From positions 62,001-126,000 of the forward strand of contig NZ_PQVF01000003.1 of assembly GCF_002920915.1 (NCBI RefSeq): a stretch of DNA of 64,000 nt, in the 5' to 3' direction. The translations under genes were made by a program, and so were the position numbers. This DNA comes from Solitalea longa. Lineage in GTDB: Bacteria > Bacteroidota > Bacteroidia > Sphingobacteriales > Sphingobacteriaceae. Below are positions 1-64,000 of the stretch, one piece after another. The notes under the pieces are model-generated. The model saw nothing but the letters and a program-made list of their open reading frames with translations. It was not told the origin of the DNA and made no database searches. Position 1 is the stretch's first letter. Each line of letters starts with the position of its first letter.

Positions 1-1
1 G

Positions 2-481
2 CACGAGGGGAATATCAAAAACATTAAAGCTAAAATTATAGTAGAGGGAGCCAACGGTCCAACTACACCTGATGCTGCAGGCATATTTGTAAAGGCTGGA
101 GGCCTGATAGTACCCGATATGTATGCTAATGCCGGAGGTGTTACGGTTTCCTATTTCGAATGGCTGAAAAATTTGTCTCATGTAGCCTTCGGCCGAATGA
201 ACAAACGGTTTGAAGAAAATGCTGCGCGTAATATGGTGGATATGGTGGAGCGAATCACCGGTCAGTCTATTACTGCCGATCAACGCACAACGATTGTGAA
301 GGGAGCTTCAGAGCTTGAACTGGTAAACTCTGGCTTGGAAGAAACAATGATCAGGGCTTATCATGAAATTCGGGATATTAAACTGGCCGACAAGAAAATT
401 ACCGATTTACGAGTGGCTGCCTTTGTCTGCGCCATTGATCGTGTGGCAGTTTCATATAAAAATTTGGGCATTTTTCCGTAA
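2..481 (+). CDS. gdhA: Glu/Leu/Phe/Val-family dehydrogenase, C-terminal part (probably glutamate dehydrogenase)
   Basis: The reading frame is open from base 2, so the gene starts left of the window and about 160 C-terminal residues are visible. The segment EGANGPTTPDAAGIF followed by YANAGGVTVSYFEW is typical of the NAD(P)-binding domain of glutamate dehydrogenases, which interconvert glutamate and 2-oxoglutarate in the cytoplasm. The last part is the helical C-terminal tail of the family. Coenzyme preference and the N-terminal substrate domain cannot be judged. Leucine or valine dehydrogenase is a less likely alternative. It is followed by a repeat-rich intergenic stretch rather than an operon partner. 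Confidence 0.85.
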   Translation, partial: HEGNIKNIKAKIIVEGANGPTTPDAAGIFVKAGGLIVPDMYANAGGVTVSYFEWLKNLSHVAFGRMNKRFEENAARNMVDMVERITGQSITADQRTTIVKGASELELVNSGLEETMIRAYHEIRDIKLADKKITDLRVAAFVCAIDRVAVSYKNLGIFP

Positions 482-483
482 AA

Positions 484-800
484 ATCGGGTTAACAGTTCG
501 GGTGCGAATTGTAAATTTCGAATTTCGGGTTAAGAATTGCGGGTGGTGAATTTCGAGTTGTGGGTTACGAATTGCGAGTTCTGGTTAGTGTTTTATTAAT
601 GTGTTATTTGATATAGCAGTATTGTTTATCAATAAAACAATAATCCTCAACTCCTAACCCTAAATTCGTAACCCGTAATCCATAATCAATATTTAATACA
701 ATAAAATCTCAACTCGCAACTCGCAATCCGTAACCAATATTTAAAACAATAAACTTCAACTCCCAACCCGAAATTCGCAACCCGTAATCCATACATTAAA
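484..800. repeat. Degenerate word-like intergenic repeat, both orientations
   Basis: The gap between the dehydrogenase gene and ccmE is filled by variants of a short phrase. On the left (about 484-580) it reads like gggttacgaattgcgagtt. On the right (about 643-793) three roughly 50-65 bp units carry the opposite orientation (aactcgcaactcgcaatcc, attcgtaacccgtaatcc). The two halves can pair into a long imperfect hairpin. Units vary in wording and have no constant spacer length. No ORF of convincing coding quality lies here. Confidence 0.8.
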
Positions 801-870
801 TCAATTGTTCATCACTAAAATCTATGTAACAAAATCCGCTAACCAGTCGGTTTTACAAGGCAAAAAAACG

Positions 871-878
871 TATCTTTG
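871..878 (+). promoter_or_regulatory. Candidate promoter -7 box for ccmE
   Basis: TATCTTTG matches the Bacteroidota -7 consensus TAnnTTTG at all defined positions and lies 27 bases before the ccmE ATG. A clear -33 element at the usual spacing is not obvious. Confidence 0.55.
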
Positions 879-905
879 CGCAACTTTATAAATCATTGAT
901 TATTA

Positions 906-1322
906 ATGAAAAAGACGCATATTGTAGGGATTATTATCATTGCCGTTGCCATTGCGATTATTGTATCTACATATGGTAATTCGAGTACTTACGCCACATT
1001 CAGTGAAGCCAAAGAAACAACTAAAGAGCTTCATGTGGTGAGTCACCTGGTAAAAACCAAACCTCAGCATTACGATCCGATTAAAGATGCTAATTATTTC
1101 AGCTTCTATGCTATTGATAATAAGGGTGTTGAGTGTAAAGTGGTGTTCTTTGGAACTAAACCTCAGGATTTTGAAAAATCAGAGCAAATTGTACTTACCG
1201 GGGGAATGGTTGGTGACGAATTTCATGCTTCAAAAATTTTAATGAAATGCCCTTCAAAATATACGGATCAGCAAGCCGACATGAAGGAATTCTCTTCAGT
1301 AAAAAAATCAACTTCATTATAA
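906..1322 (+). CDS. ccmE: Cytochrome c maturation heme chaperone CcmE, cysteine (CxxxY) variant
   Basis: 138 residues. A single N-terminal membrane anchor (about residues 5-23) is followed by a periplasmic OB-fold domain, as in CcmE. CcmE carries heme covalently from CcmC to the CcmF lyase. In the usual enzyme the heme-binding residue is the His of an HxxxY motif. Here the matching segment near residue 116 is MKCPSKY, so a Cys occupies the His position four residues before the conserved Tyr. Cys-type CcmE proteins are known from some archaea and sulfate reducers. The ccmF gene follows 82 bases downstream, which supports the assignment. The start ATG comes 27 bases after a good promoter box. 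Confidence 0.85.
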   Translation: MKKTHIVGIIIIAVAIAIIVSTYGNSSTYATFSEAKETTKELHVVSHLVKTKPQHYDPIKDANYFSFYAIDNKGVECKVVFFGTKPQDFEKSEQIVLTGGMVGDEFHASKILMKCPSKYTDQQADMKEFSSVKKSTSL

Positions 1323-1404
1323 TTTTAAAATAAACTGTTTTAATAGCCCTGGGTAAATCCAAGAAAGCTATTAACTCTTTTTATATACACTTCTCAGATC
1401 TTAG

Positions 1405-3930
1405 ATGGATATTCAATTCGTAGGAGAACACCTTCTTCCGGGTAAATTAGGCCAGTTTTTTATTGTATTGGCTTTTGGCGCCTCCCTTTTATCAACGGTT
1501 GCTTATTATTTTCAAACGGTAAAAGACAAAAATGATTTGTCATGGCGACAAATTGCTCGTTGGTCGTTCCGCATACAGTCGGTGGCGGTAATCGGAATTA
1601 TTGCTTCGTTGTTCTACATCATCTATAATCACTATTTTGAATATAATTACGCCTGGTCACACTCTTCAAAAACACTTCCGGTTGAATACATGATCTCTTG
1701 TTTTTGGGAAGGTCAGGAAGGTAGTTTCCTTTTATGGGCGTTTTGGCAATTGGTGATCGGTAATATCATTATGCGAACTGCAAAGGATTGGGAAGACAGT
1801 GTAATGACTGTGATCAGCCTTTCTCAGGTTTTCATTCTTTCAATGCTGCTTGGTATTGAAATCTTTGGCCATCGCATTGGCAGCTCGCCTTTTATATTGT
1901 TAAGGGAAGCTATGCAGGATGCTCCGATCTTTAAAGATCCGGAATATCTGGTAAAATATATTACCGACGGAAAAGGCTTAAATCCTTTGCTACAGAACTA
2001 TTGGATGGTTATTCACCCGCCAACACTGTTCTTTGGGTTTGCCTCAATGGTAGCACCGTTTGCTTACGCCATTGCGGGTTTGTGGACAAAACGCATTAAC
2101 GAATGGACGAAACCAGCTATTCCATGGGCTTTAGCCGCTTCAATGGTTTTAGGAGCAGGTATAATTATGGGGGCTTTTTGGGCTTACGAAGCGCTTAACT
2201 TTGGTGGTTTCTGGGCATGGGATCCGGTTGAAAATGCCTCATTGATTCCATGGTTAACGATGATCTCAGCCGTACACGTTCTGATCATTTTCAAAAACAC
2301 AGGCCATTCATATTTTACAGCTTTATTCTTAACGCTTATAAGCTATATCCTTGTTTTATACGCTTCGTTCTTAACTCGTAGCGGTATTTTGGGCGAAACC
2401 TCCGTTCACGCATTTACCGATTTGGGGATGATGGGACAGTTGGTTGCTTACCTGGTTGTCTTTTTAGTGATCAGCGTTATTTTGATTATTGTTCGCTGGA
2501 AGAAAATGCCTTTCACCGAAAAAGAAGAAAACATTTATTCCCGTGAGTTTTGGATGTTCATTGGCGCTTTGGTAATGACATTGTCGTGTTTGCAGGTAAT
2601 TGGTTTTACTTCAGTTCCAGTAATCAATAAAGTATTTGGAACCAATATAGCCCCACCATTAGAACCAGTAGCGTTTTATAACCAATGGCAAATGCCTTTT
2701 GCTATAGTTGTAGCCATCCTTTTGGGTTTCTCTCAATTTATGAAATACAAAAAATCTGATACTGGCAAATTCTGGATCAGCACAGGTGTTTCATTTTTGA
2801 TGAGTATCATAATTACGGCTATCATTTCTTATTTCACTTTATTTAGCGGTTTGAAAACCGTATTTGGAGAAGGATTTAATGGCAGTGAGAATTTTAACTG
2901 GTTGTTTGTCGTGTTGATCTTTGCTGCTGTTTTTGGAGTGTTGGCAAATTTAAATGTGCTGAGTGATGCCATTAAAGGGAAGTATAAGCTAACAGGTTCA
3001 GCTATTGCGCACATCGGTTTTGGTTTAATGCTAATCGGCGCGGTTGTAGCGGCCTCTCAAAATAAAGTTATTTCTATCAATACTTCCGGGTTTGATTACG
3101 GGTCGCAGTTCGATGCTAAAAATAAGCGCGAGAATATTTTGTTGTGGAAAAACGAGCCGATGAAAATAAATAACTACACTGTTACTTATTTGGGCGATTC
3201 AACTAAAGGTGTAAATACCTATTACCGCGTAAATTATAAAGTGATCGAGAACAATCAGGTTAAAGAAAGCTTTGATCTGTATCCTTTAGGCCAGCAGAAT
3301 CCATCAATGGGTTTGGTGGCTTCACCAGATACCCGCCATTATTTAACCCACGATATTTATACCCACGTAAGTTCGGTGCCTAAAAAAGAATCGGCTGATG
3401 AGCATGAATCGCATGAGGGCCATAATGATGATGAAGAGTATGAAAAACCTGTTTCGTATAAGGTAAGTATTGGTGATACTATTTTCTTTGATGAAGGAAA
3501 GGTTATCGTAAAAGGGATCAATCGCAATGCACAATTAAAGGATATTCCGCTTTCGGGCAATGATCTTGCGATTGGCTTAAAGCTTGAAATTGTAGGAAAT
3601 GATGATCACAAGGTTACGGCTATTGAACCTGTCTATCTTATCAAAAATAATTCGGTATTCAGCTTTGCAAAAAAAATGGATGAGTTTGGCTTGAAATTCA
3701 AATTTGTGAATGTTTTACCTGCAGAGCATAAATTTGAAATGGTGATGCTAAAGAAACCTGGCAAACAGAAAGATTACATCATTATGAAAGCCATTGTGTT
3801 TCCCTACATTAATTTTCTGTGGAGCGGAACCATTATTATGGTTATTGGTTTTGCTTTCGCCATTTCACGCCGTATCAAGGAACTAACTTCTTCAAAAGAT
3901 AAAGAAAAGAATGCCCGTCAAGTGGCTTAA
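1405..3930 (+). CDS. ccmF: Cytochrome c heme lyase CcmF (CcsA-like)
   Basis: 841-residue polytopic membrane protein. The tryptophan-rich WWD motif GGFWAWDPVENASLIPW lies at about residues 267-283, and conserved histidines include H203 in MVIHPPTLFFGF and H335 in GETSVHAF. These bind or handle heme in CcmF. The protein would transfer heme from CcmE to apocytochrome c on the periplasmic side. The large soluble region before the last membrane helix contains an unusual His/Asp/Glu-rich loop at about residues 662-682. ccmE lies directly upstream; ccmB and ccmC are not in the window. A strong terminator follows. Confidence 0.92.
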   Translation: MDIQFVGEHLLPGKLGQFFIVLAFGASLLSTVAYYFQTVKDKNDLSWRQIARWSFRIQSVAVIGIIASLFYIIYNHYFEYNYAWSHSSKTLPVEYMISCFWEGQEGSFLLWAFWQLVIGNIIMRTAKDWEDSVMTVISLSQVFILSMLLGIEIFGHRIGSSPFILLREAMQDAPIFKDPEYLVKYITDGKGLNPLLQNYWMVIHPPTLFFGFASMVAPFAYAIAGLWTKRINEWTKPAIPWALAASMVLGAGIIMGAFWAYEALNFGGFWAWDPVENASLIPWLTMISAVHVLIIFKNTGHSYFTALFLTLISYILVLYASFLTRSGILGETSVHAFTDLGMMGQLVAYLVVFLVISVILIIVRWKKMPFTEKEENIYSREFWMFIGALVMTLSCLQVIGFTSVPVINKVFGTNIAPPLEPVAFYNQWQMPFAIVVAILLGFSQFMKYKKSDTGKFWISTGVSFLMSIIITAIISYFTLFSGLKTVFGEGFNGSENFNWLFVVLIFAAVFGVLANLNVLSDAIKGKYKLTGSAIAHIGFGLMLIGAVVAASQNKVISINTSGFDYGSQFDAKNKRENILLWKNEPMKINNYTVTYLGDSTKGVNTYYRVNYKVIENNQVKESFDLYPLGQQNPSMGLVASPDTRHYLTHDIYTHVSSVPKKESADEHESHEGHNDDEEYEKPVSYKVSIGDTIFFDEGKVIVKGINRNAQLKDIPLSGNDLAIGLKLEIVGNDDHKVTAIEPVYLIKNNSVFSFAKKMDEFGLKFKFVNVLPAEHKFEMVMLKKPGKQKDYIIMKAIVFPYINFLWSGTIIMVIGFAFAISRRIKELTSSKDKEKNARQVA

Positions 3931-3949
3931 TTAATATTTAGCGGGACCT

Positions 3950-3992
3950 GAGCGGAGATAATTGTTAAACAGACTTTTATCTCTGCTCTTTT
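3950..3992 (+). terminator. Rho-independent terminator after ccmF
   Basis: A 12-bp stem (GAGCGGAGATAA pairing with TTATCTCTGCTC, one G-U) with a 15-base loop, followed directly by TTTT. It closes the ccmE-ccmF unit. Confidence 0.75.
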
Positions 3993-4031
3993 AATTTTCG
4001 AATTGACCAGCTAAAAACACCTTACCCTCGC

Positions 4032-4799
4032 ATGAAAATAGCATTTATTGGTTCAGGAAATGTGGCTACAAACATTGCTTTTGCTTTAAAAGCTGCAGGC
4101 CATCAAATGGTTCAGGTTTTTAACCATCGTTTACAAGGTGCCCTTGAATTGGCTGAGCAATTAGGGTGCGAGGCAACAGCTACTTTAAGTGAATTAACCC
4201 ATCAAGCAGACTGTTACATTATTTCTGTTAAAGATGATGTTATAGAGGCATTGGCCGGTCAACTTCAATTGAATGATAAGCTGGTTGTGCATACTGCTGG
4301 CAGCGTTTCCATGGAGGTTTTACAAAAAGCTTCTAATTATTATGGGGTTTTATATCCGCTGCAAACCTTTTCCAAACAACGTTTGCTCGATTTTTCAACC
4401 ATTCCTTTTTTTGTTGAAGCGTCTGATGATGAATCACTGGCTACCATTGAACAACTTGCCAAAAGCATTTCCAATGCTGTAACGCGCACTAATTTCGAGC
4501 AACGCAAAATGCTGCATTTGTCAGCTGTTTTTGCCTGTAATTTTGTAAATCATTTGTATGACCTATCCGAAGGCTTATTAAAAGAACACAATCTTAGTTT
4601 CGAGGCGTTGAAACCACTGATTCTTGAAACGGCTCTAAAAGTTCAATCGGTTAATCCGCATGATGGGCAAACTGGTCCGGCACGGAGAAACGATCAGGAG
4701 GTTATGACCAAACATTTACAATTATTGTCAAACAATCAGTCCCTACAATATATTTATCAGTTATTATCCGATAGTATTGTTAAATCTTTTCACAAATAA
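4032..4799 (+). CDS. Rossmann-fold protein with DUF2520 domain
   Basis: 255 residues. The N-terminal segment begins MKIAFIGSGNVATNIA, a dinucleotide-binding GxGxxA loop (G7, G9), and resembles the NADP-binding half of F420-dependent NADP reductases and 6-phosphogluconate/ProC-like dehydrogenases. The C-terminal helical half matches DUF2520. The substrate is unknown. In Bacteroidota this gene is commonly found near kdsC and maf, as here, but fdx and iscX lie between them in this window. Confidence 0.8.
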   Translation: MKIAFIGSGNVATNIAFALKAAGHQMVQVFNHRLQGALELAEQLGCEATATLSELTHQADCYIISVKDDVIEALAGQLQLNDKLVVHTAGSVSMEVLQKASNYYGVLYPLQTFSKQRLLDFSTIPFFVEASDDESLATIEQLAKSISNAVTRTNFEQRKMLHLSAVFACNFVNHLYDLSEGLLKEHNLSFEALKPLILETALKVQSVNPHDGQTGPARRNDQEVMTKHLQLLSNNQSLQYIYQLLSDSIVKSFHK

Positions 4800-4821
4800 C
4801 AGTGCTATGGTTACATTTTTT

Positions 4822-4829
4822 TAATTTTG
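4822..4829 (+). promoter_or_regulatory. Candidate -7 box very close to the fdx start
   Basis: TAATTTTG fully matches TAnnTTTG and ends only 4 bases before the ATG at 4834. If used, the transcript would begin at or beside the start codon, giving a leaderless or near-leaderless mRNA. Confidence 0.45.
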
Positions 4830-4833
4830 GCGT

Positions 4834-5166
4834 ATGAACGTTTATAAAGTAAAATTTAATTTCGAAGAGAAAGGGAAAGAGCCTATTGAGCTTTCAATTG
4901 CAGAAGGCGAGTCGGTTTTAGACGTTGCACTCGATAATAATATTGAACTACAACATAATTGCGGTGGCGTTTGTGGCTGCAGTACTTGCCATTTATATGT
5001 TGTTAATGGCATGGAGAATATTCAGGAAATTTCTGACAAAGAAGAAGACTTTATTGATCGTGCGGTAAATCCACGTATTACTTCCCGTTTAGGTTGCCAG
5101 TGTGTGATAATTGACGGTAATATTGAAGTATTGGTTCCTGACCAGTCAGGTTTTATGGGACATTAA
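4834..5166 (+). CDS. fdx: 2Fe-2S ferredoxin, adrenodoxin/Isc type
   Basis: 110 residues. The cluster ligands fit the adrenodoxin-type pattern: C43, C49 and C52 in CGGVCGCSTCHLYV, and C88 in RLGCQC. Additional cysteines C47 and C90 are present. Ferredoxins of this type donate electrons during Fe-S cluster assembly by the ISC machinery. iscX follows 40 bases downstream, which supports an ISC role. The other isc genes are not adjacent; hscB lies about 39 kb away in the window. Confidence 0.88.
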   Translation: MNVYKVKFNFEEKGKEPIELSIAEGESVLDVALDNNIELQHNCGGVCGCSTCHLYVVNGMENIQEISDKEEDFIDRAVNPRITSRLGCQCVIIDGNIEVLVPDQSGFMGH

Positions 5167-5206
5167 AATCAGATTTTAGTTTTATTAAGTATTAGTTAAA
5201 AATAGC

Positions 5207-5449
5207 ATGAAAGACGAAAAATACGCTTTGCCAATTCACTGGAAAGATTATGAAGATATTGCAATGGGGTTGTACGAAAAGTTTGGCGACGATTTTGACG
5301 AGTCGAAGATCTATCGTATTCGCTTTACTGATCTGATGGAATGGGTTTTATCTATTCCAAATTTCAGCAGTAAACGTGAAGATTGTAATGAGGGCCATTT
5401 GGAGCAAATTCAGAGTGCCTGGGTTTACGAGTGGAGAGATAATCAATAA
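5207..5449 (+). CDS. iscX: Fe-S cluster assembly protein IscX
   Basis: 80 residues, acidic, with the IscX pattern: an N-terminal HWKDYEDIAMGLYEKFGD helix and a central FTDLMEWVLSIPNF segment, then a C-terminal QSAWVYEW. IscX (YfhJ) binds the cysteine desulfurase IscS and frataxin and tunes cluster assembly. It usually ends an isc operon; here it is paired only with fdx. Confidence 0.9.
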   Translation: MKDEKYALPIHWKDYEDIAMGLYEKFGDDFDESKIYRIRFTDLMEWVLSIPNFSSKREDCNEGHLEQIQSAWVYEWRDNQ

Positions 5450-5528
5450 TAAATTTGAGAATTTGATAATTTGAAGATGGGTTAATTCATTTTCAAATTA
5501 TCAAATTAACTGATTTTCAAATTGTATA
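5450..5528. repeat. Short intergenic repeat of the 'aatttgaaaatttg' type
   Basis: Repeated words gagaatttgataatttgaag on the left and ttttcaaattatcaaattaa on the right face each other and can form a hairpin. The same vocabulary recurs at 38413-38546. Confidence 0.6.
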
Positions 5529-6050
5529 ATGAGTTTTCTACCTAAGCTAAAAAATATAACCACCCTTATTTTTGATGTTGATGGAGTTCTTACAGATGGT
5601 TCGGTATTGGTTACCGATGACGGACATCATTTACGAACCTTCAATATTAAAGATGGTTATGCCCTGCAATTAGCTGTTAAAAAAGGCTATAATGTAGTCG
5701 TAATATCAGGTGGAAAATCAGAAGGCGTACGCAAACGTTTAGAAGGTTTGGGTATCAAAGATATCTTTTTAGGTACTGGCAAAAAGATCGAGGTTTTCGA
5801 AAAACTGCTAAAAGATAATGGAATTGATGCGGAGCAGGTTTTGTACATGGGCGATGATATTCCTGATTTTATAGTAATGCAAAAAGTAGGCATTGCCGCT
5901 TGTCCTAATGACGCAGTTGCCGAAATCCAACAAATATCCAATTATATCTCACCAATACCGGGAGGGAAAGGTTGTGCACGAGATGTGATTGAAAAAGTAA
6001 TGAAAGTTCAAGGCAACTGGTCCGACGATCAGCAAGGTTTCGTTTGGTAG
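5529..6050 (+). CDS. kdsC: 3-deoxy-D-manno-octulosonate 8-phosphate phosphatase (HAD family, KdsC-like)
   Basis: 173 residues, the usual length of the cap-less tetrameric KdsC enzymes. HAD motif I is FDVDGVLTDG with nucleophile D16 and D18. Motif IV is YMGDDIPD near residue 107. KdsC removes the 8-phosphate from KDO-8-P, giving KDO for lipopolysaccharide inner core. The related N-acylneuraminate phosphatases cannot be excluded from sequence alone. It forms a compact run with maf, whose likely start lies 47 bases after the kdsC stop. Confidence 0.85.
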   Translation: MSFLPKLKNITTLIFDVDGVLTDGSVLVTDDGHHLRTFNIKDGYALQLAVKKGYNVVVISGGKSEGVRKRLEGLGIKDIFLGTGKKIEVFEKLLKDNGIDAEQVLYMGDDIPDFIVMQKVGIAACPNDAVAEIQQISNYISPIPGGKGCARDVIEKVMKVQGNWSDDQQGFVW

Positions 6051-6097
6051 CAAAACGGAAATTCAGATTTATAATTAAATTCATTTTTATTCATCCA

Positions 6098-6667
6098 ATG
6101 AGATCTTCTTTAAACATAATATTGGCTTCAAAATCGCCACGCAGACAGGAACTGCTTAAACTTATGGGTTTCGATTTTAAAGTAGTTTTAAAAGACGTTG
6201 ATGAATCATTTCCTGAGGGTTTAAAGCCTGAAGAAGTAGCCGTATTTATAGCCGAAAAGAAAGCCAGGGCTTTTGACGATAGCATTACCGATGAAGTGGT
6301 CATCACTTCCGATACGATTGTTTGCATCAATGATCAGATCTTAGGTAAACCGGCAGATAGGGAAGAGGCTATTAAAATGGTAAATATTCTATCGGGTACA
6401 ACTCATGATGTAATTACCGGCGTTTCCATTCTTAGAAATCATCAGATCATTTCGTTTTATGATATTACTAAAGTGAGCTTTGAGAAGCTTAGTTATGAAG
6501 AAACGGCTTTTTACATCGATACTTACCAACCTTATGATAAAGCAGGTGCATACGGAATACAGGAGTGGATAGGGATGAACAAAATATCGCGTATAGAAGG
6601 TTCGTATACGAATGTGATGGGACTACCTACCGAGAAATTATACAAACATTTGATGGCTTTAATCTAG
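6098..6667 (+). CDS. maf: Maf-family nucleoside triphosphate pyrophosphatase
   Basis: Start set at the ATG at 6098, so the protein begins MRSSLNIILASKSPRRQ. An ATG at 6044 in the same frame would add 18 basic residues before the conserved N-terminus and overlap kdsC. The SxSPRRxELL signature, the central SDTIVCINDQILGKP segment and a late YDKAGAYGIQEW are all typical of Maf enzymes. They hydrolyse non-canonical or pyrimidine NTPs, preventing their incorporation, and have been linked to septum formation. Its stop overlaps the end of the convergent Ppx/GppA gene by 4 bases. Confidence 0.9.
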   Translation: MRSSLNIILASKSPRRQELLKLMGFDFKVVLKDVDESFPEGLKPEEVAVFIAEKKARAFDDSITDEVVITSDTIVCINDQILGKPADREEAIKMVNILSGTTHDVITGVSILRNHQIISFYDITKVSFEKLSYEETAFYIDTYQPYDKAGAYGIQEWIGMNKISRIEGSYTNVMGLPTEKLYKHLMALI

Positions 6668-7599
6668 CAGGTTTTAACTTCCCTGGCCATCTCTGAGATT
6701 ACCCCTTCTTTTAAGGCATAAGTGGATAAATGCATTCTCGAAGCGTTTAATCTCCTTCTAACATAATTAGTTAGAATAGCAGCTACCACAATCATGTCAA
6801 CACGCATGGAAATAATGCCTGGAGTTTGCAAACGCTGTTTGTGGGTAGAATGGATCAGTTGCTCATAAATCGCCTCAAATTCACTCATATTAAACTCATA
6901 AGTGGTGAGTTCGTCAATCAATTCAGGAGTATGAAAACGATGTCCGATCATATCGGCAAAGGTTTCAAAAGAACCTGCAGAACCAATGATCTGGTCTATT
7001 TTAATTGCCTCGGCCGCTGAGAATAAGTTGGCCAGTGTTTCTTCGAAATAAGCTTCCATCTCTATAATTTCTTCTCTTGTGATAGGGTCACTTAAATGAA
7101 ATTTTTGGATAAGCCGGGAAGCGCCAATTTCAAAACTTTGTTTCCAAAACATTTGCTGATCATCACAAATAATAAATTCTACACTTCCCCCGCCAATATC
7201 AATTATCAGTGATTTGTGGTTATGAAGTTCTATCGCTTCTTTTACGCCCAAATAGATAAACTCAGCTTCTCTGTCGCCATCAATAATTTCAACCTCGTAG
7301 CCTGTTATTTCTTTAACTTTTAGGGCGAAATCATTTCCATTTTTAGCATTGCGGAGTGCAGAAGTGCCAATAATCTTTAAAGCCTCAACCTGATAGTCGA
7401 TGATTTTCTCTTCAAAATGCTTTACCGCTTTTATTCCTCTTTCAAAAGCAGAGTCAATGATCACTCGTTTATTAATGCCCCCTTCGCCTAATTTAACCGC
7501 AATGTTCTCCTTATACACTTCAGCCATAAAGCCGTTTTTTAGTTCAGCTATTAAAAGATGAAAAGTATTAGTTCCCATATCGATTACGGCAAGTCTCAT
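6664..7599 (-). CDS. Ppx/GppA-family exopolyphosphatase
   Basis: 311 residues. The ASKHA-fold phosphate loops are visible: DMGTNTFHLLIAE at residues 7-19 and the second loop IDIGGGSVEFII near residue 137. The length fits the short form without the C-terminal HD-like domain. Members hydrolyse polyphosphate or convert pppGpp to ppGpp; the sequence does not tell which. Transcribed alone from a promoter box about 45 bases upstream of the ATG. Confidence 0.85.
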   Translation of the reverse strand: MRLAVIDMGTNTFHLLIAELKNGFMAEVYKENIAVKLGEGGINKRVIIDSAFERGIKAVKHFEEKIIDYQVEALKIIGTSALRNAKNGNDFALKVKEITGYEVEIIDGDREAEFIYLGVKEAIELHNHKSLIIDIGGGSVEFIICDDQQMFWKQSFEIGASRLIQKFHLSDPITREEIIEMEAYFEETLANLFSAAEAIKIDQIIGSAGSFETFADMIGHRFHTPELIDELTTYEFNMSEFEAIYEQLIHSTHKQRLQTPGIISMRVDMIVVAAILTNYVRRRLNASRMHLSTYALKEGVISEMAREVKTC

Positions 7600-7643
7600 T
7601 GAAAGTAAGCTATTGATGGTGATTAATGGTTTTTACGGTTGAA

Positions 7644-7651
7644 CAAAGATA
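7644..7651 (-). promoter_or_regulatory. Candidate promoter -7 box for the Ppx/GppA gene
   Basis: On the minus strand the sequence reads TATCTTTG, a full match to TAnnTTTG, 44 bases before the ATG of the downstream gene. Confidence 0.5.
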
Positions 7652-7721
7652 AGTAACAAGAAACGCTATTTTATGTTCTCTGCAGATTTTATTGGCAAAT
7701 AGTTATATCAATTAAATTCTA

Positions 7722-7764
7722 ATAAAAATAAAAAAGCCATTCGTTTTTAAATTCCGAATGGCTT
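7722..7764 (-). terminator. Terminator of the ABC exporter operon
   Basis: A 10-bp perfect stem (AAGCCATTCG/CGAATGGCTT) whose minus-strand product is followed by a T-rich run (TTTTATTTTTATT). It lies 39 bases past the permease stop. Confidence 0.85.
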
Positions 7765-7802
7765 GATAGTGCTTTGTAATTATTGATTTTTAAGCTTCTT
7801 CC

Positions 7803-9122
7803 TTATCTGTAAAACAACCATTTCCCTAGCTCTTTCCAGCTCGCTTTTTTGCCATACATCAAAATGCCTGTACGGTAAATGCGTGCCGCCAACCAAACAG
7901 TTCCAAAGAAACCTGCCACTAAAAGTGCCATTGAAAGAGCAAGTTCCCAAGGGGCGACGCCATATGGTATGCGTACCATCATTACAACAGGAGAGAAGAA
8001 GGGGATCATCGACATCCAGAACGAAATAGGACTATCTGGATTATTCACAACAAAATTAACCGAAAAGATAAAGGCAAAGATGAGCGGAATTGTTACCGGC
8101 ATCATAAATTGTTGTGTTTCGGTTTCATTATCTACTGCCGACCCTATGGCAGCGAAAATTGCACTGTACAATAAATATCCTCCCAGGAAATAAAATATAA
8201 AAGATCCCAGGATTAAGCCAAGAGGTACCGTATTTAAGGCTTCAAATACTTTGGCTGCAGGGTTATCAGCTTGCTGGGTAGCTTTTGACATTCCACCAGG
8301 GTTTTTCTGCATTTGCTCGATCTTGTTTTTGGTGTCTTCTGGTACCAAGGCTTTCATGGCAATCGATCCTATAGTAAAGGTTAAAATCACCCACAGTAAA
8401 AATTGAGTCAGGCCAACAAGTGCAACGCCTATTATCTTACCCATCATTAACTGAAACGGCCTAACCGATGATATGATCACTTCAATAATACGATTGGTCT
8501 TTTCTTCAATAACTCCACGCATTACCTGAACACCGTACAAGAAAATGAACATGTAAATGAGGATAGAAGCAGCCATACCTACGCCAAAAGCTGCACCTGA
8601 GCTTCCCGCTTCTTCACCCTTATCAGTTAGTTTTTTGGTGTCTATTGAAACTGTGGTCTTTAAGTTATCAAGCACTTTCTGCTCAATTCCCGCTTCAGTT
8701 AATTTCTTATCACGGATCACATTTTCAAGTTGATTTTCAATATTAGAACTAAAACCAAGTCCCGCCTGTTTTTTAGACATCAACTCAATGTTATGCGGCT
8801 GGTAACCTTCAAATTTTGGAATGTATAACAAGTAAGCGTTATCTCCTGATTTGACAATTTTTTTTGCGTCCTCAATGGTGCCATCCAGGTACGAGAACTT
8901 AACGGTTTTGTCTTCTTTTAATTTATTCTTGAAAACACCGCTTTCATCAATCACAATTACATTTCTGGGGCCGCTTAATTCATCGCCTTTCACCACCAAT
9001 GCAAAAATTCCACCGTACATAAGCATTATAAGCAATGGAACTACTATTGTTAAAATGATAAATGATTTTTTTCGAACGCGCGTAAGGTATTCGCGGCCGA
9101 TAATAAGTAATATCTTGTTCAT
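7803..9122 (-). CDS. ABC-2 type transporter permease (NatB-like)
   Basis: 439 residues. One N-terminal membrane helix (about 18-41) is followed by an extracytoplasmic domain of about 130 residues, then five or so helices from about residue 175 onward. This layout and the segment RGVIEEKTNRIIEVIISSVRPFQLMMGKI are typical of ABC-2 permeases of the NatB/YhaP type, often annotated as sodium or drug exporters. The cognate ATPase lies 21 bases upstream. The exported substrate cannot be inferred. Confidence 0.85.
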   Translation of the reverse strand: MNKILLIIGREYLTRVRKKSFIILTIVVPLLIMLMYGGIFALVVKGDELSGPRNVIVIDESGVFKNKLKEDKTVKFSYLDGTIEDAKKIVKSGDNAYLLYIPKFEGYQPHNIELMSKKQAGLGFSSNIENQLENVIRDKKLTEAGIEQKVLDNLKTTVSIDTKKLTDKGEEAGSSGAAFGVGMAASILIYMFIFLYGVQVMRGVIEEKTNRIIEVIISSVRPFQLMMGKIIGVALVGLTQFLLWVILTFTIGSIAMKALVPEDTKNKIEQMQKNPGGMSKATQQADNPAAKVFEALNTVPLGLILGSFIFYFLGGYLLYSAIFAAIGSAVDNETETQQFMMPVTIPLIFAFIFSVNFVVNNPDSPISFWMSMIPFFSPVVMMVRIPYGVAPWELALSMALLVAGFFGTVWLAARIYRTGILMYGKKASWKELGKWLFYR

Positions 9123-9143
9123 AATAGATTTCTGATTGCTTAA

Positions 9144-10079
9144 TTATTGAAGTTCTGCGGGTAATATGCCGCCTGTTTCTTTTACCTTGGAAATAAAAAT
9201 GTCATGCATACTCGGAATGATCTCCTCCAAACCTTCGATGTTAATATGCGGCAATAAAAACTTTAGCAAGTCATTTGCACTGTGTTCGTTTTTTAATTTT
9301 ACAGTGATATGTTGATGTAAATCGTCGGCAGAATGGTTCAATTGATCATATATGTTGTTCGCACTGCCATTTAAATAAGGTAAGTTTCCTTTATAAGAGA
9401 CCTTGTAAGAGTTGCTCCGGTAGTTATATCTGATTTCCTTCACCCTTCCATCCAATATTTTGTGAGACTTATTTATCAAAGCGATCGAATCGCACAACTC
9501 CTCAACCGACTCCATGCGGTGTGTAGAGAAGATGATTGTTGTTCCTTGTTTGTTTAATTCAAGGATCTCACGTGTTATAATGTCTACATTAATTGGGTCG
9601 AAACCAGAAAATGGTTCGTCAAGAATTAACAGATCAGGCTTATGCATAACGGTTGCCACAAACTGAACCTTTTGTTGCATGCCTTTTGATAATTCTTCCA
9701 CTTTTTTATGCCACCAATCCTGAATTTCCAGTTTTTCGAACCAGTATTTGGCTCTGCTTAATGCTTCAGAACGGCTCAGGTCTTTTAATTGGGCCAAATA
9801 AAGTACTTGCTCGCCAATTTCCATTTTCTTGTATAATCCGCGCTCTTCGGGCAAGTAACCTATTTTAGAAATGTGTTTCTGCGAAAGTCTTTCGCCGTTG
9901 AAATAGATCTCTCCGCTATCGGGTGCTGTTATTTGGTTTATTATTCGGATAAGGGATGTTTTTCCGGCGCCATTGGGTCCTAATAACCCAAATACGCTGC
10001 CTTTTTCAATTTCTATGCTTACTCCGCTTAACGCAGTATGATTTGCATATTGTTTAACGATGTTGCGTATGCTTAACAT
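9144..10079 (-). CDS. ABC transporter ATP-binding protein (NatA-like)
   Basis: 311 residues. Walker A is GLLGPNGAGKTSLIR near residue 36, the signature is LSKGMQQKVQ, Walker B is LLILDEPFSGFDP, and the H-loop is FSTHRM. The last 90 residues form a DUF4162-like accessory domain common in ATPases that pair with ABC-2 permeases. It powers the permease encoded directly downstream. Confidence 0.9.
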   Translation of the reverse strand: MLSIRNIVKQYANHTALSGVSIEIEKGSVFGLLGPNGAGKTSLIRIINQITAPDSGEIYFNGERLSQKHISKIGYLPEERGLYKKMEIGEQVLYLAQLKDLSRSEALSRAKYWFEKLEIQDWWHKKVEELSKGMQQKVQFVATVMHKPDLLILDEPFSGFDPINVDIITREILELNKQGTTIIFSTHRMESVEELCDSIALINKSHKILDGRVKEIRYNYRSNSYKVSYKGNLPYLNGSANNIYDQLNHSADDLHQHITVKLKNEHSANDLLKFLLPHINIEGLEEIIPSMHDIFISKVKETGGILPAELQ

Positions 10080-10178
10080 TTAGAGTCTTTTAAAGCATGA
10101 ATTTAAGAAAATATGGCTTGAAAATGTTATAATTTAAAGTTTTGTAATCAAACTTTGACTTACTATTAGTTACAAATT

Positions 10179-10211
10179 AAAAAGGTTGCCAATGTTATTG
10201 GCAACCTTTTT
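10179..10211 (-). terminator. Terminator after the DUF6624 gene
   Basis: A 14-bp perfect stem (AAAAAGGTTGCCAA/TTGGCAACCTTTTT) with a 5-base loop, whose minus-strand product ends in TTTTTAATTT. It lies 18 bases past the stop of the gene at 10230. Confidence 0.85.
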
Positions 10212-10229
10212 ATATAAAAGTAATAAGAT

Positions 10230-11150
10230 TTAAATGCTTAAACCGTATGATTTCAGGTATTCATTCAAAGGCTGCATTCCTAATTCAGCTCTGAGCTGAT
10301 TTACTTTTGATGGATCTTCTACAGGTTGTAAGAAATAATTTCCTTTAGCATCTAATCCTACTTGCGTTCCGTAAATCTGTTTTTTTCCTTGTCTTATCGC
10401 CATTATATCATCAATGACCGCCATTTGCTCTAAAGTAGCAAAATCTTCTTTTACAGCCTTTTTAAACAATGGAAGGTATTTTTTTTGTGTGTACAGACTT
10501 ACATATTTCAATAAATAGAACTGGGCATCTCGACCTTTTTTACCAACCACATTTTGCCCAACCCAGCCAATGGATTTCCACATATCCGTGATGATATCCT
10601 TGTAAAGTGAATCTTTTGCCGTAACTGTTTTATTGAGTTTTTCGAAAGCAATTTTGTTTTTGGGATCATGATGTTTTAAGCTATCCAACTTTCGGTGCCA
10701 GTAAATTAAATTGTCATGAATTGTATCTAACTGCTTTTTTAAAGTCTGATCGAGGTTCGCTTCTGTTTTATCAGAATTTACCTTAACAATTCCAACTAAA
10801 TGATTCCAACGGGCATCTAAATGAATAGGCGTAAAAGCGGGATCATTCACCAACTTATCATAATCACTGAAATTACCTTGCTTGGCCATTTTTAGTAAAT
10901 GATAAAAAGCTGAATCTGGAGTAAAGTTCATCGACCAGGCTTTGGCTGCATTATACCTGTCTTTTAATGTGCTTCGATAACTATTCACTCTAAAGGCCCA
11001 GGAAAAGGCATAAGTTGATTTCTTATACTCTTTTATCCTGTATAGTGAATCAGCAATTTTGATCAACGATTGGTATGTTTCAGATTGTGCATGGACAGAC
11101 GAAACCCGGAGGATTAAAAAAGTAAGAATTAGGATGTAAACTTTCCTCAT
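10230..11150 (-). CDS. Secreted DUF6624-domain protein
   Basis: 306 residues with a signal peptide of about 21 residues ending ...SSVHAQ. The N-terminal half is helical and TPR-like. The C-terminal half resembles DUF6624: WKSIGWVGQNVVGKKG, then KKQIYGTQVGLDAKGN and a final VNQLRAELGMQPLNEYL. The function of the domain is unknown. The gene stands alone between its own promoter and terminator. Confidence 0.7.
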   Translation of the reverse strand: MRKVYILILTFLILRVSSVHAQSETYQSLIKIADSLYRIKEYKKSTYAFSWAFRVNSYRSTLKDRYNAAKAWSMNFTPDSAFYHLLKMAKQGNFSDYDKLVNDPAFTPIHLDARWNHLVGIVKVNSDKTEANLDQTLKKQLDTIHDNLIYWHRKLDSLKHHDPKNKIAFEKLNKTVTAKDSLYKDIITDMWKSIGWVGQNVVGKKGRDAQFYLLKYVSLYTQKKYLPLFKKAVKEDFATLEQMAVIDDIMAIRQGKKQIYGTQVGLDAKGNYFLQPVEDPSKVNQLRAELGMQPLNEYLKSYGLSI

Positions 11151-11214
11151 AAACTGGCATCAAATGGGTCTATATTTAAACTGCAGAGAAGCGAAATATA
11201 ATGATGTCAATAGC

Positions 11215-11222
11215 CAAATATA
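11215..11222 (-). promoter_or_regulatory. Candidate -7 box for the DUF6624 gene
   Basis: The minus strand reads TATATTTG, a full match to TAnnTTTG, 64 bases before the ATG at 11150. A weaker copy, TATATTTC, lies closer to the gene. Confidence 0.4.
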
Positions 11223-11320
11223 ATACATTATTCAAAAAATAAATTATTTATAAAAGAAAATTAATTAAAGTAAATTTTCTTTATCTATTTGAAAATCAAC
11301 ATATTTGTGGAAGTTTACGT

Positions 11321-12379
11321 ATGGCAAAACAACGAATTTATAGCTTGGACACAGTTAGAGGTATATCTGCTCTGCTGATTGTTTTTTACCATGTTTCTGT
11401 TTGGCAGCACCGGAGTTTGGTTGACGGCGGTACCTATTTTACACAAAAATTAGGTTTATATATGGTCGAGCTCTTTTATATGTTAAGTGGCGTTAGCATG
11501 GGTTATACTTATTTCGAAAAGTTCAATTCATTAAAAGTTGCTGACCTGAAAATCTTTTTTTTAAAACGTTATTTCCGAATTGCTCCACTGTATTTTTTGC
11601 TTTGCCTACTGTCGATATGGGTGTATTCGAGAGTTTTTAACCTGGATTTGCTGATTTCGCTGTTGGCTAATTTTACCTTGCTGTTCGGAATAGTTGATCC
11701 CCAACTTTCACTAATTACCGGTGGTTGGTCAATAGGAGTGGAATTTTTCTTTTACCTGTTCTTTCCATTTATGATCTTTTGGTCAAATAGAAGCAAAGCA
11801 GGAAATTTTCTTATGCTTTTTTTATTAATTGGCTGTTTAGTCGTTATAGCTATATGGATCAAACCTTATCTAAAACTAGCATCAGCCTGGAAAATTTATT
11901 GTTACCCTTTAAATCATTTTCTTTTTTTCTGGTTGGGAGTGCTAATGGCCAAGGTTTCAGCGGTTAAAAAACATTGGGGGTATCTTTTAATCGGATTGTT
12001 ATTATTTGTATTCTCTGGATATATTTCTTACACGGTAAAAGATCATACCGTTGCATTGGTCACCGGGTTAAACAGAGTACTACTCTCTGTAAGCGTGTTT
12101 TTAATCGTGTTTTATTTTTACTTAAAGGTGAAGTTTAAAGCCGAATGGTTAAATCATTGGAGCGATTGGCTTGCTTCCATTAGCTTTTCGGTGTATTTAC
12201 TTCATCCTTTTATTTACTTCTACCTGAATAAATACTTAGTTCAGCATAAGGTAAAATTCGAATTCTGGCAAATTCTATTAATTGTTTTGTTAAGTTCTGT
12301 TTTACTTGGCAGGCTGGTTTATTACTATGAAAAGTATTTTGTAAAGATTGGGAATAAGCTTGCTGCCCGAATGCATTAA
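11321..12379 (+). CDS. Membrane acyltransferase, family 3 (OafA-like)
   Basis: 352 residues with about ten membrane helices. The N-terminus YSLDTVRGISALLIVFYH contains the conserved Arg and His (H24) of acyltransferase family 3, and GGWSIGVEFFFYLFFP is the second typical motif. These proteins O-acylate cell-surface or exported carbohydrates. Substrate unknown. It faces the convergent dnaJ gene across a shared hairpin. Confidence 0.85.
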   Translation: MAKQRIYSLDTVRGISALLIVFYHVSVWQHRSLVDGGTYFTQKLGLYMVELFYMLSGVSMGYTYFEKFNSLKVADLKIFFLKRYFRIAPLYFLLCLLSIWVYSRVFNLDLLISLLANFTLLFGIVDPQLSLITGGWSIGVEFFFYLFFPFMIFWSNRSKAGNFLMLFLLIGCLVVIAIWIKPYLKLASAWKIYCYPLNHFLFFWLGVLMAKVSAVKKHWGYLLIGLLLFVFSGYISYTVKDHTVALVTGLNRVLLSVSVFLIVFYFYLKVKFKAEWLNHWSDWLASISFSVYLLHPFIYFYLNKYLVQHKVKFEFWQILLIVLLSSVLLGRLVYYYEKYFVKIGNKLAARMH

Positions 12380-12385
12380 AAAAGA

Positions 12386-12413
12386 AAACCCTTTTGCGTT
12401 AACAAAAGGGTTT
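12386..12413. terminator. Bidirectional hairpin between the acyltransferase gene and dnaJ
   Basis: An 11-bp perfect stem (AAACCCTTTTG/CAAAAGGGTTT) with a 6-base loop lies between the convergent genes, 7 bases past one stop and 20 before the other. U-tracts are short on both sides. Confidence 0.6.
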
Positions 12414-12432
12414 AACAAATTGTGTTAATATT

Positions 12433-13596
12433 TTATTCGAAGAACTCTTTCATTTTCTCGAAAAAGCTTTTCTCATTTTTACCTGGATTAGGCTTGAAGT
12501 TTGGTGATTCCTTTAGTTTCTCCAACAAGGCTCTTTCTTCTGATGATAATGCCTTAGGAGTCCAAATGTTAACATGCACCAATTGATCACCACGTGTATA
12601 GCTGTTTACTTCTTTAATTCCCTTACCTTTTAATCGTAAAATTTTACCGGCTTGTGTTCCCGGATCAATTTTAATACGGGCTTTTCCATCAATTGTAGGG
12701 ATCTCAGCTGAAGTGCCTAAAGCGGCATCAATAAAACTCAGATACAAATCGTAAACAATGTTATTGCCGTCGCGCTTAAGGGTTTCGTGTTCAATTTCTT
12801 CAATCAAAATGATCAAATCACCTGGCATTCCACCCCTTGGAGCTGCATTTCCTTTACCGCTTAGTGATAGTTGCATACCATCGCTTACTCCGGCTGGAAT
12901 GTTGATCTTTAAAGTCTCTTCGCCTCTTACAACACCTTCACCATGACAAGAAGTACAACGGTCGGTAATGATCTGACCTTCACCATGACAAGTTGGACAG
13001 GTGCTGGTGGTAGCCATTTGTCCTAAAATGGTGTTGGTTACGCGACGTACACTACCACTACCGCCACAAGTAGAACAACTTTTAAAAGATGAACCACCTT
13101 TGGCACCACTTCCGCTACAGGTGTTACAGCTTACTTGTTTCTGAACTTTTATATTCTTTTCAACGCCATTAGCAATTTCCTCAAGCGTTAACTTAACTTT
13201 AATTCGCAGGTTTGAGCCTCTTGGAACTCTGCGGCCACCGCTACGCGAACCACCACCGCCACCAAAGAAACTTTCAAAAGGATGTGCACCACCGAAAATA
13301 TCTCCAAACTGACTGAAAATATCATCCATGTTCATGTGTCCACCGCCATAACCACCTTGACCGCCCGCAGCACTTGCGCGGTGACCAAATTGGTCGTAAC
13401 GCTGACGTTTTTCCGCATTGCTTAATATTTCATAAGCTTCTGCAGCCTCTTTAAACTTATCTTCGGCTTCTTTATCGCCCGGGTTTTTATCCGGGTGATA
13501 TTTTATAGCCATCTTGCGATAAGCCTTTTTTATCTCATCAGCATTCGCCGATTTTGATACACCTAATATGTCGTAATAATCTCTCTTGGTTGACAT
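12433..13596 (-). CDS. dnaJ: Chaperone DnaJ
   Basis: 387 residues with full DnaJ architecture: J domain with H34-P35-D36, Gly/Phe-rich linker (about 75-125), four zinc-binding CxxCxGxG repeats ([32 protein letters not shown]), and C-terminal substrate-binding domains. It stimulates DnaK ATPase. grpE lies 3 bases upstream, so the two form a co-chaperone operon. dnaK is not in the window. Confidence 0.98.
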
Positions 13597-13599
13597 GCG

Positions 13600-14169
13600 T
13601 TATGCTCCTACCACTACTTTTGCGTAACGAATAACTTTATCTTGAAGGAAATATCCTTTTTCAACCACATCAATAACTTTACCTTTCATATCTTCAGTAG
13701 GAGAAGGAATATTGGTGATTGCTTCATGCACTTCGGCGTCGAAAGGTTGGCCTATAGCCTCCATTTCTTTTAAACCTTGTTGCACCAGTGTATTTCTAAA
13801 TTTATTGGCTATAAGCTTGATGCCTTCTAATGCTGGATCATCTTCACGGCCTTCAAATGATTTTAAGGCACGATCGAAATCGTCTAATACAGGTAACATC
13901 GACTTAATTACGTCTTTACCTGCAGTTTGAATCAGCTCTACACGTTCTTTGGATGTACGACGACGGAAATTGTCGAACTCCGCATATAAACGCAGGTATT
14001 TCTCATTCGCCAGATCTAACTCATCTTTTAATACCTTTTCCGGAGAAGCAATTTCTTCGGCTACTGCCATGCTTTCCTGTACTTCTGCTGCATTAGCAGT
14101 ATTGTCTATAAATTCTTCGTGCACCTGATTATCTTTATTCTCCATATTTTTCTTCTTATTTTTCAACAT
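13600..14169 (-). CDS. grpE: Nucleotide exchange factor GrpE
   Basis: 189 residues. An acidic disordered N-terminus is followed by a long helix and the conserved core ending in GYFLQDKVIRYAKVVVG, the C-terminal GrpE signature. It releases ADP from DnaK. The start is uncertain: an ATG at 14169 gives MLKNKKKNMENK and an internal ATG at 14145 gives MENKDNQ. The stop lies 3 bases before the dnaJ ATG. Confidence 0.95.
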   Translation of the reverse strand: MLKNKKKNMENKDNQVHEEFIDNTANAAEVQESMAVAEEIASPEKVLKDELDLANEKYLRLYAEFDNFRRRTSKERVELIQTAGKDVIKSMLPVLDDFDRALKSFEGREDDPALEGIKLIANKFRNTLVQQGLKEMEAIGQPFDAEVHEAITNIPSPTEDMKGKVIDVVEKGYFLQDKVIRYAKVVVGA

Positions 14170-14264
14170 AGTTCAAGTTGATTGATAAGTGTTTTTAATT
14201 AAGACCGATTTGTCAAAAACATTGCCAATACAAGATTACCGACAGCTTGGCAGTTACTTGTATT

Positions 14265-14357
14265 CAGTTCTTAGCAAATAGCTGTTAGCTATGAGTATTT
14301 TACTGACAGCTAATCGCAAAAGTTAACATCTAAAAGCCAATCGCTAACAACTAATAC
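14265..14357. repeat. Word-like intergenic repeat of the 'gctaacagctaa' type
   Basis: Between ftsE and grpE the sequence strings together variants of tagctgttagctatgag, gacagctaatcgc and ccaatcgctaacaac in both orientations. The same vocabulary appears at about 51562-51606. No coding potential. Confidence 0.55.
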
Positions 14358-15041
14358 CTAAAGCGAAAGTACAGCATTGTCCACAACCTTACCATTTTCA
14401 CATTTAATGATTCGTTGTGGAAACTTGGCTATGGTATAATGATCATGAGTGGCCATTAACACTGCTGTTCCTGCTTCAGTGATTTTCTTTAACAGTAATA
14501 ATATTTCCGCTGAAATATCCGGATCAAGGTTACCTGTAGGCTCATCGGCTAGAATTACTTCCGGATGGTTTAACAATGCACGGGCAATAACAATACGTTG
14601 TTGTTCACCTCCTGAAAGCTCATGAGGGAATTTTTTTAATTTGGAACGCATACCCACATTATCCAACGATTCCAAAATGCGATCTTGCATAGATTTGTCA
14701 TTGTTCCAGCCGGTTGCCTTTAATACAAACTGAAAATTTTGTTCAACTGTACGGTCGGTCAATAGTTGAAAGTCTTGAAAAACAATGCCCAACTTACGAC
14801 GTAAAAAAGGAACTTCACTGTCTTTTATGGTTTTTAAGTTGAAGCCGGCAACCATTCCCTGACCTTGCTGCATATTTAAATCGGCATACAAGATCTTTAA
14901 TAAACTACTTTTACCGCTGCCGGTAGAACCAATTAAATACACAAATTCACCTTTATCAATATTCAATGAAACATTTGATAAAACCAGATGCTTCTGCTGG
15001 TAAATGTCTACGTTCTCAAGTTTTATTACGTTCTGGATCAT
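14358..15041 (-). CDS. ftsE: FtsE-like ABC ATPase
   Basis: 227 residues. Walker [13 protein letters not shown] near residue 38, signature [16 protein letters not shown], Walker [14 protein letters not shown] and H-loop ATHD. Size and motifs fit FtsE, which with FtsX links divisome state to peptidoglycan hydrolases. LolD/MacB-type ATPases look similar and no ftsX is adjacent, so the name rests on similarity. Its ATG overlaps the stop of a 67-residue gene in TGATG, so the two are translationally coupled. Confidence 0.8.
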
Positions 15042-15244
15042 CAGATTTCGAGTTTTACTATTTTTCCGAAAGGTAAGTCTTTAACAAGGTTTAAGATATA
15101 TTCCTGCTTATCACCTAAACCAATTTTTTCCAGTGATTTTTCAGGTCTGTCAACACGAAAATAAGCTAAAAGAGTAAACTTATCATCACGCAATTGAATA
15201 TAGTCAGGAATTTTGGCTACGCCTTTAACTTTTAAAATGTACAA
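15041..15244 (-). CDS. Small conserved-looking protein coupled to ftsE
   Basis: 67 residues, not recognised. It begins MYILKVKGVAKIPDYIQLRD and appears to be a small beta-rich or mixed cytoplasmic domain without signal peptide or membrane helix. The stop codon shares its A with the ftsE start (TGATG at 15043-15039), strong evidence for a real gene and for stoichiometric expression with the ATPase. Confidence 0.75.
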   Translation of the reverse strand: MYILKVKGVAKIPDYIQLRDDKFTLLAYFRVDRPEKSLEKIGLGDKQEYILNLVKDLPFGKIVKLEI

Positions 15245-15369
15245 TTTATTGCTTATTTAAAGGTTTGCTTCAAAAATAAGATTTCAAATTAGAATGAATT
15301 GATATATTGTTAAATTGTTGTATTGCAATTTCAATTTATCAATAGTTCTATAAAACCATCCACTCAAAG

Positions 15370-16395
15370 TTATATACTTAACAAAAACTCCATCGTATCA
15401 ACTCCATCAGCATAATCCCAAAGATCTGGTTGTTGCGCCTGTCCGAAAGCTAAACTTTCCTTAAAGTGTCCGTTTTTACTTACAATGCACTGAATTTGGT
15501 CGGCATCAGCTTTTAATCGCTCTTCCAATGATTTTTCGTCGGCATACTCTTCATAATATAAGGCAGAAATAGGAGAGGTGTAGGCCGTGTTATTACTTAG
15601 CATGATAAAATGGTTCTCAAAATGCGGAACGCGATTCATCATCAATAAGGTTAAGTTATAATCAAAGTTGTTGGCGTATTTATGAAAATTGATAATCGGT
15701 TTATAGGCCTCAATGCCTTCAAAAAAAGCATCGAATTTGTAATTCGCAGGTACATAAAGTTTTGAAACATTTCTGCAGCCTAAACCAAAGTACGAGAAAA
15801 TGTCTTTGCCCAATTGATTAAAATCTTCAGGAGTTTCGGTTCCGTTGAACACAGCTACCGAATTACGGTTTTTGCGAATGATATTAGGAACCTTACCAAA
15901 GTAGTATTCGAAATAGCGGGAACTGTTATTACTTCCGGTAGCAATTACAGCATCAAAACCATTCAGTCTTTCCACAAACTCAAAATTTTGGGCATAAGCA
16001 GGTTCTATCTCCACTAACTTTGTTAAGATATGAGGAATAAGCTTTTTGTCGTTTGATGAAAGCTTAATTTGGGCTTTATGGCCTGCAATCAGTACACATA
16101 TCACATCATGAAAACCAACCATAGGGATGTTTCCTGCCAGAATTAAACCAACCGTTTTCGAAGTTCTTTTTTGTTCAAAAGGCTCTTTGTAATTATTAAG
16201 CCAGGCTGTTAAATTGCTTTCAGATAAAGATTTACCAATTGATAAAACCGCCTCCCATGTGTATTCTTCGGTAAACCAGCTATTGTGATAAACTGCACTA
16301 TTTATCAAATCATTAAGGTCATCACTTGGATTAGTCAGGTATTCACCTAATGCGGCAAAAGCCTTTATAGTATCATTAATTGAAAGTTGCGGCAT
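15370..16395 (-). CDS. Acyl-CoA reductase, LuxC-like
   Basis: 341 residues of the aldehyde dehydrogenase superfamily, acyl-CoA reductase (LuxC) branch. GLILAGNIPMVGFHDV (about 83-98) is the typical early motif, IATGSNNSSRYFEYYF lies in the nucleotide-binding region, and the probable catalytic cysteine is C207 in YFGLGCRNVSKLY. The family reduces acyl-CoA or acyl-protein thioesters to aldehydes with NADPH. Physiological substrate unknown. It is divergent from a 4Fe-4S ferredoxin gene, an arrangement that would fit a shared redox role. Confidence 0.8.
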   Translation of the reverse strand: MPQLSINDTIKAFAALGEYLTNPSDDLNDLINSAVYHNSWFTEEYTWEAVLSIGKSLSESNLTAWLNNYKEPFEQKRTSKTVGLILAGNIPMVGFHDVICVLIAGHKAQIKLSSNDKKLIPHILTKLVEIEPAYAQNFEFVERLNGFDAVIATGSNNSSRYFEYYFGKVPNIIRKNRNSVAVFNGTETPEDFNQLGKDIFSYFGLGCRNVSKLYVPANYKFDAFFEGIEAYKPIINFHKYANNFDYNLTLLMMNRVPHFENHFIMLSNNTAYTSPISALYYEEYADEKSLEERLKADADQIQCIVSKNGHFKESLAFGQAQQPDLWDYADGVDTMEFLLSI

Positions 16396-16436
16396 ATTTA
16401 TTGATATTTTTCGAAACGAAATCGCGCTTGAAATGT

Positions 16437-16455
16437 TATATTTGCAGCAAAATTA
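16437..16455. promoter_or_regulatory. Two facing -7 boxes between the acyl-CoA reductase and ferredoxin genes
   Basis: TATATTTG (16437-16444, plus) and TAATTTTG (16455-16448, minus) both match TAnnTTTG fully and are separated by only three bases. The plus box would serve the ferredoxin gene, the minus box the reductase gene. Their start sites would overlap, so the two promoters probably cannot be open at the same time. Confidence 0.5.
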
Positions 16456-16481
16456 AGAAAACCCATCTAAGTTTTAACTAT

Positions 16482-16832
16482 ATGGCAATTAAGATCACTG
16501 AAGAATGCATTAACTGCGGGGCTTGTGAGCCGGAATGCCCAAATAATGCCATTTATGATGCAGGTGCCTCTTGGAAATTTTCTGAAGGTACAGAATTAAA
16601 AGGTTTAATAGATTTCGGTGATGGAACTTCGCTTGATGCCGACGCATTACAAGCTCCTATTTCTGATGAAGTTTACTATATCGTTCCTGATAAATGTACT
16701 GAGTGCGTTGGATTCCATGATGAACCTCAATGCGCAGCTGTTTGTCCAGTAGATTGTTGCGTTGATGATGAAGATGTTCGCGAATCACAGGAAGAACTTT
16801 TAGCTAAAAAAGAATGGCTTCACGCTGAATAA
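16482..16832 (+). CDS. Ferredoxin with two 4Fe-4S cluster motifs
   Basis: The ATG at 16482 gives a 116-residue protein starting MAIKITEECINCGACEPECP; a longer frame from 16380 would overlap the divergent gene and its promoters. The first motif has C9, C12, C15 and C19. The second is CTECVGFHDEPQCAAVCP, with an extended spacing between the second and third Cys as in many bacterial 2[4Fe-4S] ferredoxins. Cytoplasmic electron carrier. Confidence 0.9.
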   Translation: MAIKITEECINCGACEPECPNNAIYDAGASWKFSEGTELKGLIDFGDGTSLDADALQAPISDEVYYIVPDKCTECVGFHDEPQCAAVCPVDCCVDDEDVRESQEELLAKKEWLHAE

Positions 16833-16865
16833 TTTCAACTTAATTATTCGCTTTGATAAAAAATT

Positions 16866-16904
16866 AAAAGGGAGATTGGTAACAGTTTCCCTTTTCTTAT
16901 TTTT
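16866..16904 (+). terminator. Terminator after the ferredoxin gene
   Basis: An 8-bp stem (AAAAGGGA/TCCCTTTT) with a 14-base loop followed by cttattttt. Confidence 0.65.
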
Positions 16905-16925
16905 GTTAATCTAAAGTCAATTAAA

Positions 16926-17750
16926 ATGACAACAAACTATCAAGGTGATCTTTTACAGTCGCGTCCTGACCTGAACACGCCTTACGGTATTTGTAATTTA
17001 AGCGTGATCCCACTTAGGGCAGAACCTAGCGACAAAAGTGAAATAGTTTCCCAATTGCTGTTTGGAGAAACATTTGAAGTTTTGGAACAGAAAGATAACT
17101 GGACCCGTATACATCTTTCATATGATGATTACGAAGGATGGATTAGCTCCAAGCAATTTTCGGGTTTAGAGAAGGAAGAACTAAATGAGATGGAGAACAC
17201 CTTTTCTTATGTCTGTACTTCCCCTTTTAATTTTCTTACCAATGCCTTGGGCCATTCGCATTACCTTTCTCCGGGTTCTACTTTACCTTTATTCAGAGGA
17301 GACACGGTGTTTTTAGGTGGCGAAAAATACTACTTCAAAGGTAAAGCCTATGTTACCGATAGTTATCCCCGCAAGAATATGGAAAGCTTGTTCAGAATGT
17401 TTTTGAACGCGCCTTATTTATGGGGTGGTAGATCAATTTTAGGTATCGACTGCTCAGGCTTTACACAGGTTTGCTTTAAAATTTTAGGAATAAAATTGAA
17501 CCGAGATGCTTATCAACAGGCTGAGCAAGGCGAGTTGGTGAGTTTTATAGCTGAGGGCAAACTGGGTGACCTTGCCTTTTTTGACAATGCGGAAGGACGA
17601 ATTACCCATGTTGGTATTTTGTTAAACAATCATGAGATCATTCATGCCTCAGGCAAAGTTCGGATAGATTCACTAGATCATCAGGGAATATTCAATAACG
17701 AAACACAACAATACTCCCATAAACTGAGAATTATTAAGCGTTTATTGTAA
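16926..17750 (+). CDS. NlpC/P60 cysteine peptidase with SH3-like domains
   Basis: 274 residues. An SH3b-like domain (about 24-80, VIPLRAEPSDKSEIV) and probably a second one precede a C-terminal NlpC/P60 domain. The catalytic set is C176 in GIDCSGFTQ, H228 in THVGILL and H240 in IIHASG. Such enzymes cleave the gamma-D-Glu-meso-DAP bond in peptidoglycan peptides. No signal peptide is evident, which suggests a cytoplasmic role in recycling muropeptides, as in YkfC-type enzymes. Confidence 0.88.
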   Translation: MTTNYQGDLLQSRPDLNTPYGICNLSVIPLRAEPSDKSEIVSQLLFGETFEVLEQKDNWTRIHLSYDDYEGWISSKQFSGLEKEELNEMENTFSYVCTSPFNFLTNALGHSHYLSPGSTLPLFRGDTVFLGGEKYYFKGKAYVTDSYPRKNMESLFRMFLNAPYLWGGRSILGIDCSGFTQVCFKILGIKLNRDAYQQAEQGELVSFIAEGKLGDLAFFDNAEGRITHVGILLNNHEIIHASGKVRIDSLDHQGIFNNETQQYSHKLRIIKRLL

Positions 17751-17760
17751 TCGAACGAAA

Positions 17761-18522
17761 TTATTTGTTTATGGTGATGTGTTTTCTGAATTGATCAATG
17801 CGGTCGGTAGAAGGCTTTAAATGCAGAAATATATAATTGGGTAATTTTTCCCAATGCTCATTATCTAAAGGCTCAGAGGCAATAACCACTGAGCCTTCGT
17901 TTTTTTTCATCCATAGTGTATAGTACTCTTCAAAGCGTTTTGCGCGCTCTTTATTCTTGTCGTTATAAATGCGCCAGGCAAATAACTCATGGTTATTCAT
18001 TAATAAGCTGGTTAGCGAACTGAATTCATATTTATTGGCAAGGATGTTTAAGGAATTAAATATGCCCTGTGATGAAGTATTTTCTGCCTTGTCAACAAGT
18101 TCCTTTAAAAAAAGCTCAGTGTCGGTAACTCCATTATCAATTGCATCATCCATTAAGGAGTGGATGCTTCCATTATGACAAAATGCAAATGAATGGTAAA
18201 AAAAGGGATGGGAACGCTTTTCATCAATTAGAAGGTCTTTGGAAGCTTTCCGGTTGTGAACAATGAATAACTGTGATTGAACATTTTCAACGATCAGTTT
18301 ATAGGAGTTATCCCATGTGTGTTGCTTATCACGCTTATGAATCTCAATCTGGCCATTTTTCACAAATGCGATTCCGCAGCCATCATTATGTTCGCCATGC
18401 GTATCCGGATCTTCAGCCATTTTGCCGTTTTTCGAAAGGTAATGCATCGAGTAGGGGCATAACAACATCTCATCTAAAATAGACGTTGGAGTTAGACTAA
18501 CTTTGGCAAGCATTCGGCACAT
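17761..18522 (-). CDS. Stand-alone class II glutamine amidotransferase (YafJ-like)
   Basis: 253 residues beginning MCRMLAK. After removal of Met, Cys2 is the N-terminal nucleophile of class II amidotransferases. Further conserved pieces are HNDGCGIAF (about 45-53), VHNRKAS (88-94), FCHNGSIH (114-121) and TDTELFLKEL. An overlapping ATG five bases upstream is out of frame. The partner reaction and acceptor are unknown. Convergent with the NlpC/P60 gene. Confidence 0.8.
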   Translation of the reverse strand: MCRMLAKVSLTPTSILDEMLLCPYSMHYLSKNGKMAEDPDTHGEHNDGCGIAFVKNGQIEIHKRDKQHTWDNSYKLIVENVQSQLFIVHNRKASKDLLIDEKRSHPFFYHSFAFCHNGSIHSLMDDAIDNGVTDTELFLKELVDKAENTSSQGIFNSLNILANKYEFSSLTSLLMNNHELFAWRIYNDKNKERAKRFEEYYTLWMKKNEGSVVIASEPLDNEHWEKLPNYIFLHLKPSTDRIDQFRKHITINK

Positions 18523-18570
18523 GCCATAAGTTAATATTTTTGAGCATGCAAAGCAATAGAAGACAAATGC

Positions 18571-18617
18571 AAAGTCGCCGATAGATAAAGCGTGGGAGAT
18601 TTGCTATCGGCGACTTT
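18571..18617 (-). terminator. Hairpin after the GH20 gene
   Basis: A perfect 14-bp stem (AAAGTCGCCGATAG/CTATCGGCGACTTT) with a 19-base loop, 21 bases past the hexosaminidase stop. The T-run on the minus strand is weak. Confidence 0.6.
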
Positions 18618-18638
18618 GAGAACTTTGTAAGCTTTCTA

Positions 18639-21173
18639 TTATGGTCGGCTTATTTTTATAGAGTTTCCAGAGCGGCCTTCGCTATTAAATACTTTAAAGA
18701 TCACAGTTTTCTTATAAGGAACAGGTTCCGTGTAGATTTTACTTTGTTGTGTAGGCTCAGTTCCATCAATGGTATAACGGATGATCAGTCCCGGAATTTG
18801 AACGTTGGCTTCAATCTTTCCATTTATAACCGATGTTCCTGCAGTTGGAATTCGATATTCAAACCCTCCAGCATATTTATTTAAACGTGGTAATTCTCTT
18901 TTGCCAATTATATTTACAAATTCCGACCAGGCTTGCTGATAAAGCTCCGAAGCTTTTTCAGGCGAAGGCTCGTTTGCCCAATCCGGATCTTTTGCCCAGG
19001 CTCTTTCGGCTACCGCTAACAGTTTAGGAAACAGCAAGTATTCAAAACGTTGAGGTGATTTGATCATTTCACTCCAAAGGGGAGCTTGAATGCCCACAAT
19101 GTTTTGTTTTCCAATTTCTGTTAAAGGAGTCTTTCCCTTGATAATCTCTTTGTTTAAAGGTTCTCCACGATCATCTTCCTTCATATTTTTCATGTAATCA
19201 AAAGGAATAAAATCGAATGGTTTGTTGATGTCAAGATAACCGCCCCAGTTTTGACCAATTTCCTTGAAACTCTTGTTGTACGCTAAATCAAGATAGAAAT
19301 TAGTAACACAGGTTAATACCACTTTATAACCAGCATTTGCTAAACGATAGGCCAAATCCTCATTTCCGGTTCCGGCTACATTGTTCCAAACGTCAGTGTG
19401 GAAATTCTCATTGGCAAATTCGGTGTTGGCAATGTATCGGACCCCGCCTTCATTTCTGATTTTTCGCATACCTATTTCTTCCCAACCAGAAAGATAAAGT
19501 TGACGCGATTTGAGCAAGTCGTTTACTTTTTCAAAGTAATAATACCAAAGATCATCGGTGCTTTTAATGTTTTCATTTTTCTCCATCAAGCGCTGAACAG
19601 CGGGAGATTTAGTCCAAACACCACGGGGAACCTCATCACCACCAAAATGAACCGATTTTAAGGGGACACCGGCTTCGTTGTACATTTTAGCAAGTTCATC
19701 AACAACCGTTTGAAGGAACTTATAGGTTGATGGCAAGGCTACATTCATCACATTATCGTTCCAGTGTTGTACTGAGCGATAAACCGATTCATCATTTAAA
19801 TCTCGTAATAAGAATTCTTCAGCTTCGGCTTTTTTACCTTCTTTCATCAAACGCTCATATCGGGCATCCATTGATTTAATAGCTGCGCGAGCATGGCCCG
19901 GCGTTTCAATCTCAGGAATTACAGCAATATGATGTGCGTCTGCATATTTCAAAATTTCAATGAAATCAGCTTTGGTATAATAGCCGCTTCCGCTGGTGTT
20001 GTTAACATCAGCACCTGAACCATAAGACGGTACAATGTTCTTTTTATCATCGAGTGTATGACCACGTTTTGATCCTACTTCTGTTAACTCGGGCAATGCT
20101 GGTATTTCAATGCGCCAGCCTTCATCATCACTAAAATGGAAATGAAGGGTGTTAAACTTATAAAGCGCCATTGCGTCAATCAATTTCAGCACTTCCTGCT
20201 TTTGCTGGAAATTACGCGCTACATCCATCATAAAGCCTCTGAAACCAAAACGAGGTTCATCACTTACGTCCACTCCCTTAATAATTATTTCTGTTGATGG
20301 ATGGCTCCAATAGTCAGGGTCGATTAATGATTTAAGTGATTGTAATCCATAGAAAATACCAGCAGGGGAAGAGGCTGTAACTTTAATTGTTTCGTTAGTA
20401 ACCAACAGTTTATAAGCTTCCTTGGCTAAACCCGGATCAGAATCAAGGATAATTCCTTTACCCTTACCTTCGGTATCAATTTTTAACTTCTTACCTAAAA
20501 TTGAATTTAGATCATTACTAAATAGAATGGCTTCGTTTTCGAATACCTTTGAACTGAAAATAGTGGTGCTGCCATTAATGGTAAACGAACCCTTTGTCTC
20601 ATTATAACTTAGGGGAGTTGGAAATATTTTATTGAGCTTCTCGGCTGCTATATCTTTTATTAGTTGATTATCCTTAAAAGCGACATTTGAAATAGCAAGT
20701 TCTTTCACACTATTATCTACAGTTGAAATAAACTCGAAATCTTTAATGTTGAAGCCTTGTTTAGGAGCATTATCCCAAACCAGGTAAAAACCGGATAGAG
20801 CCTCGCTGAAATTATCCATTTCGCGGTTGGTACTAAGTATGATCTTTTGTGTGGCACCGGCTTCTATGGTTTTAAATTTATCTGTTGGAATGATCTTGTG
20901 AAAATCGCCATTAACTAATGAAGCCGTTAATTCCGGTGCCTCCATCTTTGAAATGTTTCCATTAAAATAAAGCGTCCATCCATTTGCAGGGAAGCTTTCT
21001 TGTCCTTTATTGGTAAAGCTAAGTTCGAATTTTGATGATCTTCGGGGTTGATCATTTTCAATGAGCGTTAATTTCAATGATAAATTGTTTACATCGAAAT
21101 GTTTGGTTTGTGCCCATGTGAAATTCATAATGGTAAATAAAACCAAAAGGAAGGGGAATGATTTTTTTATCAT
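18639..21173 (-). CDS. Secreted beta-N-acetylhexosaminidase, GH20
   Basis: 844 residues with a signal peptide ending ...NFTWAQ. Domains in order: an N-terminal carbohydrate-binding CHB_HEX-like domain (about 25-160), a GH20b domain (about 180-300), a GH20 catalytic barrel (about 305-730), and a small C-terminal CHB_HEX_C-like beta domain. The catalytic pair is D513-E514 in HFGGDEVP, acting by substrate-assisted catalysis on terminal GlcNAc or GalNAc. LHFHFSDDEGWRIEI is another family mark. Likely periplasmic, in chitin or glycan degradation. Confidence 0.93.
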   Translation of the reverse strand: MIKKSFPFLLVLFTIMNFTWAQTKHFDVNNLSLKLTLIENDQPRRSSKFELSFTNKGQESFPANGWTLYFNGNISKMEAPELTASLVNGDFHKIIPTDKFKTIEAGATQKIILSTNREMDNFSEALSGFYLVWDNAPKQGFNIKDFEFISTVDNSVKELAISNVAFKDNQLIKDIAAEKLNKIFPTPLSYNETKGSFTINGSTTIFSSKVFENEAILFSNDLNSILGKKLKIDTEGKGKGIILDSDPGLAKEAYKLLVTNETIKVTASSPAGIFYGLQSLKSLIDPDYWSHPSTEIIIKGVDVSDEPRFGFRGFMMDVARNFQQKQEVLKLIDAMALYKFNTLHFHFSDDEGWRIEIPALPELTEVGSKRGHTLDDKKNIVPSYGSGADVNNTSGSGYYTKADFIEILKYADAHHIAVIPEIETPGHARAAIKSMDARYERLMKEGKKAEAEEFLLRDLNDESVYRSVQHWNDNVMNVALPSTYKFLQTVVDELAKMYNEAGVPLKSVHFGGDEVPRGVWTKSPAVQRLMEKNENIKSTDDLWYYYFEKVNDLLKSRQLYLSGWEEIGMRKIRNEGGVRYIANTEFANENFHTDVWNNVAGTGNEDLAYRLANAGYKVVLTCVTNFYLDLAYNKSFKEIGQNWGGYLDINKPFDFIPFDYMKNMKEDDRGEPLNKEIIKGKTPLTEIGKQNIVGIQAPLWSEMIKSPQRFEYLLFPKLLAVAERAWAKDPDWANEPSPEKASELYQQAWSEFVNIIGKRELPRLNKYAGGFEYRIPTAGTSVINGKIEANVQIPGLIIRYTIDGTEPTQQSKIYTEPVPYKKTVIFKVFNSEGRSGNSIKISRP

Positions 21174-21248
21174 GAATGCAAGTTAGTTTAACTATTTACG
21201 ATTAGTAGGTAAAAAGAGTGTTTTTTACCAATAACTAAAAAAATAATT

Positions 21249-22163
21249 TTAAAAACTTACTTGCCAAACCATTACCAGTTTATCATCACTAACCGAAATC
21301 AGCTCATTGTTATAAGTGTTCCAGATAAGCTTATTTACTGATTTGCTGTGGCTTGCCTCTTTAGAAATATCTATTTTATGGTAAAGCTTAAAGTCGTTGT
21401 TACCCCATATTTTTATGCTTTTATCCATGCTGGCAGTAGCAAAATAAGGCTGTGTTGGATGGAAAGCAATATGGTTGACAGCGTACATATGGGCAGCAAT
21501 GTTAAACTTCAGATCATATTCAGAGCCCACATTCCAAATTTTCAACTGAGCATCTCGTGATCCCGAAATCAAATAATTTCCATCCGGTGCATACTGCAAG
21601 GTAAATACGGGCATGGTATGGCCATGGATTTCTTTTAATAATGAAAAATCATCCATGTCAAAAATTCGAATAATATTGTCTTTTCCGGCCAATGCCATGT
21701 GTTTTTCATCAGGGCTAATGGCAATAGCTCGTATCGTTTGATCGGAGATCTTTATTGAATAGATCTTTTCGAAATTGTCTAACGACCAAATACCAAGCTG
21801 TCCATCTTCAGAAGCTGTGTATAGCTGATTTAAACGTTTTGAAGATTTTATATCGAATACAGGTTTGGTATGAAAAGCTAATACAGCCTTTACTTTCTGC
21901 TCTTCAAAATCAAAAACAGAAACGTTGCCTCTTCGCTCGCCGACTGCTAAAATATTAGCGCCAAATGTTGGAGCATGAAGGGCATAGATTGAACTTTGAA
22001 CAGGCATAAGTACCTTAACAAATCCCATCTTTTTTAAACTCCATTCAACTACGCCAAGGTCATTTCCACCTGTAAAGAAAATATGTTCTTTCTGGGAGTT
22101 CTCAATTGTAAAAATAGGGTTTCGATGGCCTGGTAAAAGGGCTTTTAGTTTAACTTCGGGCAT
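21249..22163 (-). CDS. WD40-repeat beta-propeller protein
   Basis: 304 residues made of about six or seven WD40 blades, for example SASEDG-like turns and the clear repeat GHTMPVFTLQYAPDG...LKIWN and KSIKIWG. No signal peptide, so probably a cytoplasmic scaffold. It follows hisIE on the same strand after a 74-base gap containing tatagccc/gggctat words, and may be transcribed by read-through from the histidine operon. Function unknown. Confidence 0.8.
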   Translation of the reverse strand: MPEVKLKALLPGHRNPIFTIENSQKEHIFFTGGNDLGVVEWSLKKMGFVKVLMPVQSSIYALHAPTFGANILAVGERRGNVSVFDFEEQKVKAVLAFHTKPVFDIKSSKRLNQLYTASEDGQLGIWSLDNFEKIYSIKISDQTIRAIAISPDEKHMALAGKDNIIRIFDMDDFSLLKEIHGHTMPVFTLQYAPDGNYLISGSRDAQLKIWNVGSEYDLKFNIAAHMYAVNHIAFHPTQPYFATASMDKSIKIWGNNDFKLYHKIDISKEASHSKSVNKLIWNTYNNELISVSDDKLVMVWQVSF

Positions 22164-22237
22164 ATTTATTGGTGGAAAAGAGTTTATAATCTATAGCCCT
22201 CGGGAATTTCTATGGACTATAGACTATGGGCTATCAA

Positions 22238-22825
22238 CTATTTATGTCTTTTTTCTAGATTTTGAGCAATTTCAGTTAATGAAAGCCCTTTTTCGCGAAG
22301 CAAAACTATTAAATGGAAAACAAGATCAGAAGCTTCGTTAATTAAATCTTCACGTGTTTCATTCAGTGCGGCAATAACCGTTTCAACACCTTCTTCACCA
22401 ACTTTTTGGGCAATTTTATTTAAGCCTTTTTGGCGTAGTTTGTTAATATATGAGCCCTCCTGAGGGTTTTCGAAACGATCTTTTACTATGTTTTCCAGTT
22501 CAAAGATGAAGTTTTGATTGTATTCGGTAAAGAAACAGCTTCTTGATCCGGTATGGCAAGTTGGGCCCATCGGATTGGCTTTGATTAAAATGGTGTCATT
22601 ATCGCAATCTTCATGAATACTTACCACATTTAAAAAATTGCCACTCTCTTCACCTTTGGTCCACAAGCGATTTTTTGAGCGAGAAAAAAAAGTAACCCTA
22701 TTTTCGTCTTTGGTTTTTTCATATGCTTCGGTATTCATATAACCTAACATTAAAACCTCAAGTGTTTGGCTGTCCTGAATAACGGCAGGAACTAATCCGT
22801 TTATATCTTTTGAAAAATCGATCAT
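22238..22825 (-). CDS. hisI: Bifunctional phosphoribosyl-AMP cyclohydrolase / phosphoribosyl-ATP pyrophosphatase HisIE
   Basis: 195 residues. The HisI part holds the metal-binding segment EDCDNDTILIKANP and GPTCHTGSRSCFF. The HisE part (about 105-195) is helical with GEEGVETVIAALNETREDLINEASDL. It performs steps 2 and 3 of histidine synthesis. It is the last his gene of the operon, 41 bases after hisF. Confidence 0.96.
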   Translation of the reverse strand: MIDFSKDINGLVPAVIQDSQTLEVLMLGYMNTEAYEKTKDENRVTFFSRSKNRLWTKGEESGNFLNVVSIHEDCDNDTILIKANPMGPTCHTGSRSCFFTEYNQNFIFELENIVKDRFENPQEGSYINKLRQKGLNKIAQKVGEEGVETVIAALNETREDLINEASDLVFHLIVLLREKGLSLTEIAQNLEKRHK

Positions 22826-22866
22826 GTTTTTTGTTAACTGCTAAAGCGAAATTTTATATAATTATT

Positions 22867-24009
22867 TTATCTCACTACAATACCTTGTTTCTTTAACTCC
22901 GCTTTTAGGTCGGGGATTAGTATTTCGCCATAATGAAATACGGAAGCAGCCAAAGCAGCATCAACATTTGTTTTGTTGAATACCTCAGCAAAATGCTCCA
23001 TATTTCCGGCACCACCTGAGGCAATTAATGGAATGGTCAGCCATTGATTGATTTCGCCTAGTAGCTCACAATCGAAACCGTTCTTAGTACCATCGTGGTC
23101 CATACTGGTTAAAAGGATCTCGCCGGCACCCCGATCTTGTACTTCTTTGATCCAATTCTGTGTTTGCAATTCGGTAGGCAAACGACCTCCGTTTAAATGA
23201 ACGATATGCCCATTGTTTAGCCTTTTGGTGTCAACTGCAACTACAATAAACTGGCTCCCAAAACTATCAGCAAATTCGTTAATTAATTGAGGGTTACGAA
23301 CAGCTGCTGAATTAACAGATACTTTATCAGCGCCTGCATTTAACAAGAGATCAGCATCAGCCAACTCGTTGATACCTCCGCCAATGGTAAAAGGAATGTT
23401 AATGTTACGGGCAATGTTTTTTACCAACTCGGCTAAGGTTTTTCGTTTCTCATGGGTGGCTGTAATATCCAGAAAAACCAATTCATCAGCTCCTTGTTCA
23501 GAGTATTGTATGGCCAATTCTACAGGATCTCCGGCATCACGAAGTTCTACGAAATTTATCCCCTTAACAGTTCTTCCGTCTTTTACGTCGAGGCAAGGGA
23601 TTATACGTTTGGCGAGGCCCCCTTGCCCCCTAAAGGGGGAATTGGCAATTGCTATATGTTCTTTAATTTTTTCAATCACTTTTTCAGTTTGTTTAATCAC
23701 CTGATTATTTGTAAATCGTATTGTTCTAATTCCATTAAATAAAAGCTCCCTATCTCTTTCTTGATCATATAAGATTTGTTCGGAATTATTATGAATAGAA
23801 CCATCTACTTCAATAATTAATCGAGCCGCATGACAATAAAAATCTGCAATGAAATTGGCAATAGGATGTTGGCGTCGAAACTTAACTCCTAATTGATTCT
23901 TTGCTAGGTAATTCCAGAGAACAGATTCTGCTTCAGTAGGACTCGTTCTATGCTTTTTAGCATTAATGAAATTTATCCCCTTAGCCCCCATAAACATTTC
24001 GTTTTTCAT
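22867..24009 (-). CDS. hisF: DUF559 endonuclease-like domain fused in frame to imidazole glycerol phosphate synthase subunit HisF
   Basis: 380 residues, about 130 longer than normal HisF. Residues 1-118 are a complete DUF559 domain ([33 protein letters not shown]), a Vsr-like PD-(D/E)xK nuclease fold. Residues 122-131 ([10 protein letters not shown]) are translated from the inserted element's terminal repeat. HisF begins at L132, its normal codon 2, as [14 protein letters not shown] with the catalytic Asp at D141. The normal Met has been replaced by Gly131, so HisF can only start inside the element: at ATG 24009 as a fusion, or possibly at GTG 23679, giving a 21-residue extension. HisF makes IGP and AICAR from PRFAR with ammonia from HisH. 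Confidence 0.9.
23616..23643. repeat. Terminal inverted repeat, hisF-side end of the DUF559 element
   Basis: 28 bp, starts GGCCCCC, core CCCCCTAAAGGGGG, ends AATT. It is translated as NSPFRGQGG in the fusion protein. Confidence 0.75.
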
Positions 24010-24023
24010 ACACTTAGAATAGC

Positions 24024-24051
24024 AAAGTCCCCTTTAGGGGATTTAGGGGCC
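24024..24051. repeat. Terminal inverted repeat, hisA-side end of the DUF559 element
   Basis: 28 bp; its reverse complement starts GGCCCC, has core CCCCTAAAGGGG and ends TTT. It abuts the hisA stop codon TAA (24054-24052). Confidence 0.75.
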
Positions 24052-24801
24052 TTACAACGCAACTAACGACTGTAAATTCCAGTGTTTTATTTCTTCGATA
24101 CTAACCTTACCTTCATAAATAGCTTTGCCAACAACAGCTGCCTCACATTTAATTTCTTTCAGTTCTTCCAAATCATGGATAGAACTAACACCGCCTGAAG
24201 CTATTAATTTGATGAATGGCTTATGATCTAACAGTTTTTTATATAGTTCAACACCGCTGCCGGTAAGTTTACCGTCTTTGGCAATGTCGGTACATAAGAA
24301 GCGGAAAAAGCCGAGGTTGGTACAGCGGTCAATATAATCCATTAGCTTAATAGGCGAAGACTCCATCCAACCTGAATACTTGATCACCTCATCTAAAACA
24401 TCAATAGCAACAACCACCTGATCAGAGCACTGATATTGTCCGCATACTTCTTTGCTTAGGTTCTCCAAAAAACTAGGATCGGTAATAGCCTGGGTGCCTA
24501 CAATTACACGGTGAAATCCAATGGTTAATAATTCTTTCACCTTATCTATGCTTCGCACCCCACCGCCATATTGGACTTTTATATCATATTTTTTGATAGC
24601 ATTTAAAACATATTGCTGATTACTGAAGTCGCCTTTAGCGCCATTAAGGTCAATAATATGAACAAACTGAGTTCCTGCCGAAATGTATTTTTCAAGCATT
24701 TCTTCCAGGCTAACATCATAAACAGTTTTATCGTCGTATTTCCCTTCACGAAGGCGTACAACTTTTTTGTCCAGGATGTCGATTGCAGGTATAACGTACA
24801 T
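24052..24801 (-). CDS. hisA: Phosphoribosylformimino-AICAR ribotide isomerase HisA
   Basis: 249 residues, beta/alpha barrel. The N-terminus MYVIPAIDILDKKVVRLREG carries the catalytic Asp (D8), and YGGGVRSIDKVKELL and LIASGGVSSIHDL are the two phosphate-binding half-barrel motifs. It isomerises ProFAR to PRFAR. It lies 17 bases after hicB and directly before the DUF559 element. Confidence 0.96.
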   Translation of the reverse strand: MYVIPAIDILDKKVVRLREGKYDDKTVYDVSLEEMLEKYISAGTQFVHIIDLNGAKGDFSNQQYVLNAIKKYDIKVQYGGGVRSIDKVKELLTIGFHRVIVGTQAITDPSFLENLSKEVCGQYQCSDQVVVAIDVLDEVIKYSGWMESSPIKLMDYIDRCTNLGFFRFLCTDIAKDGKLTGSGVELYKKLLDHKPFIKLIASGGVSSIHDLEELKEIKCEAAVVGKAIYEGKVSIEEIKHWNLQSLVAL

Positions 24802-24818
24802 GTTTAAGTTTTTTAGTT

Positions 24819-25031
24819 TTAAGCAAATATTAATTTACCCTTAGGCTCAGGAATAGGTCTTCCAAGCTCTTTGGCTGTTTCAATCCATTGATCAATTACT
24901 ATATGAACATTTTCTAATGCCATTTGATGACTTTCTCCATCAGCCATACATCCAGGCAATTCCGGAACTTCTGCAATAAATGAATTATCGGTTTCGCTCC
25001 AGTAGATAATTATTTCATATTTAGTTTTCAT
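24819..25031 (-). CDS. hicB: HicB-family antitoxin
   Basis: 70 residues. The segment YWSETDNSFIAEVPELPGCMADGESHQMALENV is the typical HicB partial RNase-H-like fold. There is no room for a separate C-terminal DNA-binding domain, so this is the short form. It overlaps hicA by 11 bases. It would neutralise HicA. The pair sits inside the histidine operon between hisH and hisA. Confidence 0.88.
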   Translation of the reverse strand: MKTKYEIIIYWSETDNSFIAEVPELPGCMADGESHQMALENVHIVIDQWIETAKELGRPIPEPKGKLIFA

Positions 25032-25281
25032 CTTTTAAGAGTTTATATTTTGTAATCAATTCTCTTACTTGTTTAACCTGATAAGGTTTTGCCTTGCCAT
25101 CTTTAGGCTGTAAGTTGATTATTTCTGAAATATCTTCTTTGTAAAATATATAATGACTTCCTCCAGAGTTTCTTTGAATAAAGTTCAATTTTAATAAAAG
25201 CTTTACAAGATCATCAAAATCAATGTTGTTATCTGAATTCCCTGAAAGTATCTTATTAATTAGTTTTTGAAATTTACTCAT
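25021..25281 (-). CDS. hicA: HicA-family mRNA interferase toxin
   Basis: 86 residues. The C-terminal dsRBD-like part GGSHYIFYKED with its conserved His, followed by KPYQVKQVRELI, is typical of HicA, which cleaves mRNA. The N-terminal 25 residues are a helical extension. Gene order hicA-hicB with overlap is canonical. It starts 9 bases after the hisH stop, so it is probably transcribed with the histidine genes unless an internal promoter exists. Confidence 0.88.
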   Translation of the reverse strand: MSKFQKLINKILSGNSDNNIDFDDLVKLLLKLNFIQRNSGGSHYIFYKEDISEIINLQPKDGKAKPYQVKQVRELITKYKLLKDEN

Positions 25282-25290
25282 TTACTACAC

Positions 25291-25971
25291 TTACAATTTT
25301 GCAAAATTCAGTAATAGCTGCTCACCGGCTTTACCCGATTTTTCGGGGTGAAACTGAACTCCAAAATAATTATTTTTTTGTATTGATGAAGCGAATGTTA
25401 ATCCGTAATCGCTTGTGGCTAAGCTATATTCACTACTGTTTTCGAGATAAAATGAATGTACAAAATAGAAATAGCTGCCTTGTTCAATGTCTTTAAAAAG
25501 TGTGGCCACATTTACCGCATTTACACTGTTCCAGCCCATGTGGGGTATTTTAAGGCTCTTATCGGTGAACTTCAATGTTTTAATTGGGATGATATCTAAC
25601 AATGGCGTTTCACCCTCTTCAGAAAATGTTGAAAGTAATTGCATTCCCAAACATATTCCTAAAACAGGCTTTGAAGTCTGCTTTAGCAAAGGAATTAAAC
25701 CGGTGGCATTCAGTTGTTTCATGGCCGGACTAGCGTGTCCCACACCCGGTATGATATAACGCTCGCAAGTATCAAAATCTGATACAGTGTTGATAATTTT
25801 ATAGCTGATACTCAGGCGATCAAGTGCACTGCAAAGCGAAAAGATATTTCCTGCTCCGTAGTTAACAATACCGATGCCCCCCAGATCCCTAAAGGGGGAA
25901 TTGGTTGATGCTTGCTGTTCTTTTATTTCTTCAATCACTTTTTCTGAATTTAAAATATCTGAAATAGTCAA
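25291..25971 (-). CDS. hisH: Imidazole glycerol phosphate synthase glutaminase subunit HisH, with element-derived N-terminus and no ATG
   Basis: HisH proper starts at its normal codon 2 as IGIVNYGAGNIFSL; the nucleophile Cys lies in GICLGMQLL and the C-terminal His-Glu in FHPEKSG. It supplies ammonia to HisF. The normal Met codon is gone: Gly encoded by an inserted element precedes Ile. The frame upstream has no ATG; possible starts are TTG at 25971 or GTG at 25938. From GTG the extension is 21 residues, VIEEIKEQ...NSPFRDLGG, the same length as the matching tail in the DUF559-HisF fusion (14 of 21 residues identical). Confidence 0.9.
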   Translation of the reverse strand: MTISDILNSEKVIEEIKEQQASTNSPFRDLGGIGIVNYGAGNIFSLCSALDRLSISYKIINTVSDFDTCERYIIPGVGHASPAMKQLNATGLIPLLKQTSKPVLGICLGMQLLSTFSEEGETPLLDIIPIKTLKFTDKSLKIPHMGWNSVNAVNVATLFKDIEQGSYFYFVHSFYLENSSEYSLATSDYGLTFASSIQKNNYFGVQFHPEKSGKAGEQLLLNFAKL

Positions 25972-25994
25972 AAGTTCCCTTTAGGGGGTAGGGG
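25876..25994 (-). mobile_element. Short internally deleted relative of the DUF559 element, between hisB and hisH
   Basis: 119 bp. The left end (25876-25902, starts GCCCCCC, core TCCCTAAAGGGGG, ends AATT) and right end (25971-25994, AAAGTTCCCTTTAGGG then GGTAGGGG) match the ends of the element at 23616-24051. The 63 bases next to the hisH end encode the same C-terminal tail as the DUF559 gene. The nuclease domain is missing. This is the structure expected of a MITE-like non-autonomous derivative. It abuts the hisB stop codon and hisH codon 2. Confidence 0.7.
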
Positions 25995-27131
25995 TTACAA
26001 TACTCCTTTAGTACTTGGTAACGAGAGATTATTTGCATCTCTTTTAACCGCCATTTTTATTGCTTTTGCAAAGGCCTTAAATATAGCTTCTATTTTGTGG
26101 TGCTCATTTTGGCCCTCTGCTTTAATGTTCAAATTGCTTCTTGATGCATCAGAGAATGACTTGAAGAAATGGAAGAACATTTCGGTAGGCATTTCGCCAA
26201 CCTTTTCGCGTTTAAAATCAGCGTCCCAAACAATCCAGTTTCTGCCGCCAAAATCAATGGCTGCTTGCGCCAGGCAATCATCCATCGGTAAGCAAAAGCC
26301 ATAACGCTCCATACCGCGCTTATCGGTTAAAACCTTTGCAAAGGCTTCTCCCAACGCAATTCCGGTATCTTCAATGGTATGGTGTTCATCAATATGTAAA
26401 TCGCCAATGGTTTTAATTTTTAAATCGATGGATCCGTGACGGGCAATTTGCTCCAACATGTGATCGAAGAAATGGATGCCCGTTGAAATTTCGGCTTTGC
26501 CTGTTCCATCTAAATTTAATTCGATGGTAATATCCGTTTCCTTGGTTTTACGTTCATGTTTCACTGTACGTTCGCCAAGTTTCAAAAACTCATAAATTTT
26601 TGCCCAATCAGTTGACTCAAGCGCAATGAAGTTTTTAAGCTCTTCGGCTTTATCCTTGATCTCACCATTACCTAACCCTCTGTTTTCATTTAACCAGATG
26701 GCTTTTGCACCCAGGTTTTTTGCTAACAGAACATCCGTGATCCGGTCACCCAAAACAAATGAATTTGCCAGATCATACTTGGTAGTGTCAAAGAATTCAG
26801 TTAATAAGCCGGTATTTGGCTTACGAGTTGGCGCATTGTCTTTAGCAAATGTTCTATCGATGTAAACACCACTGAATTTTACACCTTCGTTTTCAAATGC
26901 TTTAATGATAAAGTTTTGAATTGGCCAAAAGGTTTCTTCAGGTAATGATGCTGTTCCAAGACCATCCTGATTAGTAACAATTACCAGTTCGAAATCGAGC
27001 TCACGGGCAATTTTACCCATGTATTCAAATGCTTTTGGATAAAACTCCAGTTTCTCAAAACTATCTACCTGCTCATCTGCAGGCTCAACAACCAAGGTTC
27101 CATCTCTATCAATAAATAATACTTTTTTCAT
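25995..27131 (-). CDS. hisB: Bifunctional histidinol-phosphatase / imidazoleglycerol-phosphate dehydratase HisB
   Basis: 378 residues. The HAD phosphatase half begins [14 protein letters not shown] with D8 and D10. The dehydratase half begins near residue 190 and contains the metal-binding [14 protein letters not shown] and [16 protein letters not shown], and [15 protein letters not shown]. It catalyses steps 6 and 8 of the pathway. The fused form is also known in enterobacteria and Bacteroidota. It lies 30 bases after hisC. Confidence 0.97.
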
Positions 27132-27161
27132 ATTATGCTTAGGTGCAGTTTATGGCTTAGG

Positions 27162-28217
27162 TTAAATAACAAATTCTTTAATAGCTTTAATGAGAGCCTC
27201 GTTTTCTGCCGGAGTACCAACGGTAATACGTAAGCAACTGTCGCATAAAACCACTTTCGATCGGTTACGGACAATGATTCCTCGATCAACCAAAAAGTCG
27301 TATAAATAATCAGCGTATTTTATCTTAGCCAAAACGAAGTTGGCATCAGAAGGATACACCTTTTCGACAATTGATATTTCTTCCAGCTCTTTTGATAATT
27401 TATTGCGTTCAGTAACCGTCTCCTTAATCCAAACGTTTACCTGCTCAATGTTATTTAGCGCTTCTAAAGCCAATTCTTGTGTAGCCTGGCTCATATTATA
27501 AGGCGGTTTCACCTTATTGTAAATATCAATAATATCCTGACAGGCGAAAGCCATTCCCACGCGTAAAGCCGCCAAACCCCATGCTTTCGAAAGGGTTTGC
27601 AATACAACAAGGTTTGAGTACTCCGTTAGTTCCTGAATAAAGCTTTTCTGACGTGAAAAGTTGATGTAAGCTTCATCAATTACCACAATACCTTCGAAAT
27701 GGCTTAACACCGTTTCTATATCCTGGCGATCAATTGAATTTCCGGTTGGGTTATTTGGAGAACAAATGAAGATCATCTTAGTGTTCTTATCTATTGCCTC
27801 AGCAATTCCTTCCAGATCTAACTGAAAGTTGTCGAGAAGGTTGACTTTTTTCAGGTTGATATCATTAATGTTGGCTGATACCTCATACATGCCATAGGTT
27901 GGTGGAACGATGATCACATTATCAACTCCCGGATTACAAAAAGCTCTGAATAAAAGGTCGATCGCTTCATCTGAGCCATTGCCTACAAAAATATTCTGAG
28001 GAGGAACCCCCTTGATGGTACTGATCTTTTCTTTCAATTTCCATTGAAGCGGATCGGGATAACGATTGTAAGCAGTAGGCAAAGGTGAGCCAAAACTGTT
28101 TTCGTTGGCATCCAAATAAACACTGGCCTCACCGCTAAACTCATCGCGAGCAGAAGAATAAGGAACCAGTTTTTTTATGTTTTCTCGTAAAAGCGAGTTA
28201 ATATCTATTGTGGTCAT
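27162..28217 (-). CDS. hisC: Histidinol-phosphate aminotransferase HisC
   Basis: 351 residues, fold type I PLP enzyme. YLDANENSFGSP is the substrate-loop start, FICSPNNPTGNS the cofactor-binding loop, and TLSKAWGLAALRVG contains the Schiff-base lysine. It converts imidazole acetol phosphate and glutamate to histidinol phosphate. A 75-base gap of word-like repeats separates it from hisD. Confidence 0.96.
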   Translation of the reverse strand: MTTIDINSLLRENIKKLVPYSSARDEFSGEASVYLDANENSFGSPLPTAYNRYPDPLQWKLKEKISTIKGVPPQNIFVGNGSDEAIDLLFRAFCNPGVDNVIIVPPTYGMYEVSANINDINLKKVNLLDNFQLDLEGIAEAIDKNTKMIFICSPNNPTGNSIDRQDIETVLSHFEGIVVIDEAYINFSRQKSFIQELTEYSNLVVLQTLSKAWGLAALRVGMAFACQDIIDIYNKVKPPYNMSQATQELALEALNNIEQVNVWIKETVTERNKLSKELEEISIVEKVYPSDANFVLAKIKYADYLYDFLVDRGIIVRNRSKVVLCDSCLRITVGTPAENEALIKAIKEFVI

Positions 28218-28227
28218 GTGTTAAATT

Positions 28228-28312
28228 ATTATTGAAGGATTTAATGAGTGAATGATAAAATAACCAGTCATTAATTCACTCATTCTATAATTCTATAATT
28301 CTCTCATTCTAA
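28228..28312. repeat. Word-like repeat between hisD and hisC
   Basis: Variants of aatgagtgaatgataaaat and attcactcattctataattc in opposite orientation. The repeat tail runs into the last codons of hisD. A similar vocabulary recurs at 29586-29681 between hisG and hisD. Confidence 0.55.
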
Positions 28313-29585
28313 CTGTCACGGCATTCGCGTGCGCTTTCAAACCTTCCAGTTCGGCCAGTATTTCAACAGTAGGACCCAGGTTTTTAATCCCGGCTTTAGA
28401 AATATGTTGAAAAGTGATCTTTTTTACAAAACTATCTACCGATACACCTGAATAGCTGCGAGCATATCCTGAAGTAGGCAAGGTGTGGTTGGTGCCAGAA
28501 GCATAATCGCCGGCCGACTCAGGAGTTAAATGTCCGAGGAAAACAGAGCCTGCATTTATAATTTCAGGAATCAGTGATTCATAATTATCCGTTTCAATGA
28601 TCAGGTGTTCAGGCGCATACATGTTGCTAAATTGCATGGCTTGCTGCAGGTCCGAGGTTATAATTGCATAAGAGTTTTCAATTGCTTTAGCCGCGATTTC
28701 TTTACGAGGTAATTCATTCAGCTGAAGTTGTAACTGTTGGTTCACTTCATCGATCAATTGCTGCGAATTACTTACCAAAACGGCCTGGCTATCTGCACCG
28801 TGTTCTGCCTGGGCCAGTAAATCGGCTGCTACAAATGCGGTATTTGCTGTATTGTCAGCAATTACCAGAACTTCCGAAGGTCCAGCCGGCATATCAATAG
28901 CCGTATTGGTTGTACTTTGGATAATTGTTTTTGCCTTGGTTACATACTGATTTCCGGGACCAAAGATCTTATCAACCTTAGGAATGCTTTCGGTACCATA
29001 AGCCATAGCCGCCACTGCTTGCGCGCCTCCAATCAGGTAAACTTTTTTAATGCCTAAAAGCAGCGCACAATAAGCAATATAACTATTAATAGAGCCGTTT
29101 TTCTGCGGAGGTGAGCACACCACAATTTCTTTGCAGCCTGCGATTTTTGCAGGAATCCCAAGCATTAAGAATGTGCTTGGCAGCACTGCCGAACCTCCGG
29201 GTACGTATAAACCCACCCGCTCAATAGGTCGTAATTCTCTCCAGCAAGTAACTCCGATGGTGGTTTCTACTTTCGCTTCATCTTTTAGCTGTTCCATGTG
29301 GAACTTATGAATATTGTAAAAGGCTTTTTCAAGTGCTTTTTGTTCGTGTTCTTCAACCTGGGCAGCTAATTCCTGAATTTCTTCAAATCCAATAAATAAA
29401 GAAGAAAGGCTGATCTTGTCGAACTTTTCAGCGTAGTTAAATAAAGCTTTATCACCATTTGCTTTTACATTGCTGATGATCTCTTCAACCACCGAACCGA
29501 TTTCGTTGGATGAATCAGCGTTTCGGGTGATAAGCTGTTTAAGCTGTGGGTCACTTAATTCGTTGTAATTATATGTTTTTAGCAT
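28293..29585 (-). CDS. hisD: Histidinol dehydrogenase HisD
   Basis: 430 residues. GLYVPGGSAVLPSTFLM, the substrate/zinc region MPAGPSEVLVIAD and AEHGADSQAVL, and YAPEHLIIET are all diagnostic. It performs the last two oxidations from histidinol to histidine using NAD and zinc. Second gene of the operon after hisG. Confidence 0.97.
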   Translation of the reverse strand: MLKTYNYNELSDPQLKQLITRNADSSNEIGSVVEEIISNVKANGDKALFNYAEKFDKISLSSLFIGFEEIQELAAQVEEHEQKALEKAFYNIHKFHMEQLKDEAKVETTIGVTCWRELRPIERVGLYVPGGSAVLPSTFLMLGIPAKIAGCKEIVVCSPPQKNGSINSYIAYCALLLGIKKVYLIGGAQAVAAMAYGTESIPKVDKIFGPGNQYVTKAKTIIQSTTNTAIDMPAGPSEVLVIADNTANTAFVAADLLAQAEHGADSQAVLVSNSQQLIDEVNQQLQLQLNELPRKEIAAKAIENSYAIITSDLQQAMQFSNMYAPEHLIIETDNYESLIPEIINAGSVFLGHLTPESAGDYASGTNHTLPTSGYARSYSGVSVDSFVKKITFQHISKAGIKNLGPTVEILAELEGLKAHANAVTVRMREL

Positions 29586-29681
29586 TACAAGAAATGATAG
29601 AAGGATGGAATGTTAGAAAGATGGAATGATAGAAATGAAAGTTTATTCTCCCATTCGATCATGCAGTCATTCGTTCATTGT
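29586..29681. repeat. Word-like repeat between hisG and hisD
   Basis: Repeated gatagaaggatggaatg, gttagaaagatggaatg and, in the other orientation, cattcgatcatgcagtcattcgttcattg. The two halves can pair. Confidence 0.55.
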
Positions 29682-30533
29682 TTATAAAATAATCTTCTCT
29701 ATTGGTAAAACCACAATCCCCTCGGCGCCTGCAGTTTTCAAACGATTGATCTTATCCCAAAAATCCTTTTCCGGAATTACCGTGTGAACAGCCACCCAAT
29801 CGGCAGTAGCTAAAGGAACTATTGTTGGGCTTTTAATACCCGGCAGTAATTCTAAAATAGCTGGCAGGTTTTCTTTTGAAGCATTCATCACCACATATTT
29901 TGTTTGCTCGGCCCGTAAAACGCTTTGGATACGCTGTAATAATTCAAAAACCACAGGGTTTTTGGCTATTCCGTTCTTCCCGATCAATACCGCTTCAGAA
30001 CGCATCACCTCAGCAAAAGGCTTTAATCCGTTGCTCTTTAATGTACCGCCTGTAGAAACAATATCGAAAATAGCATCGCTCAAGCCCAGGTTAGTTGATA
30101 TCTCAACTGAACCACTGATCTCGCGGATCTCGGCATTGATATTATTTTCTTGTAAAAAATTATTGAGAATAACAGGGTAGGAGGTGGCTATTGATTTGCC
30201 GTTCAGGTCGGCGAGCACATTTATATCACTGTGGTTGGCTATTGCTAATTTGAGACTGCATTTACCGAAACCTAATTTCTGTAGATAAGTAACATCAACT
30301 TCTTTTTCGGCTATTACATTTTCTCCAACAATTCCCAGGTCGGCTATGCCATCTTGTACATATTCCGGAATATCGTCATCCCTCAAAAACAATATTTCCA
30401 AAGGGAAATTGTTAACAGGAGAGATCAATGAGCTCTTATAGTTTTCAAAGCTCAAACCGCTTTTTTTGAGCAGATCAACCGATTTTTCGTTTAATCGGCC
30501 CGACTTCTGGATAGCAATTTTTATAGTTTTCAT
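29682..30533 (-). CDS. hisG: ATP phosphoribosyltransferase HisG, long form
   Basis: 283 residues, the length of the long hexameric form with a C-terminal ACT-like regulatory domain that binds histidine. AIQKSGRLNEKSVDLLKKSG at the N-terminus and DAIFDIVSTGGTLKSNGL for the PRPP-binding loop are characteristic. It catalyses the first, feedback-inhibited step of the pathway. First structural gene of the operon, 122 bases after a histidine-rich leader ORF. Confidence 0.97.
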   Translation of the reverse strand: MKTIKIAIQKSGRLNEKSVDLLKKSGLSFENYKSSLISPVNNFPLEILFLRDDDIPEYVQDGIADLGIVGENVIAEKEVDVTYLQKLGFGKCSLKLAIANHSDINVLADLNGKSIATSYPVILNNFLQENNINAEIREISGSVEISTNLGLSDAIFDIVSTGGTLKSNGLKPFAEVMRSEAVLIGKNGIAKNPVVFELLQRIQSVLRAEQTKYVVMNASKENLPAILELLPGIKSPTIVPLATADWVAVHTVIPEKDFWDKINRLKTAGAEGIVVLPIEKIIL

Positions 30534-30547
30534 ATAAAGTGTCTAGT

Positions 30548-30594
30548 GGTTGGAGTATACAATAAGCCTATTGCTTGTTTGTATTAAGCCAACC
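30548..30594 (-). promoter_or_regulatory. Possible attenuator hairpin between hisL and hisG
   Basis: On the minus strand GGTTGG and CCAACC, together with an inner ATACAA/TTGTAT, can pair into an interrupted hairpin whose base lies 14 bases before the hisG ATG. A second possible stem (CGCA...GTTTTA with TAAAACTGCG) lies between it and the leader ORF and ends on the same G. No U-run follows, so it is not a standard terminator; control could act on translation. Confidence 0.35.
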
Positions 30595-30655
30595 GCAGTT
30601 TTATGTTAAAATGTGTGATTTATTATTTTTGGATTGATACTAAAACTCGCTGCGA

Positions 30656-30730
30656 TTAGGCACAATGGTGGTGATGCCCATGATGAAGATGGGTATGATG
30701 ATGCAGGGCGATATGTTGTTTAGTTATCAT
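30656..30730 (-). CDS. hisL: Histidine operon leader peptide
   Basis: A 24-codon ORF, ATG at 30730 and TAA at 30658-30656, lies 122 bases upstream of hisG. It encodes 11 histidines, including runs HHH, HH and HHHH in the last two thirds. A ribosome stalling on these codons when charged tRNA-His is scarce is the classical sensor of his attenuation. The frame is too short for standard ORF calling. Position, orientation and composition make chance very unlikely. Confidence 0.85.
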   Translation of the reverse strand: MITKQHIALHHHTHLHHGHHHHCA

Positions 30731-30753
30731 TAACACTTTTGGAAGTGGATGCA

Positions 30754-30784
30754 CAAAGTAAAGTGATACTCTACATAATTCCAA
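30754..30784 (-). promoter_or_regulatory. Candidate histidine operon promoter
   Basis: On the minus strand TTGG (30784-30781) is followed after 19 bases by TTACTTTG (30761-30754), a 7 of 8 match to TAnnTTTG. The leader ORF starts 23 bases downstream. Confidence 0.4.
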
Positions 30785-30867
30785 GAATAATTTTAAAATA
30801 AAATAAAAAAGTGGCTAATTGAGTGTGAATTTGAAAACTTGGCACAGGGTTTATAAGTTATAAATAC

Positions 30868-32589
30868 ATGATACTGTTTAAGAGAATTAACGGGTTTTCA
30901 ATTGTAAAAACTTTACTTTTGTGCCTGCATTTATTGGCCGATTATCTACTAAACTTTCTATTCTTATTGAAAACTTCTTTCCTAAATAAGTCCAGCCTGG
31001 TTTTTTTGCGCAATTTTGGTCTGGCATCCTTTTTAGTTTTACTGTTGATTTTATCAGGCTGTGGGAAAAAACCATCGGCAACGGGCGTTTACCTGGCTGA
31101 ACTGTTTAAGGATAAAAAGTACAAAGAGTTTGACACTGCCGCATTTAATGTAGCTGTAAAAAAAGAGGTAAAACAACAACAGCTTAAATTATTCAACTCA
31201 AAAGTTCTAAAGCGTTTTTTAAATGAGAAAAATGCTAATGATACAGTATGGCTTATTTCTTTAATGCAGCGTCGGCATATCGACACTTTGGAAAAATACC
31301 TTAGTCAATCATATAGACATGGTATCGATCCACAACTTTTTAATATTGATAAAATTGACTCGCTAAAGCAACTGTTTTACCAAGGGAAATTTGATTCCTT
31401 ACCACAATTGTACAAAGTAATTGCACAATTGCAGGTTCTCACAGCCAATGCATTCATTTCCTATGCCTCCAAAGTAAAGTATGGTTGTGTTAATCCTTCT
31501 CAAATTTATGCCCGCTATTATATTCCTGTTGAAAAGCCTACAGATTCCTCGCTATATGCTATTTTGAATTCGGAAAACTGGACCGCGTTGCTTCAAAAAA
31601 TACAGCCAGTGCGTAAAGAATACCTGGTGCTGCAAAATGCTTTAGATACTTGTTCAAATGCTGATTTAAGAGCGAAAATTGTATTGAACATGGAGCGTTA
31701 CCGTTGGCAAATACCGGTTGATTCTGGACGTTTTGTGCGTGTGAATATTCCTTCGTTTTACCTGGTTGTGGTTGATAGTGGCAAAACACAATTGAGCATG
31801 AAAGTGTGTGTGGGTGAAAAAAGGGTTGATGATTACGATATAAAGAAGGCCGTTTATTTGAAATCGCACAAGGTAGAAGATAAGCCGCAAAATCATGAAA
31901 CGCCGATCATGTATGGTAAGCTCAATAATATTCAGCTTAATCCTAAATGGAACATCCCTCATTCTATAGCGCAAACAGAGATTTTAGCCAAGTCAAGAGC
32001 AAATCCATACTATTTGGTAAGCAGTGGAATCAGGGTTTACAACAAAGAGGGTAAACCGGTTGATCCCACAGAAGTGGATTGGGAAGGTGTTAATCCCAAT
32101 AATATTCCATACAGTTTTAAGCAAGATCCCGGGGATGGAAATGCTCTGGGCAAGTTTAAATTCAACTTCCCGAACAAATCGAGTATTTATCTGCACGATA
32201 CTCCCAATAAAATGGCCTTTAAAAAAGATAATCGTGCTGTAAGTCATGGTTGTGTGCGCGTTGCCGATCCATTGAATTTTGCCAGGGTTTTAATTCAAAG
32301 CGCTAAGATGTATGATGAGATAAGGATTGAAACAGGATTTCCGCCCATCGACACCTTAAAAATGAACCGGTATGAGCGGAAACTGGCGCATCAGCAAACG
32401 GTAGGCCGTCAAACCCGTTGGATAACCATTAAAAATTCATGGCCGTTATTTATCGATTATTATACCTGTGTGCCCGATTCGAACGGAACGGTGAAGGTTT
32501 ATACGGATATTTATGGCTATGATTCCATTCTGTTGGATTCGTTGAAAAGATTTTTGGTAAAATCACGTCAAAACACAGCAAAACGGTAG
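30868..32589 (+). CDS. L,D-transpeptidase (YkuD family), probable lipoprotein
   Basis: 573 residues from this ATG. A hydrophobic segment ends in the lipobox ILSGC (C65), so the mature protein is probably lipid-anchored. The 45 residues before it contain another hydrophobic stretch, and a TTG at 31006 would give a normal-length lipoprotein signal, so the start is uncertain. A scaffold domain precedes the catalytic YkuD domain with SHGCVRV, nucleophile C462. Such enzymes form 3-3 peptidoglycan cross-links or attach proteins. Divergent from the histidine operon. Confidence 0.88.
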   Translation: MILFKRINGFSIVKTLLLCLHLLADYLLNFLFLLKTSFLNKSSLVFLRNFGLASFLVLLLILSGCGKKPSATGVYLAELFKDKKYKEFDTAAFNVAVKKEVKQQQLKLFNSKVLKRFLNEKNANDTVWLISLMQRRHIDTLEKYLSQSYRHGIDPQLFNIDKIDSLKQLFYQGKFDSLPQLYKVIAQLQVLTANAFISYASKVKYGCVNPSQIYARYYIPVEKPTDSSLYAILNSENWTALLQKIQPVRKEYLVLQNALDTCSNADLRAKIVLNMERYRWQIPVDSGRFVRVNIPSFYLVVVDSGKTQLSMKVCVGEKRVDDYDIKKAVYLKSHKVEDKPQNHETPIMYGKLNNIQLNPKWNIPHSIAQTEILAKSRANPYYLVSSGIRVYNKEGKPVDPTEVDWEGVNPNNIPYSFKQDPGDGNALGKFKFNFPNKSSIYLHDTPNKMAFKKDNRAVSHGCVRVADPLNFARVLIQSAKMYDEIRIETGFPPIDTLKMNRYERKLAHQQTVGRQTRWITIKNSWPLFIDYYTCVPDSNGTVKVYTDIYGYDSILLDSLKRFLVKSRQNTAKR

Positions 32590-32610
32590 TTGACATTTCA
32601 GGTAAATTAC

Positions 32611-32618
32611 TATTTTTG
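32611..32618 (+). promoter_or_regulatory. Candidate -7 box close to the BatA-like gene start
   Basis: TATTTTTG fully matches TAnnTTTG and ends 7 bases before the ATG at 32626, implying a very short or absent 5' leader. It lies just past the upstream gene's stop. Confidence 0.4.
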
Positions 32619-32625
32619 GTTTTTG

Positions 32626-34674
32626 ATGAACTTCCTTTATCCATCTTTCCTTTTTGCTCTTTCGGCTATAGCCATACCCATTGTTATTCATTTATTTAAC
32701 TTTCGAAAATTCAAGCGGGTACCTTTTACCAATGTCCGTTTTTTGAAAGAGATCAAACAGCAAACCGATTCGCGTTCGCGTTTAAAGCACCTGCTCATTC
32801 TGGCTTGCCGCATATTGGCCATTGCTTTTTTGGTGCTGGCTTTTGCTCAGCCCTTTGTGCCGCAAGGTAAAGCCGTAACCGCCGGCCGGCAACATGTTTA
32901 CAGCGTTTATATTGATAATTCATACAGTATGGACGCTCGGAACAACGAAGGAAGTTTGCTGGACGAGGCGAAACGAAAAGCCCGTAGTATTGCAGCTTCT
33001 GCAGGGTTAAACGATCGTTACCAATTGCTTACCAATGATTTTGAAGGGAAACATCAACGGTTGATCGATCGGGAGGAATTCCTGAAAATGATTGATGAGA
33101 TAAAGATCGGTCCGAATAAAAGAAGGGTGGATGAAGTTATTGCCCGTCAAAAGGACTTGTTGTTCTCTTCAGGAACAGGAATAAAGCAATCGTATCTCAT
33201 CTCCGATTTCCAACGAAATATTATTGATGAAGCAAAGCTTGCCTTGGATACAACGCTTAAAATAACAGCTATTCCTGTTGAAGAAACAAAAACAGTAAAT
33301 ATTTCGGTCGATAGTGTTTGGTTCATATCTCCAATTCATAAAGCTGGTGAAACAGAGCAATTGGTTGTAAAAGTGAGAAACTTCACAGATGAAGATGCTA
33401 ATAATGTTCCTGTGAAACTGTTTGTAAATAAGATGCAAAAGGCGATCGGCAGCCTGTCGGTAAAGGCAAAAGCTTCAGCAACCGATACTCTTACTTATAA
33501 GCCCGATGGGGCCGGCTGGCAGCAGGGTGAGATTCAACTCACCGATTTTCCGGTTACATTTGATGATAAACTGTATTTTTCTTACTTAATTGATCAGAAA
33601 GTAAATGTGCTGATCATTAACGGAGCCAAAGCCAACAATTACCTGCAAACGGTTTTTCAAACCGACGACTATTTTCAAACCCTAAGAAATAGCGAAACAC
33701 AAATAGATTATGAGTTGATTCCGCGTCAGCGTTTGGTGGTTTTAGACCGCTTAAGTACCATTTCCGGAGGATTATCTCAGCAACTTTCCAAATTTGTTCA
33801 AACCGGAGGCTCTGTTTTAATTTTCCCGGATTTTTCATCTGATATCAATAGTTATAATAATTTCCTGGGAACTGTTAACGCTGAAAAGCTGGGAGCGATT
33901 GATCAGGTTGCCAATAAAGCAGATAAAATTAATCTGCAGTCGGATGTTTTCTCTGGACTGTTTGAGACTATTCCGCAAAATATTGACTTACCTTTCGTTA
34001 AGAGATCCTTCAACACGCAGGCTGCCAGTACAAGTCGAAAAGAAACTTTGTTAAGTATGCAAGGTGGAAAATCTTTGTTAAGTAAAACGCAGTCGGGTCT
34101 TGGCAGGGTTTACTTATCGGCAGTTCCGCTTGATGATAGTACAACGAATCTCCCGCGTCATGCCATTTTTGTTCCTATGATGTATAAAATAGCCTTGCTG
34201 GGTAATCAGCGCTATCCCTTATACTATACCATTGGAAAAAATTCTCTGCTCGAAACAGTTAAGCTTCCGCCATCCGAACACAATGATTATAAGCTGAAAA
34301 ATAAGGATATGGAGTTCATTCCTGATATCAGAAATAATGAATCGAATACAAATCTCTATATCGATGATCAGGTAAAAAAAGATGGAATTTATAATTTTGC
34401 GAACGGAAATGAGCTGCTTGCCTGTTTTGCTTTCAATTACGACCGTTCCGAATCTGATCTCAGCTACTTTTCAGCGAATGAATTAGAAAAAGTTTTAGGT
34501 ACAAGAAATATTGCGGTGCTCAATGCTCCGGCTGATGCGGTAGGGAAAGCCATTCAAGTTGAAAACTCGGGTAAAAAGCTATGGAAATACTGTATATGGC
34601 TTGCTTTATTGTTTTTAGGAGCCGAAGCTTTGCTGATCAGGTATTTCGAAAAGTTACAGCCGAAAGCTATATAA
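32626..34674 (+). CDS. BatA-domain membrane protein
   Basis: 682 residues from the ATG at 32626; a TTG 36 bases upstream extends the frame but adds nothing recognisable. The N-terminus (MNFLYPSFLFALSAIAIPIVIHLFNF) and RSRLKHLLILACRILAIAFLVLAFAQPF form the double membrane segment of BatA-type proteins. A von Willebrand-like region follows with a reduced MIDAS DNSYSMDARN. A final helix lies near residue 660. Bat proteins were linked to aerotolerance in Bacteroides; the exact role is unknown. A dihydroorotase-like gene follows 69 bases downstream. Confidence 0.8.
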   Translation: MNFLYPSFLFALSAIAIPIVIHLFNFRKFKRVPFTNVRFLKEIKQQTDSRSRLKHLLILACRILAIAFLVLAFAQPFVPQGKAVTAGRQHVYSVYIDNSYSMDARNNEGSLLDEAKRKARSIAASAGLNDRYQLLTNDFEGKHQRLIDREEFLKMIDEIKIGPNKRRVDEVIARQKDLLFSSGTGIKQSYLISDFQRNIIDEAKLALDTTLKITAIPVEETKTVNISVDSVWFISPIHKAGETEQLVVKVRNFTDEDANNVPVKLFVNKMQKAIGSLSVKAKASATDTLTYKPDGAGWQQGEIQLTDFPVTFDDKLYFSYLIDQKVNVLIINGAKANNYLQTVFQTDDYFQTLRNSETQIDYELIPRQRLVVLDRLSTISGGLSQQLSKFVQTGGSVLIFPDFSSDINSYNNFLGTVNAEKLGAIDQVANKADKINLQSDVFSGLFETIPQNIDLPFVKRSFNTQAASTSRKETLLSMQGGKSLLSKTQSGLGRVYLSAVPLDDSTTNLPRHAIFVPMMYKIALLGNQRYPLYYTIGKNSLLETVKLPPSEHNDYKLKNKDMEFIPDIRNNESNTNLYIDDQVKKDGIYNFANGNELLACFAFNYDRSESDLSYFSANELEKVLGTRNIAVLNAPADAVGKAIQVENSGKKLWKYCIWLALLFLGAEALLIRYFEKLQPKAI

Positions 34675-34743
34675 TATTAAGGAATTCGGGCTAGGAGTTA
34701 TTGAACCCGAAACGCGCAATCCAATAATTAAAACAACAATTAA

Positions 34744-36009
34744 ATGAAGTTTTTAATAAAATCCGCCACCATTGTCGATCCTAATTCAAGTTTTAACGGA
34801 CAGGTAAAAGATATTTTAATCGACAAGGGGCAAATCGTTCAAATTGATTCGGAAATTGAGGCTAAGGGAGCTGAGTTGTATGACGCCACAGGACAGTTTG
34901 TTTCACCTGGGTGGATGGATATGCATGCTAATTTTGGTGATCCCGGATTGGAGACCAAGGAAGATATTAATAGTGGTTGCGCAGCGGCAGCGGCCGGTGG
35001 TTTTACCGCAGTAGCGGTTATGCCGAATACCAATCCTCCTTTACATTCAAAATCAGAAATTGAATACCTGAAAAACAGGGCTAAAGGACAAGCTGTTGAT
35101 GTGTTTCCGATTGGAAGTTTAAGCGTTAAACGTGAAGGTGTGGATATAGCAGAGTTGTATGACATGACCCAATCGGGGGCTGTTGCGTTTTCTGACGGTA
35201 ATAAGCCGGTTCAGAATGCAGGCTTAATGATGCGTTCATTACAGTATGCTTTAGCTTTTAACGGCTTGGTGATTTCTTATGCAGAAGATGCTTCTATAGC
35301 TGAAAAGGCGAAAGTGAATGAAGGAGTTACCTCCACATATTTGGGTATGAAGGGCATTCCGAATATGGCTGAAGAACTGATGGTGGCCCGTGATATTTTT
35401 TTAGCTGAATATACAGGCGGAAAAATACATTTCACTACCGTTTCAACTGCCGGAAGTGTAGAGCTGATTCGCGCAGCTCGTAAAAAAGGCTTGCAGGTTA
35501 CGGCCGATGTAGCGGCTCATCATTTATTGTTGGATGATTCGGTATTGATGGGTTTCGATAGCAATTATAAGGTTAAACCACCTTTACGCTCGCAGCATGA
35601 CATTAAAGCATTAAAAGCCGGTTTAAAAGAAGGTGTTATTGATGCTGTGGTTTCGCAGCATACTCCTCACGAAATTGAATTCAAGGATCAGGAGTTTGAA
35701 ACATCAGCTTTTGGTATTTCCTCACTGGAAACAACTTATGCAGTATTTAATATGGCTTGCGAAAAAGTGCTGGCTTTAGAAGAAATGGTGGATGCCTTGG
35801 CCATCAGCCCACGTGAAATCTTAAATCTGGAAATTCCGGTTGTTGACCTTAATAAGAAAGCGAACATCACTATTTTTGATCCAGACCACAAGTGGACACT
35901 CGCATCAGAAAACATTCGTTCAAAATCAAAAAATACTCCTTTTATTGGTAAAGAGTTGAAAGGAAAGGCTTTCGCAATTTTCAATAACGGGCAATTAAAA
36001 ATCAATTAA
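34744..36009 (+). CDS. Dihydroorotase homologue lacking the metal-binding and catalytic residues
   Basis: 421 residues, aligned along its whole length with class I dihydroorotases (MPNTNPP, VSTAGSVELIR, HHLLL, YKVKPPLRS). Key residues are changed. The HxH zinc motif reads H61-A-N63, the His expected in QHCED is Y179 (SYAED), the His of HIAHVST is T232 (HFTTVST), and the catalytic Asp of TDHAPH is Q305 (SQHTPH). Hydrolysis of dihydroorotate as in PyrC is therefore unlikely. Non-catalytic homologues that support aspartate transcarbamoylase are known in other bacteria. The cell should have a separate active PyrC. Confidence 0.85.
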   Translation: MKFLIKSATIVDPNSSFNGQVKDILIDKGQIVQIDSEIEAKGAELYDATGQFVSPGWMDMHANFGDPGLETKEDINSGCAAAAAGGFTAVAVMPNTNPPLHSKSEIEYLKNRAKGQAVDVFPIGSLSVKREGVDIAELYDMTQSGAVAFSDGNKPVQNAGLMMRSLQYALAFNGLVISYAEDASIAEKAKVNEGVTSTYLGMKGIPNMAEELMVARDIFLAEYTGGKIHFTTVSTAGSVELIRAARKKGLQVTADVAAHHLLLDDSVLMGFDSNYKVKPPLRSQHDIKALKAGLKEGVIDAVVSQHTPHEIEFKDQEFETSAFGISSLETTYAVFNMACEKVLALEEMVDALAISPREILNLEIPVVDLNKKANITIFDPDHKWTLASENIRSKSKNTPFIGKELKGKAFAIFNNGQLKIN

Positions 36010-36070
36010 AAACCATTCTTTATGAGCATAAGCTTTTTAAGCATTGCTCATAATTCAACATTTTTATACT

Positions 36071-36799
36071 ATGGATAAAAAAGTTCAACAAGCGCTCAAA
36101 GCTGCTTTGGCCGGATATAAAATTGGCCAGTCAGGTTCAATCCCTGCTACATTCTCAGCAGATGATCAAAGTGTATCTTTTTACAATACACTGGTAAAAA
36201 TATTTTCAGAAGGAGAAGATTTTAACCAAAAGATGAAGGCAATGGACGAGGCTTTTGACGATGAGCCCGCCTTTGAACCTTTACGCGAATTCTTCTTTGA
36301 TTTACTATTGATCAATTTCTTTCAGTCGGATGCTACGCGTTTGGATGATGATTACTTGGAATCGCCCGAATGGCTGAAAATTGAAGACGATACCATTGAT
36401 CGTGGTACCGAATTACTAAATCTGTTCTTATACCTGCACGAATGTGACATGGAAAATATAGGTCCGGAACTTTCGGATTATTTAAAAGAGTTTTTGTTGA
36501 TTGAGGAGGAAGAGTTTCAGGAAGAACTGGAAATTTATGAAGATGTGGTGGCCCACCAGATGTTAGTGGAAAGTACTTATGCCGAAATTGCCAAAACAAC
36601 AGAAAAACTAGATGAAACCGCTCCTTTGAAAGATCTTTTTTATGTATTGATGAGCTTTTTCAATGAAACCGAACCGGAGATAGATGATTTGGAAGATTAT
36701 TTGAAAAATGCATCAAATAAATCATTTGATACAGCCGCTCTTTTTGCTATACTTGTTTACAACTATAGCTTATCGGAATTGCCGGTAAAAATCAACTAA
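36071..36799 (+). CDS. Acidic cytoplasmic protein of unknown function
   Basis: 242 residues from the ATG at 36071; a TTG at 36044 would add nine residues. The protein is strongly acidic and all-helical by appearance, with no signal peptide or membrane helix. Segments such as EEEEFQEELEIYEDVVAHQM and NETEPEIDDLEDYLKNAS stand out. No family recognised. It sits 61 bases after the dihydroorotase-like gene and 21 before a DUF4199 gene, so it is probably part of the same unit. Confidence 0.75.
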   Translation: MDKKVQQALKAALAGYKIGQSGSIPATFSADDQSVSFYNTLVKIFSEGEDFNQKMKAMDEAFDDEPAFEPLREFFFDLLLINFFQSDATRLDDDYLESPEWLKIEDDTIDRGTELLNLFLYLHECDMENIGPELSDYLKEFLLIEEEEFQEELEIYEDVVAHQMLVESTYAEIAKTTEKLDETAPLKDLFYVLMSFFNETEPEIDDLEDYLKNASNKSFDTAALFAILVYNYSLSELPVKIN

Positions 36800-36820
36800 A
36801 CTTTAAAAACTTTAAAATCT

Positions 36821-37381
36821 ATGAATTCACAGTTTGAAAAAGATTCTCAATTTATCAATGGTCCATTTGTTTCTCCTTTAAAAACAGCGCTTAAGTACGG
36901 GCTTTACATGGGTTTGGGAATTATTATTTTCTCATTAATCATGTATACAATGAGTGTTCCACTTGATTCTAAGCTTTATTATGTTCAATATGTAATTTAC
37001 ATTGCTGCTATTTGGTTTGGAATTAAGTATCATCGAGATCATGATCTAGGTGGTTACATAACTTATGGTAGAGGATTAGGTTGCGGGACATTAATCGCCC
37101 TTATTGGTGGGATCATTGGTGCAATTTATTCAGTTGTTTTGTTTAAGTATATCGATCCGGATCTTGTTAATCAAATTTTTGCTGCACAAGAAAAATCAAT
37201 GCTTGAGAATGGGCAATCTCAAGAGCAAGTAGATCAGGCTATTAATATTTCAAAGAAATTTATGACACCAGTGATGATGGGAACCATTGGGGTTGTTGTT
37301 TCACTGTTTTCAGGCTTTATAGTTTCGCTGGTAGTGGCTTTTATTCTTAAAAAAGAGAAGGCCATGTTTGGCGCGCAATAA
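36821..37381 (+). CDS. DUF4199 membrane protein
   Basis: 186 residues with four predicted membrane helices (about 27-45, 54-68, 89-110 and 150-175) and a charged loop between helices three and four. The pattern matches DUF4199, a Bacteroidota family of unknown function. It is followed by a terminator and then a glycosyltransferase gene, a neighbourhood often seen for this family. Confidence 0.75.
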   Translation: MNSQFEKDSQFINGPFVSPLKTALKYGLYMGLGIIIFSLIMYTMSVPLDSKLYYVQYVIYIAAIWFGIKYHRDHDLGGYITYGRGLGCGTLIALIGGIIGAIYSVVLFKYIDPDLVNQIFAAQEKSMLENGQSQEQVDQAINISKKFMTPVMMGTIGVVVSLFSGFIVSLVVAFILKKEKAMFGAQ

Positions 37382-37411
37382 TCATTTTTTGTTAAGAACT
37401 TTTATATTTTT

Positions 37412-37441
37412 GTCCCGCCCTAAAAGCGGGACTTTGTTTTT
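37412..37441 (+). terminator. Terminator after the DUF4199 gene
   Basis: A 7-bp GC-rich stem (GTCCCGC/GCGGGAC) with a 7-base loop, followed by tttgttttt. A TATTTTTG box lies just before the stem. Confidence 0.75.
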
Positions 37442-37461
37442 AAGAAGATCAATAAATTATA

Positions 37462-38412
37462 ATGAAAGATATTTCAGTAGTAGTTCCATCATATAACGAA
37501 GATGAATCGTTGCCAGAGTTAGAAGCCTGGATTGCTCGTGTAATGCAGGAGAATAACTTTACCTACGAGGTGATTTTTATTGATGACGGAAGTACTGACA
37601 AAACCTGGCAGGTAATTGAAGCGTTGGAGAAGAAAAACGAAAATGTTCGTGGTATCAAGTTCCGTCGTAATTACGGAAAGTCAGCGGCTTTAAATGTAGG
37701 TTTTGAAGCATCTAATGGTAAAGTAGTAATTACTATGGATGCCGATTTGCAGGATAGCCCTGATGAAATCCCAGGTTTGTACAGTAGAATTGTTGACGAT
37801 GGATATGATCTGGTTTCAGGTTGGAAGAAAAAACGTTACGACCCATTAACCAAAACAATTCCTACCAAATTTTTTAATGCGGCTACTCGCAAAATGTCGG
37901 GCATTGAACTAAATGATTTCAACTGCGGATTAAAGGCTTATCGCCATGATGTGGTAAAAAGCATTGAAGTTTACGGTGAAATGCATCGTTACGTACCTGT
38001 TATTGCCAAGTGGGCCGGTTTTAAAAAGATCGGAGAGCAGGTAGTAGAGCACCGTGCACGCAAATACGGAACCACCAAATTTGGTATGAGTCGTTTTATC
38101 AATGGGTTCCTTGATCTGTTGTCGATTTTCTTTGTCGGTAAATTCTCAAAGCGTCCAATGCATTTTTTCGGATCAATGGGCGTGTTGAGTTTCTTTATCG
38201 GATTCTTTGTTACCATTTGGCTTATTGCTGAAAAACTGATATCAATTGCGCGTCATATTCCTTATCGTGATGTTACCAGCAATCCTTTATTTTATATAGC
38301 ACTTATTGCTATTGTTATAGGCTCACAGTTATTCTTAACTGGGTTTTTAGCTGAATTGGTTTCAAGAAATGCGCCGGAACGTAACGCATATCATATAGAA
38401 AAAGAAGTGTAG
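37462..38412 (+). CDS. Glycosyltransferase family 2, polyprenyl-phosphate sugar transferase-like
   Basis: 316 residues. The GT-A domain shows VVPSYNEDESLPEL, IDDGSTDKT and the metal-binding DADLQD. RFINGFLDL marks the start of the membrane part, with two C-terminal helices (about 233-255 and 275-297). This architecture is that of DPM1/GtrB/ArnC-type enzymes, which move a sugar from a nucleotide donor to undecaprenyl phosphate for periplasmic glycosylation. The sugar is unknown. Confidence 0.85.
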   Translation: MKDISVVVPSYNEDESLPELEAWIARVMQENNFTYEVIFIDDGSTDKTWQVIEALEKKNENVRGIKFRRNYGKSAALNVGFEASNGKVVITMDADLQDSPDEIPGLYSRIVDDGYDLVSGWKKKRYDPLTKTIPTKFFNAATRKMSGIELNDFNCGLKAYRHDVVKSIEVYGEMHRYVPVIAKWAGFKKIGEQVVEHRARKYGTTKFGMSRFINGFLDLLSIFFVGKFSKRPMHFFGSMGVLSFFIGFFVTIWLIAEKLISIARHIPYRDVTSNPLFYIALIAIVIGSQLFLTGFLAELVSRNAPERNAYHIEKEV

Positions 38413-38546
38413 TTTTAATTTGAAAATGTGATGATTTGAAAATGGAATAAGCGGGTAAATCTGCTTACCCATTTTCAAATTTTTGCATTTATAGAAAACA
38501 AGAAGTTCTAATTAGAAAGTTCTCAAATTTTCAAATTCCCAAATTA
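38413..38546. repeat. Word-like repeat of the 'aatttgaaaatttg' type between two glycosyltransferase genes
   Basis: Left words tttgaaaatgtgatgatttg and right words cccattttcaaatttttgc and ttctcaaattttcaaattcc are inverted relative to each other, with gcgggtaaatctgcttaccc in the middle. Same vocabulary as 5450-5528. Confidence 0.6.
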
Positions 38547-39689
38547 ATGAAAATCATCCTTGTTGGTCCGGCTTACCCTTATCGCGGTGGAATTGCTCAA
38601 AGTCAGTCTATTTTGTTTCAGCAACTTTCTAAAGATAATGAAGTAAGCATGGTGAACTTTAAACGACAGTATCCAAACTTTCTGTTTCCTGGTAAAAGCC
38701 AGTTTGAAGAAGGAGAGGATGTGTTTGGAATTCCACCTGAAAAGAACCAACGTCTGATCGATATTCTTAATCCTTTTTCATGGATAAGTACGGGAATTAA
38801 AATAGCACGGCAAAAGCCTGATGCTGTGATATTCTCCTACTGGATGCCTTTTTTTGCTCCCTGTTATGCTAAAATAGCGTTCTTTATAAACAGGTTTTGT
38901 AAAACTAAAATCCTACTCATTTGCCACAATATCCTTCCGCATGAAAAGCAACCCGGTCAAAATCTGCTGACCAAAATATTGTTTTGGCAGGTTGATGGTT
39001 TTATGGTCTTAAGTGATAGCGTTGAGAATGACTTGAAAAAGTTCAATAAAGACAAGCCTTATCGTAATTCACCACATCCTATTTACAATACTTTTGGTGA
39101 AACGATTGATAAAGCCGAAGCCAAGCATCAGCTTAAAGAACTTTATGATATTGATATTGAGTCGGATAAAGCAATTTTATTTTTTGGGTTTATAAGGAAA
39201 TATAAGGGGCTGCATTATTTATTAGATGCAATGCCGGAAGTATTGAAGCAACAAAAGGTAAAACTGTTAGTGGTTGGTGAGTATTATGAAGACGAGCAGC
39301 CCTATCAGGAGCAAATAAAACAATTGGGGATACAGGCTGATGTAATTCAGGTTTCTAAATATGTGCCTAATGAACATATTCGTTATTTCTTCTGCGCTTC
39401 AGATTTAGTAGTTCAGCCTTATGTTTCCGCTACACAAAGTGGCATTTCACAGATCGCTTATTTTTATAACCGGCCTATGATCAGTACCCGGGTTGGAGCA
39501 TTAAGTGAAGTTGTTATTGATGGAAAAACAGGTTTCATTGTTTCTCCTGAAAATTGTACGGAGCTTGCTGTGGCTATCAATCGTTTTTATTCGCTAAACC
39601 TTGAAAATGAATTTGCCAATAATATCGATCAGGAGAAGGAAAAATATTCGTGGGAGTATTTTGTAAACAAATTAAAGGAACTGTTTTAA
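38547..39689 (+). CDS. Glycosyltransferase family 4
   Basis: 380 residues, GT-B fold. The N-terminus MKIILVGPAYPYRGGIAQSQ is a typical acceptor-side loop, and the C-terminal half has LFFGFIRKYKGLHYLLDAMP and the donor-binding VQPYVSATQSGISQIAYFYNRP. Probably acts in surface polysaccharide or glycolipid synthesis. It follows the GT2 gene on the same strand but is separated by a repeat. Confidence 0.85.
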   Translation: MKIILVGPAYPYRGGIAQSQSILFQQLSKDNEVSMVNFKRQYPNFLFPGKSQFEEGEDVFGIPPEKNQRLIDILNPFSWISTGIKIARQKPDAVIFSYWMPFFAPCYAKIAFFINRFCKTKILLICHNILPHEKQPGQNLLTKILFWQVDGFMVLSDSVENDLKKFNKDKPYRNSPHPIYNTFGETIDKAEAKHQLKELYDIDIESDKAILFFGFIRKYKGLHYLLDAMPEVLKQQKVKLLVVGEYYEDEQPYQEQIKQLGIQADVIQVSKYVPNEHIRYFFCASDLVVQPYVSATQSGISQIAYFYNRPMISTRVGALSEVVIDGKTGFIVSPENCTELAVAINRFYSLNLENEFANNIDQEKEKYSWEYFVNKLKELF

Positions 39690-39779
39690 GCAATCTCTAT
39701 GGCAGAAAATTCGATCCAAAAGGAACTCATTTTGTGCCGAAATTTTGTTCCAACGCTAATCATCTTCACCTTTAACATC

Positions 39780-39787
39780 TATATTTG
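39780..39787 (+). promoter_or_regulatory. Candidate -7 box close to the GH3-family gene start
   Basis: TATATTTG fully matches TAnnTTTG and ends 6 bases before the ATG at 39794, again implying a leaderless or nearly leaderless transcript. Confidence 0.45.
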
Positions 39788-39793
39788 CCACCT

Positions 39794-41293
39794 ATGGGTC
39801 TTAAATCTCTCTTAAGTAAACCTTTGGCATGGTACACGGCAAAGAAAATTCGTAAATGGAATTCGCAAGCTGTTGATTTGCAGGAAAAATGGCTGCATAA
39901 GCTTGTTGCCGATGCTTCGGGTACACTTTACGGGCTGGAACACGGTTTTAAAAACATCAAATCGTATGATGATTTTAAGAAACAGGTTCCGGTTGGCGAT
40001 TATGAACAATTAAAACCTTATATCGAAAAGGTTGTTCATGGCGACAGCAATATCTTATGGCCAGGAAAACCCTTGTATTTTGCTAAAACTTCAGGAACTA
40101 CCTCTGGAATAAAATATATACCCATTTCAAAAGAATCAATGCCTGAGCATGTAAATGCTGCGCGAAATGCGTTACTGCTTTACATTGCCGAAACCGGTAA
40201 GGCTAAATTTGTGGATGGGAGGATGATTTTCCTACAAGGAAGTCCAGAAATGGAAGAGAAAAATGGTATACAGGTTGGACGTTTATCGGGTATATCCGCG
40301 CATTACGTTCCTGGATATCTGCAGAAAAACCGCCTTCCTTCATGGGAAACCAATTGTATTGACGATTGGGAGCAAAAAGTAGATGCCATCGTTGAAGAAA
40401 CAGCGAATGAGGATATGACCCTGATTTCAGGGATTCCCCCATGGGTTCAAATGTACTTTGATCGATTAACAGCCAAAACAGGGAAGGCGATAAAAGATGT
40501 ATTTCCCCACTTTGGCTTGTTTGTTTACGGAGGAGTGAATTTCGAACCTTATCGGGCTAAACTGGAAAAAAGCATTGGTAAGCGTATCGATTCCATTGAA
40601 ACCTATCCGGCTTCTGAAGGCTTTATCGCTTTTCAGGATTCACAAAAAGAAAAAGGCTTATTGCTGAATGTTGATGCGGGTATTTTCTTCGAGTTTATTC
40701 CGGTGGATGAATATTTTAACCAAAACCCTGGTCGAGTTTGGTTGAAAGACGTGGAATTGGATAAAAATTACGCCATCGTTCTTAATACCAATGCTGGTTT
40801 ATGGGGATACAGCATCGGCGATACAGTTAAGTTTGTATCAAAGAATCCTTACCGGATACTGGTTACTGGACGTATTAAACATTTTATATCAGCATTTGGG
40901 GAACATGTGATAGGGGAGGAAGTTGAATATTCACTAATGAAGGTAGCAAAAGAAGAAGGGGTTGATGTGGTTGAATTTACTGTTGCGCCGCAGGTTAATG
41001 ACCCGGAGGGAGGTTTACCTTTTCATGAATGGTTTGTTGAATTCGGAGAGCATAAGCCAAGGGATCTGGGGGCTTTTCAAGTAAAAGTGGATCAGCTAAT
41101 GCAGCAAAAAAATGTGTATTACTTTGATCTGATAGAAGGCAATGTATTGCAGAGTTTGAAGATCAGGGATATGGATAAAGACGCCTTTATAAACTATATG
41201 CGATCAAAAGGTAAGCTTGGTGGCCAAAATAAGGTACCTCGTTTATCCAATGACCGGGCAATAGCTGATGAGCTGGGTGCTTATGTGAAATAA
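39794..41293 (+). CDS. GH3-family (auxin-responsive-like) adenylating enzyme
   Basis: 499 residues from the ATG at 39794; the frame is open to a TTG nine bases upstream that lies inside the promoter box. FAKTSGTTSGIKYIPIS is the ATP-binding P-loop-like motif of the ANL-related GH3 family, YPASEGFIAFQD and NAGLWGYSIGDTVKF are the later adenylation motifs. In plants GH3 enzymes conjugate amino acids to acyl hormones. The bacterial substrate is unknown. Confidence 0.85.
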   Translation: MGLKSLLSKPLAWYTAKKIRKWNSQAVDLQEKWLHKLVADASGTLYGLEHGFKNIKSYDDFKKQVPVGDYEQLKPYIEKVVHGDSNILWPGKPLYFAKTSGTTSGIKYIPISKESMPEHVNAARNALLLYIAETGKAKFVDGRMIFLQGSPEMEEKNGIQVGRLSGISAHYVPGYLQKNRLPSWETNCIDDWEQKVDAIVEETANEDMTLISGIPPWVQMYFDRLTAKTGKAIKDVFPHFGLFVYGGVNFEPYRAKLEKSIGKRIDSIETYPASEGFIAFQDSQKEKGLLLNVDAGIFFEFIPVDEYFNQNPGRVWLKDVELDKNYAIVLNTNAGLWGYSIGDTVKFVSKNPYRILVTGRIKHFISAFGEHVIGEEVEYSLMKVAKEEGVDVVEFTVAPQVNDPEGGLPFHEWFVEFGEHKPRDLGAFQVKVDQLMQQKNVYYFDLIEGNVLQSLKIRDMDKDAFINYMRSKGKLGGQNKVPRLSNDRAIADELGAYVK

Positions 41294-41357
41294 ACATTTT
41301 CAGTGTTAAATTGATGTATTGATGTATTGTTATCTTAATAAACATACATCGTACAGA

Positions 41358-41735
41358 ATGGAAAAGAATTATTTAACATTGAATGATATTAGTGCTTAAA
41401 AGAAAGCATTTCACTTAAGTAACTGCGTTTGGGAACTTGTAATTAAATGGAACTATTTTGCAAAAGACACCGTTGGTAAACAATTTGTTTCGGCAGTGGA
41501 TTCAGTTTCTGCAAATATTGGAGAAGGTTTTGGACGATTTCATAAGAAAGATAAAATAAAGTTCTATTATTACAGTTTGGGATCTGTTAAGGAATGTTTG
41601 GACTGGAATGAAAAATCGAGAATCAGGAAATTAATTTCAGAAGAAGAGTATCAATTTATTTATAGTTCATTACAAGATTTACCCAAAGAAATTTATTATT
41701 TGATTCGCTTTACAAACGAAAAGTTGAAACAGTGA
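41358..41735 (+). pseudogene. Four-helix-bundle protein (S23/IVP family), interrupted by one stop codon
   Basis: Read from the ATG at 41358 the frame gives MEKNYLTLNDISA, then TAA at 41397-41399, then continues KKAFHLSNCVWELV and on to the family's core DSVSANIGEGFGR and a natural stop at 41735. Restoring Tyr at codon 14 (TAT for TAA) gives an unbroken 125-residue protein of the four-helix-bundle family first noted in 23S rRNA intervening sequences. The remaining frame shows no other lesion, so the mutation is recent, or the base is an error. Confidence 0.8.
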
Positions 41736-41843
41736 ACGGTTTCAGAAAATCAATTTATCAATAAAACAATTTAGCAATACTAACCCTATTGCAGCAACAT
41801 AAAAATTAAGTTGAACCTTGTTTAAAGGCTCAACAATTTAACA

Positions 41844-43010
41844 ATGAATCAATTTAACAATATTAAGCGTATCGCAATTTTAGGATCGAGTGGGTCGATT
41901 GGTACGCAGGCATTAGCGGTTATAGAGGCAAATCCTGATAAGTTTAAGGCTGAAATTTTAACGGTTAATGGCAATGCGGAATTGTTGATTCAACAGGCAT
42001 TAAAATTTAATCCCCGTGCCGTAGTTATTGCCGACGAAACCAAATATCAGTTGGTTAAGCAGGCTCTTGCCTCAACATCAATTTCAGTATTGGCAGGTGA
42101 GCCAGCCTTATCAGAAGTGGTTGCCTTTGATTCTGTAGATATGGTGTTGACTGCTTTAGTTGGGTATGTAGGCTTAAAACCTACAATTGCCGCTATAAAA
42201 GCCGGTAAAGACATTGCATTGGCCAATAAAGAAACATTGGTGGTGGCAGGTGATTTGGTTACTGAATTAGCCCAAGCCCATAATGTAAATATCCTGCCGG
42301 TAGATTCTGAACATTCAGCCATTTTTCAATGTTTGGTGGGTGAAGAAAATAATCCTGTTGAAAAGATAATTCTTACTGCCTCTGGTGGGCCATTCAGAGG
42401 AAAGGGAATTCAGGAACTTCAGCATGTTACCAAACAACAAGCGTTGAAACATCCAAATTGGAGTATGGGTGCCAAAATTACTATCGACTCTGCCAGCCTA
42501 ATGAATAAAGGTTTAGAGGTAATAGAGGCTAAATGGCTGTTTGATCTTGCAATTGACCAGATTGAAGTAGTAGTACATCCACAGTCAATTGTGCATTCCT
42601 TGGTGCAGTTTACCGATGGTTCCTTAAAAGCGCAATTAGGCTTGCCTGACATGAAGTTGCCCATTCAATATGCCATGGCCTATCCACAAAGAATAAAAAA
42701 CGATTTTCCTCGTTTTAGCTTTGCCGATTTCGCAAATCTTTCTTTTGAAGCCCCTGATATTAAAACTTTCCGTAATCTTGCCCTAGCTTTTGATGCCTTG
42801 GCAATAGGTGGAAACTGCCCATGTGTCATAAATGCTGCCAACGAGATAGTAGTGGATGCATTTTTGAAGGAGAAGATCGGCTTTTTGCAGATGTCGGATG
42901 TTATTGAAGAATGTATGCAAAAAGTGACCAAAGTAGCCAAACCAAGCTACGAAGATTATGTTTTTACGGATAAAGAAGCCCGGATAAAAGCTTTGGAATT
43001 AATAAGTTAA
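41844..43010 (+). CDS. dxr: 1-deoxy-D-xylulose 5-phosphate reductoisomerase
   Basis: 388 residues. The NADPH loop ILGSSGSIGTQALAVI, LANKETLVVAG, the metal/substrate segment PVDSEHSAIFQCL, ASGGPFR, and the late MNKGLEVIEAKWLF are all diagnostic. It converts DXP to MEP, the committed step of the non-mevalonate isoprenoid pathway. rseP follows 48 bases downstream, a common pairing. Confidence 0.97.
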   Translation: MNQFNNIKRIAILGSSGSIGTQALAVIEANPDKFKAEILTVNGNAELLIQQALKFNPRAVVIADETKYQLVKQALASTSISVLAGEPALSEVVAFDSVDMVLTALVGYVGLKPTIAAIKAGKDIALANKETLVVAGDLVTELAQAHNVNILPVDSEHSAIFQCLVGEENNPVEKIILTASGGPFRGKGIQELQHVTKQQALKHPNWSMGAKITIDSASLMNKGLEVIEAKWLFDLAIDQIEVVVHPQSIVHSLVQFTDGSLKAQLGLPDMKLPIQYAMAYPQRIKNDFPRFSFADFANLSFEAPDIKTFRNLALAFDALAIGGNCPCVINAANEIVVDAFLKEKIGFLQMSDVIEECMQKVTKVAKPSYEDYVFTDKEARIKALELIS

Positions 43011-43030
43011 GCTTGTTGGGATATATTTTT

Positions 43031-43038
43031 TAATTTTG
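43031..43038 (+). promoter_or_regulatory. Candidate -7 box for rseP
   Basis: TAATTTTG, a full TAnnTTTG match, 20 bases before the rseP ATG and 20 after the dxr stop. Confidence 0.4.
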
Positions 43039-43058
43039 AACTTATTTTTAACGCTATA

Positions 43059-44387
43059 ATGAGTGGATTAATCATGGCGGCCCAATTGTTGGCCGGACTT
43101 TCGATTTTGGTGGTATTGCACGAGCTGGGGCATTATTTGGCAGCCCGCGCTTTCGGAATTAAAGTAGAAAAATTTTATCTCTTTTTTGACGCCTGGGGAG
43201 TGAAGCTCTTCAGCTTTAAAAAGGGAGATACAGAATACGGTATAGGATGGTTGCCATTGGGAGGGTATGTAAAAATTGCCGGAATGATTGATGAATCGAT
43301 GGATGTGGAGGCGATGAAATTACCTGCTCAGCCTTGGGAGTTTCGCTCTAAACCAGCATGGCAGCGTTTAATTGTAATGTTGGGAGGTGTTTTTGTAAAT
43401 GTTTTGGTAGGTATTTTCATCTTCTGGATGTTAACATTTAAATACGGAGAAACCTATCTGCCAAATTCTGAAGCAAAAAATGGTATTGTTGCCCTTGAAC
43501 TGGCTAAAGAAATCGGACTTAAAACCGGCGATAAAATTACTGCCATTGATGGAAAACCGTTTGAGCGCTTTAATGACTTAATTAGTCCAAAGGTTTTATT
43601 TGGAAATATTAACCTTACCGTTGATCGCAACGGACAGGATACTTCTATTCATATTCCAGCAAACTTTATTGAACGGGTTTCTGAAACTGACGGTGGAAAA
43701 AATGCATTTCTGGTGCCACGTACCGCTTTTGTTGTGGATCAGGTGGAGCTTGGCAGTAATGCTGATAAGGCCGGTTTAAAAAGTGGCGATAAAATTAAGT
43801 ATATCGATTCGGTTAAGATTTCTTTTTTTGATGAGGTGCAAACTGCTTTAGCTGCTCGTAAAGACAAAAAAGCAGAGCTTTTGGTAATACGGGAGGGTAA
43901 AGACCTTAAATTACCTGTAAAAGTTACTAATGAAGGTAAAATTGGTTTTAGTCAGAAACCTGTAGGTTTAAACTTTAAAGTAGATAAGTTTAGTTTGGGA
44001 GCTGCCTTGCCAATTGGTGCGGAACGTGCAAAGCAAACTTTGGTTGACCAAACAAAAGGTTTTGGTAAAATTATACGGGGTGAAGTTAAAGCAACAAAAG
44101 CAGTTCAAGGTCCAATTGGAATGGCACAGATTTACGGCGGTACTTTCGATTGGATTAATTTCTGGACCTTAACCGGTTTAATTTCATTGGTTTTAGCCTT
44201 TATGAACCTGTTGCCTATTCCGGCGCTTGACGGTGGTCATGCTGTTTTCCTTATCGTGGAAATGATCAAAGGAAAACCATTGAGCGATAAATTCATGGAA
44301 CGAGCTCAAGTTGTAGGTTTTGTTATTTTAATTGGCTTAATGGTGTTTGCTTTCGGAAACGATTTGTTTAAAGTATTCACGAAATAA
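43059..44387 (+). CDS. rseP: Site-2 intramembrane metalloprotease RseP
   Basis: 442 residues. The zinc motif HELGH is at residues 21-25 in the first membrane helix, one or two PDZ domains occupy the middle, and the second metal motif MNLLPIPALDGGH lies near residue 386. It cleaves membrane-bound anti-sigma factors after a first-site cut and may remove signal-peptide remnants. A strong terminator follows. Confidence 0.95.
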   Translation: MSGLIMAAQLLAGLSILVVLHELGHYLAARAFGIKVEKFYLFFDAWGVKLFSFKKGDTEYGIGWLPLGGYVKIAGMIDESMDVEAMKLPAQPWEFRSKPAWQRLIVMLGGVFVNVLVGIFIFWMLTFKYGETYLPNSEAKNGIVALELAKEIGLKTGDKITAIDGKPFERFNDLISPKVLFGNINLTVDRNGQDTSIHIPANFIERVSETDGGKNAFLVPRTAFVVDQVELGSNADKAGLKSGDKIKYIDSVKISFFDEVQTALAARKDKKAELLVIREGKDLKLPVKVTNEGKIGFSQKPVGLNFKVDKFSLGAALPIGAERAKQTLVDQTKGFGKIIRGEVKATKAVQGPIGMAQIYGGTFDWINFWTLTGLISLVLAFMNLLPIPALDGGHAVFLIVEMIKGKPLSDKFMERAQVVGFVILIGLMVFAFGNDLFKVFTK

Positions 44388-44397
44388 AGTTTTTATT

Positions 44398-44442
44398 AAT
44401 TGAGATATGTGATGGAAATTTCACATATCTCAATTTTTTTTT
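44398..44442 (+). terminator. Terminator after rseP
   Basis: A perfect 15-bp stem (AATTGAGATATGTGA/TCACATATCTCAATT) with an 8-base loop followed by a run of T. Confidence 0.92.
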
Positions 44443-44514
44443 GCCACTCCTGATAAGATTTCAGCCAACCTGTTACTGGCCTTTGTAGATCTCAAGCTTA
44501 TTGTATTTTCATAA

Positions 44515-45048
44515 ATGAACTATTTCCAATTCTACGATATTCCTGTTTCTTTTCATCCTGATGAGAATTTGCTGAAAAAGAAGTTTTACGCTTTGAGCAA
44601 AGAGTATCATCCCGATTTTTATGTGAATGAGTCGGAAGAAAAGCAAAATGAAGTACTTGAGCTTTCAACGCAGAACAACAATGCTTTTAAAGTGCTCAGC
44701 CACCCGGTTAAACGATTGGAATATATTCTTGAATTAAATAATTTGATCCAAGAAGGGGAGAAGCACCAATTGCCACAAGCCTTTTTAATGGAAATGATGG
44801 ACATTAATGAAATGCTGATGGAGTTGGAATTTAATGAAGATGAACAGCAAATAGCCGAAATAAAAGAACAGGTGCGTAGCTTAGATCAGGTTTTAACCGA
44901 GGAATTAAAAGAGCTTACCAATGGTTTTGAGACGCTTTCTGAAGAAGAAAGAAAAAATATCCTGCTGAAAATCAAGGACAACTATTATAAGAGCAAATAT
45001 TTGTTGCGAATTCAAGAAAAGCTGCATACATTTGCAACCCGCAATTAA
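44515..45048 (+). CDS. hscB: Fe-S assembly co-chaperone HscB
   Basis: 177 residues, the HscB length. The N-terminal J domain contains YHPDF (HPD at about residues 34-36), and the C-terminal three-helix domain binds the scaffold IscU. HscB delivers IscU-bound clusters to HscA for transfer. It stands apart from fdx and iscX at 4.8-5.4 kb. A tRNA gene begins 33 bases downstream. Confidence 0.88.
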   Translation: MNYFQFYDIPVSFHPDENLLKKKFYALSKEYHPDFYVNESEEKQNEVLELSTQNNNAFKVLSHPVKRLEYILELNNLIQEGEKHQLPQAFLMEMMDINEMLMELEFNEDEQQIAEIKEQVRSLDQVLTEELKELTNGFETLSEEERKNILLKIKDNYYKSKYLLRIQEKLHTFATRN

Positions 45049-45081
45049 GGAAAAGGATTTGGCAACAAAGCCTTTAAAAAT

Positions 45082-45161
45082 GCCCGGATGGCGGAATTGG
45101 TAGACGCGCTGGTCTCAAACACCTGTGGGAAACCGTGCCGGTTCGACTCCGGCTCCGGGTA
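45082..45161 (+). tRNA. tRNA-Leu (anticodon CAA)
   Basis: Acceptor arms GCCCGGA and TCCGGGT pair (terminal G-U), the T arm is GCCGG-TTCGACT-CCGGC, the D loop has GGTAGA, and a class II variable arm around GGGAAACC is present. The anticodon loop CTCAAAC gives CAA. The discriminator is A and CCA is not encoded. The anticodon stem CTGGT/ACCTG has a T-T mismatch at its second pair (28-42). Confidence 0.93.
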
Positions 45162-45177
45162 CTGGAAAAGTATAAAG

Positions 45178-45214
45178 CCCTTGTAAGTTAATTCTTGCAA
45201 GGGTTTTGTGTTTT
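45178..45214 (+). terminator. Terminator after tRNA-Leu
   Basis: A 10-bp stem (CCCTTGTAAG/CTTGCAAGGG, one G-U) with a 6-base loop followed by TTTTGTGTTTT. The remaining 211 bases up to the next gene show no clear feature. Confidence 0.85.
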
Positions 45215-45425
45215 CATGGGACGGATTGGATGTCTACCTGCTTCAAATCTTCCCCAAATAGTCCTTCCTATCTCAATAATCATACATTCTTTCGATATGA
45301 ATTAAGTTATTTAACTAATAGTGTGTTTTAATTATTTAACAGAAATCATTTTAAATATTAATGCTATTTTTACTCATCGTTAGGCAAAAAATTAAATTAA
45401 ACCACCAGCATCCATTAAATCATTC

Positions 45426-47030
45426 ATGAAAAAGTTTATACTATTATTAGCTTTAATTTTACCCTTCATTACTTTCGCGCAAGACAGCGTAACCGTTTCA
45501 GGAAAAATCAAAAATTTTGAGAAATACCTGAAAGAAAATAATAGTATTCAGTTTTATGTAAATGACATTGTTCTGGATGATCAATTGGTTTATAATGCTA
45601 TTATTAAACCGGATGGAACATTTAGTCTTTCCTTCCCTAAAGACCAGCCACAAAGAATTTTAGTCCGCTACCTTGATGGTTTTTCATTAATTGTGAGTCC
45701 GGGTGATAAGGTTTATGTTTCCATTGATGCTGATAACCTCAGTAACTCTCTAAAATTTAGTGGGGATGGAGCCGAAACAAACAATATTCTTACTTCCTAC
45801 ATGGCTAAATTAAATTTTAAGAACAGCAACAGATGGGCCGTTTTAAATGGATATCAAAGTGACAGCTCAGCCGCATCATTTAAGAAATACAGATACAATT
45901 TACTGGAGGAAGAAAGCGCGTTTTTACATCAGTTCCTTAAGGAAAATAAAACAACAGAACTATTTAATTGTTGGGCGAAGCACCAGTTGCAATATAATTG
46001 CGCCGATGATTTAATGCGTTATCGTTGGCTTCATAAACCCAACATTAGCCCCAAATCCGATTACTTTGACTTTTTTGAACGCTTTTCTTTAAACGATCCT
46101 GAAGCATCTATTTGCAGTGATTATGGAAGCTATATTCATGAATACTCAATGTATACTAGTCAACTGCTGCGGGATCAGAAAAAAAACAATGAGCCGCCAC
46201 AACTCAGTGATTTGATAGACAGAGTACTCACCAATGATAAATCAATTACAGAGGAGGAAAAAGTAGTATTGCTAAAGCTTAAAACACAGAATAATACACC
46301 CTCAACTTTAAACATTGGTGACACACTAATTATTAAACGAGTATTTGAAAAAAACCTAGGATTATTACCAGTATCGTCTGATTTGACTCATTATGCTTCA
46401 TTATGCAAATGCTATTTCCGCGATATTTTGCTTTCCAACTACACTTACCATTTAATAAAAAGTAAATACAGCGATAAAATTGCCTATCAAATCGACTTAT
46501 TTCAAAAATTAGTATGTGATGATAAAATCAAACAAAAAATTTTAGCTGAATATAAAACCGGGCTGGATAAACTCAACAACTTTAAGATTCCGTCTCAGGC
46601 TAATCTTAATACAATAAGTTTGGCCACCCCATCGGACAACATTTTTGAAAAACTGATTGAAAAATACAGAGGAAAAGTTATCTATGTTGACTTTTGGGCT
46701 ACCTGGTGCAGGCCATGTCGTGATGAAATGCCTGACTCTAAGAAATTACACGAAGAACTGAGAGGGAAAGATGTAGTGTTTCTTTACTTGGGAGGCCGAT
46801 CCGAAGAGACAACGTGGAAATCTGTAATTGCTGAATTAGGTATTCACGGTGAACATTTCCTTTTAAACAATAATGAATACAATGCACTGGCTGCCAAATT
46901 TCAAATAGCAGGAATTCCGCATTATGTGTTGGTTGATAAGCAGGGAAGAGTAAGAGATGATAAGGCGAAAAGACCAAGTGATCCTGCCTTAAAAACAGAT
47001 ATTTTGGCTTTGTTGAATGAGAATTTGTAG
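45426..47030 (+). CDS. Periplasmic TlpA-like thioredoxin-domain protein
   Basis: 534 residues with a signal peptide ending ...PFITFAQ. The N-terminal and middle parts resemble the Bacteroidota DUF4369-type beta domain and a helical linker. The C-terminal thioredoxin domain has FWATWCRPC with C428 and C431 and a cis-Pro in AGIPHY. It probably reduces disulfides in the periplasm, for example in cytochrome c maturation, but the partner is unknown. Confidence 0.85.
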   Translation: MKKFILLLALILPFITFAQDSVTVSGKIKNFEKYLKENNSIQFYVNDIVLDDQLVYNAIIKPDGTFSLSFPKDQPQRILVRYLDGFSLIVSPGDKVYVSIDADNLSNSLKFSGDGAETNNILTSYMAKLNFKNSNRWAVLNGYQSDSSAASFKKYRYNLLEEESAFLHQFLKENKTTELFNCWAKHQLQYNCADDLMRYRWLHKPNISPKSDYFDFFERFSLNDPEASICSDYGSYIHEYSMYTSQLLRDQKKNNEPPQLSDLIDRVLTNDKSITEEEKVVLLKLKTQNNTPSTLNIGDTLIIKRVFEKNLGLLPVSSDLTHYASLCKCYFRDILLSNYTYHLIKSKYSDKIAYQIDLFQKLVCDDKIKQKILAEYKTGLDKLNNFKIPSQANLNTISLATPSDNIFEKLIEKYRGKVIYVDFWATWCRPCRDEMPDSKKLHEELRGKDVVFLYLGGRSEETTWKSVIAELGIHGEHFLLNNNEYNALAAKFQIAGIPHYVLVDKQGRVRDDKAKRPSDPALKTDILALLNENL

Positions 47031-47101
47031 CACAATCGCGATCCGTAGAAGAACCTAAAAACCACCGAAAGTCTAACGCTTTGTGCGGTAAACTTTGTAA
47101 A

Positions 47102-47136
47102 AAGCCCAATACTCATTTTAAGTATTGGGCTTTTTT
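47102..47136 (+). terminator. Terminator after the TlpA-like gene
   Basis: A 12-bp perfect stem (AAGCCCAATACT/AGTATTGGGCTT) with a 7-base loop ending in six T. Confidence 0.92.
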
Positions 47137-47215
47137 GAATCCGGTTGATTAAATTCTATTTACGAATTGCTGACACTTCATTGCAGCTTTTACTTAAAGC
47201 AACTAATCTTTCTTT

Positions 47216-47223
47216 TATCTTTG
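47216..47223 (+). promoter_or_regulatory. Candidate promoter -7 box for the ABC-F gene
   Basis: TATCTTTG, a full TAnnTTTG match, 24 bases before the GTG start at 47248. Confidence 0.5.
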
Positions 47224-47247
47224 CGGCCAATTCAATTTTTCCATACA

Positions 47248-48882
47248 GTGATTAATGTAAATAACATATCCGTTTCATTTGGCGGAACCACCCTGTTTAG
47301 CGACGTAACCTTTTCGATAAACGAGAATGATAAGATTGCCCTGATGGGTAAAAATGGCGCAGGCAAGTCAACCATCTTAAAGATTATTGCAAATGCAGCT
47401 AAGCCAACTTCAGGTAATGTAAGTGGTCCCAAAGACGCGGTAATTGCGTATTTGCCTCAGCATTTGCTTACTCAAGATAACGTTACCGTTTTTGAAGAAA
47501 CGATGAAGGCTTTCGAAGAGGTAAACCAGATGAAAAAAGAGTTGGACGAGTTGAATGAGCAGCTTACTATTCGTACCGATTACGAAAGTGATGACTACAT
47601 GAAGCTGATCGAGCGCATGTCGGAATTGAGCGAGAAATTTTATTCGATCGAAGAGACTAATTATGATGCAGAGGTAGAAAAGGTGCTAAAAGGTTTAGGC
47701 TTCGAGCGAGAGGATTTTACTCGTCAAACGTCTGAGTTTTCGGGTGGATGGCGCATGCGTATAGAGTTGGCTAAAATCCTGTTAAAGAAACCTGATCTTA
47801 TCTTACTTGATGAGCCTACCAACCATATGGACATTGAAAGTATACAATGGTTGGAAGATTTCTTGATCAACTCGGCAAAGGCGGTGATGGTGATATCGCA
47901 CGATCGTGCTTTTGTAGATAATATTACCAATCGTACCATTGAGGTTACCATGGGCAGAATATATGATTATAAAGCTAAATACAGTCATTATCTGCAGCTG
48001 CGTGCTGATCGTCGGGTGCATCAATTGAAAGCGTATGAGGAGCAACAACGTTTTATTGCAGACAACCAGGAATTCATAGACCGATTCAGGGGCACTTATT
48101 CAAAAACGCTGCAGGTGCAATCGCGTGTGAAGATGCTTGAAAAGCTTGAGGTCATTCAGATCGATGAAGTGGATACTTCGGCATTGCGATTGAAATTCCC
48201 TCCATCGCCTCGTTCTGGTCAGTATCCGGTAATGGTGGAAGAGTTGACCAAAACATATGGAGATCATGTTGTGTTTGAAAAAGCATCGATGGTGATTGAA
48301 CGAGGTGAAAAAGTAGCTTTTGTAGGTAAAAATGGTGAAGGTAAGTCGACTATGATCAAAGCCATTATGGGCGAGATTGATTTTGCCGGCGGGTTAAAAG
48401 TAGGGCACAATGCCAAGATTGGGTACTTTGCCCAAAATCAGGCCGCCTTGCTGGACGAGAACTTAACCGTATTCGAAACTATCGATCAGATTCCGTTAAG
48501 CGATGGAACGATTAAGATCAAAGACCTCTTGGGTGCCTTTATGTTTAGTGGTGATGATACCACAAAAAAAGTTAAGGTGCTTTCGGGTGGTGAGAAAACG
48601 CGTTTGGCTATGATTAAATTGCTGTTGGAACCCGTAAATGTGTTGATTCTGGATGAGCCGACGAACCATTTGGATATGAAGACCAAAGACATTATCAAGG
48701 ATGCTTTGAAGGATTTTGATGGAACCCTGATTTTGGTATCCCATGATCGGGACTTCTTAGATGGATTGGTAAATAAAGTATTCGAGTTTGGTAATAAACG
48801 TGTCCGTGAGCACTTTGAAGACATCAAAGGATTCTTAGCTTATAAGAAAATGGATAGTTTGAAGGAAATCGAACAAAACTAA
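47248..48882 (+). CDS. ABC-F family ATPase (translation-associated)
   Basis: Start set at GTG 47248, giving 544 residues beginning VINVNNISVSFGGTTLF. Longer frames from a TTG at 47167 include the promoter box and lack similarity. Two ABC domains lie in tandem: Walker A MGKNGAGKSTI and VGKNGEGKSTM, signatures FSGGWRMRI and LSGGEKTRL, Walker B LLDEPTNHMD and ILDEPTNHLD. A charged linker separates them and there are no membrane segments. ABC-F proteins act at the ribosomal E site. Which subfamily, and whether it protects against antibiotics, is not evident. Confidence 0.93.
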   Translation: MINVNNISVSFGGTTLFSDVTFSINENDKIALMGKNGAGKSTILKIIANAAKPTSGNVSGPKDAVIAYLPQHLLTQDNVTVFEETMKAFEEVNQMKKELDELNEQLTIRTDYESDDYMKLIERMSELSEKFYSIEETNYDAEVEKVLKGLGFEREDFTRQTSEFSGGWRMRIELAKILLKKPDLILLDEPTNHMDIESIQWLEDFLINSAKAVMVISHDRAFVDNITNRTIEVTMGRIYDYKAKYSHYLQLRADRRVHQLKAYEEQQRFIADNQEFIDRFRGTYSKTLQVQSRVKMLEKLEVIQIDEVDTSALRLKFPPSPRSGQYPVMVEELTKTYGDHVVFEKASMVIERGEKVAFVGKNGEGKSTMIKAIMGEIDFAGGLKVGHNAKIGYFAQNQAALLDENLTVFETIDQIPLSDGTIKIKDLLGAFMFSGDDTTKKVKVLSGGEKTRLAMIKLLLEPVNVLILDEPTNHLDMKTKDIIKDALKDFDGTLILVSHDRDFLDGLVNKVFEFGNKRVREHFEDIKGFLAYKKMDSLKEIEQN

Positions 48883-48941
48883 AAAAGGTATTTATTCCAT
48901 GGTTCAAAGAGTTTGGTTGAACAGGAAGAAATGATAACCTT

Positions 48942-48983
48942 AAAAACAAAAAGGTGAAGCCACAGCTTCACCTTTTTGTTTTT
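48942..48983. terminator. Bidirectional terminator between the ABC-F and DUF1508 genes
   Basis: A perfect 19-bp stem (AAAAACAAAAAGGTGAAGC and its complement) with a 4-base loop; A- and T-runs in the arms give U-rich ends on both strands. It separates two convergent genes. Confidence 0.92.
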
Positions 48984-48996
48984 AAACACTTTGTAT

Positions 48997-49323
48997 CTAT
49001 TCCTCCGCAATCGTAGCGTCGGGAGCATTTTTCTTTACTGATTCAATTCCATTATCACGACCAGATGAGCTTTCATATAACTCGCTTTTACCAATAGTTT
49101 GACCATTGACAGCTTTTAGATTAAAATAGTATTTGCCATTGCTTGAGGTTTTACGATCAAAACGGTCGTCGTTTGTGGCATTAGTTTTTACCGATTCAAT
49201 TCCATTGTCTCTTGCCGAGGAAGAACTGTAGCCTTCACTGCTTAAAATAATTTGCCCATTGTCGGCTTTAAGGTTGAAATAATATTGGCCATCATTTCCC
49301 TTTTTAGTTACAAACTTTCCCAT
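48997..49323 (-). CDS. DUF1508 (YegP-like) tandem-repeat protein
   Basis: 108 residues with two copies of the DUF1508 unit, each with YYFNLKA.NGQ.I..SE.Y.S...RDNGIESVK (copies at about 14-46 and 65-97). The family forms small beta-alpha dimers of unknown function, sometimes stress-linked. Confidence 0.9.
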   Translation of the reverse strand: MGKFVTKKGNDGQYYFNLKADNGQIILSSEGYSSSSARDNGIESVKTNATNDDRFDRKTSSNGKYYFNLKAVNGQTIGKSELYESSSGRDNGIESVKKNAPDATIAEE

Positions 49324-49366
49324 AAAATTATGAATTGATGTACAATCAATATACTGCTTTTTCTAA

Positions 49367-49807
49367 TTAGAAGCTGCTTTCTTCGAGTAGTTTTTTGAGT
49401 GACATCAACATCATATCCCAGTTTTTTTCTGAATGTTCCTGTTCTTTCTTTGATGCGTTATTGTCCTGAGTTAACGAGAGAGAAGTATGCTTGTCTTTTT
49501 CTTTTAAATGAATAGTAACTATATGGTAGTTTTCTTCTTTGTCTTCGAGGCCCGAAAGCGGGCTGAAATGACTGTATTGAAGTTCAGCGTTAGGTTTTAA
49601 ATGAAGAATAACACCTTTATCTTCATATGGTTTTCCTTTCCATTCGCCTTTCCAGGTAATTTTGCTTCCTTCTACCCAGTCGGAGTTGACACTTGTGCCG
49701 AACATGTATTTTTTAATCATCTGCGGATTTACCAATGCATCCCAAGTTTTATCGACCGGCACGTTAATTTGGGTTTTAACCTTTGCGATGTGTTTTCTTG
49801 TTGCCAT
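49367..49807 (-). CDS. AHSA1/START-like SRPBCC-domain protein
   Basis: 146 residues. VPVDKTWDALVNPQMIKKYMFG and WKGEWKGKPYEDKG, then a C-terminal helix NWDMMLMSLKKLLEE, match the activator of Hsp90 ATPase 1-like SRPBCC fold, a hydrophobic ligand-binding cup. Function unknown. It is 43 bases upstream of the DUF1508 gene on the same strand and may be co-transcribed with it. Confidence 0.85.
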   Translation of the reverse strand: MATRKHIAKVKTQINVPVDKTWDALVNPQMIKKYMFGTSVNSDWVEGSKITWKGEWKGKPYEDKGVILHLKPNAELQYSHFSPLSGLEDKEENYHIVTIHLKEKDKHTSLSLTQDNNASKKEQEHSEKNWDMMLMSLKKLLEESSF

Positions 49808-50043
49808 GGTTTTATGTTTTAGAAGATCTCTGAAATATTTATGCCAGTGAAAAAATAGCTTTAGCGTTTGCTAAATGATGATTAAATATTGATTGTTAGT
49901 GTATTAAAGAATGAAATTCTACATTATGAGTTGGGTTTTCCATTCCGGCCATTCACCATTTTTACTCCTCAAGATATATTCATTTTAATTCCGTAAATTA
50001 AGTTGGATGTTTATAAATCCAGGCAAATCCACATCCTTGCCAT

Positions 50044-51561
50044 ATGAATGCTATGAGAGTTTTAATCACACTATTGTTGCTTGTTGTGTTGATTGATTCA
50101 TGTAATAACTCAACCCAAAGAGAAAAAAAAGGCCCTACAGCAATGGCCGATGAACAGGATTCAATAATAACCTCCAATTCTTCTGATCAATCTGATCTTT
50201 TTTTTAACAGTCTTCGTAAAGCCCATAAATTGTATGTAGGTGATTTTGATACGATGCAAAAACGACGGATCATACGGGTATTAGTTCCTTACAGCCGAAC
50301 CCTTTTCTTTAATGACAAAGGACGGGAGCGCGGAATTACAGCGGACAATTTCAGGGAGTTTGAAATGTATCTTAACAAAAAGTATTTTAAGAAGCCGCAT
50401 AGCATCCCATTTACGGTTGTTTTTGTACCCACTTCCAGAGATAAATTACTTAAGAACCTGATTTTGGGAGTAGGTGATATAGCCGCCGGAAATCTTACTG
50501 CAACGGAAGCACGCTTAAGGCACGTTGATTTTGTGGCTCCTAAAGAACAAGGCAGCGTATCAGAATTGGTACTTAATCGTAATCAAGATCCACCCATTTT
50601 ATCATTAGTTCAATTGAGTGGAAAAACGATCCATGTACGTAAATCTTCGAGTTACTATGAAAGCTTGCAAAAGTTAAACTTTGAATTTACCGCAAAAGGT
50701 AAAATGCCCATTAATTTGAAAATTGTTTCTGAGGATCTTGAGGATGAAGATCTAATGGAAATGCTTGATGCAGGTATTATAAAACTAATCATTATTGACG
50801 ATTGGATGGCCAGAATGTGGTCTCAAATTTTACCCAATATACGCATTAACAAACAGGCAGCGGTTCGCCAGGGCAGCTACATAGGCTGTGCGTTTCGGAA
50901 AAACAGTCCTTTGCTAACTGATGAATTGAAGGAATTCTATTATGATTATGAACAACCGCTTGCCAGTATGCCATATCGTCTAAAAAAATATTATCAGAAT
51001 GTAAAGCACCTGCAAGATCCAACCAACTCGGATAACGCAAAACGCTATACCCAGGTAATGAATTTGTTTGAAAAATACGGTGAAGAATATGGTTTTGATC
51101 CTTTGATGCTGGCTGCATTGGGATTTCAGGAATCGCAGCTCGATCAAAGTAAACGTAGTCCGGTAGGAGCAATTGGTGTTATGCAGCTTATGCCGCGTAC
51201 GGGCGCATCAATGAAAGTTGGAAATATTAGAATTGTAGAATCTAATATTCATGCCGGAACCAAGTACATGCAGATACTTATGACCCGCTATTTTAAAGAT
51301 GCACATTTCGATGCCTTTAATAAATCACTATTTGCCTTCGCTTCCTACAATGCCGGTCCCGAAAGAATCTCAAATCTGCGCAGACTGACTGCAGAACGCG
51401 GGCTGAATCCGGATGTATGGCTTAATAATGTAGAAATCATTTCTTCCGAAAAGATTGGTCTGGAAACCAATACCTATGTCAGAAACATTATTAAATATTA
51501 TTACTCCTATAAACTAATGCTTGAACGAAATGCGGAAAGGCAAAAATTAGTGCTTCAATAG
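50044..51561 (+). CDS. mltF: MltF-like membrane-bound lytic murein transglycosylase
   Basis: 505 residues. Lipoprotein signal with C20 in VVLIDSC. A periplasmic solute-binding (SBP_bac_3-like) domain covers about residues 70-300. An SLT domain follows, with catalytic E363 in LGFQESQLDQS, and GVMQLMP and FASYNAGP marks. MltF cleaves glycan strands with formation of 1,6-anhydroMurNAc, and its N-terminal domain senses muropeptides. A second ATG nine bases later is equally possible. Confidence 0.92.
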   Translation: MNAMRVLITLLLLVVLIDSCNNSTQREKKGPTAMADEQDSIITSNSSDQSDLFFNSLRKAHKLYVGDFDTMQKRRIIRVLVPYSRTLFFNDKGRERGITADNFREFEMYLNKKYFKKPHSIPFTVVFVPTSRDKLLKNLILGVGDIAAGNLTATEARLRHVDFVAPKEQGSVSELVLNRNQDPPILSLVQLSGKTIHVRKSSSYYESLQKLNFEFTAKGKMPINLKIVSEDLEDEDLMEMLDAGIIKLIIIDDWMARMWSQILPNIRINKQAAVRQGSYIGCAFRKNSPLLTDELKEFYYDYEQPLASMPYRLKKYYQNVKHLQDPTNSDNAKRYTQVMNLFEKYGEEYGFDPLMLAALGFQESQLDQSKRSPVGAIGVMQLMPRTGASMKVGNIRIVESNIHAGTKYMQILMTRYFKDAHFDAFNKSLFAFASYNAGPERISNLRRLTAERGLNPDVWLNNVEIISSEKIGLETNTYVRNIIKYYYSYKLMLERNAERQKLVLQ

Positions 51562-52120
51562 TAGATGTTAGTTACTAGTTATTAGCCTCTAGCTAATAGC
51601 TATAGCTGGATTAATATAGACTTTAAAAGTTTCAAAATTTTCATTTCTTACTTCAGAAAATTCAGCCAATAGGGCCATAGTTCCCGCCAAATTCACTGCC
51701 TTTTTGAGTTCCGAGATTCCCTAAAATCAGCTTAAAAAAGCTTTTAACCAACCACATATCTTCCTGGTTTAAATATTTTTTAATTATAACCTATTTATTA
51801 GCAATTAGTTTTAAATAATTTATATAATCTATTTAATCTATAGAGTATAAAGTTTAAATAGAATTTTATACATTTGATTAATGATTATTAACTATAAGAC
51901 AAACAATCTACTGAATAGGTCTTTTTGAAGAAAATCCATAAGGCATTTATCAATAAAATAAGGGAATCAATAAAAAAGGAGGGTGAATTAGATCAAAGGT
52001 ATTTAACATAAATCGAAGGGGATGCTAAGAGCATCCCCTAAAGGTTCAAATCAATGAAAAAGGTTTTCAATTGGCGTTGGCACCTCTTTCAATCTGTAAA
52101 ATTTCAACCAACATAAAAGT
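51562..52120. other. 559-base gene-free leader region before susC
   Basis: It begins with word-like repeats (gttagttactagttattagc, ctagctaatagctatagc) and then becomes very AT-rich. At 52018-52038 a perfect 9-bp stem (GGGGATGCT/AGCATCCCC) with a 3-base loop lies 82 bases before the susC ATG and has no T-run, so it is more likely a structure in the susC leader than a terminator. No convincing ORF and no full TAnnTTTG match were seen. Confidence 0.6.
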
Positions 52121-55100
52121 ATGCAAAAAATAGCGAAAGCCATACGGGCTTTTCTCTCACGTATTTCTCCGCCTGATATTTTGTGGTCACGCAGTATATC
52201 AGTGCGGCAAAATTGGATTCTCCAGCAACTCAGGAAGAAATTCCAATTAACAGCATTTATTCTTTTAGCACTTTTTCAAACCATAAATGCCCAGGCACAG
52301 CAACAGCCTATTATTAATGCAACACTTGCAGGTAAAGTAACTGATGCAAAAACTAAGGAATCACTTGCTGGTGTAACTCTTCAGATCAAAGGTACTACTC
52401 ATGCTACTTCTACCGATGCTAACGGTAATTTCAAGTTTTTAACAGGACAAAAGCTTCCTTTTACACTGATCGTTTCTTTTGTCGGTTACGAAACCCAGGA
52501 GGTGGCGGTAAACGAAGGGCCAATCACTATTGAACTTAAAGAAGCATCTTATCAACTGGCAAGTGTAGTTGTGGTTGGTTATGGTACACAAAAGAAAAGC
52601 GATTTAACAGGATCAGTTTCTTCGTTACCGGCAAATTTAAAGTCTCAACCGGCTGCTTCTCCAGACAGGCTCTTGCAAGGGGCGGTGGCTGGAGCACAAG
52701 TTACCCAATCGAGTGGTGCACCTGGAGGAAGCGTTTCAATCCGTATTCGCGGAGGAACTTCTATCAATGCAGGTAACGAGCCTTTGTATGTGATCGATGG
52801 ATTTCCTATTTATAATGCTGATGCTACCACTGATGCCGGTGTAACCACAGGTCCGCCGATAAACCCTTTATCGGGTATAAATCCATCGGATATCGAATCA
52901 ATTGATGTTCTAAAAGATGCTTCTGCAACGGCCATTTACGGTTCAAGAGGAGCAAATGGGGTTATCATTATTACTACTAAGCGTGGTAATAAAGGCGGGT
53001 TCTCGATCAATTACGACGGTTATTATGGAGTTCAGCAAAAAGCCAAACAAATAGGTGTTTTAAATGCTCAGCAATGGGGATTGTTAAAGAATGATGCATT
53101 AAAAGATGCCGGAAAAGCTCCGTTTTATACTCAAGAACAACTGGATAATCTGGGTGAAGGAACTGACTGGCAGGCAGCAGCTTTTCGCGAAGCACCAATG
53201 CAAAGTCATAGTCTTTCCATCTCATCAGGCAATGAAAAAACAAAGATCTTGTTTTCAGGAAGCCTCTTTAAACAAGATGGTATTATTCTGAATACTGGAT
53301 TCAATCGATATTCAGGAAAATTAAATCTCGATAATGATGTTACTAACAACTTTAAACTGGGTGTTAGCTTAAATGCAAGTTTATCGGAAGCGGTTGTAGC
53401 TCCAAGCGGCATTGTTCCTAATATTTTGTCAATGGTTCCGGTTGTTCCGGTTCGTGACGAAACCGGAAATTTCTCAGTAAATAGTAGCTTTGGTTCAACA
53501 GTAGCCAACCCGATTGCGACCTTAAGCCTGCAAAGCAATGAAACAAAAACAACCCGCTTTTTAGCAAACAGTTTTGCAGAATATAGACTTCTTGACGGCC
53601 TTACTGCTAAAGTATCGCTGGGAACGGATATAGTAAACAATAAGCAAAACAGGTATTTGCCTTCTACGCTTTTCGAAAGCTCGCCAGGTGGTAACGCTTC
53701 TATCGGTTCGTTGGGAACGCTTAACTGGTTAAATGAGAATACGCTTAACTACCGAAAAACATTCAATAGCAAACATTCAATCGACCTGCTTATTGGTAAT
53801 ACTCAACAGAAATCAAGAACTGAAACTTACATAGCAGGTGCTTCCAACTTTGTGAGTGATGAATTTACCTATAATAACATTGGTGGTGGAACCGTGTTGG
53901 TTGCTCCTTCCAGTGCAAGTATTGATTGGGCCCTTCAGTCATTTCTGGCTCGTGTGAACTACGGATATGATAACCGGTATTTAGTAACGCTTACCGCACG
54001 TGCTGATGGTTCATCTCGTTTTAGCAAAAACAATAAATGGGGAACTTTTCCTTCGGCAGCATTTGCCTGGAATGCATCTAATGAAGAATTTCTGAAAAAT
54101 ATCAGGCAGATCAGTTCATTGAAACTTCGCTTAAGTGCAGGTCTTACCGGTAATCAGGAGATCGATCCTTACCGTTCACTTGCCCGATTGGGAAGTTTCC
54201 AATATAGCTTTGGTAACACCCTTGTAAACGGTTTGGCTACAAGCAGCTTTGAGAATCCGAATTTAACCTGGGAAAAAACGGCACAATATGATTTTGGTTT
54301 CGACCTTGAATTGTTCAACAGCCGTATTCAATTAACCTCGGATGTTTATTATAAACGCACTTCAGATCTATTATTAGAAGTTCCGGTTCCTTTTTCGTCG
54401 AGCGTTACCAGTGCTTTTCAAAACCTTGGAGTAGTTGCAAACAGAGGTGTTGAGTTGGGGCTTAAAACAGCAAATATTCGTGGTGAATTTGATTGGAGTA
54501 CGAATGTTCTTCTTTCGGTAAATCGGAATAAAATTGAAAGCCTTGGTGGTGCCAACTATTTCTTTGTAACCGACCCGGCTAGCCCAACTACACTGCCAAC
54601 TCAAATTATAAAGGTAGGCGAATCGGTGGGTGCGTTTTATACCCTCGTGGCCGATGGTGTTGATCCTGCTACTGGTTTACAAAAATACAAGGACCTTAAT
54701 AAGGATGGAGCGATCACCCAGGATGCCGACCGTACCATTGTAGGGAGCGCACAACCTAAGTTTTTGGCAAGTGTTAGTAATACCTTCAGGTATAAAAACT
54801 TTGATTTGTTCTTCTTCTTCAATTCATCATACGGCAACAAGATCTTTAACTGGACACGTGCCAATTTAGAATTAGGAACAGGATATACTGGAGCTGTTTC
54901 TTCGCTTTTAAATCGTTGGACACCTACCAATACCATTACCGATGTTCATAAAGCCATTGAAAATCCGGCGGTAACCATTTCCGATCGTTTTGTTGAGGAT
55001 GGTTCCTTCATTCGCTTAAAGACACTTTCATTAGGGTATACGCTACCGGCACGATTTATTTCAAAAGCGAAGTTTAAATCGGCCAGAATCTATGTAACAG

Positions 55101-55246
55101 GTTCGAATCTGTACACCTGGACCAATTATTCGGGATATGATCCGGAAGTAAGCACAAACGGACAAAATTCGCTTAGCTCTGGTATGGACCGCGGTGCATA
55201 TCCAAATGCGAAATCGTTTATAGCTGGAATTAGCTTGACACTGTAA
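52121..55246 (+). CDS. SusC/RagA-family TonB-dependent outer membrane transporter
   Basis: 1041 residues. A CarboxypepD_reg-like domain (about 67-150) precedes the plug with SGAPGGSVSIRIRGGTSI and DVLKDASATAIYGSRGANG, both hallmarks of SusC, and then the beta-barrel ending ...FIAGISLTL. It would import a glycan captured by the SusD partner. The N-terminus has about 40 residues before the hydrophobic signal (LTAFILLALFQTINAQAQ). A GTG at 52202 would give a normal signal peptide, so the start is uncertain. First gene of a susC-susD-sulfatase operon. Confidence 0.93.
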   Translation: MQKIAKAIRAFLSRISPPDILWSRSISVRQNWILQQLRKKFQLTAFILLALFQTINAQAQQQPIINATLAGKVTDAKTKESLAGVTLQIKGTTHATSTDANGNFKFLTGQKLPFTLIVSFVGYETQEVAVNEGPITIELKEASYQLASVVVVGYGTQKKSDLTGSVSSLPANLKSQPAASPDRLLQGAVAGAQVTQSSGAPGGSVSIRIRGGTSINAGNEPLYVIDGFPIYNADATTDAGVTTGPPINPLSGINPSDIESIDVLKDASATAIYGSRGANGVIIITTKRGNKGGFSINYDGYYGVQQKAKQIGVLNAQQWGLLKNDALKDAGKAPFYTQEQLDNLGEGTDWQAAAFREAPMQSHSLSISSGNEKTKILFSGSLFKQDGIILNTGFNRYSGKLNLDNDVTNNFKLGVSLNASLSEAVVAPSGIVPNILSMVPVVPVRDETGNFSVNSSFGSTVANPIATLSLQSNETKTTRFLANSFAEYRLLDGLTAKVSLGTDIVNNKQNRYLPSTLFESSPGGNASIGSLGTLNWLNENTLNYRKTFNSKHSIDLLIGNTQQKSRTETYIAGASNFVSDEFTYNNIGGGTVLVAPSSASIDWALQSFLARVNYGYDNRYLVTLTARADGSSRFSKNNKWGTFPSAAFAWNASNEEFLKNIRQISSLKLRLSAGLTGNQEIDPYRSLARLGSFQYSFGNTLVNGLATSSFENPNLTWEKTAQYDFGFDLELFNSRIQLTSDVYYKRTSDLLLEVPVPFSSSVTSAFQNLGVVANRGVELGLKTANIRGEFDWSTNVLLSVNRNKIESLGGANYFFVTDPASPTTLPTQIIKVGESVGAFYTLVADGVDPATGLQKYKDLNKDGAITQDADRTIVGSAQPKFLASVSNTFRYKNFDLFFFFNSSYGNKIFNWTRANLELGTGYTGAVSSLLNRWTPTNTITDVHKAIENPAVTISDRFVEDGSFIRLKTLSLGYTLPARFISKAKFKSARIYVTGSNLYTWTNYSGYDPEVSTNGQNSLSSGMDRGAYPNAKSFIAGISLTL

Positions 55247-55276
55247 AGATCTACCTGTTACCTAAAATTTATTAGT

Positions 55277-56797
55277 ATGAAAAAGACATTAATTCTACTG
55301 TCGGCATTGAGTATAGGGTTCACGAGTTGTGTTGATCTTAATGAAAGTCCTGAATCCTTTATTTCGCCGGAACAATTCTATAAAACAGCCAAGGATGCAG
55401 TTACGGCGGTAAACGCTATTTATTATCCGCTGGTTGATAATAAGGTGGGAGCGCAACCCATTTATAACCGTTTATTTTATACTGGTCTGGATTTTATGAC
55501 CGATGATATGGATGCCGGACCGGGTTCTCCAAACGGAGAAGTAAGGGCTTTCGCCAAACTTACCCACGCCTCTACCAATTTGCGTATCCAACAAATCTGG
55601 ACTGAGCATTACGAAGGCATTAACAAAGCAAATATTGCACTTGAACGTATTCCTGCAATTGAAATGGATGCGAAGCTGAAAAGCCGCTTATTGGGCGAAG
55701 CTACCTTTTTACGTGCGTTGTATTATTTTAACCTGGTACGCCTGTATGGCGATGTGCCGTTGTTACTGACTGATCAAACCCGCTTAACAACTGCCGAACT
55801 TCAGGTTCCCAGAACCCCGACCTCTGAAGTATACGCTCAGATCATAAAAGACCTTGAAGATGCGGCGAATTACTTTAAAAATGGAGCAGCCGGTGAAGCC
55901 GGACGAGCTACAGAAGGTGCATCAAAAGCTCTATTGTCGAAGGTGTATCTAACTAAGAGAGATTGGGCTAATTCAGTTAAGCTTGCCGAGGAAGTGATCA
56001 ACGGTTCTTATGGTTATGGGTTATTCGATGATTATTCGCAGGTATTTCTTCCGGCCTACAAAAACGGAAGGGAACATATTTTCTCAGCCCAAATAAAAGG
56101 CAGCACCATCAGCACCGGACATTTGGTTACCTCCAGCGACATACGTTCAGGAGTGCCGGGCATAAAAGGTTCATATGGTAACCAGGTGGCTTTTTATACC
56201 GTTGGAACTGATAAGTACTTCAGTGTTTATAAGCTGTTTTCCAATAAGGATAAAAGAAAACGGGTTTCGTTTGTTACTTCCTATACGAGCCCTACCGATG
56301 GTAAGAAATATTTTACCCTAAATGCCCCCGGCGATTCAGTTCCTTACATTAATAAAAACTGGGATCCTAACTATCCAACTTCGGGTCAGTCGGATGCCAA
56401 TGCCAATGTATTGCGCTTTGCTGAAGTATTGTTGATTCATGCCGAAGCAGAGAATGAGCTGAATGGTCCTACTGAAAAAGCCTATACTTCATTGAATAAG
56501 ATCAGAAAAAGAGCGGGCTTAGATAATCTGACAACAGGGTTAACGAAAGATGAGTTCCGCGATTCAGTTTACCTGGATCGTCGTTTGGAGCTGGTGGCCG
56601 AGTATCAGCGTTTCTTTGATCTTATACGACAAACTGGAACCGAAGCGACAGGAGTGGGGCCGGAAGGAAGGGGGATTTTGGTGAAGAACCTGAAGCTGGT
56701 GGGCAAAAACAATGTGACCCCGAAGCATTACCTGTTTGCAATTCCTCAGGGTGAAATTGACCGTAATCCGAAGCTTACTCAAAATTCGGGTTGGTAA
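55277..56797 (+). CDS. SusD/RagB-family nutrient-binding lipoprotein
   Basis: 506 residues. Lipobox GFTSC at C18. The N-terminal SusD-like TPR region includes LGEATFLRALYYFNLVRLYGDVPL, and the C-terminal RagB part has VLRFAEVLLIHAEAENEL and LDRRLELVAEYQRFFDLIR, typical of the family. It sits on the outer membrane surface as the lid of SusC, starting 30 bases after susC. Confidence 0.95.
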   Translation: MKKTLILLSALSIGFTSCVDLNESPESFISPEQFYKTAKDAVTAVNAIYYPLVDNKVGAQPIYNRLFYTGLDFMTDDMDAGPGSPNGEVRAFAKLTHASTNLRIQQIWTEHYEGINKANIALERIPAIEMDAKLKSRLLGEATFLRALYYFNLVRLYGDVPLLLTDQTRLTTAELQVPRTPTSEVYAQIIKDLEDAANYFKNGAAGEAGRATEGASKALLSKVYLTKRDWANSVKLAEEVINGSYGYGLFDDYSQVFLPAYKNGREHIFSAQIKGSTISTGHLVTSSDIRSGVPGIKGSYGNQVAFYTVGTDKYFSVYKLFSNKDKRKRVSFVTSYTSPTDGKKYFTLNAPGDSVPYINKNWDPNYPTSGQSDANANVLRFAEVLLIHAEAENELNGPTEKAYTSLNKIRKRAGLDNLTTGLTKDEFRDSVYLDRRLELVAEYQRFFDLIRQTGTEATGVGPEGRGILVKNLKLVGKNNVTPKHYLFAIPQGEIDRNPKLTQNSGW

Positions 56798-56835
56798 TTA
56801 ATGGTGAAAATTAATAAAGATAGAAAAATCTTCTC

Positions 56836-59172
56836 ATGAATAACAGATATAAAAAAGCCGGATTTACGGCGCTTCTGGCATCATCAGTAATGCTGAATGC
56901 ATATGGCCAGAGTGAACAGAAATTAACTTCTGATCCAAATTTTAAAGGAAAAGTAGGTCGGACTACTGCCGAATCGGTAGAGTATCATCCTGAAAGAAAA
57001 CAGGCGCCTGCCGGAGCTCCTAATGTGGTTGTTTTCTTAATTGACGATGCCGGGTATGGAACCGCAAGTGCTTTCGGAGGTTTAATGCAAACACCTGTTC
57101 TGGATAGTTTGGCTAATAATGGTTTACGCTATACAAACTTCCATTCTACGGGTGTGTGCTCGCCTACAAGGGCAGCATTGCTAACCGGCCGTAACCACCA
57201 CTCGGTTCACATGGGTACATTAAATTATAGCTCCAGCGGATACCCTGGCTATGATGCAATAATGCCTGGCGATAAAGCTACCATTGCCGAAGTGCTTCAC
57301 GAGAACAACTATAACACCTTTGCAGTGGGCAAATATCACGTAGCGCCACTGAATGAAATCACTTCTAATGGTCCTTTCGACCGTTGGGCTGTTGGCCGTG
57401 GTTTTGATCATTTTTATGGTTTTCAGTTAGGACATACTGATCAATATCACCCGAATTTGTACGAGGATACCAAAGTGGTGGATGTTGAGCCAAACAAAAC
57501 GCACCTTACCACCTTGCTGGCCAATAAAGCGATCAGCTATATTGCCAATCAAAAATCGATTTCTCCTGAAAAACCGTTCTTCTTGTATTTTGCTACAGGA
57601 GCTATCCACTCACCTCACCAGGTTGATGAAAAATGGAGCGATTTGTATAAAGGAAAGTTTGATAAAGGTTGGGACTGGTACCGAGAAGAAGCTTTCGCGC
57701 GTCAGAAAAGGTTAGGTGTTATTCCGAAGGATGCTGTTTTACCGGAGCGTGATCCTACAGTAAAGGCCTGGGAAAGCTTAACTCCTGAACAAAAGAAAGT
57801 ATATGCTCGTTATATGGAGGTTTATGCAGGTTTCTTAACGCATGCTGATTATGAATTTGGGCGCATTGTTAACTATATTAAAGAAATTGGTCAGGCTGAT
57901 AATACTGTAATTTTAGTAAGTATTGGCGATAATGGTTCGAGCCACAGTCCGCGTAACGGAAGCTTTAATGGTTACATTTCTAGCCTTGATGAAGAAAAAC
58001 AGGTAGCCGAACTTTATAAGAATATCGACAAAATGGGTACCGAGCATTCCTTTCAGGATGCGCCCGCTGGTTGGACCCAGGCAACAAATACGCCTTTCCG
58101 CTTATGGAAAGCTGATCCAAACAGCGAAGGCGGAACCCATCAGCCATTTATCGTTTATTATCCAAATGGAGGGTTTGAAAAAGGAGGAATCCGTAACCAA
58201 TACGGCCATGTTATTGATATTGCTCCAACCATTTATGAGCTTGCAGGAGCGAAAGTTCCAGAGGTTATTAAAGGGTATCAGCAAAAACCAATTGAAGGAA
58301 CCAACTTAGCCTATTCACTAAAAGACAAGAATGCGGCAAATCGCCATACGGTTCAATATTATGAGCTTTTTGGAAAAAGAGCAATTGTAAAAGATGGTTG
58401 GAAGGCGTCCGTTTTCCACCAGTCGGGTGCTGATTTTAGTAAAGATGTATGGGAGTTATATAATTTGAATGAAGACTTCAACGAACGTATTGACTTGGCT
58501 GCTAAACAACCTGAAAAATTAAAAGAGCTGCAAAAACTGTTTGACGAAGAAGCTATTAAGTACAATGTGTTTCCATTGAACGATTATGCGTTGGGGCACA
58601 GTGCAGGAGGAAGAGAACGCAGTCCATATGGATTAAGTAAAAAGGTGGTTTTATATCCGGGAATCGATCAGATTTTAACCTACAGCGGGCCACAGTTCCA
58701 GAATGATCCGTTTACGATTACGGCGGATGTAGAGATCAAATCGAACAGTGATCAGGGAGTTCTTTTTGCCACCGGATCAGAGTTTGATGGCTTAAGCTTG
58801 TTTATAAAAGACGGTAAGTTTTACTCTGCTCATAACACGGGTACCATTATCAGACATCTGGAATCATCTATTCCGGTTCCAACAGGTAAGGTAAAACTTA
58901 AGTTCGAGCTTAATTACGTTGCTCCAAGCGATAAAAAAGACAGAAATGCCAGTGCCGGTACCGAAGCGATCTACATCAACGGTCAGAAAGTAGCGGAGCG
59001 AACTATAGTGGCAGCAGAAGGAAGAATTGCGATCTATAAAGATGGTATTGACGTTGGCGCCGACCGTAATTCTCCGGTTTCAGATAAGTACAGCGTGCCG
59101 TTTAAGTTTAACGGTAAACTAAACAATGTTACCATTGAGTATGAAAATGGTGAGGCTTTAGGGCATAATTAA
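56836..59172 (+). CDS. Arylsulfatase, formylglycine-dependent (type I)
   Basis: 778 residues with a signal peptide (about 1-25). FLIDDAGYG (D70, D71) binds calcium. The formylglycine motif C108-S-P110-T-R112, followed by AALLTGRN, is the type I sulfatase signature; Cys108 must be oxidised by a sulfatase-maturing enzyme, not seen in the window. The last 150 residues form a beta-rich domain. As third gene after susC-susD it suggests desulfation of an imported or surface-held sulfated compound. Confidence 0.92.
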   Translation: MNNRYKKAGFTALLASSVMLNAYGQSEQKLTSDPNFKGKVGRTTAESVEYHPERKQAPAGAPNVVVFLIDDAGYGTASAFGGLMQTPVLDSLANNGLRYTNFHSTGVCSPTRAALLTGRNHHSVHMGTLNYSSSGYPGYDAIMPGDKATIAEVLHENNYNTFAVGKYHVAPLNEITSNGPFDRWAVGRGFDHFYGFQLGHTDQYHPNLYEDTKVVDVEPNKTHLTTLLANKAISYIANQKSISPEKPFFLYFATGAIHSPHQVDEKWSDLYKGKFDKGWDWYREEAFARQKRLGVIPKDAVLPERDPTVKAWESLTPEQKKVYARYMEVYAGFLTHADYEFGRIVNYIKEIGQADNTVILVSIGDNGSSHSPRNGSFNGYISSLDEEKQVAELYKNIDKMGTEHSFQDAPAGWTQATNTPFRLWKADPNSEGGTHQPFIVYYPNGGFEKGGIRNQYGHVIDIAPTIYELAGAKVPEVIKGYQQKPIEGTNLAYSLKDKNAANRHTVQYYELFGKRAIVKDGWKASVFHQSGADFSKDVWELYNLNEDFNERIDLAAKQPEKLKELQKLFDEEAIKYNVFPLNDYALGHSAGGRERSPYGLSKKVVLYPGIDQILTYSGPQFQNDPFTITADVEIKSNSDQGVLFATGSEFDGLSLFIKDGKFYSAHNTGTIIRHLESSIPVPTGKVKLKFELNYVAPSDKKDRNASAGTEAIYINGQKVAERTIVAAEGRIAIYKDGIDVGADRNSPVSDKYSVPFKFNGKLNNVTIEYENGEALGHN

Positions 59173-59228
59173 TAGCTAACAAAGTTTGTTTCTAAACTAA
59201 CAAACAGGCTAATAATAAACGCATTTTT

Positions 59229-59268
59229 AACTGGCAGCAAGAATGTTCTTGCTGCCAGTTTTGTTTTT
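59229..59268 (+). terminator. Terminator of the susC-susD-sulfatase operon
   Basis: A stem of about 14 bp (AACTGGCAGCAAGA with its complement) and very short loop, followed by ttgttttt. Confidence 0.9.
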
Positions 59269-59342
59269 CTAGGTTCTTGTTTTATTTTCATTTCTCGCAT
59301 GCGATTAATAACCATTTACAATTAAATTATAATCTTATACAA

Positions 59343-60005
59343 ATGAAAAACTCCATAAATCCTCCAATAATGGAAGCTTTAAAAGAATATAGATCAAACT
59401 TTAATGAAGATCTATTTCTAAAGCTCCCTACTGAAACTCCCTACGGAAATTTGAATGTGAGTTGGATGGAAATTGTAACAAGAATAGAATACCTTAATGA
59501 CATTATATTAACCCTTTATGCCCATTTTTATGCAGTAAGGCAGGTGTCTCACACAACTCTTGATCGAAGTTACCGAGAGAAATTTCTTATTGAACATATT
59601 TTCTATTTTCTTAGGAAGACCGCAGATGAATTAATTCAACTGATTTCAATTCTTTCAGATTTTAAGCAACGAAAAACTTTTTCGCAAAAAATCAGATTGA
59701 ATTCAATCGATGGGTTTTTAAAATCAAAATTGTCTTTTAATGGAGAGTTTGAAGAGTTTAAGGAAATTTTAGGAGCAGTGAATAAAATCTCTAATTGTTT
59801 CAAGCATTCATTTATAAATTCTCAAACTCTTTCTCGTAGTGGTGATGAAAGTCCTGCTGTTTATGCATTTACTCTTCATTATAATAATTTGAATAACGAA
59901 CCAGAGTTCTATGAGCTTGATTTGGGACGAATGTTGGTTGATTTTAATGGTTTTTTAAAGCATTCAAAAGAATATATAAAGTTGAACTTTGAAGAAGCTC
60001 TCTGA
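59343..60005 (+). CDS. Helical protein of unknown function
   Basis: 220 residues from the ATG at 59343; an upstream in-frame start lies within the non-coding leader. No signal peptide or membrane helix. Mostly helical with aromatic-rich segments such as LTLYAHFYAVRQ and HIFYFLRKTADELIQL. No family recognised. Lower GC than its neighbours, and it stands alone between two terminators, which would fit an acquired gene. Confidence 0.65.
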   Translation: MKNSINPPIMEALKEYRSNFNEDLFLKLPTETPYGNLNVSWMEIVTRIEYLNDIILTLYAHFYAVRQVSHTTLDRSYREKFLIEHIFYFLRKTADELIQLISILSDFKQRKTFSQKIRLNSIDGFLKSKLSFNGEFEEFKEILGAVNKISNCFKHSFINSQTLSRSGDESPAVYAFTLHYNNLNNEPEFYELDLGRMLVDFNGFLKHSKEYIKLNFEEAL

Positions 60006-60028
60006 TTGAATTACAGCTTAATGTTTGC

Positions 60029-60079
60029 TTATAATTTGATTAAAATCAATGTTTTATCAGAATCACAAGCCTACTTTTG
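60029..60079 (+). repeat. Direct repeat copy 1, carrying a promoter-like box
   Basis: 51 bp, identical to the copy at 60252-60302 in 44 positions and without gaps. It starts TTATAATTTGA and ends in TACTTTTG, a full TAnnTTTG match (60072-60079). Confidence 0.75.
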
Positions 60080-60085
60080 TTACCT

Positions 60086-60189
60086 GACAAGTAAATGTTT
60101 GCCCCCGGCTTAAAGCAAGGGATTGTTTTCATTTGTTTTATTTTATTTTGACAAGGACCCTAATGCTTCACCAGCCTTAGGGTCTTTTT
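60086..60189 (+). ncRNA. Candidate small RNA, about 100 nt
   Basis: Bounded by the promoter-like box at 60072-60079 and a rho-independent terminator at 60156-60189 (8-bp stem GACCCTAA/TTAGGGTC then TTTTTAT). No ORF of note lies between. The 5' end is estimated from the box. Confidence 0.35.
60156..60189 (+). terminator. Terminator of the candidate small RNA
   Basis: GACCCTAA pairs with TTAGGGTC across a 13-base loop, followed by TTTTTA. It lies 150 bases past the preceding gene, closer to the promoter-like box than to that gene. Confidence 0.75.
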
Positions 60190-60251
60190 ATGAGCGGTTC
60201 ATTTCGCAAGCCTGTAAAAGTTCTACCAGGGTTATCCATTTAATACTTAGG

Positions 60252-60302
60252 TTATAATTTGACTGAAATCAATGTTTTGTCAGAATTTCAAGTCTACCTT
60301 TG
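60252..60302 (+). repeat. Direct repeat copy 2, carrying a promoter-like box
   Basis: 51 bp, offset exactly 223 bases from copy 1. It ends in TACCTTTG (60295-60302), also a full TAnnTTTG match. The gene at 60512 begins 209 bases further on. Confidence 0.75.
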
Positions 60303-60511
60303 ACGAATTAATAATTGGTTTACAATGGAGATATTGCTGCTCGGTTTTATCTCCATTACTAAAACTTTAAACAAACTCTTAATCACTCATGGTATAAGTT
60401 TTCCTCAAACAATAGATGCTAAATACATTTCTAATTCCATCAATCAGGGTTGATTGTTAACCTTCAGGAATTGGTTAAATGGTATAAGCCTCTACTAACT
60501 TAGATCATATC

Positions 60512-61543
60512 ATGAGGAAGTTCCTTTCAATCTATTTTGTAATAGCGATCAGTTTCTTAAGTCCGCCTGCGTTTTCGCAGGAAGAAGGCAAGGAACTTGG
60601 TTTGCCGGGCGACAATTTGAATCTATACGCCGTATTGACACTGTTTCAAAAGTCAAAAACCATTGAGGACTTTGAGAAATCATTGAATGAACAAAGAACA
60701 GGTGTCAATAATCTGGATTTGAATCTGGATAAAAAAGCCGATTTTATTAAAGTGGTTACCAAGCAAAACGGTGATTCATTTTCATTTATTCTGAGGGTGG
60801 ATGTCAGTAAAACCGAAACGCAGGATGTTGCGGTAATTTTATTGGATAAAAACAAGGATAAAAAAACTACCCTTCAAATTGTTGGTGATGAAGAGCTGTA
60901 TGGGAAAAATTATGTGGTAGAGCCAAGTCCTACCGCAGTGGCCTCAGTTACAGCTAATCCAGCGTACACGGGTGATAATCCTGTTACAGTAAATCTTCCG
61001 GCAACAACAACCGTTGTAGTTGAAACAATACCTGTTGTACAATACGTGTATTCACCGGCCTATGTGCCTTACTATCCGCCTTATTATTACGGGTATTACC
61101 CTCCATATTTTTTCGCCTTTAGTGTAATGGCGGTCGGTATTTATCACCATAACCATTACTATCATCATCATGGTTACCATGGAGGACATTATGGCGGAGG
61201 AAATACAGTAATTATTAATAACCGTAATAACTTCAATAATTACAATAACAATAAAATGAGGTCGAATACCGTGAGTAATAACATGAATAACGGTAGGTAT
61301 ACTAACAGTAACCGCTCTTCAAATCGTATGGCCTCCACTCGTCCTGCAGCATCCACATCAAACAGAGCTGCAACAGCTTCAACACGTCCTTCAACAGGAA
61401 CAAACTATCGCCCATCAAGTGGAGTTTCTCCTTCAACCCGAACTTCTAATCGTCCTTCTGGTGGTTTTTCCATGCCTTCTAGCAGACCATCATCGATGGG
61501 TGGTGGATTCTCAAGAGGCGGAGGCGGCGGAAGACATCGGTAA
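60512..61543 (+). CDS. Secreted low-complexity protein, Tyr/Pro-, His-, Asn- and Ser/Arg/Gly-rich
   Basis: 343 residues with a signal peptide ending ...PPAFSQ. Residues about 25-135 form a folded domain of unknown function with QRTGVNNLDLNLDKKADFIK. After that come a Tyr/Pro-rich stretch (PYYPPYYYGYYPPYFF), a membrane-like segment, a His-rich part (YHHNHYYHHHGYHGGHY), an Asn-rich part, a Ser/Thr/Arg-rich repeat region and a GGGFSRGGGGGRHR tail. Similar tails occur in surface or matrix-like proteins. No family name can be given. Confidence 0.75.
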   Translation: MRKFLSIYFVIAISFLSPPAFSQEEGKELGLPGDNLNLYAVLTLFQKSKTIEDFEKSLNEQRTGVNNLDLNLDKKADFIKVVTKQNGDSFSFILRVDVSKTETQDVAVILLDKNKDKKTTLQIVGDEELYGKNYVVEPSPTAVASVTANPAYTGDNPVTVNLPATTTVVVETIPVVQYVYSPAYVPYYPPYYYGYYPPYFFAFSVMAVGIYHHNHYYHHHGYHGGHYGGGNTVIINNRNNFNNYNNNKMRSNTVSNNMNNGRYTNSNRSSNRMASTRPAASTSNRAATASTRPSTGTNYRPSSGVSPSTRTSNRPSGGFSMPSSRPSSMGGGFSRGGGGGRHR

Positions 61544-61617
61544 TTAAAATTTCTTTGATGATTGGTTGATCCTGAACAAAATCATTTAGGGTCAACCAAT
61601 AAATAAATTGCAATCTG

Positions 61618-61659
61618 AACTAGTAGCGAGGTATTTTGCTGCTAGTTTTTGTTTTTTTA
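61618..61659 (+). terminator. Terminator after the low-complexity secreted protein gene
   Basis: A 10-bp stem (AACTAGTAGC/GCTGCTAGTT, one G-U) with a 10-base loop followed by tttgttttttt. A second hairpin without T-run lies just before it at 61561-61600. Confidence 0.85.
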
Positions 61660-61735
61660 GGCACTCGTAAATTATCCATCTATACAATACTACAAAAGCT
61701 TATCGCAGTACCGGATTGATGAATACCTTTAACAG

Positions 61736-64000
61736 CTAATCTCTTTTTAAAGCTCTTTCTGCTTCCTTCTGTAAATCGATGTATTGTTCTTTTCCAACAT
61801 CAACTCCTACTCCTAAAATTGTTCCTCCTTTAAAAGTACCGGGAGTTTTATATTCACTGCTTACCGCATCGCCGCTATCATAGCCTACACAAAGACCATC
61901 GCCAGAAAGGGTAAACTTACCGGGTTGTGTCTTCATTGGTCCTTCAGCCACTACTTTGTCATTAATGTATAGTTTTGCTTTTCCTATTTGCTCTCCATGT
62001 TCACCGGTTTTCTCGCGAATGAACTCCATACCAAGTGTGTATTTTCCAGGAGTCAGTTCAATAGAAGAAACCAGTTGTTGTTCGGGCTTAATACCAAGGA
62101 AGTTATATACATAATAGAGTTTCTTGTTCTTGATAAATAGGGTGTGACCACCAAAACGTGAGCCATGGGCGAAGAGTACACCGGAAGCGGTAGCCTCTTT
62201 AATCTCTACATCAGCTACTATTTTATAAGAACGGCCACGTAAATTCACAGCCACACCTTCCGGCACTGGAGCAGTACCTGGATAATAAACATATCTTTCA
62301 CGAGCCTTTTCTTCGGCTGGTCGTTCAACACCTAATACTTCTACCGCGGTGCGGTCATCCAATGGTAATACCAGGTTTTTATCGGCCTCATCATTCCAGG
62401 CAGCTATTAATTCTTTTAGTTTTTCAGGATTTTCCTTTGCCAGATTTTTAGATTCTGAACGATCAACATTTGTATTATATAACTCCCATACATCCTGATC
62501 AAAATGTCCTTTGCTCGAAAGTGGAGCATGCAAGGTTATAGCCTTCCATCCATCTTTCCAAATGGCACGGGTACCCAACATGGCATAATACTGAATATGC
62601 TTTTGAGTAGGATCATCGGGTTTAGCATCAAATGTGTAACGCATTGATACCCCTGAAAGTGGGTACTGCCCAACACCTCTATACACATTTGGCATTTGAA
62701 GACCACAGATATCTAATATAGTTGGAACTATATCGGTAGAATGATGATACTGATTTCGTATTTCGCCATGGGCCTTAATGCCTTTCGGCCATGAGATTAC
62801 TAATGGATCACAAGTACCACCGGCATATTCGCTGTATCTTTTAAACATTTTAAATGGAGTGGAAAAGGCTGCAGCCCATCCTGTTGGATAATGTTCATAA
62901 GTATCAGGCCCGCCCATTTTATCGATGTATTTTAAATTCTCTGATAACTCATCCGGATAACCATTAAAGAATTTATTTTCATTCACCGAGCCATTAGGTG
63001 AACCTTCTCCTGAAGCACCATTATCGGCCGCATAAATCACAACGGTATTTTCTAATTGACCGGTTTTTTCTAAATAATCGATAATACGGCCAACCTGTGC
63101 GTCGGTATATTCCGAAAAACCTGCATACACTTCCGCCAAACGTGAGAATAATTTCTTTTCATCTGGCTTTAACTCATTCCACGGCCGAACAAAATCGCCG
63201 GCAACAGCAACATTTGGTGGTAATGGGTTAAAATTTGTAAGATCAGTGCCTTTGGTGATAATTCCTTTTTCGATCATACGTGGAAGCACCCATTTTCGAT
63301 ACGCATCATAACCTTCATCAAATTTACCTTTGTACTTGGCGATGTATTCGGCAGGAGCATGATGTGGTGCATGATTTGCACCAGGACAAAACCACATAAA
63401 CCATGGTTTAGATGGATTGGTAGCTTTTTGGTCGCGAATGTATTCTAATGCTTTATCCGTCAAATCCTTGGACAAATGATACCCCTCTTCAGGTCCGTAT
63501 TTAGCTTCTGTAAAATGATTGTCTTCAACCAGATCGGGATACCACTGATTGGTTTCTCCTCCCAGAAAACCATAGTAACGATCGAAACCTAATTGTAAGG
63601 GCCATTGTTTACGACTTGCACCCGAAGCCACGTCCTGTTCCGGAACATTGTGATTTTTCCCGATCCAGAACGTACTCCAACCATTATCCTGCAGTATCTG
63701 TCCAATGGTTGCGCATTGTTCGGGTATACGACCATGGGCGCCTGGGAACCCATTAGCAGCCTCCGTAATGGCGGCATTACCAGTAAGGTGATGATTACGA
63801 CCGGTCAATAAGGTAGAACGGGTTGGTGAGCAAAGTGCTGTAGTATGCCATTGAGTATAGATTAACCCGTTATCGGCTAGTTTTTGAAGTGTGGGCATAT
63901 TAATGCCTCCGCCAAATGGCGACCAGGCCGCCAGCCCGGTATCATCATATAAAACGAAGAGTACATTTGGTGAACCTTCCGGAGCTTTTTTAGGTGTGTA
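61736..64000 (-). CDS. Arylsulfatase, formylglycine-dependent, N-terminus beyond the window
   Basis: The frame is open to the right edge, so the gene starts outside the window; 754 residues are visible. VLFVLYDDTGLAAWSPFGG contains the metal-binding aspartates, and ALCSPTRSTLLTGRN has the C-x-P-x-R formylglycine motif. The C-terminal beta domain and overall layout resemble the sulfatase at 56836. It is convergent with the secreted protein gene and so not in the susC operon, but probably serves the same sulfated-substrate pathway. Confidence 0.92.
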   Translation of the reverse strand, partial: YTPKKAPEGSPNVLFVLYDDTGLAAWSPFGGGINMPTLQKLADNGLIYTQWHTTALCSPTRSTLLTGRNHHLTGNAAITEAANGFPGAHGRIPEQCATIGQILQDNGWSTFWIGKNHNVPEQDVASGASRKQWPLQLGFDRYYGFLGGETNQWYPDLVEDNHFTEAKYGPEEGYHLSKDLTDKALEYIRDQKATNPSKPWFMWFCPGANHAPHHAPAEYIAKYKGKFDEGYDAYRKWVLPRMIEKGIITKGTDLTNFNPLPPNVAVAGDFVRPWNELKPDEKKLFSRLAEVYAGFSEYTDAQVGRIIDYLEKTGQLENTVVIYAADNGASGEGSPNGSVNENKFFNGYPDELSENLKYIDKMGGPDTYEHYPTGWAAAFSTPFKMFKRYSEYAGGTCDPLVISWPKGIKAHGEIRNQYHHSTDIVPTILDICGLQMPNVYRGVGQYPLSGVSMRYTFDAKPDDPTQKHIQYYAMLGTRAIWKDGWKAITLHAPLSSKGHFDQDVWELYNTNVDRSESKNLAKENPEKLKELIAAWNDEADKNLVLPLDDRTAVEVLGVERPAEEKARERYVYYPGTAPVPEGVAVNLRGRSYKIVADVEIKEATASGVLFAHGSRFGGHTLFIKNKKLYYVYNFLGIKPEQQLVSSIELTPGKYTLGMEFIREKTGEHGEQIGKAKLYINDKVVAEGPMKTQPGKFTLSGDGLCVGYDSGDAVSSEYKTPGTFKGGTILGVGVDVGKEQYIDLQKEAERALKRD

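Follow-up and report, generated by a model that had tools for sequence, protein, structure and literature searches.

The histidine operon in the window (the whole 64,000-nt stretch of DNA that was analysed) raises the question of what has taken away the start codon of hisH and from where the protein is now translated. On the minus strand, the hisB stop codon TAA is followed without a gap by an insert that opens with CCCCTACCCCCTAAAGGGAAC and closes with CCCCCTTTAGGGATCTGGGGGGC, after which the sequence reads ATC GGT ATT GTT (IGIV), which is HisH from codon 2 onward. The corresponding junction in the congener G003 (locus L026) is empty and reads TTATAATG ATA GGT (TATAATG ATA), with the hisB TAA and the hisH ATG sharing one base (TAATG). 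Because the empty junction is TAATG, the insertion kept the TAA, lost the remaining bases of the ATG and met codon 2 in frame. The minus-strand sequence and the G003 empty site confirm the first-pass annotation, according to which a 119-bp copy had removed the hisH start codon, HisH resumed at its normal codon 2 and no ATG lay upstream in frame; the insert must supply the start. The features of the junction are as follows.

25876–25994, minus strand: internally deleted (mini) element of 119 bp at the hisB/hisH junction, replacing the hisH start codon (sequence; empty site in G003; end alignment with the hisF element)
25968–25994, minus strand: left end of the mini-element, C-rich arm and hairpin CCCTAAAGGG, abutting the hisB stop TAA at 25995–25997 (sequence and end alignment)
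25876–25900, minus strand: right end of the mini-element, hairpin CCCCCTTTAGGG and GGGGGG, abutting HisH codon 2 (sequence and end alignment)
25291–25875, minus strand: hisH from codon 2 (GATase, PF00117)
25936–25938, minus strand: GTG, likeliest HisH start, 21 codons before codon 2 and relic of a DUF559 Val codon (conservation in G001, context, homology to the Val codon at 23677–23679)
25969–25971, minus strand: TTG, less likely alternative HisH start (no counterpart in G001; poorer context)

The hisH ATG is likewise gone in the congeners G001 and G002, which carry inserts at the same place, and this shared loss and insertion site rules out an assembly or sequencing error as the cause; the G001 insert is the orthologue of that in the window. 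Among approximately 56 related genomes, approximately 20 have the hisH ATG replaced by a similar right end, and all of these except the window and G001 have an ATG 11–34 codons upstream within the insert.

The start codon of HisH

Upstream of codon 2, the HisH frame has 35 codons without a stop, among which the only ATG, GTG or TTG codons are TTG 25971 (−32) and GTG 25938 (−21), the same two candidates that had been proposed earlier. In G001 the GTG is kept, but a TAA interrupts the frame four codons before it, which leaves TTG 25971 without a counterpart there. By upstream context, GTG 25938 ranked at the 58th percentile among the gene starts of the window and TTG 25971 at the 26th, and the position of the GTG (−21) falls within the 11–34-codon range of the ATGs in similar elements elsewhere. 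Conservation in G001, context and position all point to GTG 25938 as the probable start of HisH. A start at TTG 25971, or one at a non-standard codon through reinitiation that is coupled to termination of hisB, would agree with the TTG being in frame approximately 8 codons past the hisB stop and with the hisF remnants in other genera that seem to use TTG; however, the intervening in-frame stop in G001 and the poorer context make this reading, and the TTG in particular, unlikely, with the remaining probability going to other routes. It is very improbable that HisH is not made, the gene having been dead since the insertion left it without an ATG, as its 194-codon body is intact and constrained (pN 0.075 versus pS 0.60, window versus G001) and approximately 20 relatives carry equivalent inserts with an intact hisH.

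Several further observations were made in and around the operon. Other repeat families (AAAGAACAAAGAGCAAAG and GGCAGTTTGCAG) occupy the hisB–hisH junction in relatives without the C/G-rich element (for example, L126 and L150). At locus L066 (G019), both hisH and hisF lack the codon-1 ATG with no clear element present, and hisH has a GTG at −6. A HicA/HicB-type toxin–antitoxin pair (PF07927 and PF15919; 24819–25281, minus strand) lies inside the operon between hisH and hisA and is missing from the sister genome G001. Elsewhere in the window, positions 633–793 hold a 52-nt repeat in four imperfect copies (of the AACCCGTAATCC type).

The hisF element and its nuclease gene

The hisA/hisF junction of the same operon carries a longer element, to which the 119-bp copy aligns at both ends (approximately 50 nt on the left and 87 nt on the right).

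23617–24051, minus strand: full-length element of 435 bp at the hisA/hisF junction, abutting the hisA stop TAA at 24052–24054, with its last codon, Gly, replacing the HisF Met (sequence; same layout in approximately 40 relatives)
23641–24009, minus strand: DUF559 nuclease domain (Vsr/EDxHD-like) with its own ATG at 24009 (PF04480, 4.5e-29; profile match to PDB entries 3hrl and 3r3p)
22867–24009, minus strand: open frame of the DUF559–HisF fusion, 380 aa (ORF and Pfam; two-domain AlphaFold2 model)
23677–23679, minus strand: internal GTG (Val) of DUF559, proposed earlier as the hisF start (GTG in 3 of 39 HisF-fusion rows; A-rich context)

By this alignment, the 119-bp insert derives from the 435-bp DUF559 element by internal deletion and is no free MITE. 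The first-pass annotation had called it MITE-like, having compared only the last approximately 73 bp (a direct repeat) of both copies; of that label, the inverted ends and the origin by deletion from a longer element stand, whereas the parent encodes a nuclease and no transposase, and no target duplication was seen. Because the hisH copy shares homology with the final approximately 87 bp of the hisF element, GTG 25938 and GTG 23679 correspond to one Val codon in the last helix of DUF559. The counterpart at the same distance that had been pointed out therefore exists, with a different explanation from the one offered, namely descent from a single codon of the nuclease gene. Nor is there support for the suggestion that both proteins start at an element-supplied GTG: this is likely for HisH, whereas DUF559 is fused in frame to HisF, so that HisF has an ATG at 24009, forms the C-terminal part of the 380-aa frame and contains GTG 23679 as an internal Val.

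The same arrangement recurs in relatives. The first 115 DUF559 ORFs analysed included 41 DUF559–HisF fusions with frames of 332–431 codons, nearly all of 378–431. At the 39 HisF-fusion junctions compared, the C-rich left end usually lies within a few bases of the hisA stop, the DUF559 ORF brings an ATG of its own, and the HisF ATG has given way to a right end of the CTCCCCCTTTAGGGGGCGGGGGG type. A GTG 21 codons before the junction was present in only 3 of these 39 rows, from two genomes, and was rejected as a conserved start device of hisF. An AlphaFold2 model of the fusion (8 sequences, mean pLDDT 73) consists of a nuclease-like domain, a disordered linker (residues 123–132) translated from the right end, and the HisF barrel; a Foldseek search with the fusion returned matches dominated by HisF structures and added nothing on DUF559. 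The upstream context of ATG 24009 is weak (11th percentile among window gene starts), whereas that of GTG 23679 is A-rich (87th percentile), so that some of the HisF might come from internal initiation at this GTG.

DUF559 elements and their short relatives in Bacteroidota

As a rule, mobile elements stay out of essential genes or remove themselves by splicing. The nuclease element described here has become a fixed part of core enzymes, among them leucyl-tRNA synthetase, HisF and guanylate kinase, and its short relatives would give genes new start codons and N-terminal tags. The phenomenon is real and larger than first stated, and its strongest parts are facts of the sequence. PF04480 matches 142 of the 301 family genomes and 152 of the 346 genomes sampled from the phylum. 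The best-scoring matches, whose proportions are not those of a random sample, gave 214 non-redundant DUF559 ORFs, with 140 fused in frame to host proteins and 74 (about a third) standing alone; fusion is therefore not obligatory. The domain is internal in 79 ORFs (inverted ends found in 65), N-terminal in 54 (41), C-terminal in 7 (7) and alone in 74 (51), giving inverted ends in 164 of the 214. Its Asp, Glu-x-Asp and His residues are invariant. The fusion partners form 23 groups, and those named by Pfam are HisF, LeuS, IcmF, an Lhr-like large helicase, MetH, TruB, HsdR, type ISP enzymes, guanylate kinase (Gmk), IspF, tRNA nucleotidyltransferase/poly(A) polymerase, riboflavin synthase, amino acid kinase, saccharopine dehydrogenase, RecQ, a PurL-like protein, HsdM and a solute-binding protein.

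LeuS has two insertion sites, with filled and empty alleles at each, and its palindromes are read as peptide (LTPTLSEGEGA... and ...SLSFGEGRGEA). A single LeuS (L141, 2947–6666) contains two DUF559 domains, at residues 326–438 and 720–832. Site 1 also holds short in-frame derivatives of 39 codons (L123, L165 and L176), which represent, within an essential gene, the same decay as at hisH. In the LeuS genes of L073 and L076, additional repeated coding palindromes (PPQPPEGGSAN and TPPSGAGGN) surround the DUF559 insert, which suggests other in-frame repeat families. In L255, from a record titled Patescibacteria, riboflavin synthase contains a DUF559 domain flanked by strong inverted ends, which may reflect spread beyond Bacteroidota or a binning error. 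We found no account of DUF559 elements inside LeuS or HisF in the open-licence literature, an absence that is not proof; nuclease-carrying elements in frame within or before essential genes are apparently a widespread, undescribed family.

Short copies are abundant in some genomes. An exact 23-letter right-end pattern occurred in 10–44 copies in each of seven genomes of genus g14 and its reversed control in none; chance resemblance of the element ends was ruled out on this recurrence in many genomes against zero for the reversed pattern. Many of the g14 copies are intergenic and leave the neighbouring ATG untouched, and several separate an upstream gene from a gene that has no native ATG, with an ATG of the element approximately 16–27 codons upstream. 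The start-replaced genes, named from their conserved N-terminal sequences, include murD, argC, thrB, trpG/pabA, comB (in two genomes), an ABC transporter gene and others, as well as hisB in G001. This survey was made by single-end analysis, a strict paired-end regular expression having missed most pairs. In most relatives, the native start of TrpG is ATG AAA directly before the conserved core. The TAATG overlap is the visible empty state at hisB–hisH and is also found before murD in several genera; in MurD relatives the picture is noisier because the native N terminus varies, with further inserts alongside the overlaps. We infer that TAATG is a preferred target. Start-codon annotation in these genomes can thus be wrong. 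The open-licence literature yielded no description of start-codon-replacing elements in Bacteroidota, which again is not proof of absence. A comB-like gene at L313 (796–1578, minus strand) has two tandem right-end palindromes at its replaced start, where an element has inserted for a second time at that codon.

The homing proposal, its alternatives and known systems

The DUF559 tree clusters by insertion site, requiring 7 changes for five sites as against 51–62 in shuffles. Between the window and G001, synonymous differences in the DUF559 part of hisF are low (pS 0.153) compared with 63% in hisB, 60% in hisH, 62% in hisA and 72% in hisF (Fisher p 4e-16 to 5e-10 for DUF559 versus the flanking his genes). 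This contrast of 15% with 60–72% indicates that the hisF element of the window arrived or was replaced at the exact site after the split from G001 and has thus moved recently. The window and G001 are the best such case: across 51 close same-site pairs, the pS of DUF559 was below that of the host gene in 13 and not lower in 38, so a general rule by which DUF559 is younger than the gene it sits in was rejected. Most same-site pairs look vertical, and movement at the same site is accordingly occasional. Site-specific lineages and horizontal spread to the same site, the pattern of homing endonucleases, were both found, the latter in a minority of pairs.

Our main reading, to which we give a probability of roughly 60%, is that the hisH insert is a decayed copy of a DUF559 nuclease element that spreads by homing without splicing, with host translation starting inside the element. 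In its intact form, the element consists of a nuclease gene of the Vsr/EDxHD type (DUF559) flanked by inverted ends with hairpins. The nuclease probably cleaves the element-free allele, and repair would copy the element in. Intact elements would last where the ORF stays in frame, either replacing a start codon (HisF) or inside a gene (LeuS, IcmF and MetH); the host protein would then carry the nuclease without splicing, and the open frame would keep the element harmless. Short derivatives may spread or decay from the intact element. At start-codon sites, the element removes the ATG, and translation would begin at the DUF559 ATG 24009 for HisF and at the relic Val codon GTG 25938 for HisH. The wider proposal is more tentative, at somewhat short of an even chance: non-splicing homing elements would occur throughout the phylum and survive as in-frame parts of essential proteins, and those of the start-codon mode would hit TAATG operon overlaps, delete the ATG and provide a start and an N-terminal peptide of their own; core enzymes would then depend entirely on element start codons for their translation. 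If homing is confirmed, it would add to introns and inteins a third way for a nuclease to persist inside conserved genes, and would account for many odd N termini and ‘DUF559’ fusions in Bacteroidota that annotation has left unexplained.

Ordinary transposition by an unrelated transposase acting in trans, in the manner of MITEs or REPs and with DUF559 as a passenger, would fit the numerous short inverted-end copies in some genomes and the resemblance of the hairpin ends to REP and IS200 ends. However, there is no second gene within the elements examined, DUF559 lineages track insertion sites as expected of a site-specific nuclease and not of a random transposon, and the empty and filled sites compared have no target duplication; we therefore consider transposition in trans unlikely. 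Less likely still is that DUF559 is a domesticated host domain, such as a repair or defence nuclease, fused for its function, with the palindromes as coincidental spacers. The fused domain is under purifying selection (median pN/pS 0.24), same-site fusions persist across genera, and a DUF559 protein, VsrA, acts on the Caulobacter chromosome (PMC12907096), all of which favour domestication; yet the partners have no common function, occurrence is patchy (any match in 142 of the 301 family genomes), most copies have inverted ends, nuclease-free short derivatives sit at the same kind of site, and the hisF element has moved recently. An intein was rejected because Pfam scans of the fused proteins found only DUF559 and host domains and no Hint domain, and a group I or II intron because 22800–27300 gave no Rfam match and the ORF is continuous with that of the host.

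The homing reading is consistent with the relationships of the nuclease. Against the PDB, the DUF559 profile matched 3hrl, a strong DUF559 structure, at 9.6e-32, followed by 3r3p, a ‘mobile intron protein’, at 5.6e-7. We take 3r3p to be I-Bth0305I, an EDxHD homing endonuclease reportedly treated by Taylor et al. in 2011; the EDxHD, or Vsr-like, homing endonuclease family is said to go back to Dassa et al. in 2009. Two papers support this identification of 3r3p (PMC3943268 and PMC9403480), and a DUF559 gene is filed under EDxHD in the second (PMC9403480). The DUF559 elements share with these endonucleases a homologous nuclease fold, as judged by profile, and conserved acidic and His residues, and would likewise use a small nuclease to drive their own spread into the element-free allele. 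Whereas the known EDxHD examples are in group I introns, in inteins or free-standing, the DUF559 elements lie in the host frame with no intron or intein and have hairpin inverted ends.

Like MITEs and REP/BIME sequences (RAYT/IS200–IS605), the short forms are non-autonomous and multicopy, with inverted hairpin ends and a longer coding parent: terminal inverted repeats are present in both window copies and in 164 of 214 DUF559 copies, and the longer parent has the same ends. They differ in that the parent encodes a Vsr-like nuclease in place of a transposase, a DUF559 nuclease being all that the hisF element encodes; in their in-frame, start-replacing placement; and in having no duplicated bases when the empty site (TAATG–codon 2) is compared with the filled one (TAA–element–codon 2).

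In logic, the closest analogue of the DUF559 elements is the yeast WHO element, although its nuclease is an intein-derived LAGLIDADG enzyme unrelated to DUF559. WHO elements home into FBA1 without splicing, replacing part of the gene with its function kept (PMC7282813). WHO replaces the 3′ end of FBA1, whereas the DUF559 element is bacterial, has hairpin ends and replaces the start or sits inside the gene. In-frame palindromic inserts in protein genes (LeuS, HisH and others) also recall the Rickettsia palindromic elements, which, in the part of the source consulted, are described as in-frame inserts in unrelated metabolic genes that are tolerated as extra peptide (PMC10969869). The likeness is one of description, with no claim of membership: the Rickettsia elements are approximately 150 bp long and no nuclease-coding parent is mentioned in that part of PMC10969869, whereas the DUF559 elements have such a parent, and their short forms often take the place of a start codon and would supply a new one.
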